From NCBI GenBank assembly GCA_903836515.1, contig CAILQW010000047.1, positions 1 to 40,713 on the forward strand: a stretch of DNA of 40,713 nucleotides. Direction: 5' to 3'. The notes under the pieces are model-generated. The model made no database searches. It worked only from the letters and a program-made list of their open reading frames with translations, and had not been told where the DNA came from. The translations under genes and the position numbers were made by a program. This document shows positions 1 through 40,713 of this stretch, one piece after another (positions within the stretch are counted from its first letter, which is position 1; each line of letters begins with the position of its first letter). This DNA is from Candidatus Omnitrophota bacterium. Lineage in GTDB: Bacteria > Omnitrophota > Gorgyraeia > Zapsychrales > Fredricksoniimonadaceae.

Positions 1-182
1 GAACGTCTTTGACTTTCCATGGCTTCGTTAAACCTAATACCTGAGAATACAAATCCCGATCGTGCATATGCCCTCCGGTTAAAGGCATATTCTACCAAAA
101 CCGCCTTCCGTCGATAACCCACGAACTTCCCGGAAGAACCTATAAAGATAAACAGCAGACAGACGAAGATTTTATAGAACAG

Positions 183-911
183 TTGCGTCGCGCTACACCT
201 CAGGAGCGTTTGGCAGTAGCAGCAAAAGGACGTGAGCGTGCGCCACTCATGTTTGATCCAAAACCTTCTAAGGTGATCAATGCGCTTACGACAAAGGCGG
301 GGGAGGGGAATCATTGGCAAAGCACAACGGTTGTTCCAGATGAAATTAAGATGGGTGCCGTTGGCGTTAAGGGTGTTCGAGATCTTCCTTTGGATAAATT
401 GAGTACGATGCGGCCTGAAGAATTAGAAAGTGTTTTAGCACCGGTGCGTTTTATTTCTGCGAAACAATGGGAAATGAATCCTGCAGCGCGTGAGACGGCC
501 CGACGGGCTCTTGAAGAAGAGAAAGGTCGGCCTGTGTCTGATGCAGAATTGGATCCTATTTTAGAAACATATAAAGGCAACAAGCCATTGGTTGGGGCTC
601 TACTTAAACTTGTTTTTGAGAGGGGTTCTATTAGTAAAGAAATGTTTGATGCGTCAGAGGCTAATAAAATGAAACTAAGTAAGAAGAATGATCTTAAGGG
701 TGGTATCGACTTCGATCCGGCCCTGCTGAACCTGAAGGTCGAGCGCACGGGGGCGGGGATGAAGGTCACGGTGGATCCGGCGGAGATCAAGCGGATCAAG
801 GCTGAAGGGGTCAGCGGGTTTACGCCGGTCATCATCAATATCGCGCCGGTGAAAAGCCTTCTTCCAGCGCTGGGTTTGTTGCTCGATGGTTCATCGGAGA
901 GCCCGGCATAA
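183..911 (+). CDS. C-terminal part of an Omnitrophota-type modular secreted protein (fragment)
   Basis: The frame is open from base 45, after a TGA at 42-44, to the TAA at 909-911. No good start is visible: 183 is a TTG without Shine-Dalgarno sequence and the first in-frame ATG is at 249. I therefore read this as the 3' part of a gene whose front is broken or lies outside the window. A second short frame upstream (ATG 19 to stop 115-117) could be a frameshifted piece of the same gene. The last 70 or so residues (GGIDFDPALLNLKV, then FTPVIINIAPVKSLLPALG) match a C-terminal cassette I recall from many Omnitrophota proteins; its function is unknown. The middle part has no fold I recognise. Codon use changes abruptly near base 700, from A/T-rich to G/C-rich, as if the cassette had a separate history. 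Confidence 0.6.
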   Translation: MRRATPQERLAVAAKGRERAPLMFDPKPSKVINALTTKAGEGNHWQSTTVVPDEIKMGAVGVKGVRDLPLDKLSTMRPEELESVLAPVRFISAKQWEMNPAARETARRALEEEKGRPVSDAELDPILETYKGNKPLVGALLKLVFERGSISKEMFDASEANKMKLSKKNDLKGGIDFDPALLNLKVERTGAGMKVTVDPAEIKRIKAEGVSGFTPVIINIAPVKSLLPALGLLLDGSSESPA

Positions 912-933
912 GCCGTTTAATTTCTTGTAGTAT

Positions 934-964
934 AAAAGCCCGTTGCAAGACGGGCTTTTATTTT
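934..964. terminator. Bidirectional intrinsic terminator between convergent genes
   Basis: A perfect 10-bp stem pairs 934-943 (AAAAGCCCGT) with 950-959 (ACGGGCTTTT) around the loop TGCAAG. It has a T-run on the plus side and, read on the minus strand, a T-run from the A-tract at 934-937. It sits between the TAA at 911 and the stop codon of the minus-strand gene at 958-960, which it overlaps. Confidence 0.8.
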
Positions 965-2748
965 TGGATTGCAGTTTTCAGTTTTTCAAGGGCAGCGGTG
1001 GCACCGGGGTTGCCGGGGTCAAGCTGAAGGATGGTCAAAAGATAGCGCCGGGCATCCGTGTAGGCGCCCTGGCGCCAGGCGATCTCGGTGAGGATGTTGA
1101 GGACGGGGATCTTCTCGTCAGCCAAAAGAAAATATTGTTCAAGGATCGCACGGGCTTTGGAATATTCATTTTTATCCAGGTAGATCTGCGCGAGCGATTT
1201 GTAGGAGAAGATGAAATTGGGCTGGAGTTCAATGGCTTTGGTGTAGTTTTGCCGTGCCAGTTCTTTGTCGCCGCGGTCGCGGTAGATGTTGGCTACATTG
1301 TGGTAGGCCACGGCATTGGAAGGGTCCAGCGTGATGGCCTTGAGATAGGTTGCTTCTGCTTTATCGGTGATCCCTTTTTCGGCGTAGGCCATGCCCAGGT
1401 TGTTCAAGACACGGTAACTTTTGGGCGCGGTCGGGACAAGTTTTTCATAAAACCCGATGGCCGTGCGCCAGTCCGTACAGCGCCAGGCACTGCGCGCGCT
1501 TAACAGCACGATGGCCATGCAAACCACAGTCATGAAGATTTTGCGGCGGTGCGTATCGTTTCTGGCCCCATCCAATCCCAAGGTAAGAACCACGATGATG
1601 ATTCCCATAAGTGCCATATAGAGGAAGTGTTCGTAGACAAGGGCATTGATGATCACAAAAAGATTGGATGTGGGAAGGATGGCGGTAAAAAACCACAGCA
1701 CCCCGAATGTGACTGCCGGGCGCCGGGCCCAGTTGCGGATCGCCAGTCCGATAAGACCCGCCACAATAAGGCCTCCCCAGAGGACATCCGGTGCCAGGAA
1801 TGATCCAGGAGCTTCAATGAGCCGTTCCACCCGCAGATCATAGGGTATGAAGATGAATCCCGCATCCAGCGCGATCACGCGCAGGAATGCGGCCAGGCGC
1901 AAGAGCGGCTGGGTGGTGAAAGGGGTGTCGTGGTTGTAAAAATTGAAGGAATTATTAAAGTTGAGCACCGTGGCGCGCAAGGCGATGTAGGCCAAGGCCA
2001 TGAGGATGAAGGGTGACAGGCGGACAAGGATCCCGGGGATGCGGCGGCAATGCCCGGGGGCTGCAGCTGTGGCATCAGGGATCATGAGAAAGTCTGCCAG
2101 TGCGATGAATGCCACCAGTAAAATGCCGGTTTCTTTGGAAAGCAGGGCCAGGGGATACATGGCCAGGGATGCCATGTAGTAGCGCGGATTGGTGCGGGCG
2201 CCTTCTCTGCCGCGGGTATAGAAATAAATGCCCAAGAGGACAAAAAGTGTGGCCAGGGAATCACCCATGCTGTTGGGGTAGACTACGGCTTCGGTGTGCA
2301 CCGGATGCACGACCCACAACAGCGCCCCGGCGATGGCCAGGGTCCGGTCACGGCCAAGGGCTTTGAGGACAAAAAAGAGTGCGCTTCCGGCTGCGGCATG
2401 GCAGAGGATCGATACCGCGTGCCACCCGCAAACCCAGTCCGCCCACAAATGCCATTCAACCGCGAACACCGCCTCTAACAGTGGCCGCCAGTAGTTGCTG
2501 AGCAGATGCCCACCGGAGATGATGTTTTCCGTGAAGAATTTTGTCCAGAACTGCCAGTCCTTGATGTAGGCATTTTTCAGGATGAAATCGTCATCGTCCC
2601 AGAACATCTGGTTGGGGAGGCACAGGGCATAAACAAGGATGGCCGCTGTGATAATAAGATAAACCACATGCCTGTCACGGGCCAGAAATTCCCGTGCTTG
2701 CAGGAGGGTTTTGGAATAAATATTTTTTGCCGTGATCCACAAGGACAT
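958..2748 (-). CDS. TMTC-like multi-pass membrane protein with C-terminal TPR repeats
   Basis: The N-terminal two thirds are strongly hydrophobic, with about 9-11 membrane segments. The first large loop holds an acidic FWDDDDFI motif, followed by the conserved stretches WRPLLE and HPVHTEAV. This layout is typical of PMT/TMTC-type GT-C glycosyltransferases, in which the loop aspartates help bind a lipid-linked sugar. The last 150 or so residues form about four TPR units (for example NLGMAYAEKG and NVANIYRDRGD), which mediate protein contacts. The likely role is glycosylation or assembly of exported proteins, but substrate and donor cannot be told. I chose the ATG at 2748 (MSLWITAKN) over an upstream TTG at 2784; neither has a clear Shine-Dalgarno sequence. 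The gene is transcribed alone and convergent with the preceding fragment, sharing the terminator at 934-964. Confidence 0.75.
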   Translation of the reverse strand: MSLWITAKNIYSKTLLQAREFLARDRHVVYLIITAAILVYALCLPNQMFWDDDDFILKNAYIKDWQFWTKFFTENIISGGHLLSNYWRPLLEAVFAVEWHLWADWVCGWHAVSILCHAAAGSALFFVLKALGRDRTLAIAGALLWVVHPVHTEAVVYPNSMGDSLATLFVLLGIYFYTRGREGARTNPRYYMASLAMYPLALLSKETGILLVAFIALADFLMIPDATAAAPGHCRRIPGILVRLSPFILMALAYIALRATVLNFNNSFNFYNHDTPFTTQPLLRLAAFLRVIALDAGFIFIPYDLRVERLIEAPGSFLAPDVLWGGLIVAGLIGLAIRNWARRPAVTFGVLWFFTAILPTSNLFVIINALVYEHFLYMALMGIIIVVLTLGLDGARNDTHRRKIFMTVVCMAIVLLSARSAWRCTDWRTAIGFYEKLVPTAPKSYRVLNNLGMAYAEKGITDKAEATYLKAITLDPSNAVAYHNVANIYRDRGDKELARQNYTKAIELQPNFIFSYKSLAQIYLDKNEYSKARAILEQYFLLADEKIPVLNILTEIAWRQGAYTDARRYLLTILQLDPGNPGATAALEKLKTAIQK

Positions 2749-2856
2749 AGGTTTTATATGTGTTTCATGGTTGTTATAGTACAATCAAGTTTGCACTAAT
2801 CAGGAAGTGCCGTTTTTTTGCCAGGCACAGTGAACAATCTTTGTTATTATAATCTT

Positions 2857-3396
2857 ATGCGGCTATCTTTATTATTTTTCCTGCTGATTTTTTTGCCCGG
2901 ACTGGCGGGATGTGACCGGCTCTACGGACTTTTGAACAGGCCCGCCGCGGAAGAGCGGCAAGTTCTGGGCACGGTCGTGTTCAATGAATATAACGCGCGT
3001 GTGGCACAGCTGCAGAAATATTTAAAACTCCTGGGGTACAAGGTGGGGCGTGCGGATGGGAAATTCGGCCAGGGCAGCCGCGATGCGGTGGCCCAATTTC
3101 AGGGAGATGAGGGACTCAAGGTCACGCGCCTTGTCGACAAGCCGACCTGGGAGCGTATCCAGTATTATATCCAAAGCCCTTTGGTGAAAAAGGATATGTT
3201 AAGCGGGCTTGCGGTGCAGAAGGCCCTGCTCAAGGCAGGATATGATCCCGGGACATTGGATGGCCAGCTGGGCCCTAGGGCGCAGAGCGCGTTACGTCAG
3301 TTCCAAAAGAATAATGACCTTACGCCTGATGGACTTGTCGGGCTGGAGACCTTTCGCGCGCTCATAAAATATACGACAAAGAATGTGACACGATGA
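2857..3396 (+). CDS. Lipoprotein with two peptidoglycan-binding (PG_binding_1) domains
   Basis: The 179-residue product starts with a lipoprotein signal peptide ending in the lipobox LAGC, with Cys19 as the lipidated residue. Two PG_binding_1 modules follow. The first, around residues 40-105, contains VAQLQKYLKLLGYKVGRADGKFG then SRDAVAQFQ, written here as separate motifs. The second, around residues 115-170, contains VQKALLKAGYDPGTLDGQLG then SALRQFQ. Such modules bind the cell wall peptide, so this is probably an outer-membrane or periplasmic anchor protein; no enzymatic domain is present. The ATG at 2857 is preferred because it places the signal peptide at the N-terminus; an upstream GTG/TTG-type extension to 2818 would add 13 non-hydrophobic residues. 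The start regions of this gene and the divergent TMTC-like gene are about 110 bp apart. It is followed by repeat A1. Confidence 0.8.
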   Translation: MRLSLLFFLLIFLPGLAGCDRLYGLLNRPAAEERQVLGTVVFNEYNARVAQLQKYLKLLGYKVGRADGKFGQGSRDAVAQFQGDEGLKVTRLVDKPTWERIQYYIQSPLVKKDMLSGLAVQKALLKAGYDPGTLDGQLGPRAQSALRQFQKNNDLTPDGLVGLETFRALIKYTTKNVTR

Positions 3397-3421
3397 TTTT
3401 GCTGCTAGTTGCTGTATGAGT

Positions 3422-3535
3422 TTTGAGGGTTGCGGCATGCCTTGCTGCTCAGACAGCAGAAACAGCTTTTTCTGAAAGCGTATTGAGGAGAGCTTGGTTT
3501 CTGAACTCGCATCAAGGCATGCCACAACCCTCAAA
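3422..3535 (+). repeat. Structured repeat A, copy 1 (palindromic, about 114 bp)
   Basis: Arms 3422-3444 and 3513-3535 are inverted repeats of 23 bp with one mismatch and frame a roughly 70-bp interior. The interior has its own small hairpin (CTGCT ... AGCAG). The reverse complement of 5027-5136 is a second copy, about 92% identical over the 98-bp core by hand alignment. Arm bases that differ between copies mostly change in pairs, so the fold appears conserved. The element looks like a non-autonomous dispersed repeat; I cannot see copies elsewhere in the window. Confidence 0.85.
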
Positions 3536-3634
3536 GAATAATGAGGCGATGTCGGCAGGCATGGACGTGTTAATAAAATGGTGCTACTGCAAAATCTGGG
3601 TTTATGGTACACTTGCCAAAAATGTTTCATTTAT

Positions 3635-3764
3635 GTTTAGCGCCCTGTGTTTTCGCCGCGCCAAGCGCCGGGTGCCTTTCCGCCTGGAACGAGGGGCGCA
3701 CAAGCCCCGAGAGAAGCCGGAAGGGTGGCGCGATAAGGCAGGCGAAAAATCGAATGCGCTAAAC
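3635..3764 (+). repeat. Structured repeat B, copy 1 (130 bp with terminal inverted repeats)
   Basis: The unit begins GTTTAGCGC and ends GCGCTAAAC, giving 9-bp terminal inverted repeats. Inside are nested complementary blocks: TTTTCGCC near the left end with GGCGAAAA near the right end, GCGCCA/TGGCGC, and a central GGGGC-GCACAA-GCCCC hairpin. The reverse complement of 5141-5270 is a second copy with only 4 differences over 130 bp. The unit is MITE-like in form or a structured RNA; it encodes no protein. Confidence 0.85.
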
Positions 3765-3788
3765 GTGTCCAACGTATCGAGGATATTT

Positions 3789-5012
3789 ATGACCAAGGAA
3801 AAACATCGTCTTTCCTGTGAAGATGAATTGAAGGCCTTACGGCGGGTTGTGGACATCACCACATCCGAACTCGAACTGGACGGTGTCCTGCACGAAATCG
3901 TGCGCACGGTCACAGATATCTCCCAGGCGGACTCTGTTTTCATTTATCTTTTCGATAGCGACAAGAAACATCTTGTTCTGCGTGCTTCCAAGACACCCCA
4001 TCGCAAAGAGCTTGGCCGGGTGGCGCTTAAAGTCGGCGAAGGGTTGACCGGCTGGGCGGCCCGCAACAACAAGCCCGTGATCATTACGGCCAATGCGTAT
4101 GAGGACCCGCGCTTCAAGGCGTTTGATGTGTTGCCGGAGGATCGTTATGAAGCGTTCCTGGCCCTGCCGATCGTTTATAAAGGAAAGGCCATCGGGGTCA
4201 TTAATCTTCAGCACAAGAAAGTGCATGAATATGCCGCAGCTACGGTGGACCTCTTAAGCGTGATCGCGCGCCAGGTCGGGGGCGTTATCGAGCATGCCAG
4301 GCTTTATGGCGAGACGCATTCCAAGGCCGTTCAGTTCGATGCTTTGGTCAAGGTCAGCCAGACGATCACTTCGCAGAAATATCTGGACGAAATTCTTAAC
4401 CTCATCGTTGTCGTTACCGCCGAGATGCTCAATTCCAAGATTTGCTCCATCATGCTCCTGGATCCCAAGGGGGTCGAGCTTTCCATTAAAGCGACCCAGA
4501 GCCTGAGTGATGAATACAAGAAGAAACCGAACCTGCGCGTGGATGCCAGCCTGATGGGCGAGGTTGTCAAGACCTGCCGGGCGATCGCCATCGAGGATGT
4601 GCGCCGGGAAAAACGTTATTTTTACCGTGAAATGGCGATCAAGGAGGGGTTGACCTCCATGCTGGCTGTACCCATGGTGGTCAAGGACCGGGTGGTGGGG
4701 GTTATCAGTGTGTACACCAAGGAGCCGCATGTTTTTACTGTCGATGAGATGGGGGTTTTCCAGATGGTCGCCAACCAGGCAGCGGTCGCGGTGGAGAATA
4801 CCAAGCTGATGGAGGAATCGCTGAAAGCCAAGGAGGCGCTTGAAACACGCAAGCAGGTTGAGCGTGCCAAGGGTGTGCTGATGAAAATGCAGAATATTTC
4901 CGAGGACGCGGCGTATCGGCTGATCCACAAAAAAAGCATGGATTCCTGCCGCTCCATGAAAGAGATCGCCGATTCGATTTTGCTTATGGCGGATTTCCAG
5001 CAGGCACGATGA
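3789..5012 (+). CDS. GAF-GAF-ANTAR RNA-binding antitermination regulator
   Basis: The 407-residue protein has a first GAF domain (about residues 28-170), a second (about 190-335), a short helix, and a C-terminal ANTAR domain (about 345-400) with the family pattern VERAKGVLMKMQNISEDAAY and SCRSMKEIAD. ANTAR domains (AmiR, NasR, EutV) bind two-hairpin leader RNAs and prevent transcription termination, often in nitrogen pathways. There is no phospho-receiver domain, so control is probably by a ligand bound to the GAF domains. The ATG at 3789 is supported by GAGG at 3779-3782, six bases upstream. The open frame extends back to 3423 but that part only translates repeats A1 and B1. The next gene is glnN, whose leader carries a candidate ANTAR target. 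The gene is bracketed by inverted copies of repeats A and B. Confidence 0.88.
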   Translation: MTKEKHRLSCEDELKALRRVVDITTSELELDGVLHEIVRTVTDISQADSVFIYLFDSDKKHLVLRASKTPHRKELGRVALKVGEGLTGWAARNNKPVIITANAYEDPRFKAFDVLPEDRYEAFLALPIVYKGKAIGVINLQHKKVHEYAAATVDLLSVIARQVGGVIEHARLYGETHSKAVQFDALVKVSQTITSQKYLDEILNLIVVVTAEMLNSKICSIMLLDPKGVELSIKATQSLSDEYKKKPNLRVDASLMGEVVKTCRAIAIEDVRREKRYFYREMAIKEGLTSMLAVPMVVKDRVVGVISVYTKEPHVFTVDEMGVFQMVANQAAVAVENTKLMEESLKAKEALETRKQVERAKGVLMKMQNISEDAAYRLIHKKSMDSCRSMKEIADSILLMADFQQAR

Positions 5013-5026
5013 TCCAGGTTGGTTTT

Positions 5027-5136
5027 CAAGGATTGCGGTATGCCTTGATGCGAGTTCAGAAACCAAGCTTTCCACAATATATTTTCAGAAAAAGCTGTTT
5101 CTGCTGTCTGAGCAGCAAGGCATACCGCAATCCTTG
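5027..5136 (-). repeat. Structured repeat A, copy 2 (inverted relative to copy 1)
   Basis: This is the reverse-complement counterpart of 3422-3535. Its arms are 5027-5047 and 5116-5136, perfectly complementary over 21 bp. Where copy 1 has a C-G pair in the arm (GGCATGCC) this copy has T-A (GGTATGCC with GGCATACC), and the outer bases GAGGG/CCCTC are replaced by AAGGA/TCCTT. It starts 14 bp after the stop codon of the ANTAR gene and could fold in that gene's 3' end. Confidence 0.85.
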
Positions 5137-5140
5137 GCAG

Positions 5141-5270
5141 GTTTAGCGCCATCGATTTTTCGCCTGCCTTATCGCGCCACCCTTCCGGCTTCTCTCGGGG
5201 CTTGTGCGCCCCTCGTTCCAGGCGGAAAGGCACCCGGCGCTTGGCGCGGCGAAAATACAAGGCGCTAAAC
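5141..5270 (-). repeat. Structured repeat B, copy 2 (inverted relative to copy 1)
   Basis: This is the reverse complement of 3635-3764 with 4 differences in 130 bp, and with perfect 10-bp terminal inverted repeats (GTTTAGCGCC at 5141-5150, GGCGCTAAAC at 5261-5270). It lies 4 bp after repeat A copy 2 and 30 bp before the -35 box of the glnN promoter. Confidence 0.85.
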
Positions 5271-5299
5271 ATGAACGATTTTTAAGGGAATTTTTTAAA

Positions 5300-5327
5300 T
5301 TGACAAAATCTGCTCCAGGGATATAAT
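5300..5327 (+). promoter_or_regulatory. Sigma70-type promoter of glnN
   Basis: TTGACA at 5300-5305, a 16-bp spacer, and TATAAT at 5322-5327: both boxes are consensus. Transcription should start near 5334, giving a leader of about 138 nt before glnN, long enough for the regulatory hairpins described next. The ANTAR gene ends upstream, so glnN need not depend on its transcript. Confidence 0.8.
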
Positions 5328-5342
5328 TTTGAACGATCCACA

Positions 5343-5391
5343 TGCCGCATAGATGTGTTGACAAGCAGGAACAGCAGGGCAATGACGTCCT
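5343..5391 (+). promoter_or_regulatory. Candidate ANTAR-binding two-hairpin site in the glnN leader
   Basis: Hairpin P2 (5376-5391) pairs AGGGC with GUCCU, one G-U included, around the hexaloop AAUGAC (5381-5386), with A at loop position 1 and G at position 4 as in known ANTAR targets. Its 3' arm shares CCU (5389-5391) with the 5' arm of the terminator at 5389-5431, so the two structures exclude each other. A weaker upstream hairpin P1 (5343-5360) has hexaloop AUAGAU (5349-5354), again A1 and G4, closed by C-G, G-U and C-G pairs, with a mismatch next. P1 could be outcompeted by a CACAU/AUGUG stem. The same P2 loop and the 11-mer GGGCAATGACG recur in the amtB leader. Confidence 0.65.
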
Positions 5392-5431
5392 CTTTTGGAG
5401 ACAGGGTATCTCCGGAAGAGGTATTTTTTTT
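5389..5431 (+). terminator. Leader (attenuator) terminator upstream of glnN
   Basis: A 13-bp stem pairs 5389-5401 with 5409-5421 (two G-U pairs), with loop CAGGGUA, followed after two bases by eight T residues at 5424-5431. It lies after the promoter and 40 bp before the glnN start codon, so unhindered transcription should stop before the gene. Confidence 0.82.
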
Positions 5432-5471
5432 CCTGTGTGAGCAGGAAGTCCACAACAACAAGGAGCGGATT

Positions 5472-7583
5472 ATGGCCAGGAAAGCGGTGTCAAAGAAAAC
5501 TTCAAGCAATGATGTTATCGCCAATATCTTTGGGGAGAATGTGTTCGGCCTCAAGGTCATGGAAAAGCGTTTGTCTTCCAAGGCGTTCAAATCCATGGAA
5601 AACACCATGAAGAGCGGCGGCAAACTCGATCCCGCCATTGCCCAGGAAGTGGCCGAGACCATGAAGGAATGGGCCATGGAAAAAGGGGCCACGCATTATT
5701 GCCATTGGTTCCAGCCGCTGACAGGGACGACCGCGGAGAAGCACGAAGCGTTCCTCGATTTTTCTCCCAAGGGTTTTGTGACAGATTTTGGCGCCAAACA
5801 GCTGATCCAGGGTGAGCCGGATGCTTCTTCGTTCCCCTCGGGCGGTCTGCGGGCGACATTTGAAGCGCGTGGTTATACCGGCTGGGATCCCAACAGCCCT
5901 GCGTTCATCAAGGAAACGTCCCAGGGTGCTGTCCTTTGCATCCCGACATTCTTTGTCGGCTGGAATGGCGAGGCCCTCGACAAGAAGACACCGCTCCTGC
6001 GTTCCATGAATGCCTTGAACACCCAGGTCAATCGTCTGGCGGAACTTTTTGGCATCAGCACCAAGGGCAAGCGTTCCTTTGCCACGCTTGGCGGCGAACA
6101 GGAATATTTCCTCATTGACCGCGATTTTTATCATCAGCGCATTGACCTGGTCCAGACCGGGCGCACTCTTTTCGGCAAGGAACCGGCCAAGCACCAGCAG
6201 ATGGCTGACCATTATTTCGGGGCCATCAAGGTGCGTATCGTTGAGTTCATGGAGGAGCTTGATCGTGAACTGTGGAAGGCCGGCATCCCGGCGAAGACCC
6301 GTCATAACGAGGTGGCACCTGCCCAATACGAGCTCGCCCCTGTTTTTGAGGAGCTCAACATTGCTGTCGATCACAATATGATCCTGATGGAAACGATGCA
6401 GAAGGTTGCGGAAAAGCACGGTTTTGTTTGTCTTCTTCACGAGAAGCCGTTTAAAGGCATCAATGGTTCCGGCAAGCACAACAACTGGTCTATTGTCGGG
6501 CCGGATGGCAAGAACTGGCTTTCACCGGGTGATAATCCGCACGAAAATGCAAAGTTCCTGGTTACTCTTGGCGCGGTCATCAAGGCTGTTGACACGCATG
6601 CGGACATTCTGCGTGCGACGGTCGCTTCTGCGGGCAATGATCACCGCCTGGGGTCTCACGAGGCGCCGCCCGCGATCGTTTCCGTCTTTTTGGGCGACCA
6701 GCTCAATGACATCATTGCCCAGATCGAAAAGGGCGACCTGAAGGAAACCAAGCAGGGCGGTACACTGCACGTGGGGGTTGATTCCCTGCCGGTGATCCCC
6801 AGGGATTCTTCCGACCGCAACCGCACCTCGCCGTTTGCCTTCACGGGTTCCAAGTTCGAGTTCCGCGCGGTGGGTTCGTCCTTCTCGCTGGCCGGCCCCA
6901 ATGTGGCGCTCAACACCATCGTGGCTGAAGCGATCGACGAGATCTGCACCAGGCTTGAGGGGGACAAAAAGCTGAAGAAGGATTTTAACGAATCCATCCA
7001 GAAGCTTCTGCAGGAGATCATCAAGAAGCACAAGCGCGTCATTTTCAACGGCGACGGTTATAAGGAAGAGTGGGTCAAGGAGGCAGAGCGCCGCGGCCTG
7101 CCCAATAACCGCACAACACCCGAGGCCCTTGAAGCCTTCAACACCAAGAAGGCCTCAGATCTTTTCGCCAAGTACGGTGTTTTGGCTCCCAAGGAGCTTG
7201 CCTCCCGCTATGAGATCTACAAGGAAACCTACGAGACGATCCTTCAGTATGAGGCGGATCTCGCGGTGGACATGGTGCGTACCATGTATCTCCCTGCGGT
7301 GGCAGCCCAGATGAATGAGCTGGCCCGTACAGTCAAGGCGGTTGAGGGTGTTGCGGTGCCAACAGCGGCCGTTAAAAAGAATCTGGCGGAGATTTCCGTT
7401 CTGAATGACAAGGCGCTTGAGCAGGTTGACGCGCTGGCGCAGGCGATCAAGGATGGCAAGCCCGGCCTGGAGAAGCGCAAGCTCATGGCGACGTTACGTA
7501 AGACCGTTGACGCCCTGGAAGGTCTTGTGGCTAAAGACTTTTGGCCCGTGCCGAGCTATGCGGAAATGTTGTTCATGATCTAA
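5472..7583 (+). CDS. glnN: Glutamine synthetase type III
   Basis: The 703-residue product makes glutamine from glutamate, ammonia and ATP in the cytoplasm. Length and motifs fit the GSIII family and not GSI/GSII: the N-terminal block FPSGGLRATFEARGYTGWDP, the pair GGEQEYFLID, and the ATP/glutamate-site stretches KTRHNEVAPAQYELAPVFEE and INGSGKHNNWS. GSIII enzymes lack the adenylylation site of GSI. The start is the ATG at 5472, with AGGAG at 5461-5465; the frame extends upstream to 5355 but that part is leader sequence carrying the terminator. Its own promoter and the leader attenuator suggest regulation at elongation level, plausibly by the ANTAR protein encoded just upstream. A strong terminator follows the stop codon. 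Confidence 0.95.
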   Translation: MARKAVSKKTSSNDVIANIFGENVFGLKVMEKRLSSKAFKSMENTMKSGGKLDPAIAQEVAETMKEWAMEKGATHYCHWFQPLTGTTAEKHEAFLDFSPKGFVTDFGAKQLIQGEPDASSFPSGGLRATFEARGYTGWDPNSPAFIKETSQGAVLCIPTFFVGWNGEALDKKTPLLRSMNALNTQVNRLAELFGISTKGKRSFATLGGEQEYFLIDRDFYHQRIDLVQTGRTLFGKEPAKHQQMADHYFGAIKVRIVEFMEELDRELWKAGIPAKTRHNEVAPAQYELAPVFEELNIAVDHNMILMETMQKVAEKHGFVCLLHEKPFKGINGSGKHNNWSIVGPDGKNWLSPGDNPHENAKFLVTLGAVIKAVDTHADILRATVASAGNDHRLGSHEAPPAIVSVFLGDQLNDIIAQIEKGDLKETKQGGTLHVGVDSLPVIPRDSSDRNRTSPFAFTGSKFEFRAVGSSFSLAGPNVALNTIVAEAIDEICTRLEGDKKLKKDFNESIQKLLQEIIKKHKRVIFNGDGYKEEWVKEAERRGLPNNRTTPEALEAFNTKKASDLFAKYGVLAPKELASRYEIYKETYETILQYEADLAVDMVRTMYLPAVAAQMNELARTVKAVEGVAVPTAAVKKNLAEISVLNDKALEQVDALAQAIKDGKPGLEKRKLMATLRKTVDALEGLVAKDFWPVPSYAEMLFMI

Positions 7584-7608
7584 AGCGGGTTGTTCCGTAT
7601 TTTTCGCA

Positions 7609-7651
7609 GGGGGCCCAGGCGTTTTCAAGTCGCTTGGGCTCCCTTCTTTTT
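7609..7651 (+). terminator. Intrinsic terminator after glnN
   Basis: A 13-bp stem pairs 7609-7621 with 7631-7643 (two G-U pairs) around a 9-nt loop, followed by TTCTTTTT. It ends the glnN transcript 25 bp after its stop codon and separates it from nadE. Confidence 0.88.
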
Positions 7652-7662
7652 ACCGTGATGTT

Positions 7663-7694
7663 TTGATTGTCTTCATCAACAGGTATGCTATGAT
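7663..7694 (+). promoter_or_regulatory. Possible promoter of nadE (extended -10)
   Basis: TATGAT at 7689-7694 is preceded by TG one base upstream, an extended -10. A TTGATT at 7663-7668 is 20 bp away, longer than ideal. The start would lie within about 10 nt of the ATG at 7710, giving a very short leader. Confidence 0.35.
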
Positions 7695-7709
7695 TTGGTT
7701 CATCCGTAT

Positions 7710-9317
7710 ATGAAAAATCTACGCATCGCTTTGGCCCAGATTAATACCACTGTCGGCGACCTCGACGGCAATGCCGCCAAGGTGCTGGACTTTGCGCGTC
7801 GCGCGCGCGCGGCCGGCGCCCATCTGGTGGCGTTTCCTGAAATGGCCCTCACAGGGTATCCGCCGGAAGATCTTCTGCTTAAAGAACATTTTGTGGCCAA
7901 CAATATCAAGGCGTTGCGAAGAATCGCCAGGGCGGTGAAGGGGATTGCGGCGGTGGTGGGGTTCGTGGACCGCGGGCAAGACGGCAGCCTGTATAATGCC
8001 GCAGCTATTATTTCTGACGGGAAGGTGCAGTCTGTTTGCCGGAAGGCCGCGCTGCCCAATTACAGTGTTTTCGACGAGAAGAGATATTTTACCTCTGGTG
8101 GCCCCGGTGCCGTTTTTTCGTGTGCGGGGGTGCGGGTGGGGGTCACGATCTGCGAGGATATCTGGGTGGATGGCGGCCCGTACCTGGCCCAGGCTAGTAA
8201 CGGCGCGGGGCTCCTTATTAATATTTCCAGTTCGCCTTATGAAACAGGCAAGCGTGTCGAACGCTTCAAGCTGCTGCGCAAGCGGTGCCGGCAGACGGGG
8301 ACGCACATTGCGTATGTGAACCTTGTGGGCGGCCAGGATGAGCTTGTTTTTGACGGGGCGAGCATGGTGGTCGCTCCGTCGGGAAAGCTTGTGGCAGCGG
8401 CCAGCCAGTTCAGCGAGCAGCTTCTGGTGTGCGATATTCCCGGTGAGGGGGTGAAAGCGCCGCCCCTGGGGGAGATCGAAGAGATCTACGGGGCTCTGGT
8501 TCTGGGGACAAGAGATTATGTGCGCAAGAACGGGTTTCGCCGGGTTGTCATCGGACTCTCCGGCGGGATCGATTCGGCCCTTGTGGCGGCCATTGCCTGC
8601 GATGCGGTGGGCTGTGCCAATGTGGTGGGTATTTCCATGCCCACGCGTTTTAACGCCAAGGCCACGCAGGCCGATGCCCGGACGCTGGCAGAACGCCTGG
8701 GAATCGAATTCCACGAGATTCCGGTGGAACATGTTTTTCAGTCGTATCTTGAGACGCTGGCGCCTTGTTTCCAGGGGCAGCCTTTTGGCCTGGCCGAAGA
8801 AAACCTGCAGGCCCGCGTCAGGGGTAACGTCCTGATGGCGTTCTCGAACAAGTTCGGGTGGCTTGTTCTGACGACCGGGAACAAGAGCGAGATGGCCACC
8901 GGGTATTGCACGCTTTACGGGGATATGTCCGGCGGTTATGCGGTTATCAAGGACATCCTTAAAACCAGGGTTTATGAGCTGTGCGCGTATGTTAACCGCA
9001 AGGCGGGGTCCGAACTGATCCCGGCGTCCATTTTTACACGCGCACCTTCCGCAGAATTACGGGCCAACCAGAAAGACCAGGATTCCTTGCCGCCCTACCC
9101 CGTGCTAGATGAGCTTCTTGTTGAGTATGTCGAGCATCATGGCGCGTTTCAGGGCATGGCGCGCCGGCATGGCGAGGCCTTGGTGCGCAAGGTTGTGGCC
9201 CTGGTGGATAAAAGCGAATACAAGCGCCGGCAGGCGCCGCCAGGCGTCAAGATTTCTCGGCGGGCTTTTGGCAAGGACTGGCGGCTGCCGCTCACCAATC
9301 ATTACAAAACGTGCTAG
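7710..9317 (+). CDS. nadE: Glutamine-dependent NAD(+) synthetase
   Basis: The 535-residue two-domain enzyme amidates deamido-NAD to NAD using ammonia from glutamine. The N-terminal nitrilase-type glutaminase domain (about 1-250) has the triad Glu44 (FPEMALTGYPPEDLL), Lys112 (CRKAALPNY) and Cys148 (VTICEDIW). The C-terminal synthetase domain carries the ATP-pyrophosphatase loop GLSGGIDSALVAA and the stretch TTGNKSEMATGYCTLYGDMS. The ATG at 7710 matches the usual family N-terminus; a TTG at 7695 would add five residues. No Shine-Dalgarno sequence is visible, in line with a very short leader. The following glycosyltransferase starts 7 bp after the stop and is probably cotranscribed. It is one of five glutamine amidotransferases in this window. 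Confidence 0.95.
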   Translation: MKNLRIALAQINTTVGDLDGNAAKVLDFARRARAAGAHLVAFPEMALTGYPPEDLLLKEHFVANNIKALRRIARAVKGIAAVVGFVDRGQDGSLYNAAAIISDGKVQSVCRKAALPNYSVFDEKRYFTSGGPGAVFSCAGVRVGVTICEDIWVDGGPYLAQASNGAGLLINISSSPYETGKRVERFKLLRKRCRQTGTHIAYVNLVGGQDELVFDGASMVVAPSGKLVAAASQFSEQLLVCDIPGEGVKAPPLGEIEEIYGALVLGTRDYVRKNGFRRVVIGLSGGIDSALVAAIACDAVGCANVVGISMPTRFNAKATQADARTLAERLGIEFHEIPVEHVFQSYLETLAPCFQGQPFGLAEENLQARVRGNVLMAFSNKFGWLVLTTGNKSEMATGYCTLYGDMSGGYAVIKDILKTRVYELCAYVNRKAGSELIPASIFTRAPSAELRANQKDQDSLPPYPVLDELLVEYVEHHGAFQGMARRHGEALVRKVVALVDKSEYKRRQAPPGVKISRRAFGKDWRLPLTNHYKTC

Positions 9318-9324
9318 AGGTCCG

Positions 9325-10017
9325 ATGAAACTTTCCATCCTTGTTCCTGTTTATAATGAGGCAGAAACCATTGGGCCTGTGATCGAAGAAATCTTGCGGG
9401 TGCCGTTGCCTGAAGGCCTGACGCGCGAGGTTGTTGTTGTCGACGACGGGTCCACGGACCGGACAGCCGCGTGCCTGGAGCGTTTTGCCTCCGATGCGCG
9501 TGTGAGGGTTTTTCATCAGGCCCCCAACCAGGGCAAGACCGCGGCGCTCAAGCGTGCCATTGCCCAGGCGTCGGGAGATCTGATGCTGGTCCAGGATGCC
9601 GACCTGGAGTATAGCCCGTCGGATTATCCCAGGCTTCTGGCCCCGCTTTTGGATGGACGGGCTGAAGTGGTCTATGGCTCGCGGTTTTTGGGTAAGATCC
9701 GACGCATGGCGGGGATTAATCGCTGGGCCAATGTGATCTCCAACCTTACTTTCCGGTTGTTGTATGGCCGGCGCATTACGGATATCAATACCTGTTTCAA
9801 GCTCTTTCGTGCCCAGGATATCAGATCGGTTGTGATTGTTTCCGGACATTTTGCGTTTGAGACGGAAGTGACGGCGAAGCTGGTGAGAAAGGGGCTGCGG
9901 ATACTCGAGGTGCCTATTGCGTATGAAGCCCGCTCGGTGGCCCAGGGGAAAAAGATCAAATGGTCCACGGCCCTGGGCATGTATTGGGCTATTATCCGTT
10001 TCAGGTTCCGCGATTGA
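9325..10017 (+). CDS. Family 2 glycosyltransferase, dolichol/polyprenol-phosphate mannose synthase-like
   Basis: The 230-residue GT-A protein begins KLSILVPVYNEAETIGPVIE and has the nucleotide-binding motif VVVDDGSTD (about residues 33-41), the metal-binding QDADLEY, GSRFLG, and INTCFKLFR, all typical of DPM1-type enzymes that load a sugar on a polyprenyl phosphate carrier. There is no C-terminal membrane segment, so it is a soluble or peripheral cytoplasmic form. The ATG at 9325 follows AGAGG at 9316-9320, which overlaps the nadE stop codon; earlier in-frame starts would lie inside nadE. The product could supply lipid-linked sugar for a membrane GT-C enzyme such as the TMTC-like protein at 958-2748, but that link is only an inference. 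Sugar specificity is unknown. Confidence 0.85.
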   Translation: MKLSILVPVYNEAETIGPVIEEILRVPLPEGLTREVVVVDDGSTDRTAACLERFASDARVRVFHQAPNQGKTAALKRAIAQASGDLMLVQDADLEYSPSDYPRLLAPLLDGRAEVVYGSRFLGKIRRMAGINRWANVISNLTFRLLYGRRITDINTCFKLFRAQDIRSVVIVSGHFAFETEVTAKLVRKGLRILEVPIAYEARSVAQGKKIKWSTALGMYWAIIRFRFRD

Positions 10018-10028
10018 TCAGGATTTCA

Positions 10029-10065
10029 GGGCGGATGCCCTTGCGGTTTATGTCCGGCTTTTTTT
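10029..10065 (+). terminator. Weak intrinsic terminator before gltB
   Basis: A short GGGC-GGAT-GCCC hairpin (10029-10040) is followed by a bulged GCGG/CCGGC stem (10043-10058) and seven T residues (10059-10065). It lies between the glycosyltransferase and the gltB promoter. Confidence 0.4.
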
Positions 10066-10067
10066 AT

Positions 10068-10096
10068 TTGCATTTCAAAAGCATTACGGGTAAAAT
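10068..10096 (+). promoter_or_regulatory. Sigma70-type promoter of the gltB operon
   Basis: TTGCAT at 10068-10073, a 17-bp spacer, and TAAAAT at 10091-10096. The expected start near 10103 gives a leader of about 95 nt to the gltB ATG. Confidence 0.65.
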
Positions 10097-10113
10097 ATCG
10101 CTTCTTTAGCGTG

Positions 10114-10145
10114 GGAAGTCCTCCCGGTTTTGAACCGAACCTTCC
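10114..10145 (+). promoter_or_regulatory. Leader hairpin of gltB, function unknown
   Basis: An outer stem GGAAG (10114-10118) with CTTCC (10141-10145) encloses a CGGTT/AACCG stem (10125-10129 with 10133-10137). There is no T-run, so it is not a terminator. Read on the minus strand the same bases resemble a tRNA 3' end (T-arm with TTCAAAA loop, acceptor strand, CCA), but no tRNA body is present. Confidence 0.35.
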
Positions 10146-10197
10146 TGATACACAGAGATCTAACTACAACATCCTTAACGTGTTCCGGAGTCGTGCC

Positions 10198-13100
10198 ATG
10201 AGCATGGGATTGCCGCCCAAACAGGGCCTTTATGATCCGCAGTTTGAACATGATGCCTGCGGCGTTGGTTTTGTCGTTGACATCAAGGGACGCAAGTCGC
10301 ATGAGATCGTCCGTCAGGGGATCAAGATCCTTGAAAACTTGACCCACCGCGGGGCGTGTGGGTGCGACCCATTGACCGGAGATGGCGCGGGGATCATGGT
10401 TCAGATGCCTGATCAGTTCCTGCGCAAGGAGTGCGCGCGCCTGCATATAAGCCTGCCGCCGTCCGGCGATTATGGGTGCGGCATCGTGTTTTTGCCGACC
10501 GATCTTCAGGAGCGCAATGATGTTGAGGGCTGGACCGAGCATATCATTCACGAAGAGGGTCAGAAGTTTCTGGGTTGGCGTGAGGTTCCGCATGATAATG
10601 CCCGGATCGGGCATGTGGCGCGTTCCGCGGCGCCCGCCTTCAAGCAGATCTTTATCGGCAGGGGGGCAGATACGCCCGCCGGGAGTTTTGAGCGGAAGCT
10701 TTATGTTATCCGCAAGCGCATTTACAACAAGGTCCAGGAATCCCGTCTGAACCAGAAAAGTTTTTATTATTTCTGCAGTCTTTCCTCAAGGACGATGGTG
10801 TACAAGGGCCAGCTGATGGCCGAACAGGTGGACACCTTTTTCAATGACCTGCGCGACGCTGATTTTGTTTCCGCGCTGGCGTTGGTCCATTCCCGCTATA
10901 GCACCAATACTTTTCCGACCTGGGCGCTCGCGCATCCTTACCGCATGCTGGCGCACAACGGCGAAATCAACACCTTGCGTGGCAACATCAACTGGATGCG
11001 GGCCCGTGAAAAGCAGTTTGTCAGCGACGCTTTCGGGGATGATATCAAAAAGATCCTTCCTGTGGTTGAGCCCTTTGGTAGCGATTCCGCCACATTTGAT
11101 AATGCGCTTGAGCTTCTGGTGTTGGCCGGGCGCCCTTTGCCGCACGCGGTCATGATGCTGGTCCCTGAAGCCTGGGTCGGTCACGAGGATATGTCCGAGG
11201 AGAAAAAGGCCTTTTATGAATATCATGCGACCATGATGGAGCCGTGGGACGGCCCGGCGTGCATCGCCTTTACCGACGGGCGTTATATCGGCGCGGTCCT
11301 TGACCGCAACGGCCTGCGTCCGTCGAGGTATACCATTACCAAGGACGGTCTTGTGATCATGGCCTCCGAGACGGGCGTGCTGCCTGTCGAACCCGGGCGT
11401 GTGGCCAGGAAGTGGCGCCTGGAGCCGGGGAAAATGTTCCTCATTGATACCGAGGAAGGCCGCATCATCGACGACAAGGAGTTGAAGGGGTCTTATGCGG
11501 GCAAGCAGCCCTATGGCCGCTGGCTTAAGGAAAATATTGTAGACCTCAAGGATCTTCCTGAACCCCGCAAGGTTCAGGTCCTGAATGAAAAGACACTGCT
11601 CGAGCGTCAGCGCGTATTCGGGTATACCCAGGAAGATATTAAAGTTGTCCTGAAGCCCATGGTCGAGAACGGGGAAGAGGCGACGGGGTCCATGGGGGCA
11701 GATAATCCTGTGGCGGTTCTTTCAGGCCGCCCGCAGCTTCTTTATAATTATTTCAAACAGCTCTTCGCCCAGGTCACCAATCCTCCGGTGGATGCTATTC
11801 GTGAAGAGGTTGTGATGGCGGAAAATGTTTATCTGGGATCTGAAAGCAATATTCTGGCAGAAACACCGGATCACGCGCGGCGTTTGCGCCTGCCCAGGCC
11901 GATACTTTCCAACAAGGAGTTCGGGCAGGTGGCGCATGTCAGCACCACCTATCTTAGGGCGGTAACCATGCCGATCCTGTTTAAGAAGTCCGATGGCGTG
12001 GATGGTCTGGATAAAGCCATGGAAGAGCTGTTCATCCGCGCCGACAAGGCTGTGGCCGACGGATACAATATCCTCATCCTTTCTGATCGGGCCGCAGGCG
12101 AGAAGGATGTGCCGATCCCGGCACTGCTGGCATGCGCGGGGCTGCATCATCATTTGATCCGCCGCGGCACACGGACCAAAGTGTCGGTAGTCCTGGAAAC
12201 GGGTGAAGCCCGCGAAATGCATCATTTTGCCTGTCTTATTGGTTACGGCGCCAACGCCGTTAATCCCTATCTGGCCTTTGAGACGATCGAGGCGGAATTA
12301 AAGACCGGTCATTATACCCCCGGCCTTGACCTTGAGCATGCTGTCAAGAATTACATCAAGTCCATCCGCAAGGGGCTTTTCAAGATCATTTCCAAGATGG
12401 GCATTTCCACGGTACAGTCGTACTGCGGGGCCCAGATATTCGAAGCGGTTGGTGTGGGCGAGACGCTGATTGCTAAATATTTTACCGCGACACCTTCGCG
12501 TATCGGCGGGATCGATGTCAGGACAGTGGCCGAGGAGTCTCTTCGGCGGCATGCCCAGGCTTATCCGCAGATCCCTCATGTCAACGAATTGCTCGATGAG
12601 GGTGGCTGGTATCACTGGCGCAAGGACGGCGAATTCCATCAGATCAATCCCGAGATCATTGCCACGTTGCAGCAGGCGGTGCGTGCCGGGGATTATCAAC
12701 TGTACAAGAAATATGCCAGGCTGGCCAACGGGGAAGATCGTTCGGCCGCGAATATTCGCGGGTTGATGCGTTTCAGGAAGGGAGCTGCGCCCGTTTCTTT
12801 GTCAGAAGTGGAATCTGCCCGCGATATCGTCAGGCGTTTTGCGACGGGGGCCATGAGTTACGGGTCTATTTCCAAGGAAGCGCATGAGACTCTGGGGATC
12901 GCCATGAACCGCCTGGGAGGCTTTTCCAATACGGGTGAAGGCGGCGAGGACCCTGCGCGGTTCAGGCCTGAGTCCGGCGGTGACAGCAAACGCAGCCGCA
13001 TCAAGCAGGTGGCCCAGGGTCGTTTTGGTGTGAATATCGAATATCTGGTCAATGCCGACCAGATGCAGATCAAGATGGCACAGGGAGCCAAGCCCGGGGA

Positions 13101-14721
13101 GGGCGGCCAGCTTCCGGCGCATAAGGTGACCAAGGAGATCGCCGGCACCCGCGGAACAACGCCCGGCGTTCAGCTTATTTCTCCGCCACCGCATCATGAT
13201 ATTTATTCCATTGAGGATCTTGCCCAGCTGATCCATGATTTGAAGAATGCCAATCCCAGGGCGGATGTCAGCGTCAAGCTGGTTTCCGAGATTGGTGTGG
13301 GTACGATCGCCGCGGGTGTTTCCAAGGGTAAATCGGACCATGTGCTTATTTCCGGTTACGAAGGCGGCACAGGTGCTTCTCCGCAGACATCCATCAAGCA
13401 TGCGGGCCTCCCCATGGAGCTTGGTCTTGCCGAGACCCAGCAGGTTCTTGTCATGAACGACTTGCGCGGGCGCATCCGGGTTCAGACCGACGGGACCCTG
13501 AAGACCGGGCGCGATGTGGTCCTCACCGCCATGCTGGGGGCTGATGAATTCGGTTTTTCCACGATCGCGCTTGTCTGCCTTGGGTGTGTCATGCTGCGTA
13601 AATGTCATCTGGATGCCTGCTCGGTCGGGATTGCGACACAGGATCCGGCGCTGCGCAAGAATTTCCGCGGCAAACCCGAGTATGTAGTGAACTTTTTCAT
13701 GTTTGTGGCTGAAGAGGTGCGGGAAATCATGGCCGAGCTGGGCGTCAGGAAATTCGAAGATATGATCGGCCGTGTCGATATGCTCGAACCGGTGGATGTC
13801 ATTCATCACTGGAAACTTAAAGGCATCGACCTGACCAATATCCTGCACCGGCCGGATGTGCCGGCGCACGTGCCGGTGCGTCATTGCATGAAACAGGATC
13901 ATGGCCTGGAGAAGGCGCTCGATAATGTGCTCCTGGCTCAATGCCAGGACGCCATCGCGAAGAAAACACCTGTCGCATTGGCTTCGCCGATCAGCAATGT
14001 CAACCGCACGGTCGGCACCATGCTGAGCTCTACGATCGCGCGCCAATACGGGATGGCCGGGCTTCCCGAGGGGACCATTCATATCAAGTTCACGGGGTCG
14101 GCGGGCCAGAGTTTTGGCGCGTTCCTTTCCCGCGGCGTTTCTTTTGAGCTGGAGGGCGATTCTAACGACTACGTTGGCAAGGGCCTTTCCGGCGGGCGTA
14201 TTGCGGTGTACCCGTCGAAGCAGTCCGCGCTGGTGGCTGAGGACAATATCCTTGTGGGCAATGTTGTCCTGTACGGCGGTATTTGCGGAGAGGCTTATTT
14301 TCGCGGTGTGGCCGGCGAGCGTTTCGCGGTCCGTAATTCCGGCGTGACAGCGGTTGTGGAGGGGGTTGGCGACCATGGCTGTGAATATATGACCGGCGGG
14401 CGCGTAGTTGTGATCGGCCCCACCGGAAGGAATTTTGCGGCGGGAATGTCGGGCGGGATTGCGTATGTATGGGACAAGGACGCGACGTTCGCGCGGCACT
14501 GCAACATGGGGATGGTGGAACTTTTTCCGGTCAAGGAAGCCAAGGATGCAGCGGAGCTCCGGACCGTGATCGAGGCACATCTTAAATATACTCAGAGTGC
14601 TGTGGCCCGCAAGATCCTTGAACACTGGGATGTCGAACTTCCCCGGTTCGTCAAGGTTTATCCGAGGGATTACCGGCGTGTTATTGAAGAAGCTCAATCC
14701 GGATTGAATGCCAACGTCTGA
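10198..14721 (+). CDS. gltB: Glutamate synthase (NADPH) large subunit
   Basis: The 1507-residue subunit converts glutamine and 2-oxoglutarate to two glutamates. The amidotransferase nucleophile is Cys21 (EHDACGVGF), exposed after removal of a 20-residue propeptide. The class II glutaminase domain covers about 21-430. A central domain, the FMN/2-oxoglutarate synthase barrel (about 820-1190) and a C-terminal glycine-rich beta-helix (about 1240-1490) follow. Three cysteines that hold the 3Fe-4S cluster are visible as C1130-x5-C1136-x4-C1141. The start is the ATG at 10198 with GGAG at 10186-10189; an upstream extension to 10111 would translate the leader hairpin. gltD follows after 15 bp. With GSIII this forms the GS-GOGAT ammonium assimilation cycle. 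Confidence 0.97.
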   Translation: MSMGLPPKQGLYDPQFEHDACGVGFVVDIKGRKSHEIVRQGIKILENLTHRGACGCDPLTGDGAGIMVQMPDQFLRKECARLHISLPPSGDYGCGIVFLPTDLQERNDVEGWTEHIIHEEGQKFLGWREVPHDNARIGHVARSAAPAFKQIFIGRGADTPAGSFERKLYVIRKRIYNKVQESRLNQKSFYYFCSLSSRTMVYKGQLMAEQVDTFFNDLRDADFVSALALVHSRYSTNTFPTWALAHPYRMLAHNGEINTLRGNINWMRAREKQFVSDAFGDDIKKILPVVEPFGSDSATFDNALELLVLAGRPLPHAVMMLVPEAWVGHEDMSEEKKAFYEYHATMMEPWDGPACIAFTDGRYIGAVLDRNGLRPSRYTITKDGLVIMASETGVLPVEPGRVARKWRLEPGKMFLIDTEEGRIIDDKELKGSYAGKQPYGRWLKENIVDLKDLPEPRKVQVLNEKTLLERQRVFGYTQEDIKVVLKPMVENGEEATGSMGADNPVAVLSGRPQLLYNYFKQLFAQVTNPPVDAIREEVVMAENVYLGSESNILAETPDHARRLRLPRPILSNKEFGQVAHVSTTYLRAVTMPILFKKSDGVDGLDKAMEELFIRADKAVADGYNILILSDRAAGEKDVPIPALLACAGLHHHLIRRGTRTKVSVVLETGEAREMHHFACLIGYGANAVNPYLAFETIEAELKTGHYTPGLDLEHAVKNYIKSIRKGLFKIISKMGISTVQSYCGAQIFEAVGVGETLIAKYFTATPSRIGGIDVRTVAEESLRRHAQAYPQIPHVNELLDEGGWYHWRKDGEFHQINPEIIATLQQAVRAGDYQLYKKYARLANGEDRSAANIRGLMRFRKGAAPVSLSEVESARDIVRRFATGAMSYGSISKEAHETLGIAMNRLGGFSNTGEGGEDPARFRPESGGDSKRSRIKQVAQGRFGVNIEYLVNADQMQIKMAQGAKPGEGGQLPAHKVTKEIAGTRGTTPGVQLISPPPHHDIYSIEDLAQLIHDLKNANPRADVSVKLVSEIGVGTIAAGVSKGKSDHVLISGYEGGTGASPQTSIKHAGLPMELGLAETQQVLVMNDLRGRIRVQTDGTLKTGRDVVLTAMLGADEFGFSTIALVCLGCVMLRKCHLDACSVGIATQDPALRKNFRGKPEYVVNFFMFVAEEVREIMAELGVRKFEDMIGRVDMLEPVDVIHHWKLKGIDLTNILHRPDVPAHVPVRHCMKQDHGLEKALDNVLLAQCQDAIAKKTPVALASPISNVNRTVGTMLSSTIARQYGMAGLPEGTIHIKFTGSAGQSFGAFLSRGVSFELEGDSNDYVGKGLSGGRIAVYPSKQSALVAEDNILVGNVVLYGGICGEAYFRGVAGERFAVRNSGVTAVVEGVGDHGCEYMTGGRVVVIGPTGRNFAAGMSGGIAYVWDKDATFARHCNMGMVELFPVKEAKDAAELRTVIEAHLKYTQSAVARKILEHWDVELPRFVKVYPRDYRRVIEEAQSGLNANV

Positions 14722-14736
14722 AAAGGTCGGGAACAT

Positions 14737-16182
14737 ATGGGTGAGGTCAAAGGTTTTTTAAAGTATAACCGTGAAGAATATACCAAGCAGTCCGTTGAGG
14801 CGCGCCTGGCCCACTGGGATGAGTTTACCGAGCTTCCGGCGGAAAAAGACATGCAGAAACAGGGGGCTCGCTGCATGGACTGCGGGATTCCTTTTTGCCA
14901 GTGGGGGTGCCCTGTCGGCAATATTATTCCATCCTGGAACGATTTGGTTTTCAAGGGGCAGTGGAAGGATGCGCTGGAGCGCTTGCATAAGACGAATAAT
15001 TTTCCTGAATTCACCGGGCGTGTGTGTCCCGCTCCCTGCGAAAATTCATGCACCCTGTCGATCAACGCGCCGGCTGTCACCATCAAGAATATTGAGCTGG
15101 CGATCATCGAGCGTGCTTATGCCGATGGGGCGCTCAAGGCCGAGCCGCCCAAGAGCCGTCTGGGGCTCAAGGTTGCGGTCGTCGGGTCCGGCCCGTCCGG
15201 GCTGGCGTGTGCCGATCAGTTGAACAAAAAAGGGTATAAGGTTACCGTTTACGAGAAGAATGAATATGTGGGCGGCATCCTGACGCTGGGGATTCCTAAT
15301 TATAAACTTGAAAAAGGGGTTGTTTCCCGGCGTGTCCAGCGGATGGAACATGAAGGTGTCGTGTTCAAGACCGATGCCCATGTGGGTGTCAACGTCGATC
15401 CTGGGGAATTGAAAAAACAGCATGATGCCGTTGTCTTGTGCGGCGGCGCTGAACAGCCGCGGGATATCCAGGTGCCTGGCCGCGAACTGAAGGGGATCTA
15501 TTTCGCGATGGATTATCTGACCCAGCAGACCCGGCGGATCCTTGGCGGGAGGGTTGATCCCAGGGCCGAGATCAGCGCCAAGGGCAAGCGCGTGGTGGTC
15601 CTGGGTGGTGGTGACACGGGCGCCGATTGCGTGGGTACGGCCAATCGTCAGGGTGCGCTGTGGGTCAAGCAGTTTGAGCTTATGCCCAAACCGCCCCTCG
15701 AGCGCGCCGCCGACAACCCGTGGCCTCATTGGGCGTTTATTTATCGCACCGCCACCTCGCATGAGGAGGGGTGTGAGCGTGATTACGGGATTGCCACACA
15801 GCGGTTTACAGGCGAAGGCGGGCAGCTGAAGACACTGCATGCGGTGCGCCTGGACTGGTCCGAAAAAGATCCGGCCACAGGCCGTCCCCGGATGAAGGAG
15901 ATTTCCGGTTCAGGGTTCGAGGTTGAGTGCGATCTGGTATTTCTGGCCTTGGGTTTTCTGGGGCCCGTAAAGGCCGGGCTGCTTGAAAAATTCGGTGTTG
16001 AACTGGATGCCCGCGGGAATGTGAAGGCTGATACCAACAAGATGACAACCTTGCCTGGTGTTTTTACGGCGGGTGATATGACCCGCGGCCAGTCTCTGGT
16101 CGTGTGGGCGATTCATGAAGGCCGTGCGGCTGCGGAAGGCGTGCATGCCTGGCTGGCACAGTCTAACAAGCAGGAGAGATAA
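14737..16182 (+). CDS. gltD: Glutamate synthase small subunit
   Basis: The 481-residue flavoprotein passes electrons from NADPH through FAD and 4Fe-4S clusters to GltB. N-terminal cluster-binding cysteines appear in CMDCGIPFCQWGCPVGN and RVCPAPCENSC. The FAD-binding loop is VVGSGPSGLACADQ (about residue 147 onward) and the NADPH-binding loop is VVLGGGDTGADCVG. The C-terminal segment VFTAGDMTRGQSLVVWAI is typical of GltD. Length matches the family. It follows gltB after 15 bp, and its TAA overlaps the ATG of the next gene (TAATG), so translation is likely coupled. Confidence 0.97.
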   Translation: MGEVKGFLKYNREEYTKQSVEARLAHWDEFTELPAEKDMQKQGARCMDCGIPFCQWGCPVGNIIPSWNDLVFKGQWKDALERLHKTNNFPEFTGRVCPAPCENSCTLSINAPAVTIKNIELAIIERAYADGALKAEPPKSRLGLKVAVVGSGPSGLACADQLNKKGYKVTVYEKNEYVGGILTLGIPNYKLEKGVVSRRVQRMEHEGVVFKTDAHVGVNVDPGELKKQHDAVVLCGGAEQPRDIQVPGRELKGIYFAMDYLTQQTRRILGGRVDPRAEISAKGKRVVVLGGGDTGADCVGTANRQGALWVKQFELMPKPPLERAADNPWPHWAFIYRTATSHEEGCERDYGIATQRFTGEGGQLKTLHAVRLDWSEKDPATGRPRMKEISGSGFEVECDLVFLALGFLGPVKAGLLEKFGVELDARGNVKADTNKMTTLPGVFTAGDMTRGQSLVVWAIHEGRAAAEGVHAWLAQSNKQER

Positions 16183-16733
16183 TGAAAAAAATTCTTGGGA
16201 TGACGGGGTTGCTGTTGGTCGCCGGAGGCGTTTTTCTGTTGGCGGGGTGTGCGAAGCACGAGGCTCCGGCATCTTCCGTGGCGGAACAGGCGCGCCAGGA
16301 GCTGCGCGATGGCGTTGTGTTCCTCAAACAGGGGGATGCGGTCAAGGCGGTCCAGAGTTTTGCGGCGGCCATTAAGACATCGCCGGATTATTTTGAAGCG
16401 TATTACATGCTGGCGGAAACGTTTATTCATTTGAAACAGTTTGACCAGGCACAGGCTGTTCTGACCGCCGCCACCGGTCGTTTTCCCGAAAATCCGGTGG
16501 CCTATTATCTGCTGGGGATCGCTCATGAGGGGGCTGGGGAGCTAATGCCCGCGATTGTTTCAGCCCGTAAAAGTGTCGATCTTTTCCAGGCCAAGAAAGA
16601 TGACGAGGGTGTCAAGCGTGCCATGGTTCTTTTGGGGGCCCTGGTCCAGCTGGCCAAGAAGGATTCCGAATCCAAGATGGTTGAAGATGCGGCCCAGGGT
16701 GCGGCCAAGGCGGTCGTTACCGCCACGCCCTAA
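16182..16733 (+). CDS. TPR-repeat lipoprotein
   Basis: The 183-residue protein has a lipoprotein signal peptide ending FLLAGC, with Cys23 lipidated. It has about three TPR-like helical pairs (for example GVVFLKQGDAVKAVQSF, YYMLAETFIHLKQFDQAQAV and YYLLGIAHEGAGELMPA). TPR lipoproteins act as periplasmic scaffolds or assembly factors; no specific family is recognised. AGGAGA at 16172-16177 precedes the ATG, which overlaps the gltD stop codon by one base. It thus ends the gltBD transcript in frame with lnt 18 bp downstream; Lnt would complete its N-acylation. Nothing links it directly to nitrogen. Confidence 0.8.
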   Translation: MKKILGMTGLLLVAGGVFLLAGCAKHEAPASSVAEQARQELRDGVVFLKQGDAVKAVQSFAAAIKTSPDYFEAYYMLAETFIHLKQFDQAQAVLTAATGRFPENPVAYYLLGIAHEGAGELMPAIVSARKSVDLFQAKKDDEGVKRAMVLLGALVQLAKKDSESKMVEDAAQGAAKAVVTATP

Positions 16734-16751
16734 GGCGCCGGCGTCAGGCCC

Positions 16752-18257
16752 ATGCCCGCGGCATTGATTCTGATTTCCGCGTTGTTATATTATTTTTCGT
16801 TTCCGAATTTTGTTTTTGTAAAGGGCGCACCTTTTCTGGCATGGGGGTGCGCCCTTCCTTTTTTTTATGTCCTCGAGGGAAGGTTTGCGGGGCAACGGCT
16901 GTGGGCCGGGTTGGCCTGGGGCCTTTTGGCCAACGGTATGCTCGTGTCCTGGCTTTTTCCTTTGAGTCCTGGCGGATGGTTTCTTTTTGTGGTTGTGCTG
17001 GCTGTCCAGCCGGTTATTGTTGCGTTATTTTATCCATCCGCAGCCCTGCATCCGGTTTTAAGATTTTTACTTATTCCTTCGGTCTGGGCCGCTTCGGAAT
17101 GGGTCCGTGCCTGGCTCCTGGGAGGTTTTGTCTGGGGGCTTGGATATTCCCAGGCTGGTATCGCCGTTATGATCCAGCCTGCGGCATTCGGCGGTGTTTA
17201 TGCCGTGACGTGGGTCATCGTGGCGGCTAATGCGGCGTTTTATATCGGCATGGGATCTTCTGGACGTTGTCGTTGCCGGCTTTGGCGCGGCGTTGTGCCA
17301 GGGGTAGTGTTGTGTATTGCCGGCGTGGCGGCGGGCGTCATGCCTAGGATCCCCTCTGTCATGACGCCAGGGTGCAGGCGTGTCGCGGCGGTCCAGCCGG
17401 ATATCGGCTACAGCGAAAAGACGCGTGAAGATCTTTATGATGTTCATGCGGCGCGGCATCTGGCGCTTACGCGTCAGGTTGTCACTGCTGCGGGATTGGG
17501 TGCCGGTGATCTGGTGGTGTGGCCCGAGACGGCGTTCCCGGACGATATCCGCACGGATCTGCAATGGCGTCCGCAGCTGGAACGCACGGCCAGGGAGCTT
17601 GGGGTTAATTTATTGATTGGTTCTGCGCTGTTGCGCCAGGGGAAGGATTTCAACAGCGCCATTTTGTTGTTTTCCGACGGTGGGTGGGGGAGTGTTTATG
17701 ACAAAGTACATCTGGTTCCTTTGTGTGAATCTACGCCCGCGGCTTTGGAGGGGATGTCTCATCTGTTGCGGGTGGGGCGGTATCATTTCTCACCGGGGAG
17801 CCGTCCGGGGTTGATGCGGCTGCCCGGAGGGGTTTTCCTGGGCGTGGCGATTTGTTCGGAGGAGTTTTATCCGGACATGTTCCGCCGGATGTCGCAGGAA
17901 GGGGCTTCGTTTGCGGTCGTCATGCTTAATGACGGCTGGTTTATCCGCCGGGAAGCGTTGCTGCTGCACGCCTTGGCAGCTCCCTTGCGTGCCGTCGAAT
18001 CGGGATTACCCCTGGTACGTGCCGCCAATACGGGCAGAACATGCGCTTTTGATGGACTGGGTCGTCCGCTGGGGCTCCCGCTTGAGTTGCAGCAGCCCGG
18101 TGCCGCGGCCTACGCTCTTCCCTTGGGCGCCGGGATAACTTTCTATGCGCGATGGGGTGATGTTTTTGCCATGGGGTGTGTTTTGTTTGTTATAATATTT
18201 TTCATGTTTACGCATTGTCAGTCCATTAGACCGGGAGAACGGCATGTTGTTTCGTAA
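16752..18257 (+). CDS. lnt: Apolipoprotein N-acyltransferase
   Basis: The 501-residue protein adds the third acyl chain to the N-terminal cysteine of lipoproteins in the inner membrane, indicating a diderm envelope. About six N-terminal membrane segments precede a periplasmic nitrilase-type domain (about 215-465) with the triad Glu259 (VVWPETAFP), Lys318 (YDKVHLVP) and Cys368 (GVAICSEEFYP), then a C-terminal membrane segment. NDGWF replaces the usual NDAWF. Length is close to the roughly 510 residues typical of the family. It follows the TPR lipoprotein by 18 bp and overlaps the next gene by 14 bp, so it is within one transcript. Confidence 0.93.
   Translation: MPAALILISALLYYFSFPNFVFVKGAPFLAWGCALPFFYVLEGRFAGQRLWAGLAWGLLANGMLVSWLFPLSPGGWFLFVVVLAVQPVIVALFYPSAALHPVLRFLLIPSVWAASEWVRAWLLGGFVWGLGYSQAGIAVMIQPAAFGGVYAVTWVIVAANAAFYIGMGSSGRCRCRLWRGVVPGVVLCIAGVAAGVMPRIPSVMTPGCRRVAAVQPDIGYSEKTREDLYDVHAARHLALTRQVVTAAGLGAGDLVVWPETAFPDDIRTDLQWRPQLERTARELGVNLLIGSALLRQGKDFNSAILLFSDGGWGSVYDKVHLVPLCESTPAALEGMSHLLRVGRYHFSPGSRPGLMRLPGGVFLGVAICSEEFYPDMFRRMSQEGASFAVVMLNDGWFIRREALLLHALAAPLRAVESGLPLVRAANTGRTCAFDGLGRPLGLPLELQQPGAAAYALPLGAGITFYARWGDVFAMGCVLFVIIFFMFTHCQSIRPGERHVVS
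18166..18196 (+). promoter_or_regulatory. Possible internal promoter for the Q/A-rich gene
   Basis: A consensus TATAAT at 18191-18196 lies 47 bp before the ATG at 18244, inside the end of lnt. TTGCCA at 18166-18171 is 19 bp upstream of it, a long spacer. Confidence 0.35.
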
Positions 18258-19284
18258 GATCACGCCCGTCATCGGCCTGGGGGCAGCCGGCCTTTTTTTC
18301 TTCATGGCAGCGGATGTTTTTGCCGCGGCGAATCTTCAGCGCCGGATCCAGCAGCAAAAACTGCAGCAACAAATGATCCAGCAGCAGTATCAGCAGGCGA
18401 TCATGCAGCGTCAGGCCCAGGAAGCGGCCGCATATCAGCAGGCCGCGGCCCAGCGTCAGGCCATGCTGCAGCAGGCCGCATATCAAAAAGCAGCCATGGA
18501 ATATGCGGCCTATAAACAGGCGATGCAGACAGCCGTGGCCAAGCGTACTGCCGAGCTTCAGGTCGTGGGCCAGGTCAAGCAGGCTGTCGCTCAGCGTCAG
18601 GCCCAGCAGGCCGCTGTGTATCAGGCGGCGATGGCCAAGAGGGAAGTTGTCCAGGAGCATGTACAGTCAGAAGTGAACGCGCAGGTGCGTGCGTATGCGC
18701 AGTATCTGGCGGCGCGCAAAGCCGCGCTGACACGCCAGACGTTGACAGTTCAGCAGGCGGTGGCTGGCAGGGCCGTGGCGCAGCAAGCGGCGGCCCAGCA
18801 GGCCCTGATGCAGGGGGCGGCGGCCGGAAAAGCCAGGGCCGCGGGTGTTGCCGCGATCGGGCAGAAGCTCGCCGCCGATGTGATGGCGGCGAAGGCCTTG
18901 CCGGAGCCTTCCGGGACAGTCCTTCCCGCGGATGAAACGGTTGTCGGCATCCAGGACCTGTGGAATGCCCTGGATCGATCAAGTGAGGCCTGGACTCAGA
19001 TCGTGGATCGCGAGGTCAAGCTGTTGACCGTCTCCGAGTACATCGACCGTTTTCGAAAAATAAATGTTCGTATCGCCAAGACGCCCGCGCATTACGTCGG
19101 GCTCATCGATGCCCTTGCGGGGCAGATGACAGGTTTTTTATCGGCGCCATTCATGAACGTCTTAAGTTATGCCGCTATCGTCGAATATGATTTTGATAAT
19201 GGCACCAGCAAAGACGAATTGGCGAAGAATATTCTGGGAGAGGAAAAATTCCTGGCGAACCGTAAAAGGGTCCTGGGGCCATAG
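18244..19284 (+). CDS. Exported glutamine/alanine-rich coiled protein of unknown function
   Basis: The 346-residue product has a signal peptide (LGAAGLFFFMAADVFA, cleavage likely after AFA-type end near residue 28). Residues 30 to about 220 are dominated by Gln, Ala, Met and Tyr in short QQ/QAA units with regular polar spacing, predicting long helices or coiled coil. The last 110 or so residues (from VVGIQDLWNALDRSSEAW) have normal composition and may form a globular domain. I do not recognise a family. GGAGA at 18234-18238 supports the ATG at 18244; the start overlaps lnt by 14 bp. The low-complexity DNA (CAG-rich) favours slippage or repeat expansion. A periplasmic structural or stalk-like role is a guess only. 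Confidence 0.75.
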   Translation: MLFRKITPVIGLGAAGLFFFMAADVFAAANLQRRIQQQKLQQQMIQQQYQQAIMQRQAQEAAAYQQAAAQRQAMLQQAAYQKAAMEYAAYKQAMQTAVAKRTAELQVVGQVKQAVAQRQAQQAAVYQAAMAKREVVQEHVQSEVNAQVRAYAQYLAARKAALTRQTLTVQQAVAGRAVAQQAAAQQALMQGAAAGKARAAGVAAIGQKLAADVMAAKALPEPSGTVLPADETVVGIQDLWNALDRSSEAWTQIVDREVKLLTVSEYIDRFRKINVRIAKTPAHYVGLIDALAGQMTGFLSAPFMNVLSYAAIVEYDFDNGTSKDELAKNILGEEKFLANRKRVLGP

Positions 19285-19311
19285 GCCTTTCATCGAAGGC
19301 AGGCTTTCCCA

Positions 19312-19339
19312 TTGACAAAGAAGCAACGGGTGATATATT
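19312..19339 (+). promoter_or_regulatory. Sigma70-type promoter of carAB
   Basis: TTGACA at 19312-19317, a 16-bp spacer and TATATT at 19334-19339. The expected start near 19346 gives a leader of about 48 nt with no terminator-like structure, unlike glnN and amtB. Confidence 0.7.
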
Positions 19340-19393
19340 AGTTCAGATTTTGGGCCGACCAAAATACCATCTCATCCGTAACAGCAGCTGTTA

Positions 19394-20485
19394 ATGAAAG
19401 ACGCAGTTCTCTACCTCGAAGATGGCACGATCTTCCGTGGAACGTCTCTGAACACGCATGGCGAAACCGCGGGGGAGGTCGTTTTTAACACCGCGCTTTC
19501 CGGCTATCAGGAGGTCCTCACGGATCCTTCCTATGCCGGGCAGATCGTGGTGATGACCTATCCGCTGATCGGCAATTACGGCGTGAACACCGAAGACGTT
19601 GAATCTTCCGGAATTCATGTGCAGGGCTTTGTGGTCAAGGAGTTCTGCCGCACCCATTCCAATCACCGCGCGAGCGGAAGTCTTATCCAGTATCTCGATG
19701 ACAACAAGATCATAGGCATTGAGGGCGTTGATACGCGGGCCCTGACGCGCCATTTGCGCCTTTCCGGGGCGATGAAAGGCCTTATTGCCACCGATGAATT
19801 TGATCCGGCGCGGTTGAAGGCCAGGCTGTCCCAGACCGCGTCCATGGACGGCGCCGACTGGGTCCAACACGTGGCCGTCAAAAAGCCTTATGTCTGGAAA
19901 TGCAACGGCGACAAAAAGTACAGCATTGTCGCGATGGATTGCGGCATCAAGCGGAATATCCTGCGGATCTTCGCGGACATGGGCTGTGAGGTGCATGTTG
20001 TGCCGCCGACCATGACCGCGTCGGAGATCCTGGCGCTTAATCCGGACGGGCTTTTTCTTTCCAACGGACCGGGGGATCCCGCCGCTGTCACCTATGTCAT
20101 TGAAACGGTCAGAAACCTGGTCGGAAAACTTCCCATATTCGGGATCTGTCTGGGGAACCAGATGATTGGCCTGGCACTTGGCGGGCGCACGTATAAACTC
20201 AAGTTCGGACATCATGGCAGTAATCATCCGGTGAAGGACCTGGAGAGTGGCCGTATCAGCATCACGGCGCAGAACCACGGTTTTTGCGTCGACCTGAAGA
20301 GCCTTAATCCGCAAGATGTCGAGGCCATTCACATTAATCTCAATGACAAAACGGTGGAGGGTCTCCGCCATAAGAAATTCCCGCTCTTTTCGGTGCAATA
20401 TCATCCCGAGGGGGCGCCCGGCCCGCATGACGCGCAGTATTTGTTCGGCCTTTTTACCGACATGATGGATAAACATAAGAAATAA
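19394..20485 (+). CDS. carA: Carbamoyl-phosphate synthase small subunit
   Basis: The 363-residue glutaminase subunit hydrolyses glutamine and channels ammonia to CarB for carbamoyl phosphate, used in pyrimidine and arginine synthesis. The N-terminal CPSase domain contains NTALSGYQEVLTDPSYAGQI. The C-terminal class I amidotransferase domain has the nucleophile Cys252 in GICLGNQ and the His-Glu pair in QYHPEGAPGP. The ATG at 19394 gives the normal family N-terminus, though no clear Shine-Dalgarno sequence is visible. carB begins 47 bp after the stop codon. Confidence 0.97.
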   Translation: MKDAVLYLEDGTIFRGTSLNTHGETAGEVVFNTALSGYQEVLTDPSYAGQIVVMTYPLIGNYGVNTEDVESSGIHVQGFVVKEFCRTHSNHRASGSLIQYLDDNKIIGIEGVDTRALTRHLRLSGAMKGLIATDEFDPARLKARLSQTASMDGADWVQHVAVKKPYVWKCNGDKKYSIVAMDCGIKRNILRIFADMGCEVHVVPPTMTASEILALNPDGLFLSNGPGDPAAVTYVIETVRNLVGKLPIFGICLGNQMIGLALGGRTYKLKFGHHGSNHPVKDLESGRISITAQNHGFCVDLKSLNPQDVEAIHINLNDKTVEGLRHKKFPLFSVQYHPEGAPGPHDAQYLFGLFTDMMDKHKK

Positions 20486-20532
20486 TATGGGGAGTGCGCC
20501 CGCTGTGAAGGCGTGGCGTGCCCGTGAGAAAT

Positions 20533-23787
<3,255 letters not shown>

Positions 23788-23853
23788 CCCCGGATTCTTC
23801 TCGGACCCCCCGGACCCCGTGCTCTCGGCCGGGACATAAGAAGGCAGTCGTTT

Positions 23854-25236
23854 ATGTGCGGTATCATTGGCATCTCTGATCATTCCGAGGCTTCCAAGAT
23901 CGCGTATCTGGGGCTGTATGCCCTTCAGCACAGGGGTGAGGAAGCGGCCGGCATCGCCACCTACGACGGTAGCGTTCATATCATTAAAGACCGCGGGCTT
24001 GTGTTTGATGTCTTTGACGAATCTGCTATCAATTCCCTTAAAGGCCGGGTCGCCATTGCCCACACCCGTTATTCCACCACAGGTTCAAGCAATATCAAGA
24101 ATTGCCAGCCGTTTCTTGTTACCCACCGCAACCGTCCCATTGCCGTCGCGCATAACGGGAATCTGACCAATACAGAAGAGCTTTACCGCAAACTTGAGGA
24201 TGGCGGGTCTATTTTTCAGACGTCCATGGATTCCGAGATTCTTGTCCATCTTCTTGTCAAGACGCCTAATGGCGATTACAAAAAATGGTTTGTTGATGTC
24301 CTGGCACAGCTCAAGGGGTCGTTCTCGCTTGTATTTATGGTCGAAGATACGATTGTGGGCGCCCGCGACTTGCAGGGGTTTCGTCCGCTCGTGCTCGGGA
24401 AGCTGGGGGATGGTTATATCCTGGCCAGCGAGACCTGCGCGCTTGACCTGACCAAGGCGGAGTTTATCCGTGAGATCGAGCCGGGTGAGGTTGTTATTAT
24501 CAAGGGCAGCAAGCTTGAGTCTGTGTACCTGCCGGGTCACGCCAAGGCGAAAAAGGCCCAGTGTGTTTTTGAGAATGTTTATTTTGCCCGTCCGGACAGC
24601 CATATTTTTGATGACAACGTGTATCTGGTCAGGAAGCGCCTGGGCGCCCAGCTTGCCAAAGAGGCGCCGGCTCCGGGTGTGGACTTTGTCATGCCCATCC
24701 CGGATTCGGGGGTTTCTGCCGCGCTGGGCTATGCCGAGCAGTTGAAGCTTCCCTATGAAGTCGGGATGATCCGTAACCACTATATCGGGCGCACATTCAT
24801 TCAGCCGTCGCAGTTCCTGCGGGATTTTCGTGTTCGCGTGAAGCTTAATCCCATCCATGATGTCATCAAGGGCAAGAAGGTGCTTGTGGTCGAGGATTCG
24901 ATTGTGCGCGGCACAACAAGCCGCAGCCGTGTGCGGGAGATCCGCAATGCCGGAGCCAAAGAGATCCATATGCGCATCACTTGTCCGCCGATTGTTTCCC
25001 CCTGTTTCTACGGCATTGATTTTCCGTCGACAGAAGAGCTTGTGGCCCATGGCAAGACAATCCAGGAGATCGCGGATTTTATCGAGGTGGATTCCCTGCA
25101 GTATCTCAGCCTGGAAGGGATGTTGTCGGTCATGAAAGACGGCGGCGCGTTCTGCCATGCCTGTTATACGGGGAAATATCCGGCGGGTATTCCCCAAAAC
25201 AAAAGTAAATATTTGTTGGAAGGGAAGCTGGCCTGA
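23854..25236 (+). CDS. purF: Amidophosphoribosyltransferase (4Fe-4S, Bacillus-type)
   Basis: The 460-residue enzyme catalyses the first committed purine step, making phosphoribosylamine from PRPP and glutamine. The nucleophile Cys2 follows the initiator Met directly (MCGIIGISDH), so there is no propeptide. The glutaminase domain (1 to about 230) is followed by the phosphoribosyltransferase domain with the PRPP loop VLVVEDSIVRGTTSR. Cysteines in CVFENVYFARPDS, VSPCFYGIDFP and CHACYTGKYP match the cluster ligands of the B. subtilis-type 4Fe-4S enzyme, pointing to an oxygen-sensitive protein. AGAAGG sits upstream of the ATG. It lies between carB and pyrG in the nucleotide-synthesis part of the cluster. 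Confidence 0.96.
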   Translation: MCGIIGISDHSEASKIAYLGLYALQHRGEEAAGIATYDGSVHIIKDRGLVFDVFDESAINSLKGRVAIAHTRYSTTGSSNIKNCQPFLVTHRNRPIAVAHNGNLTNTEELYRKLEDGGSIFQTSMDSEILVHLLVKTPNGDYKKWFVDVLAQLKGSFSLVFMVEDTIVGARDLQGFRPLVLGKLGDGYILASETCALDLTKAEFIREIEPGEVVIIKGSKLESVYLPGHAKAKKAQCVFENVYFARPDSHIFDDNVYLVRKRLGAQLAKEAPAPGVDFVMPIPDSGVSAALGYAEQLKLPYEVGMIRNHYIGRTFIQPSQFLRDFRVRVKLNPIHDVIKGKKVLVVEDSIVRGTTSRSRVREIRNAGAKEIHMRITCPPIVSPCFYGIDFPSTEELVAHGKTIQEIADFIEVDSLQYLSLEGMLSVMKDGGAFCHACYTGKYPAGIPQNKSKYLLEGKLA

Positions 25237-25297
25237 ACTACAATTGTTCTTGCGCTTGGGGTACGGCGCTTCTTCCTGCCAGCGGTAAAGGTTTACT

Positions 25298-26896
25298 ATG
25301 AGCAAATATATTTTTGTCACGGGTGGTGTGGTTTCCAGTCTAGGCAAAGGTATCGCCTCCGCCTCGATTGGAAAGCTCCTGGAATCCCGGGGGCTCAAGG
25401 TTTCCATCCTCAAATGCGATCCCTATCTTAACGTTGATCCCGGCACCATGAACCCCTATCAGCACGGGGAAGTGTATGTGACCGACGATGGCGCGGAGAC
25501 GGACCTTGATCTGGGCCATTATGAACGTTTTACCAACGGCCATTTTTCGAAGAACAATAATATTACCGCAGGCAAGATCTATTATTCGGTTATTACCAAG
25601 GAGCGCCGCGGCGATTATCTTGGCAAGACGGTCCAGATCATCCCGCACATCACCGATGAGATCAAGGCGTCGATCAAGAAGGTGTCCCGGGAGCAGGAAG
25701 TCGATGTGGTGATCGTCGAGATCGGCGGAACGGTGGGCGATATCGAAAGCCTTCCTTTCCTTGAGGCGATCCGTCAGCTGCGCTGGGAGCTTGGGGAGCA
25801 TTACGCCCTTAATATCCATGTGACATTGTTGCCGTACATTAAATCTTGCGGTGAACAGAAAACCAAGCCGACCCAGCATTCGGTCGGCCGTTTGCGCGAG
25901 ATCGGTATTCAGCCGGACATCCTGCTTTGCCGCACCGAACGCCCCATCTCCCATGATCAGCGGGAAAAGATAGCCCTGTTTTGCAACGTGGATGTCGAGG
26001 GCGTCATTGAAGCCCTGGATGTGAAAAGTATTTATGAGTGCCCTTCTGCGTTCAAGGCCCAGGGGCTTGATGTGCTCATCACCAAGCGCCTTAACCTGAA
26101 GACGCCTGAACATGACCTGAAGGAGTGGGAGAATTACGTTGTCAAACGCCTGAAGCATCCCAAATACGAAGTGAATATCGCGGTGGCGGGGAAATATATC
26201 CAGCTGGCGGACGCGTATAAATCCATTTATGAATCGCTCATCCATGGCGGCGTGGCTGCTGATGCGCGGGTGAATATCATCAAGATCGATTCCGAGGAGC
26301 TGGAAAAAGGAAAAGTCGACAAGTTTTTCAAGTCGGTGCAGGGCATCCTTATCCCCGGAGGGTTCGGCCCGCGCGGCATTGAAGGCAAGATCAGGGCCAT
26401 CAAGTTCGCCCGTGAAAAGAACATCCCCTTTTTCGGTATTTGCCTGGGCATGCAGCTGGCGACCGTGGAATTCGCACGGCATGTGTGCGGGCTGAAGACA
26501 GCCAATTCCACGGAGTTCGATAAAAATACCAAAGATCCTGTCATCAGCCTTCTGGCGGAACAGCATCAGGTCACCAATATGGGGGCTACGATGCGGCTGG
26601 GGGCGTATCCTTGCAAGCTGGCCAGGGACACAAAATCTTTTGCGGCCTACAAGAAGGAAGATGTTTCCGAACGCCATCGTCATCGTTACGAGTTTAATAA
26701 TGTATACCGCGAAGGGTTGTCGGCCAAAGGCCTTGTGGTCGCCGGGATGAACGTTGAACGGGACCTGGTCGAAATAGTTGAAGTGAAGGGGCACCGCTGG
26801 TTTGTGGGGTGTCAGTTCCATCCGGAGTTCCAGTCCAAGCCGGACAAGCCGCATCCGTTGTTCCGTGATTTTGTGGCGGCTGCCTTAACTGTTTAG
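25298..26896 (+). CDS. pyrG: CTP synthase
   Basis: The 532-residue enzyme converts UTP to CTP with ATP and glutamine. The N-terminal synthase domain (1 to about 265) starts [17 protein letters not shown] and has the nucleotide/metal region [20 protein letters not shown]. The C-terminal class I amidotransferase domain (about 290-532) has the nucleophile Cys382 in FFGICLGMQ and the His-Glu pair in CQFHPEFQS. It is the last gene of the co-oriented glutamine block, 61 bp after purF. Confidence 0.97.
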
Positions 26897-26932
26897 CGGC
26901 CGTGTCCGGGCGGACAGCCCAGGATGATCTTC

Positions 26933-26960
26933 TTGACACCGGGGTGAAACGTGGTATTAT
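26933..26960 (+). promoter_or_regulatory. Promoter of tRNA-Leu
   Basis: TTGACA at 26933-26938, a 16-bp spacer and TATTAT at 26955-26960, about 46 bp before the mature tRNA 5' end. Confidence 0.65.
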
Positions 26961-27006
26961 TTCGTTCACAAATTTGATGGTTCCCTCATGCTTTGGACCA
27001 TGATTT

Positions 27007-27091
27007 GCGCGGGTGGTGAAATTGGTAGACACTTACGTTTGAGGGGCGTATGGGGTAACCCGTGTGGGTTCAAGTCCCACCCCGCGCACCA
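27007..27091 (+). tRNA. tRNA-Leu (anticodon GAG)
   Basis: The 85-nt gene has a 7-bp acceptor stem GCGCGGG/CCCGCGC, discriminator A and an encoded CCA. The anticodon stem TACGT/GCGTA holds the loop TTGAGGG with GAG at positions 34-36. It has the long variable arm of class II tRNAs and the T-arm GTGGG-TTCAAGT-CCCAC. Confidence 0.97.
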
Positions 27092-27109
27092 TTGATGACC
27101 ACCAGAAAG

Positions 27110-27145
27110 AACCTGCTTTCCGTAAGGAGAGCGGGTTTTTTCTTT
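27110..27145 (+). terminator. Intrinsic terminator after tRNA-Leu
   Basis: A 12-bp stem pairs 27110-27121 with 27126-27137 through a GTAA (GNRA) tetraloop, followed by a T-rich run interrupted by one C. It ends 4 bp before the Shine-Dalgarno sequence of rpe, so rpe transcription may depend on read-through or on a promoter not evident here. Confidence 0.8.
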
Positions 27146-27158
27146 ACCAGGAGGTTGT

Positions 27159-27866
27159 ATGGCCATAGAAGTTAGCGCCAGTATTTTGTCTGCGGATTTT
27201 GGCAAGATCGCGCAGGCACTCGATGTGTGCGAGCGTTCGGGTGTGGGCCGGATTCATGTGGATGTGATGGACGGGCATTTTGTCCCCAATATCACCATCG
27301 GCCCGGTTGTGGCCGAGGCGGTCTGCCGGTATACGCGCCTGCCTGTGGCGGCGCACCTGATGATTGAACATCCATGGGATTATCTGGACGCGTTCATGGA
27401 TGCGGGAGTGGATGCTGTTGGCGTGCATGCGGAGTGTTACGGGGAACGCCGGGCCGCTTGCCGGGTGTATGGCCAATATCCCAAGGAAATCGATATGGTC
27501 GATGCCGGCAAGCTGACGGCCGATCTGCGCAAGATACGGGCCCGTGGAAAGCAGGCGTGTGTTGCTGTTAATCCCGGGACACCGGTGGAATGCCTGCAAG
27601 ATATTATGGATGGCATGGACGCGGTCCTGGTGATGTCTGTCCAGCCTGGTTTCTCGGGGCAGAAGTTCATCCCCGGGGCGTTGGCCAAGATCGCATGGCT
27701 GCGCCGCAGGGGGTTTAAGGGCGATATCGCTGTGGATGGCGGGGTGAATGCCGCGACAGCTCCCGGGATCATCAGCGCCGGAGCCAATGTCCTTGTGACG
27801 GCCAGTTATTTCTTCGGCAGTCCGGATCCTGCAGGTGTGGTGGCCGCGCTTCAACAGATTGATTAA
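27159..27866 (+). CDS. rpe: Ribulose-phosphate 3-epimerase
   Basis: The 235-residue TIM-barrel enzyme interconverts ribulose 5-phosphate and xylulose 5-phosphate in the pentose phosphate pathway. Family motifs are in order: VSASILSADFGKI, HVDVMDGHFVPNIT (metal ligands and catalytic Asp), VAAHLMIEHP, VNPGTP, VMSVQPGFSGQKFIP, and DIAVDGGVN with the second catalytic Asp, then ANVLVTASYFFG. A perfect AGGAGG at 27149-27154 precedes the ATG at 27159. It lies 68 bp after tRNA-Leu. Confidence 0.96.
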   Translation: MAIEVSASILSADFGKIAQALDVCERSGVGRIHVDVMDGHFVPNITIGPVVAEAVCRYTRLPVAAHLMIEHPWDYLDAFMDAGVDAVGVHAECYGERRAACRVYGQYPKEIDMVDAGKLTADLRKIRARGKQACVAVNPGTPVECLQDIMDGMDAVLVMSVQPGFSGQKFIPGALAKIAWLRRRGFKGDIAVDGGVNAATAPGIISAGANVLVTASYFFGSPDPAGVVAALQQID

Positions 27867-27878
27867 ATATGTTATATT
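27850..27878 (+). promoter_or_regulatory. Possible promoter of the Cys-rich pilin-like gene
   Basis: TTCAAC at 27850-27855, a 17-bp spacer and TATATT at 27873-27878. The -35 box matches poorly, and the region overlaps the end of rpe. Confidence 0.3.
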
Positions 27879-27915
27879 ATGCGTGTAAGAATTGAAGTGA
27901 ATACGGGAGGGGTTT

Positions 27916-29007
27916 ATGCCGATCATCAGGCACACACAATTTAAAGCCCAGGCCATGATGGAGTATCTTCTGGTCATGGTGGTTGTTGTTGTGCTTGTTT
28001 TGGGTGCTTTTAAAGGAGCGGGAAATGCCATTTTATCCCAGACACATGGTAAGGCGGCGGAGTATTTTGATACAGGGGCCGCGGCGATCATGGGCGGGTA
28101 TTATGAAAAAGGGGCCTATGTGCCGGTCAACCCTGCGCCTGTCAATGGCGGGTGGTGTGCCTGGACGCGGAATATCAATGGGGCCAAGGTGAGGGAATGT
28201 GCTTGCCCGCGCCCTGCTTTTGGCGGGTTGGCTTGCGATGAGGTCCCGGTCCCTGTGGTGCCGCTGCCGCCGCCTGTATCACCCCCTGTGCCGGTGTTCC
28301 CGCCTGTGCCACCCACAGCTCCACCAACATGTACGCCCTCGTGTGTTGGCCGATCTTGCGGGAGTGACGGATGCAGCGGCAGTTGCGGCACATGCCCGGC
28401 GTCCAATGTCTGTTACGCCGGGGCATGTGTTTGTGTGCCTTCATGTACCGGCAAGGTGTGCGGATCGGATGGTTGCAGCGGCAGTTGCGGGACGTGTGCG
28501 TCGGGCGCTTGTTCTTCGGCGGGACAATGTGTGTGTGCCCCGCAGTGTTCTGGCAAGGTGTGCGGGCCGGACGGATGCGGCGGCAGTTGCGGGACGTGCC
28601 CTTCTTCCAGCACCTGTTCTTCGTCGGGGCAATGTGTGTGTGTCCCCCAGTGCGCCGGCAAGACATGCGGGCCGGACGGTTGCGGTGGGTCTTGCGGTTC
28701 CTATCAGGTGGCCGATGCGGCGTGGTCTGAAGCGCAATTTACGGCGTGTCCGTCATGCGGCTGTCCTGCCGGGGGTGTTGACCCGCTTCATGGTGAAGCG
28801 TGCGATACTTCAGATTGCGGCGCGGCCTGCGGCATCACGCCCGCGACATGCAGTGTGTTTACGTTGCAGGGTGGGGGGGCGCCTTGTCCGGCCGGGTGTG
28901 CGATGACCAATGTGACACGGACACATACGGGCATCATTCAGCGGGGAAGTTGTAGGTCCGGAACCCCGGGTATTGATGCGTACACGGGATCGTATACATG
29001 CCAATGA
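27916..29007 (+). CDS. Pilin-like membrane-anchored protein with Cys-rich repeats
   Basis: The 363-residue product starts with a short basic segment and QAMMEYLLVMVVVVVLVLGAF, resembling Flp/TadE-type pilin N-termini (glutamate followed by a hydrophobic helix). A short domain and a Pro-rich linker (about residues 108-137) lead to four units of about 34 residues with the pattern C-x-P-x-C-x-G-x-x-C-G-x-D-G-C-x-G-S-C-G-T-C. A Cys-rich tail follows. The repeats should be cross-linked by disulfides outside the cell. Similar Cys/Gly repeats occur in secreted proteins of other bacteria, but I cannot name a function; adhesion or surface display is inferred. GGGAGGGG just upstream supports the ATG. 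The gene is convergent with the minus-strand signalling operon. Confidence 0.75.
   Translation: MPIIRHTQFKAQAMMEYLLVMVVVVVLVLGAFKGAGNAILSQTHGKAAEYFDTGAAAIMGGYYEKGAYVPVNPAPVNGGWCAWTRNINGAKVRECACPRPAFGGLACDEVPVPVVPLPPPVSPPVPVFPPVPPTAPPTCTPSCVGRSCGSDGCSGSCGTCPASNVCYAGACVCVPSCTGKVCGSDGCSGSCGTCASGACSSAGQCVCAPQCSGKVCGPDGCGGSCGTCPSSSTCSSSGQCVCVPQCAGKTCGPDGCGGSCGSYQVADAAWSEAQFTACPSCGCPAGGVDPLHGEACDTSDCGAACGITPATCSVFTLQGGGAPCPAGCAMTNVTRTHTGIIQRGSCRSGTPGIDAYTGSYTCQ
28330..28716 (+). repeat. In-frame tandem repeats of about 102-105 bp (Cys-rich units)
   Basis: Four units begin at about 28330, 28432, 28534 and 28639, encoding residues 139, 173, 207 and 242 onward of the pilin-like protein. Units are 102, 102 and 105 bp; the fourth is partial and ends where GTC-TC is replaced by SYQVAD. 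Units 3 and 4 are closest to each other. Confidence 0.85.
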
Positions 29008-29023
29008 AGAAACAGGAGCCTTG

Positions 29024-29058
29024 ACCCGTATTTTGGGTTGATCCCGGAATACGGGTTT
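29024..29058. terminator. Hairpin between convergent genes, likely terminator
   Basis: A 9-bp stem pairs 29024-29032 (ACCCGTATT) with 29048-29056 (AATACGGGT), with an inner GGG/CCC pairing (29035-29037 with 29043-29045). Only a short T stretch follows on the plus side and none on the minus side. Confidence 0.5.
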
Positions 29059-29983
29059 ATATCCGCCGGTCGCGGACATAGTTGCTTTTGTCCTGCGCTT
29101 TGGCGAATTTCTTGAGTTCCGCGCCGATCTCTCCGATCTGCGCGACATGGGTGATCTTGGTGAATGCATTCGAGACGATCCCGATTGAAATGGATAAAAG
29201 ACCGGCTTTGGTGAGGTTGCCCTGCCGGTCTTTGCCCATAATGTAGCCTTCCGCCCGGTCTGTTTCCGTATAAAAATTTGGCATTGAAGCGTCAAAGGTG
29301 TCAATGATCTGCTGGCTGATCGTGTCAGCGATCGCATCGTCGCAGACGAAAACAAAATCGTCGCCCCCGATATGGCCTACGAACGTGTTGGGCCCGCCAT
29401 GGTCCTTGGCGGCCTGGATGATGATTCTTGCTGTAGCCTTGATGACATCGTCACCTTTCTCAAAACCGTACTTGTCGTTGTAAAACTTGAATTTATCAAG
29501 ATCGCAGTAACCCACGGCAAAGAGGGTGCCGCCCTGGATACGGTTCTGGATTTCGTCCATGATCGACGCATTGCCCGGGAGGCGGGTGAGAGGGTTGGCA
29601 TCAAGGTTTCTGGTCGTGCGCAGGACGATCATGTTGATACGCGCCAGAAGACTTTCCGGTTCAAAGGGCTTGATGAGGTAGTCGTCCGCACCGGCGTTGA
29701 TGCCGTGGACCATGTCCTTGGTGTCGCCTTTGCCTGTCAGCATGATGATGGGGATATGTGTCAGCAGGACATCTTTGCGGAGTTCCCGGCAGAAGTCCGG
29801 GCCGTTCATGACCGGCATCATGTAATCGGTGATGATGATGTCGGGGTTTCCCGTGCGGGCGTGGAGCAGGCCTTCCTGGCCGTTGGCAGCCTTGATGACC
29901 TCGAATTGTTCAGACAAGGTCAGTTCCAGGACGTCGAGGATGTCCTCGTCATCGTCAATGATCAGAATCCTTTGGCGTTTCAT
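29057..29983 (-). CDS. Response regulator with GGDEF (diguanylate cyclase-like) output
   Basis: The 308-residue protein has an N-terminal receiver domain (about 1-122) with acidic residues ILIIDDDED, phospho-acceptor Asp53 (IIITDYMMP) and Lys105 (LIKPFEP). The GGDEF domain (about 130-300) has the signature GGDDF at 206-210, with Asp where the catalytic Glu is normal, so its activity is uncertain. No RxxD inhibitory site is seen upstream of the signature. Expected role: cyclic di-GMP synthesis or binding under control of the upstream kinase. Its ATG overlaps the kinase stop codon (ATGA), indicating translational coupling. It is the last gene of the FIST-kinase-regulator operon. Confidence 0.9.
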   Translation of the reverse strand: MKRQRILIIDDDEDILDVLELTLSEQFEVIKAANGQEGLLHARTGNPDIIITDYMMPVMNGPDFCRELRKDVLLTHIPIIMLTGKGDTKDMVHGINAGADDYLIKPFEPESLLARINMIVLRTTRNLDANPLTRLPGNASIMDEIQNRIQGGTLFAVGYCDLDKFKFYNDKYGFEKGDDVIKATARIIIQAAKDHGGPNTFVGHIGGDDFVFVCDDAIADTISQQIIDTFDASMPNFYTETDRAEGYIMGKDRQGNLTKAGLLSISIGIVSNAFTKITHVAQIGEIGAELKKFAKAQDKSNYVRDRRI

Positions 29984-31533
29984 ACGGCACCTGTTGCTGG
30001 GTTTGTTTTATGTTGTTTGTGCTGGAAAGGCAGGGTGAAATGGAACGTCGTCCCCTGACCGACATCGCTGGTGACCCACATGCGTCCGTCATGGGCTTCT
30101 ACGATGTTCTTGGCCAGGGCGAGCCCGAGTCCTGTACCCTTGACTTTCATGTTGATCTCGTTATCGACCCGGTAGAATTCGTCAAAAACCCGTATCAGGT
30201 CTTCTTTCTTAATGCCGATGCCAGTGTCGGCGACATCAAAGACGGCTTCCTGGCGCGCCAGGTTGGGGTGTGCGTTAACGGTGATCGCGCCACCTGAAGG
30301 CGTGAATTTGATCGCGTTGCTCACGAGGTTGATGAACACACGGTCCATCTGGGTGGTGTCGTACTCGATGACGGGCATTTCCGATGGAATATTGAGACGC
30401 AGTGTGACACCCTTCTCCTTGAGTTGCGGCGTGAGCAGGTCGGCGATGGTGTCCAGCATGGGACGAATGATCTGGGGGGTGGCTTTCATCTCAACGCGGC
30501 CGGATTCAATGCGGGAAATATCCAGAAGGTCGTTGATGAGCTTGACCAGGTTGTCCGAGTGGATGTTGATCTTGTGAAGGCGTTCTTTGACAGCGTCAGG
30601 GATGGCACCGATCTTGCCGGTCATCAGGAGCGAGGCATAGCCTTTGATGGACGTAAGGGGCGTACGCAGCTCGTGAGATACGGCGGAAATAAACTCCGAT
30701 TTCTTTTTTGAAATGTCCTCGACATCCTTCAGCGCCTGCGAAAGTTCTTTGGTGCGTTCCGCGACTTTTGTTTCGAGCATCTGGGTCGAGCGGTAGACCT
30801 GTTCGAACAGCTGGGAATTCTCCAGGGACTGTGCCAGTTGCCCGGCGAGGATGGTGATCAACTCCTCGTCGCCTTGCGTGACCTCGGGGGCGTTGTAGCG
30901 GTTGCCGATAAACAGGATGCCCCCCACGCCGCGCTGGGTCAACAGAGGGGAAAGGATGAAGTGTTCGTTCTCGAAGAGCTGGACGATGCGTGCCTTGGCT
31001 TTTTGGGAGGCGTTGAGCGACGAGAAGGTTGTTCCGTTTTTGAGCGCGCCCAGGAACTCGGCGTCGAGGCAGAGTTCCGACTGGATGTGTTCGGCCATGG
31101 CCGTATCAAAGCCGATATTGATCCGTGTCCTCAGGGCGGAATTTTCTTCGTAAGTCAGGACAAGGAAGTGGCTAAAACCCAGTTCGGTGGCGATATCCCG
31201 GTTGATTTTCTGGAAGATTTCCTGTTCGTCCAGGGTCATGCTGATGGTGCGGGAAAGATTTTGCAGCGTGTTGAGCCCCAGGAGCCGGCGGTCGAGTTCT
31301 CCCTGGGCTTTGTTGAGTTCCAGGTCGGTTTTCACGATCAGCTTGGCCTGTTCGTCGAGCTCGTTGAAAGAGTTCATGATCTTGGCCAAAGAGGCCTTGA
31401 GTTCTTTGTATTCTTCCGATTTTCCAATAAGAAAATAGGCCAGGACGCTGACAATGAGTACCAAAAGAAGGCTTGAGCCCATGAGAAACGGTGTGATATC
31501 AAACTGATTGACGGGATAGGTTATGCCGGGCAT
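29980..31533 (-). CDS. Membrane-bound sensor histidine kinase with GAF domain
   Basis: The 517-residue protein has one N-terminal membrane segment (about 16-36), a coiled coil, a GAF domain (about 85-240), a HisKA dimerisation domain with the phospho-acceptor His287 (SAVSHELRTPLTS), and an HATPase domain with the N box (FINLVSNAIKF), G1 box (VADTGIGI) and G2 (GTGLGLALA). It should phosphorylate the downstream receiver Asp53. The large periplasmic sensor loop typical of many kinases is missing, so the signal is probably cytoplasmic, perhaps through the GAF domain or the FIST protein. It starts 3 bp after the FIST stop codon and overlaps the response regulator by 4 bp. Confidence 0.93.
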   Translation of the reverse strand: MPGITYPVNQFDITPFLMGSSLLLVLIVSVLAYFLIGKSEEYKELKASLAKIMNSFNELDEQAKLIVKTDLELNKAQGELDRRLLGLNTLQNLSRTISMTLDEQEIFQKINRDIATELGFSHFLVLTYEENSALRTRINIGFDTAMAEHIQSELCLDAEFLGALKNGTTFSSLNASQKAKARIVQLFENEHFILSPLLTQRGVGGILFIGNRYNAPEVTQGDEELITILAGQLAQSLENSQLFEQVYRSTQMLETKVAERTKELSQALKDVEDISKKKSEFISAVSHELRTPLTSIKGYASLLMTGKIGAIPDAVKERLHKINIHSDNLVKLINDLLDISRIESGRVEMKATPQIIRPMLDTIADLLTPQLKEKGVTLRLNIPSEMPVIEYDTTQMDRVFINLVSNAIKFTPSGGAITVNAHPNLARQEAVFDVADTGIGIKKEDLIRVFDEFYRVDNEINMKVKGTGLGLALAKNIVEAHDGRMWVTSDVGQGTTFHFTLPFQHKQHKTNPATGAV

Positions 31534-31536
31534 GTG

Positions 31537-32724
31537 TTATCCGATCGCCAGGAGCACAAGGCTCGCATTGAGCAGCTGGGTCGCGTGAACGTTCTTGAGA
31601 GATCCCGGCGGAGCAATTTCGCCGAGGGTGTACATTCCAAAGACCGGGACAGAAGCTCCCAGGGTTTCACGGATGATATTCATGGTTTGGGGGCCGGAGT
31701 GTCCCATGGCGTTGCGCCGGATAAACGATTCGAGAACTATTACGAATTTGGGTTGTTTTCCAAATAGTTGTTCGCGCAAGTCAAGTGCGGCGTTATACAA
31801 GCTCTGGCGGCAGTCATCTTTGTCCGTGACCATAAGGTGCACCGGACTTCCCGTCGGGATATCTCCCTGACATACGATACTCCCGTCTTCCAGGATGTCA
31901 ATAGGGTTGCGGATCAAATATTCCCTGGGCTGCTGTGTGCCGATGCCCAGTGGATAAAGCAGGCGGATGTCATGGATGCGGCCCTGGTCCAGGGTTGTAC
32001 CTTCCTTGAGGAAATAATTTTCATACAGGCTTGCCGCCGGCTGATTGTCGATCGTCCGGATAATATGGCCATGGACTTCGGTAAGGATACGGGGTTTTCC
32101 CAGGGGTTTCCAGCTCTGGCGCGAGGCAATGGCTGTCACGCTGGCGCCGCCGATGAGAAGGGCGACTGCCGCGTCATCCAGGATTCGGGTCTGGTAGAAG
32201 TGCCGGGTGTGTTTGATCTGGGGGCCGTCCATGCCGATGCCCCCGACAATGGGCATGGCGAGGCCGAGGCCGTCACGCAGACCCGCGCACATCAGGGTGC
32301 CGTTTTTCCGCAGGCCGTCGTAGAAATAGAGGCAGGCATTGCGGTTGGGCATGGGGTGATCGCTCAACAAGAGCTGGGCCAGGTTATAGCCGGCGTCACG
32401 CAAGGGGATCAGGTTGAGTTTGTCGATGCTGGCGGCCCCGAAGTGCCATTCATCGGAGATGATTCCCATGATCCCCACGCCGCGCATTTCGATCTTGTCG
32501 GCGAAGATGATCCCGGGGGTCAGCGAACCGATGAGATGGGTGGGCTGCAGGATGCGATGGAGCGTTTCAAGGCCCGCGGCGCTTGTGTAGGCGTCGGTAG
32601 CGAAGACGACCGCCACTTCCACGTAAATGGCGTTGAGCTGGTGTTTGACCTGGATCGCCGCCTCTTTGAAGGCGGCGACCGGGTCGCTCAGACGTGAAAA
32701 GCCTATGGCGATCTGGGTGGACAT
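31537..32724 (-). CDS. FIST domain sensory protein
   Basis: The 395-residue protein has an N-terminal FIST domain (about 30-215, with VVFATDAYTSAAG and the later GGIGMDGP) and a FIST_C domain (about 230-380, ending in FGMYTLGEIAP). FIST proteins are proposed small-ligand (possibly amino-acid) sensors linked to signalling pathways. As a stand-alone protein followed directly by a histidine kinase and a GGDEF regulator it probably feeds that phosphorelay. Its promoter (32731-32759) ends only 6 nt before the ATG, so the transcript is probably leaderless. It lies 66 bp after glnK on the same strand, which suggests but does not prove a link to nitrogen status. Confidence 0.85.
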   Translation of the reverse strand: MSTQIAIGFSRLSDPVAAFKEAAIQVKHQLNAIYVEVAVVFATDAYTSAAGLETLHRILQPTHLIGSLTPGIIFADKIEMRGVGIMGIISDEWHFGAASIDKLNLIPLRDAGYNLAQLLLSDHPMPNRNACLYFYDGLRKNGTLMCAGLRDGLGLAMPIVGGIGMDGPQIKHTRHFYQTRILDDAAVALLIGGASVTAIASRQSWKPLGKPRILTEVHGHIIRTIDNQPAASLYENYFLKEGTTLDQGRIHDIRLLYPLGIGTQQPREYLIRNPIDILEDGSIVCQGDIPTGSPVHLMVTDKDDCRQSLYNAALDLREQLFGKQPKFVIVLESFIRRNAMGHSGPQTMNIIRETLGASVPVFGMYTLGEIAPPGSLKNVHATQLLNASLVLLAIG

Positions 32725-32730
32725 GCTGCC

Positions 32731-32759
32731 ATTGTATGGCAGCCGCGTGCCGGTGTCAA
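32731..32759 (-). promoter_or_regulatory. Sigma70-type promoter of the FIST operon (leaderless)
   Basis: Read on the minus strand: TTGACA (32759-32754), a 17-bp spacer and TACAAT (32736-32731). Six bases separate the -10 box from the ATG at 32724-32722, so the start site should fall on or next to the start codon. It lies between glnK and the FIST gene. Confidence 0.75.
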
Positions 32760-32790
32760 CGGAGGGTAAGAAATTCGAGCGGGCGGCTGT

Positions 32791-33132
32791 CTAGCCGATG
32801 GCCCGGGGGCCTTCTTCCCCGGTGCGGATGCGGATACACCGTTTTAAATCGGTGACAAAGATTTTGCCATCGCCGATTTTTCCGGTGCGGGCCCCTTTGA
32901 TGATTGCCGCGACGGTACGTTCTTCGTATTCTTCATTGACCGCGATGTCGACGCGGATTTTTCGCAGGAGGTTTCCTGTTTCCTTGACACCGCGGTAGAA
33001 CTCGTCAATGCCGAACTGGCGGCCGTGGCCGAGCGCTTCGGAGACTGTGATGAGGTTAACCTCAGCGGCATATAGTTCTTTTTTGACTTCGTCGAGCCGG
33101 TGGGGCTGGATGATCGCCGTGATGAGTTTCAT
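32791..33132 (-). CDS. glnK: PII nitrogen regulatory protein, T-loop variant
   Basis: The 113-residue trimeric PII protein senses ATP/ADP and 2-oxoglutarate and usually controls AmtB, beside which it is encoded. The nucleotide and 2-oxoglutarate residues are kept: Gln39 (HGRQFG), Lys58, ARTGKIGDGKIFV and RIRTGE near the C-terminus. The T-loop differs: position 51, normally the uridylylated or adenylylated Tyr, is Glu (RGVKETGNLLRK), and position 49 is Val. Tyr46 remains. Covalent control at Tyr51 is therefore excluded. AAGGA precedes the ATG; it follows amtB by 15 bp in the order amtB-glnK. Confidence 0.95.
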   Translation of the reverse strand: MKLITAIIQPHRLDEVKKELYAAEVNLITVSEALGHGRQFGIDEFYRGVKETGNLLRKIRVDIAVNEEYEERTVAAIIKGARTGKIGDGKIFVTDLKRCIRIRTGEEGPRAIG

Positions 33133-33147
33133 GAAATATTCCTTTCG

Positions 33148-34386
33148 TTATTCCAGCATGGTGTAGGCGCGTTCGTAATGCTGGGTGATGTCCAGCCCCA
33201 TGATCTCGTCTTCGGGGGAGACCCTTAATCCCACAAGCTTGTTGACGGTCAGGGCGATGAGTGCGGTGGCGCCGGCACAATAGATGGCCGTGAAAGAGGC
33301 GGCGAGAATCTGGGTTTTGAGCAGGGCCGCGTTGCCCAGAAGAAGACCGTTGGCACCGGAGGGGTTGACCGCGGTGGTTGCGAAAATCCCTGTGGCGATC
33401 ATGCCCCAGAATCCGCCAACCCCGTGTACGCCAAAAGCGTCGAGGGAGTCGTCATAACCGAATTTCTGCTTGATTTTACTGACGGCAAAGAAGCTCAAGA
33501 CGCCAACAACAAACCCGATGATCATGGCGGCCCATGGTTCCACAAAGCCGCAGGCCGGGGTGATGGCCACGAGTCCGGCGACAACCCCTGAGATCGTTCC
33601 GAACATGGTGGGTTTGCCTGTCATGAACCACTCCACGGCGGCCCAGCTGACCGCGGCCGCGGCGGCGGCGAGATTGGTGGTCACAAAGGCATTGGCTGCG
33701 ACTCCGTTAGCCGCAAGGGCTGAGCCCGCATTGAAGCCGAGCCATCCGAACCATAATAATCCGCCGCCCAGGACAACAAAAGGAAGGTTGTGCAGGGTGG
33801 GGCGGGTGAGCCCGATACGTTTGCCAAGGATGATCGCGCTGACAAGTCCCGCGACGCCGCAGTTGATCTCAACGACACAACCGCCGGCGAAGTCGAGGAC
33901 GCCCATGCCGCGCAGCCAGCCGTCAGCCCCCCAGACCATGTGGCAGATAGGGATATAAACAAGGGTAAGCCACAGGAGCGCGAAGATCAGAAAAGCCGAG
34001 AATTTAATACGTTCGACCAGCGATCCAATGATGACCGCAGGGGTGATGACCGCGAACATGGCTTCAAAGATCATGAACGCGCTGTGCGGGATGGTGGGCG
34101 CGTAGGCCGGTTCAGGCGCTGCGCCGACACCTTTCAGCCAGGCCCACTCCAGGCCGCCGATAAATCCGTTGCCGCGGCCAAAGGCGAGTGAATAGCCGTA
34201 GATGGCCCAGGCCAGAAGAATGATGCCCAGGCACGCGAAGCATTTCATGAGGATAGCCAGGATGTTCTTGCGGCGCACCATGCCGCCATAAAAAAAGGCC
34301 AGGGCCGGTGTCATGAGCATCACAAGTCCTGCCGATATAAGGACCCAGGCCGTGTCTCCAGCGTTGATCCCGAGCGTTTGGTTCAT
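33148..34386 (-). CDS. amtB: Ammonium transporter, twin-His variant
   Basis: The 412-residue, 11-helix membrane channel imports ammonium. Family stretches include FFYGGMVRRKN, IICHMVWGADGWL-like PICHMVWGADGWL, and DDSLDAFGVHGVGG. The second pore histidine is present (His321), but the first is replaced by Glu173 (FAGGCVVEINCG instead of VVHINAG). The same replacement is known from yeast Mep1/Mep3, so the channel is probably functional with altered pH or flux behaviour. The ATG at 34386 has AGGAG 8 bases upstream; a longer frame to 34452 only translates the leader. Transcription starts at a strong promoter (34546-34574) and must pass a leader terminator. glnK follows. Confidence 0.95.
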   Translation of the reverse strand: MNQTLGINAGDTAWVLISAGLVMLMTPALAFFYGGMVRRKNILAILMKCFACLGIILLAWAIYGYSLAFGRGNGFIGGLEWAWLKGVGAAPEPAYAPTIPHSAFMIFEAMFAVITPAVIIGSLVERIKFSAFLIFALLWLTLVYIPICHMVWGADGWLRGMGVLDFAGGCVVEINCGVAGLVSAIILGKRIGLTRPTLHNLPFVVLGGGLLWFGWLGFNAGSALAANGVAANAFVTTNLAAAAAAVSWAAVEWFMTGKPTMFGTISGVVAGLVAITPACGFVEPWAAMIIGFVVGVLSFFAVSKIKQKFGYDDSLDAFGVHGVGGFWGMIATGIFATTAVNPSGANGLLLGNAALLKTQILAASFTAIYCAGATALIALTVNKLVGLRVSPEDEIMGLDITQHYERAYTMLE

Positions 34387-34431
34387 GGTCGTTCTCCTTG
34401 CATTGATGAGCATCCCAAGGCAATTTTTTAT

Positions 34432-34477
34432 CAAACAAAAAGCCCGGCTCACCCATCAAGATAGGGGGGAACCGGGC
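34432..34477 (-). terminator. Leader (attenuator) terminator upstream of amtB
   Basis: On the minus strand GCCCGG (34477-34472) pairs with CCGGGC (34447-34442), and the RNA continues with UUUUUGUUU. It lies 55 bp before the amtB start codon and after the promoter, so it can stop transcription before the gene. Confidence 0.78.
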
Positions 34478-34538
34478 GTCATTGCCCGTGGATCTGTTGC
34501 GCCATTGCGTTCCGTCTGACAACACTGCCGGCACGGAA
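34473..34538 (-). promoter_or_regulatory. Candidate ANTAR-binding two-hairpin site in the amtB leader
   Basis: P2 (34488-34473, minus strand) is a perfect 5-bp CGGGC/GCCCG stem around hexaloop AAUGAC, identical to the loop in the glnN leader. Its whole 3' arm is the 5' arm of the terminator at 34432-34477, so only one can form. P1 (34538-34510) has an outer 6-bp stem UUCCGU/ACGGAA and an inner stem closing the hexaloop AGUGUU (34526-34521) through C-G, G-U and G-C pairs. Both loops have A at position 1 and G at position 4. About 21 nt separate P1 and P2. Confidence 0.68.
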
Positions 34539-34545
34539 TTTCGAA

Positions 34546-34574
34546 ATCATACCTGCGGGTGGAATAAATGTCAA
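34546..34574 (-). promoter_or_regulatory. Sigma70-type promoter of amtB-glnK
   Basis: On the minus strand: TTGACA (34574-34569), a 17-bp spacer and TATGAT (34551-34546). Expected start near 34539, just at the 5' side of hairpin P1, giving a leader of about 153 nt. Confidence 0.8.
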
Positions 34575-34617
34575 GGGTTCGTTAGTGCTGATACGCGGGT
34601 GGGTTGAAAAAAGGTTT

Positions 34618-34645
34618 TTGCAAAAAAAAAATTCTATGATATATT
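34618..34645 (+). promoter_or_regulatory. Promoter of tRNA-Glu
   Basis: TTGCAA at 34618-34623, a 16-bp spacer made largely of A residues, and TATATT at 34640-34645, with the tRNA starting 13 bp further on. Confidence 0.55.
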
Positions 34646-34658
34646 CTAGACCTCTTTT

Positions 34659-34735
34659 GGCCCCATCGTCTAGCCTGGTCAGGACGGCTGGTTCTCAGCC
34701 AGCAAACACCGGTTCAAATCCGGTTGGGGCTACCA
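34659..34735 (+). tRNA. tRNA-Glu (anticodon CTC)
   Basis: The 77-nt gene has acceptor strands GGCCCCA and TGGGGCT (the first pair is G-U), discriminator A and an encoded CCA. The anticodon stem GCTGG/CCAGC holds loop TTCTCAG with CTC at positions 34-36. The T-arm is ACCGG-TTCAAAT-CCGGT. Its 3' half is overlapped on the other strand by the end of a serine recombinase gene. Confidence 0.96.
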
Positions 34736-36197
34736 ATTGAGACTCACGGGACATTTGACCCTGCAACTGCTTGAAAATATAAGCGGTTACGGTGGTTCCA
34801 AATGTCCCGTTGTCGTTATAGGTAATCCGGTCGGGAAAGATCAGAGTTTGAAATCGTTGCTTTAGGTTGATATCAGCGACGGACCATAGATGCGCGATGT
34901 TCATCAGGAAGAATTTGCAGTAATTCAGGCAGGCTTCCGTGTTATTGAGTTCGATCGTTGTTTCGTTCAGTTCCACTTTCTTGGCGAGGATCTCGGCCTT
35001 CAGTTTATCGGACTTGCGCTTATAGGTTTCATCGTCAAATGTTCCCTTCATTGCGAGTTCTTCAGCCCTCTCCAATTGATCGTTCAAATCTTTCAATTCC
35101 TTCTCGATCCGGTATTCTTCCTTGATCTCCTCGGACTGCACTTTCTTAAGCGCGTCAATGACGATGGCGTTAAAGAGGTCGATCACATCCTCGCGCGGTT
35201 CCAAGGTTTTTAGCAGTTCGAAAAACTTTTCTTCGAGGACGTCTTTCTTGATGCCAAATGAACAACCTTTGACCCGGCAATGGTAATAGCCGTAACGCTG
35301 TTTCTTTCGCCCGGTGGACCAGCCAGCCGTCAACTTCTCCCCGCACTTGGGACAACGAACAAAACGTCGGAGAGGGAAATCCGGATGGTTGAGGACCTTG
35401 GGCACAATCGATGGCCGCTTGCCGGTGATGATTTCTTGGGCCTTGAAGAAAACCTCTCGGCTGATGATGGGCTTATGGATCGCCTCGATGTATTCCGGGA
35501 ACCATTCACATTTGATAAGGGCGGTATAAAGAGGATTGGTCAGTAGGCGGTTGATAAAACCCTTGTTGGCTTTTTTATATCCCAATTGCCGGACCCTCTC
35601 CACAATATCGGTCTGCTTGTAGAGTCCGGTGATGAATTTCTCAAAAGCGTCGATGACATACCGACTGTCCTCGGCCGGGATGATGAGGGGTTTGTTACGA
35701 TCATCCCGGGAGCCCTTGTATCCGAAAGGCGCACGCCAGCACCAGCGGCCCTGCTGGAGGGCTTGCTTCATGCCATTGGTGGTTCGTTCACTTTTGACAT
35801 CGTTCTCGAATTGCGCAAAGGTGCCGATGATATTGCGCATGAGATTTCCGACGGCATTCTCTTCGTTATTCTCGGTGGCAGACAGGAGCCGAATGCCGAG
35901 GGAACTAAAGTTTTTTACAAGTTCAGTCTGGTCGGAGAGGTTACGCGCAAGCCGGTCGTATTTCCAAATGATGAGGGCGGAAAGCTTCTTTTTGTTCTGA
36001 ACGCAATACTGGATGAGGTTCTTGAGCTGGGTACGATCTTGGGTCTTGGCGCTCTCGCCGCGTTCAACGAAGACTTTAACAACATCAAGGCCTTGATTGA
36101 GGGCGAATTGACGGCAGTCTTTTTCTTGGCCTTCGAGGCTATAGCCTTTCTCGGCCTGTTCTTTGGTTGAAACTCGGCAGTAGATGGTCGCCTGCAT
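34695..36197 (-). CDS. Large serine recombinase (site-specific integrase)
   Basis: The 500-residue protein has an N-terminal resolvase catalytic domain with Ser10 (YCRVSTKEQAEKGYSLEGQ), the recombinase domain (about 165-270), a zinc ribbon (CPKCG then YHCRVKGCSFG), and a coiled coil of about 100 residues near the C-terminus. These enzymes integrate and excise DNA between att sites. The last residues LVAPTGFEPVFAG are the reverse translation of the tRNA-Glu 3' half, showing that the gene end was created at, or adapted to, a tRNA integration site. The ATG at 36197 is chosen; it overlaps the preceding small ORF by 59 bp. Confidence 0.93.
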   Translation of the reverse strand: MQATIYCRVSTKEQAEKGYSLEGQEKDCRQFALNQGLDVVKVFVERGESAKTQDRTQLKNLIQYCVQNKKKLSALIIWKYDRLARNLSDQTELVKNFSSLGIRLLSATENNEENAVGNLMRNIIGTFAQFENDVKSERTTNGMKQALQQGRWCWRAPFGYKGSRDDRNKPLIIPAEDSRYVIDAFEKFITGLYKQTDIVERVRQLGYKKANKGFINRLLTNPLYTALIKCEWFPEYIEAIHKPIISREVFFKAQEIITGKRPSIVPKVLNHPDFPLRRFVRCPKCGEKLTAGWSTGRKKQRYGYYHCRVKGCSFGIKKDVLEEKFFELLKTLEPREDVIDLFNAIVIDALKKVQSEEIKEEYRIEKELKDLNDQLERAEELAMKGTFDDETYKRKSDKLKAEILAKKVELNETTIELNNTEACLNYCKFFLMNIAHLWSVADINLKQRFQTLIFPDRITYNDNGTFGTTVTAYIFKQLQGQMSRESQLVAPTGFEPVFAG

Positions 36198-36414
36198 GGT
36201 TCATGGGGCTCTTTCCGGCCTTTTTGGTTTTAATGTATTCCTTGATGAAGAGATCGGCCATCTGGTAGAGGCTGTCGCGTAGCTGTTCGACCTGTTCATC
36301 CGTAAGAACATCTTCGCGAGCGGAGCGAGGATGTTCTGAAGTGCCGGCCCCAGTCAGGCCGGCTGTAAAATCCCCCTTGCGGAGGTATTGTTTGCATTCT
36401 TGGATCGAGAGCAT
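36139..36414 (-). CDS. Small protein upstream of the recombinase, function unknown
   Basis: The 91-residue product (ATG at 36414; an alternative start at 36432 adds six residues) overlaps the recombinase start by 59 bp, suggesting coupled translation. The helical stretch VLTDEQVEQLRDSLYQMADLFIKEYI looks like a conserved amphipathic module; similar small proteins often precede serine recombinases. The middle (GTSEHPRSAREDV) is encoded by a 33-bp palindrome at 36305-36337, probably an in-frame insertion. No DNA-binding motif is evident and no Shine-Dalgarno sequence is visible. A role in recombinase control is inferred from position only. Confidence 0.5.
   Translation of the reverse strand: MLSIQECKQYLRKGDFTAGLTGAGTSEHPRSAREDVLTDEQVEQLRDSLYQMADLFIKEYIKTKKAGKSPMNHAGDHLLPSFNQRTGRERL
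36305..36337. repeat. Short palindrome inserted in a coding sequence
   Basis: AGAACATC (36305-36312) pairs with GATGTTCT (36330-36337), with further CGC/GCG complementarity inside. It is read in frame through the small ORF and looks like a mobile REP-like palindrome. Confidence 0.6.
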
Positions 36415-36505
36415 GGAAATCCGTAAGCGCAAGGTGCGCCGGTTTCCGTCAGCTCAGGATCTTTCTGCCGCTTCGGGGAGGTTTCTAACTATATGTCAAC
36501 GCGAC

Positions 36506-37411
36506 TCAGGATTTTTCTGTCGTCTTGTTGAACTTAACTGGGCTTTTGCGGGAGATGCGAATCACCTCACCGTCAGCCAAGTCAATTGAAACGCTTTGAT
36601 ACTGCTTTTCTTTAATGATCTTCATGAGCTCATTTGAGCCGTCAACCTTCTCGGCAAGCTCTTCATAGGTATCGGTCTGATAGATCCGCCCGTCCTTCAA
36701 GTGGACCGTAATACTCCGGAAATCTTTGGACCGGACAAGGCTCAAAAGGTGAAACTCGGCGTCATTTTTGACCACGGCTTGGCCTTGAAGTTCGAAAAGT
36801 TTCTCATACCACGCATCGCCATCAGGCAGGGGCGGTTTCTTCAAGAGCTCAAAGATCTTGTTAACCAAAGGATTAAGGCGAAGGATGAGAAAGTCTTTGG
36901 CGTTCTTCTTTCGAAAGAAACCAGTCTGAATAAGCGCGGCCATATCAAGGTCGTTGAGGATAAAAAAATCATCTTGTAGGTCTGTGAAGAGGCAGACCGT
37001 ATAACCAGCCGGTGTTATGCAATTTATTGTGTGCTGAAGGTTGTTGAATTTGTCTTTCTCGAACTTGTCTTGCAGGCGTTTGATGCTTTCGAAAGAGATG
37101 CCAAACTTGTCCCTAAGTTCCTTACAGATGAGGATGGTAAAGAAATCATCGGGGGTAAACTTACGCCACGCATCCACTGTGTCCCTGCTTGAGGGGATCG
37201 CGCCTTTCTCATCCCAGCTGTTGAGTTGCCGGTAAGACATGCCAGACGCCTTGTTGAGGTCGCTGGCGGTCAGGTCTTTGTCGGTTGAGATCGGTGAGTC
37301 TGATTGTTCACCGGATCCGGGTTGGCTTGGGTTTACTTGACCGACCTCCGGAGAGGGATTAACCACTTCTTGACTCGGAATACTGTCTTGGGGGTTTGTT
37401 TGGTTTGTCAT
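36506..37411 (-). CDS. MerR-like helix-turn-helix regulator
   Basis: The 301-residue protein has a disordered Ser/Pro/Gln-rich N-terminus (1 to about 45), then a MerR-type winged helix (LTASDLNKASGMSYRQLNSWDEKGAI and RKFTPDDFFTILICKELRDK, about 48-115), then a C-terminal domain of about 180 residues without recognised motifs; it includes two similar segments near the end (SITVHLKDGRIYQTD and SVSIDLADGEVIRIS) that suggest a small duplicated beta unit. It probably regulates genes of the element, including itself. The ATG at 37411 is preferred over 37423 because the promoter at 37419-37447 ends just before it; a longer frame to 37657 has no support. Confidence 0.7.
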   Translation of the reverse strand: MTNQTNPQDSIPSQEVVNPSPEVGQVNPSQPGSGEQSDSPISTDKDLTASDLNKASGMSYRQLNSWDEKGAIPSSRDTVDAWRKFTPDDFFTILICKELRDKFGISFESIKRLQDKFEKDKFNNLQHTINCITPAGYTVCLFTDLQDDFFILNDLDMAALIQTGFFRKKNAKDFLILRLNPLVNKIFELLKKPPLPDGDAWYEKLFELQGQAVVKNDAEFHLLSLVRSKDFRSITVHLKDGRIYQTDTYEELAEKVDGSNELMKIIKEKQYQSVSIDLADGEVIRISRKSPVKFNKTTEKS

Positions 37412-37418
37412 GGCCTCA

Positions 37419-37447
37419 AGCATAATACATTCAGATTGTACGGTCAA
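37419..37447 (-). promoter_or_regulatory. Possible promoter of the MerR-like gene
   Basis: On the minus strand: TTGACC (37447-37442), a 17-bp spacer and TATGCT (37424-37419). The predicted start falls at or next to the ATG at 37411, again suggesting a leaderless or nearly leaderless mRNA. Confidence 0.4.
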
Positions 37448-37455
37448 GTATAATT

Positions 37456-37475
37456 TAACGATTATTGAACCGTTA
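37456..37475. promoter_or_regulatory. Possible operator, inverted repeat TAACG-N10-CGTTA
   Basis: A perfect 5-bp inverted repeat with a 10-bp A/T-rich spacer sits 8 bp upstream of the -35 box of the MerR-like gene, flanked by TATAAT on both sides. The spacing suits a dimeric regulator, possibly the MerR-like protein itself. Confidence 0.35.
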
Positions 37476-37505
37476 GGTATAATCTGCTTGCTCTGACAGG
37501 TTTTC

Positions 37506-37724
37506 GGGTCCTTACGGCGCTTTAGCCGCGGGTCGGCGCGACCGCGGACCCTCAGTGATATTAGTCCCAAAAATCGATGTCCATGTCCACGCAATTGGGG
37601 GTATCGGGGAAACCTCCACAAAAGGTCAAAATGCTTGTTTTCGTCGGTAATCGGCAAATACGACGGTTAAGAGCGGTCCTCCAAGGGGTCCAAAAAGGCC
37701 ATTTTGATGGACATCGATGGACAT
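37506..37724. other. Structured non-coding region with branched fold and inverted short repeats
   Basis: This covers most of the gap between the divergent MerR-like and HTH genes (37412-37876). At 37506-37551 GGGTCC pairs with GGACCC and encloses two small hairpins (CGGC/GCCG at 37515-37528 and GGTC/GACC at 37531-37543), a three-way-junction fold. At 37577-37589 and 37708-37724 two pairs of the 7-mer ATGTCCA lie in opposite orientation, within the 10-bp inverted pair TCGATGTCCA (37574-37583) / TGGACATCGA (37708-37717). No gene is seen here. It could be a recombination, replication or control site of the element. Confidence 0.5.
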
Positions 37725-37801
37725 GATTTCAGAAAACCTCATGCGCCATTCTCGGGCACCCCCTCTCTTCTCAAACGAAGAGGCCCAAACCGTTATTCTC
37801 G

Positions 37802-37842
37802 TTGACTCTCGGGGGAAAGAGGATTAAACTACGAACTAGTTT
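37802..37842 (+). promoter_or_regulatory. Promoter and overlapping operator of the HTH-DUF1016 operon
   Basis: TTGACT at 37802-37807, a 17-bp spacer and TAAACT at 37825-37830. A perfect inverted repeat AAACTA-N5-TAGTTT (37826-37831 with 37837-37842) covers the -10 box and the start site, the position of a repressor operator. Confidence 0.5.
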
Positions 37843-37876
37843 GATTGCCAGCAGATAAAAAGTTGAGGTGACGACC

Positions 37877-38053
37877 ATGGAAGACCTTAAACAATATTTG
37901 ACTATCCCGCAAGTTGCGGAAAAACTTGGCTTCTGCCCCGATTGGGTCAGGATCCTGATCAAAAAGAAACAACTTCGCGCCGTCAAGATCGGACAATGGA
38001 AGGTCCGGCCGGAGGATGTCGAGGCGTTTATTAAAATGAGACGAAATTATTGA
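37877..38053 (+). CDS. Excisionase-like helix-turn-helix protein
   Basis: The 58-residue protein is a single HTH_17/excisionase-type winged helix (YLTIPQVAEKLGFCPDWVRI then KIGQWKVRPEDVEAFI). Such proteins bind DNA as excisionases (recombination directionality factors) or as small regulators. GAGGTG at 37865-37870 places the start at the ATG at 37877 and not at the GTG at 37868, which is part of that ribosome site. It is followed 7 bp later by the DUF1016 gene with the same GAGGTG arrangement, so the two form an operon. In this integrative element it may direct excision by the serine recombinase or repress its own promoter at 37802-37842. Confidence 0.8.
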   Translation: MEDLKQYLTIPQVAEKLGFCPDWVRILIKKKQLRAVKIGQWKVRPEDVEAFIKMRRNY

Positions 38054-38060
38054 GGTGAAA

Positions 38061-39179
38061 ATGAAGACATCTCCTAAGAAAAGCGGCATGACCTTTCATG
38101 ATCTTGTTTTATCAATCAAGGGCGTTCATGAGCAGTGCCTCGTTCAGGCGACAAAAGCCGTTAATATCAGTTTGACCTTGCGTAATTGGATGATTGGTTA
38201 CCAGATATTGGAATATGAGCAGGGCGGGCTTGATCGCGCCAACTATGGTTCTCGTGTTATAGAAAAGTTGGCATCAACACTCCATAAGGAGATTGATCAA
38301 TGCTATACAGGGCGCTACCTGCGCTTATGCCGACAGCTTTATGAGGTATACCCGCAAATTGGGAAATCAGTGATTTCCAAATCCGACACGCCTCAAAATT
38401 GGAAATCGTTGATTTCCGAATCGTCCGTCAAGAAACCATCCCTTCAAGCCGAATATAATTTTGTTCCGACGGAAGAGTTGATTCAACAACTGTCGTTTAC
38501 TCATTTTATTGAGCTTTTTAAATGCGAGAATCCTCTCAAGCGAGCTTTTTACGAGCATGAATGTATTCGTGGCAATTGGTCGGTACGGGAACTCAAACGT
38601 CAAATTGTGACGCTGTACTTTGAACGTTCCGGCTTATCAAAAAACAAAAAGAAGCTCGCGGCATTAGTAGCCCAGAAAGCACAGACAGATAAACCGGAAT
38701 TTACCGTCCGGGATCCGTATATATTTGAATTCCTCGGGTTAAAGCCCCAAGAGGTTATGGGCGAGTCCCACCTTGAAGACGCGCTTCTGGATCGTTTACA
38801 GGAATTCTTGCTGGAGCTTGGCCACGGCTTTTGTTTTGAAGCCCGTCAGAAACGCATTCTACTTGACGATGAACATGCTTTTGTCGATCTCGTTTTCTAT
38901 CACCGCATTCTGAAATGCCACGTGCTTATTGAACTGAAGGCAGATGAGTTTAAGCATGAGCATGTGGGTCAGCTTAACACTTATGTTAACTGGTACCGGA
39001 AGAATGCCATGTCCCCCGGTGATAATCCGCCGGTCGGCATCTTGCTATGTACGCGCAAGAATCATGCAAAAATTGAGTACGCGCTGGCCGGGATGGACAA
39101 CAAGCTGTTTGTGAAGAAGTATCAGCTGGAGTTACCCAAGAAGGAAGAGATTCAGAAATTCTTGGAAGCCCAGATGTAG
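38061..39179 (+). CDS. DUF1016 (YhcG-like) PD-(D/E)XK nuclease family protein
   Basis: The 372-residue protein has the DUF1016 N-terminal helical domain (about 10-165, with NWMIGYQILEYEQGG and YGSRVIEKLA) and a C-terminal PD-(D/E)XK nuclease-like domain with the active-site pattern FVDLVFYHR ... VLIELKADEF. Homologues (YhcG family) occur with restriction-modification, toxin-antitoxin and mobile loci; their biochemical target is poorly defined. The ATG at 38061 is preferred, with GAGG at 38052-38055; a GTG at 38055 would add two residues. It is the apparent cargo gene of the tRNA-Glu element, cotranscribed with the HTH gene. A defence or element-maintenance role is inferred. Confidence 0.85.
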   Translation: MKTSPKKSGMTFHDLVLSIKGVHEQCLVQATKAVNISLTLRNWMIGYQILEYEQGGLDRANYGSRVIEKLASTLHKEIDQCYTGRYLRLCRQLYEVYPQIGKSVISKSDTPQNWKSLISESSVKKPSLQAEYNFVPTEELIQQLSFTHFIELFKCENPLKRAFYEHECIRGNWSVRELKRQIVTLYFERSGLSKNKKKLAALVAQKAQTDKPEFTVRDPYIFEFLGLKPQEVMGESHLEDALLDRLQEFLLELGHGFCFEARQKRILLDDEHAFVDLVFYHRILKCHVLIELKADEFKHEHVGQLNTYVNWYRKNAMSPGDNPPVGILLCTRKNHAKIEYALAGMDNKLFVKKYQLELPKKEEIQKFLEAQM

Positions 39180-39199
39180 CTGAATGCCGTTCGTTATAA

Positions 39200-39262
39200 A
39201 ACTTGCACCATAGGTGCAAGAAATCAACTCCTGTGGCGCATAACGCTCACCATTAGTGAGAG
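39200..39262. repeat. Pair of similar hairpins after the DUF1016 gene
   Basis: CTTGCAC-CATAG-GTGCAAG (39200-39218) and CTCAC-CATTA-GTGAG (39248-39262) share loop type (CATxx), flanking ATAA on the left and AAT..ACTCC/ACTTCC-like bases on the right, so they look like two diverged copies of one unit. Neither has a T-run; they may act as an mRNA 3' end or be REP-type elements. Confidence 0.5.
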
Positions 39263-39334
39263 AATTGACTTCCATCTTCCCCCGCCCGATCGAACATGTC
39301 AAAAAGTGGCAGAATCCAGAATCATAGTGTAAAC

Positions 39335-39375
39335 TTTAAACATAATTAAAGGGATTTCCCCAGATTATGTTTAAA
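39335..39375 (+). promoter_or_regulatory. Long leader hairpin just before the secreted-protein gene
   Basis: A perfect 12-bp inverted repeat pairs 39335-39346 (TTTAAACATAAT) with 39364-39375 (ATTATGTTTAAA). The 17-nt loop holds a small GGG-ATTT-CCC hairpin. The right arm abuts the ribosome site AAAGGAA (39374-39380), so folding could limit access to it. It may equally be an operator. Confidence 0.45.
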
Positions 39376-39386
39376 AGGAACCATTG

Positions 39387-40583
39387 ATGACATCGCCCCC
39401 ATCACGTTGGCGCAAGATGATTGCGTTTTTTGTTTTATTTGCTTTCCTGACTTCCAATGGAATTGCGCCGGTTCGCTATGCCTATGGGCAGGAATTGTTT
39501 CAGCTACCGCAACCCGGGACGCGTGTCAGTTTAAGCCCTGCGTTCGCGCCACCGCTTCTTAAAGGCGTCAAGGTGTACGCGGACAATCCTTTCCGGTTAG
39601 ATTTCATCCTCGACAAGGGCAACTCCAACGATTCAACCGACCAGTTAAAATTAGAATCAACCCGCCTGATCAAGTATTTCCTCGCCTCGATCACTGTTCC
39701 TGAGAAAGACCTATGGGTCAACCTGTCCCCTTATGAGAGAAATCGTATCGTCCCAGACGCTTTTGGTGTGACGGAGATGGGTCGTGATCTTCTGGCGCAG
39801 GACTACATGCTCAAGCAAATTACCGCGTCCGTGATCTATCCTGAAGGCGAGGTCGGCAAGACGTTCTGGGCTAAGGTGTACGCCGAGGCGCAGAAGCGTT
39901 ACGGCACTTCGGATGTCCCGGTTGACACCTTTAACAAGGTCTGGATCGTGCCGGAGAAAGCGGTCGTTTATGAAAGCAAGGACTCGGCCTATGTTGTTGA
40001 AAGCAGGCTCAAGGTCATGCTGGAGGAGGATTACCTCGCCCTTGAGAAGAACACGACTGCTAAAGACAAGAGCGCGCCAGCGACCAACAAGCTTGGGTCT
40101 GATATTGTTCGTGAGGTCGTGATCCCCATCCTTGAGAAAGAGGTCAATGAGGGAAAGAACTTCGCCCAGCTCAGGCAGGTCTATCATTCGCTTATCTTGG
40201 CCGTCTGGTACAAGGATAAGGTCAAGGAGAGCATATTCGGCAAGGTCTACGTCGATCAAAAGAAGACCGGTGGAGTCGATATAGAGGACAAGGCGGAAAA
40301 AGAGAAGATTTGGGCCCAGTACGTCGTGGCGTTCAAGAAGGGCGCGTACAACTACATCAAGGAAGATATTGATCCGTCCACCCAACAGGCTATGCCAAGG
40401 AAGTATTTCTCGGGTGGAATAACGTTCAATGTGAGCAAGATCAAGAACGCCGCGCAAAGAACGCAAGTTCCTTCGGGGGTTTTAGATCATGCCAGTATTG
40501 TTAAGGTCAAGCTTGATGCGGCAATGACAGCAAAGGAGTCGGATGCATCGATGAATTACAGATGGAGAGAGTTGCTAGTGTAG
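39387..40583 (+). pseudogene. Omnitrophota-type modular secreted protein, N-terminal part, truncated near an insertion sequence
   Basis: The 398-residue frame starts at ATG 39387 with AAGGAA 6 bases upstream. It has a signal peptide (KMIAFFVLFAFLTSNGIAPV, then YAYGQE with likely cleavage after AYG) and the conserved block FQLPQPGTRVSLSPAF ... NPFRLDFILDKGN, which I recall as the shared N-terminus of many large Omnitrophota proteins. The rest, to about residue 370, is the conserved part with YFSGGITFNVSKI. It stops at 40581-40583 soon after the usual variable region should begin, and an IS630-type transposase end lies 6 bp further. I infer that insertion removed the C-terminal part. The function of the family is unknown to me. 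Confidence 0.65.
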
Positions 40584-40713
40584 TGTCCCTAACACTTCTT
40601 TACTTTTGATATTTTTTCTAATATACGCTCAACCGGGGCACTCCAAATGAACACTTTTGGATTTTGGTTATGATTATCAATAAATTTATAGATTGCTTCA
40701 ATCAAGACGGGGA
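40584..40713 (-). mobile_element. End of an IS630-family insertion sequence (runs off the window)
   Basis: The window ends inside an insertion sequence: its left end, with a likely terminal repeat near TGTCCCTAACAC at 40584-40595, follows directly on the truncated gene, and the transposase C-terminus is read on the minus strand. The base composition is clearly more A/T-rich than its neighbour. Confidence 0.6.
40589..40713 (-). CDS. IS630-family transposase, C-terminal end (partial)
   Basis: On the minus strand a frame enters at the right edge and ends at the TAG at 40591-40589. The last 40 or so residues, with FIDNHNQNPKVFIWSAPVER and ILEKISK, match the typical C-terminus of IS630/Tc1-like DDE transposases (helix, N-x-x-P-x-x-F-x-W, then a helix). 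The rest, including the DDE residues, lies outside the window. Confidence 0.75.
   Translation of the reverse strand, partial: PVLIEAIYKFIDNHNQNPKVFIWSAPVERILEKISKVKKC

Follow-up and report, generated by a model that had tools for sequence, protein, structure and literature searches.

The amtB gene (33148..34386, minus strand; PF00909, E = 1e-127) encodes an ammonium transporter in a 40,713-nt stretch of DNA of an Omnitrophota bacterium, the whole of which was analysed and is here called the window. An intrinsic terminator stands between its promoter and its coding sequence, and the locus raises the question of what would let transcription pass it. A sequence-only reading of the window had assigned this leader, along with that of a glutamine synthetase gene, to a two-gene RNA regulon linked to an ANTAR protein. 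We consider it highly probable that the amtB leader is an ANTAR-responsive transcription-attenuation leader. The basis, by sequence, is the promoter, the hairpins, mutual exclusion, conservation, covariation and the association with ANTAR and nitrogen genes; protein binding, dimerisation, the signal, the direction of regulation and antitermination are what we infer.

Anatomy of the amtB leader

The leader (34574-34436, minus strand) comprises a sigma-70 type promoter, hairpins and an intrinsic terminator, and amtB is followed by a glnB-type P-II gene (32791..33132, minus strand; PF00543). Reading the minus strand confirmed the design that had been described, namely a consensus promoter and a perfect CGGGC-AAUGAC-GCCCG hairpin with a 3' arm that doubles as the 5' arm of the terminator. 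The promoter (34546..34574, minus strand), read directly, consists of TTGACA (34574-34569), a 17-nt spacer and TATGAT (34551-34546), and promoters align among the ortholog leaders. The perfect hairpin, a putative antiterminator that we call P2 (34473..34488, minus strand), was found both by reading and by a hairpin/terminator scan, and its core is invariant among orthologs. The terminator (34436..34477, minus strand; -22.9 kcal/mol) has positions 34477-34473 in common with P2 and opens with the P2 3' arm GCCCG, running GCCCGGTTC...GAGCCGGGC-TTTTT.

Upstream of P2, a single hairpin with an A-x-x-G-x-x loop had been proposed. Reading and orthologs gave two candidates, not one: P1 (34498..34509, minus strand; CGC-AAUGGC-GCA) and P0 (34510..34538, minus strand), which reads UUCCGUGCCGGC-AGUGUU-GUCAGACGGAA as RNA and TTCCGTGCCGGC-AGTGTT-GTCAGACGGAA in DNA letters. 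The P1 and P2 loops, AAUGGC and AAUGAC, are hexaloops with A1 and G4, separated by a linker of 9 nt and a loop-to-loop distance of 17 nt (16-20 in relatives). The P1 stem is weak here, with two Watson-Crick pairs and a C-A mismatch, versus up to five pairs in orthologs; P0, whose stem is imperfect and has mismatches in the window, is the stronger of the upstream hairpins. Because both stems are weak and both are absent from the unconstrained minimum-energy fold, their assignment in the window rests on the orthologs. The unconstrained fold (-35.4 kcal/mol, versus -31.3 kcal/mol with P2 enforced) prefers the terminator and a different upstream fold, which is expected for a default-off state and is no proof of a switch.

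The glnN leader and the ANTAR gene

On the plus strand, a similar leader precedes glnN (5472..7583; PF12437 and PF18318), which encodes a type III glutamine synthetase. Its promoter, read directly, is TTGACA-16-TATAAT (5300..5327, plus strand), and its P2, AGGGC-AAUGAC-GUCCU (5376..5391, plus strand), was seen by reading and by the scan and has orthologs with the same core. The intrinsic terminator (5389..5431, plus strand) shares the end of GUCCU with P2; its tip, AGGGUA (5403-5408), resembles the terminator-tip hairpins described below but is flanked by a C-U mismatch. A weak candidate P1, CGC-AUAGAU-GUG (5346..5357, plus strand), is spanned by a covariance model that was untrained on the glnN leader, and its 18-nt linker to P2 lies outside the 5-12 nt range of EutV sites. 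The leader folds at -27.6 kcal/mol when free versus -21.6 kcal/mol with P2 enforced.

The 11-mer GGGCAATGACG, reported to be identical in both leaders, occurs exactly twice in the window, in the amtB and glnN leaders. Tolerating one mismatch raises the count to 5, versus 1.3 expected and 4 in the largest shuffle. AxxGxx hairpins overlapping a terminator were found as two strong cases in 40.7 kb, glnN (-19.0 kcal/mol) and amtB (-22.9 kcal/mol), and the same scan of ten shuffled windows returned 0-5 matches each at a floor of -8 kcal/mol.

Pfam bore out the claim that the motif stands before an ammonium transporter (PF00909) and a glutamine synthetase (PF12437/PF18318) with an ANTAR gene (PF03861) in the window. 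That gene (3789..5012, plus strand) encodes a GAF-GAF-ANTAR protein, which we propose as the trans-acting RNA-binding regulator on the strength of PF03861 and its relatives. Its ANTAR domain scored 68.7 bits against a curated cut-off of 27.3, and a Pfam search beside it found GAF domains only and no NIT sensor domain. It is the one ANTAR gene in its own 2.0-Mb, 96%-complete genome and lies immediately upstream of glnN. The closest named relatives of the protein are from Candidatus Omnitrophota MAGs, and 27 of the 32 genomes in the window's family encode a protein 65-100% identical to it. The ANTAR gene is followed by the type III glutamine synthetase gene in 11 genomes, including its own, and lies beside amtB in others; this swap of neighbours between exactly amtB and the synthetase is evidence of a functional link.

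We also observed a dispersed repeat, two opposite copies of which (3422-3767 and 5027-5278) flank the ANTAR gene, with arms of 141 nt (95% complementary) and 106 nt (91% complementary). Translated, the repeat accounts for the initial ~117 codons of the long open reading frame from 3423 and has about two dozen matches elsewhere in the genome; therefore, the true start of the ANTAR gene is probably ATG 3789 and not TTG 3423.

Conservation and covariation in ortholog leaders

The amtB ortholog leaders were collected by protein homology, not by motif, and nine were aligned. P0, P1 and P2 together paired in 86.2% of cells, versus 24-43% with the partner slid, and the terminator was paired in 95.1% of cells. 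Changes on both sides occurred in 8 of 10 pairs of P0, and double changes in 4 of 9 pairs of the terminator, counts that come from related sequences and are not independent events. The C-G closing pair of each hairpin (columns 22-29, 46-53 and 71-78 for P0, P1 and P2) was invariant in all sequences having letters there. A1 and G4 were found in the P2 loop of 9/9 orthologs and in the P1 loop of all 8 that have P1 (AAUGGC, AAUGAU, AAUGAG, AUUGAC, AAUGAU, AAUGAU, AUUGAA and AACGAG; P1 is absent in L035), a strong example of P1 being GGUAC-AAUGAU-GUACC before amtB in L039. The P0 loops (AGUGUU, GCCGUU, AGUGUU, GCUGGC, GCUGUU, AUUGAU, AUUGAC, AGCGUA and AAAGCU) have G at position 4 in 9/9, and A in 6 and G in 3 at position 1. 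As read here, the amtB leader has three predicted hairpins of the same type, one beyond the published element.

The glnN ortholog leaders, likewise fetched by protein homology, carry AGGGC-AxUGxx-GUCCU and a terminator, L014 differing slightly, and a strong P1 is seen as UGAAGAC-AGUGUG-GUCUUCA in L004. Covariation in a set of P2 hairpins named A3 was left out of the evidence because its members had been picked for pairing.

These alignments bear on whether the two leaders are alike by chance or composition, their terminators being ordinary ones. The exact word common to both is 11 nt only, which speaks for such a reading, but the core is conserved among orthologs with covariation around it, and the same core stands before amtB or glutamine synthetase in many genera. 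This covariation and the phylum-wide scan given below already contradict a chance resemblance, whose probability we regard as negligible.

Further operons in the same genome

Two covariance models were built, R1 for P1-linker-P2, with a seed that includes the window amtB leader but not glnN, and R2 for P2 plus terminator, with a seed that includes both window leaders. Because the P2-plus-terminator pattern itself helped to select the R2 seed, R2 is no independent proof of that pattern. The bacterium's own genome was searched by these models only. The top two R1 matches genome-wide were the amtB and glnN leaders (E = 5e-6 and 0.04). Further R1 matches (on contigs C18, C25, C39 and C3) had no overlapping terminator and lay in or at coding sequence, and were taken as chance.

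R2 gave six matches at E <= 0.01, including glnN, amtB, C12:21027, C12:19057 and C16:10909, showing that a regulon of two genes was too small: the genome adds an amtB2-glnB operon, perhaps an ATP-synthase operon and perhaps an exported protein. The leader of the amtB2-glnB2 operon (C12:21027) carries GAAGAC-AAAGAC-GUCUUC overlapping a terminator, orthologs carry AAGAC-AAAGGC-GUCUU, and it is a firm member of the predicted regulon. Directly downstream of this operon, the ATP-synthase leader (C12:19057-19135, L151) has GAAGGC-AAUGAU-GUCUUC overlapping a terminator, as a single hairpin (P2 only) immediately following a consensus promoter, and only a few relatives (L227 and L234) retain P2; on these two grounds it was dropped from firm member to tentative. 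Equally tentative is C16:10909 (C16:10855-10962, L282), with two attenuators ahead of a gene for a conserved exported protein. This protein has no Pfam match, and in two or three genomes (L282, L188 and L314) its gene is preceded by ANTAR-like attenuators.

Leader matches across Omnitrophota

The covariance-model scan proposed with the sequence-only reading was run on the bacterium's own genome and an even sample of 193 Omnitrophota genomes, 141 with an ANTAR gene and 52 without. As had been predicted, the matches overlapped terminators and fell mainly in nitrogen-gene leaders, and they followed the presence of ANTAR genes. R2 matches at E <= 0.01 were found in 86 of the 193 genomes, comprising 77 of the 141 ANTAR-bearing versus 9 of the 52 ANTAR-less genomes (Fisher p = 3e-6). 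Many matches have an ANTAR gene at most about 600 nt upstream, for example G143:C59, G199:C22, G116:C176, G097:C21, G040:C21, G046:C12, G166:C48, G103:C1, G213:C62 and G179:C79. Among the nine ANTAR-less genomes with matches (G076, G077, G085, G102, G106, G130, G139, G198 and G214), some are incomplete, and G139 and G198 are ~93% complete. Three of them, G198, G139 and G102, have strong R2 matches (E about 5e-7) with no ANTAR gene detected; either the ANTAR gene is missing from the assembly or a different regulator acts there.

The first gene after the R2 match in 84 leaders was AmtB in 18, type III glutamine synthetase in 10, type I glutamine synthetase in 2, PII in 2, NirB in 1, ANTAR in 2, the exported protein in 2 and another gene in 47. 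Among the last group, Pfam confirmed one representative each of NifH, glutamate dehydrogenase, a class II glutamine amidotransferase (glutamate synthase type), a class I glutamine amidotransferase and a nitrilase/NAD-synthase type protein. Proteins named by eye as sigma-factor-like, outer-membrane barrel and ferredoxin-reductase-like had no Pfam match in the scanned stretch. This set of first genes fits the nitrogen theme of ANTAR regulons reported in other phyla.

A proposed mechanism and its relation to known ANTAR systems

We propose that RNA polymerase would start at the amtB promoter (34574-34546) and by default terminate at the hairpin 34477-34437, leaving amtB-glnB off. Under what is presumably nitrogen limitation, the GAF-GAF-ANTAR protein (3789-5012) would become active, probably as a dimer, and would bind both the AxxGxx loop of P2 and that of an adjacent hairpin (P1 or P0), holding P2 closed. 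Because the P2 3' arm is the terminator 5' arm, closure of P2 would block the terminator, and amtB would be transcribed. The same protein would act on glnN beside its own gene and on at least amtB2-glnB2. Default termination is consistent with the folding energies of the two leaders, the gap between the free and P2-enforced folds being, in the folding model, the cost that a bound protein would pay.

Work on EutV (PMC3369931) defines an ANTAR RNA as a pair of small hairpins, each with an A1/G4 hexaloop, of which the second overlaps the terminator; for EutV, positions 1 and 4 of the loop, the first hairpin (P1) and the linker were shown to be important. NasR selected by SELEX a consensus of a terminal C:G pair, A1 and G4 (PMC7496416). 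Counted along the alignment, R340, K347 and the aromatic residue 362, which are key RNA-binding residues of NasR, correspond to R, K and Y in the window protein; K345 is R, a swap that NasR tolerates, and R366 and N373 are H and C.

These comparisons bear on whether the hairpins could be targets of another RNA-binding protein or of a riboswitch, for example of the glutamine type, with the ANTAR gene incidental. Binding by the ANTAR protein is something we infer, and P2-only leaders exist (ATP synthase and several glnA/glnN leaders of relatives), both of which leave such a reading some room. However, Rfam searches of the whole window and, permissively, of both leaders (E up to 10) gave no plausible family, the loop and closing-pair rules are those that NasR selected in vitro, and leader matches follow ANTAR genes across the phylum; we judge this alternative improbable. 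A glutamine riboswitch or other Rfam leader family was rejected as an assignment, neither leader matching such a model.

We return to ANTAR control of the amtB leader. The EutV/EutW system of the eut genes (Ramesh et al. 2012, PMC3369931) resembles ours in having two A1/G4 hairpins, the last overlapping the terminator, and in placing several operons under one ANTAR protein. It differs in its phosphorylated receiver, where the sensor here is GAF-GAF, and here there is an extra conserved P0 before amtB, in many relatives the second hairpin is probably the terminator tip, and the phylum is Omnitrophota. NasR (NIT-ANTAR, nasF; PMC7496416) is likewise a one-component sensor-ANTAR protein that recognises a C:G-closed A1/G4 hexaloop, with R340, K347 and the aromatic residue 362, whereas here two GAF domains replace its nitrate-sensing NIT domain and the regulon is ammonium assimilation rather than nitrate assimilation. 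The predicted ANTAR regulons of Desulfotomaculum and Pelobacter are, as here, multi-operon nitrogen regulons; D. acetoxidans has 13 attenuators in six transcription units, and the ANTAR targets reported from elsewhere already include ammonium transporters, P-II and glutamine/glutamate synthases (PMC3369931). Those elements are of the upstream two-hairpin kind, the main text of that paper describing no terminator-tip hairpin.

No GAF-ANTAR protein had been characterised as of 2012, and no paper turned up in a full-text search combining Omnitrophota with ANTAR. A nif antitermination cascade (GnfR) is known in Geobacter; it is not relied on here. The system is known in kind, as ANTAR antitermination, and so is its link to nitrogen genes (PMC3369931); to this kind the window amtB leader adds a new member, distinguished by its extra hairpin. 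The assignment would give the uncultured phylum Omnitrophota a nitrogen-control mechanism with its regulator and operons named.

A proposed second hairpin at the terminator tip

In many relatives P2 starts within about 20 nt of the -10 box, with no room for an upstream hairpin. Their terminators can end in C-G-closed AxxGxx tips, such as AAAGAC-AAUGAA-GUUUUU in L172 and AAAAC-AAUGAU-GUUUU in L175, and L018 has two, AAAAGC-AAUGUU-GUUUUU and AAGUC-AGCGAU-GACUU. The terminators detected in 1.25 Mb of retrieved DNA had A1/G4 hexaloop tips in 21 of 52 P2-overlapping versus 28 of 597 other cases (p = 1e-12), and C-G-closed ones in 18 of 52 versus 13 of 597 (p = 9e-14); R2 matches outside the pattern-found set had A1/G4 tips in 18 of 51 (p = 4e-10), all of these p-values being inflated by the relatedness of the genomes. 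The loop-to-loop distance from P2 to the tip is 11-18 nt (mean 14.4), and that from P1 to P2 in amtB leaders 16-20 nt (mean 17.8). Spacing alone does not single out the tip hairpin, because tips lacking A1/G4 lie at similar distances (9-21 nt from the P2 loop, mean 15.3).

Tip and upstream hairpin also divide according to position. Where a promoter could be recognised, 50 leaders placed P2 no more than 30 nt from the -10 box; 20 of these had an A/G1-G4 tip and 2 had P1. Of the 65 leaders with a longer distance, 25 had P1 and 8 had an A/G1-G4 tip. Only one leader had both. Some leaders (ATP synthase and several glutamine synthetases) show neither; there, P2 may act alone, or the second hairpin may be one not recognised here.

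We lean, with less assurance than for the amtB leader itself, towards nested ANTAR antiterminators in these relatives, in which P2 lies near the transcription start and its partner is the terminator tip, P3; the amtB leader would then be a third, three-hairpin form. Where a related leader begins too close to P2 for an upstream hairpin, P3 would often serve as the second recognition hairpin; its C-G-closed AxxGxx hexaloop follows the P2 loop at a distance of about 14 nt. A dimer spanning P2 and the tip would then open the terminator at its base, and several such units, each about 50 nt long, could be arranged in tandem. Trains of two or three attenuators of ~50 nt do precede amt or porin-like genes (L083 5299-5402, L109 5243-5363, L141 5288-5408 and L172 1485-1609).

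Alternatively, terminator stems of this kind might simply favour such tips for their stability, and recognition would be confined to P2, or to P1 and P2. Other tips are found in 31 of the 52 P2 terminators, a tip such as A-AUGA-U can be read as a tetraloop closed by A-U, and the tip counts come from related sequences that are not independent, all of which speak for stable loops. In contrast, C-G-closed A1/G4 tips are enriched over the other terminators of the same loci, the A1/G4 enrichment is repeated in non-seed matches, and A1/G4 tips avoid leaders having P1. Moreover, the tip loops are diverse (AUAGCU, ACAGGU, AGCGAU and AAUGUG) and share little but A1 and G4, which argues that these two positions were kept by selection and not by descent alone. 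We consider the stable-loop explanation unlikely, if still a serious one.

The nested form appears new, as far as the accessible literature goes. If it is true, searches requiring two hairpins upstream of a terminator would have missed some ANTAR targets in other phyla too. The two arrangements would also offer a geometry test for the ANTAR dimer, with hairpin pairs upstream of or inside the terminator at a loop-to-loop distance of about 14-18 nt.

Other genes behind attenuators

Outside the window's order, a gene that is sigma-factor-like by eye repeatedly follows the attenuator (L274, L295, L296, L322, L324, L327, L330, L332, L333 and L334), and the genomes concerned have ANTAR proteins of ~240 aa; a regulatory cascade is possible. 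Outer-membrane beta-barrel-like proteins, also named by eye, stand behind attenuators in L286, L287, L291, L303, L311 and L325 and are possibly uptake porins of the nitrogen regulon. Finally, some ANTAR genes carry an attenuator in their own leader (L253 in G143, L107, L112 and L309), which suggests autoregulation.
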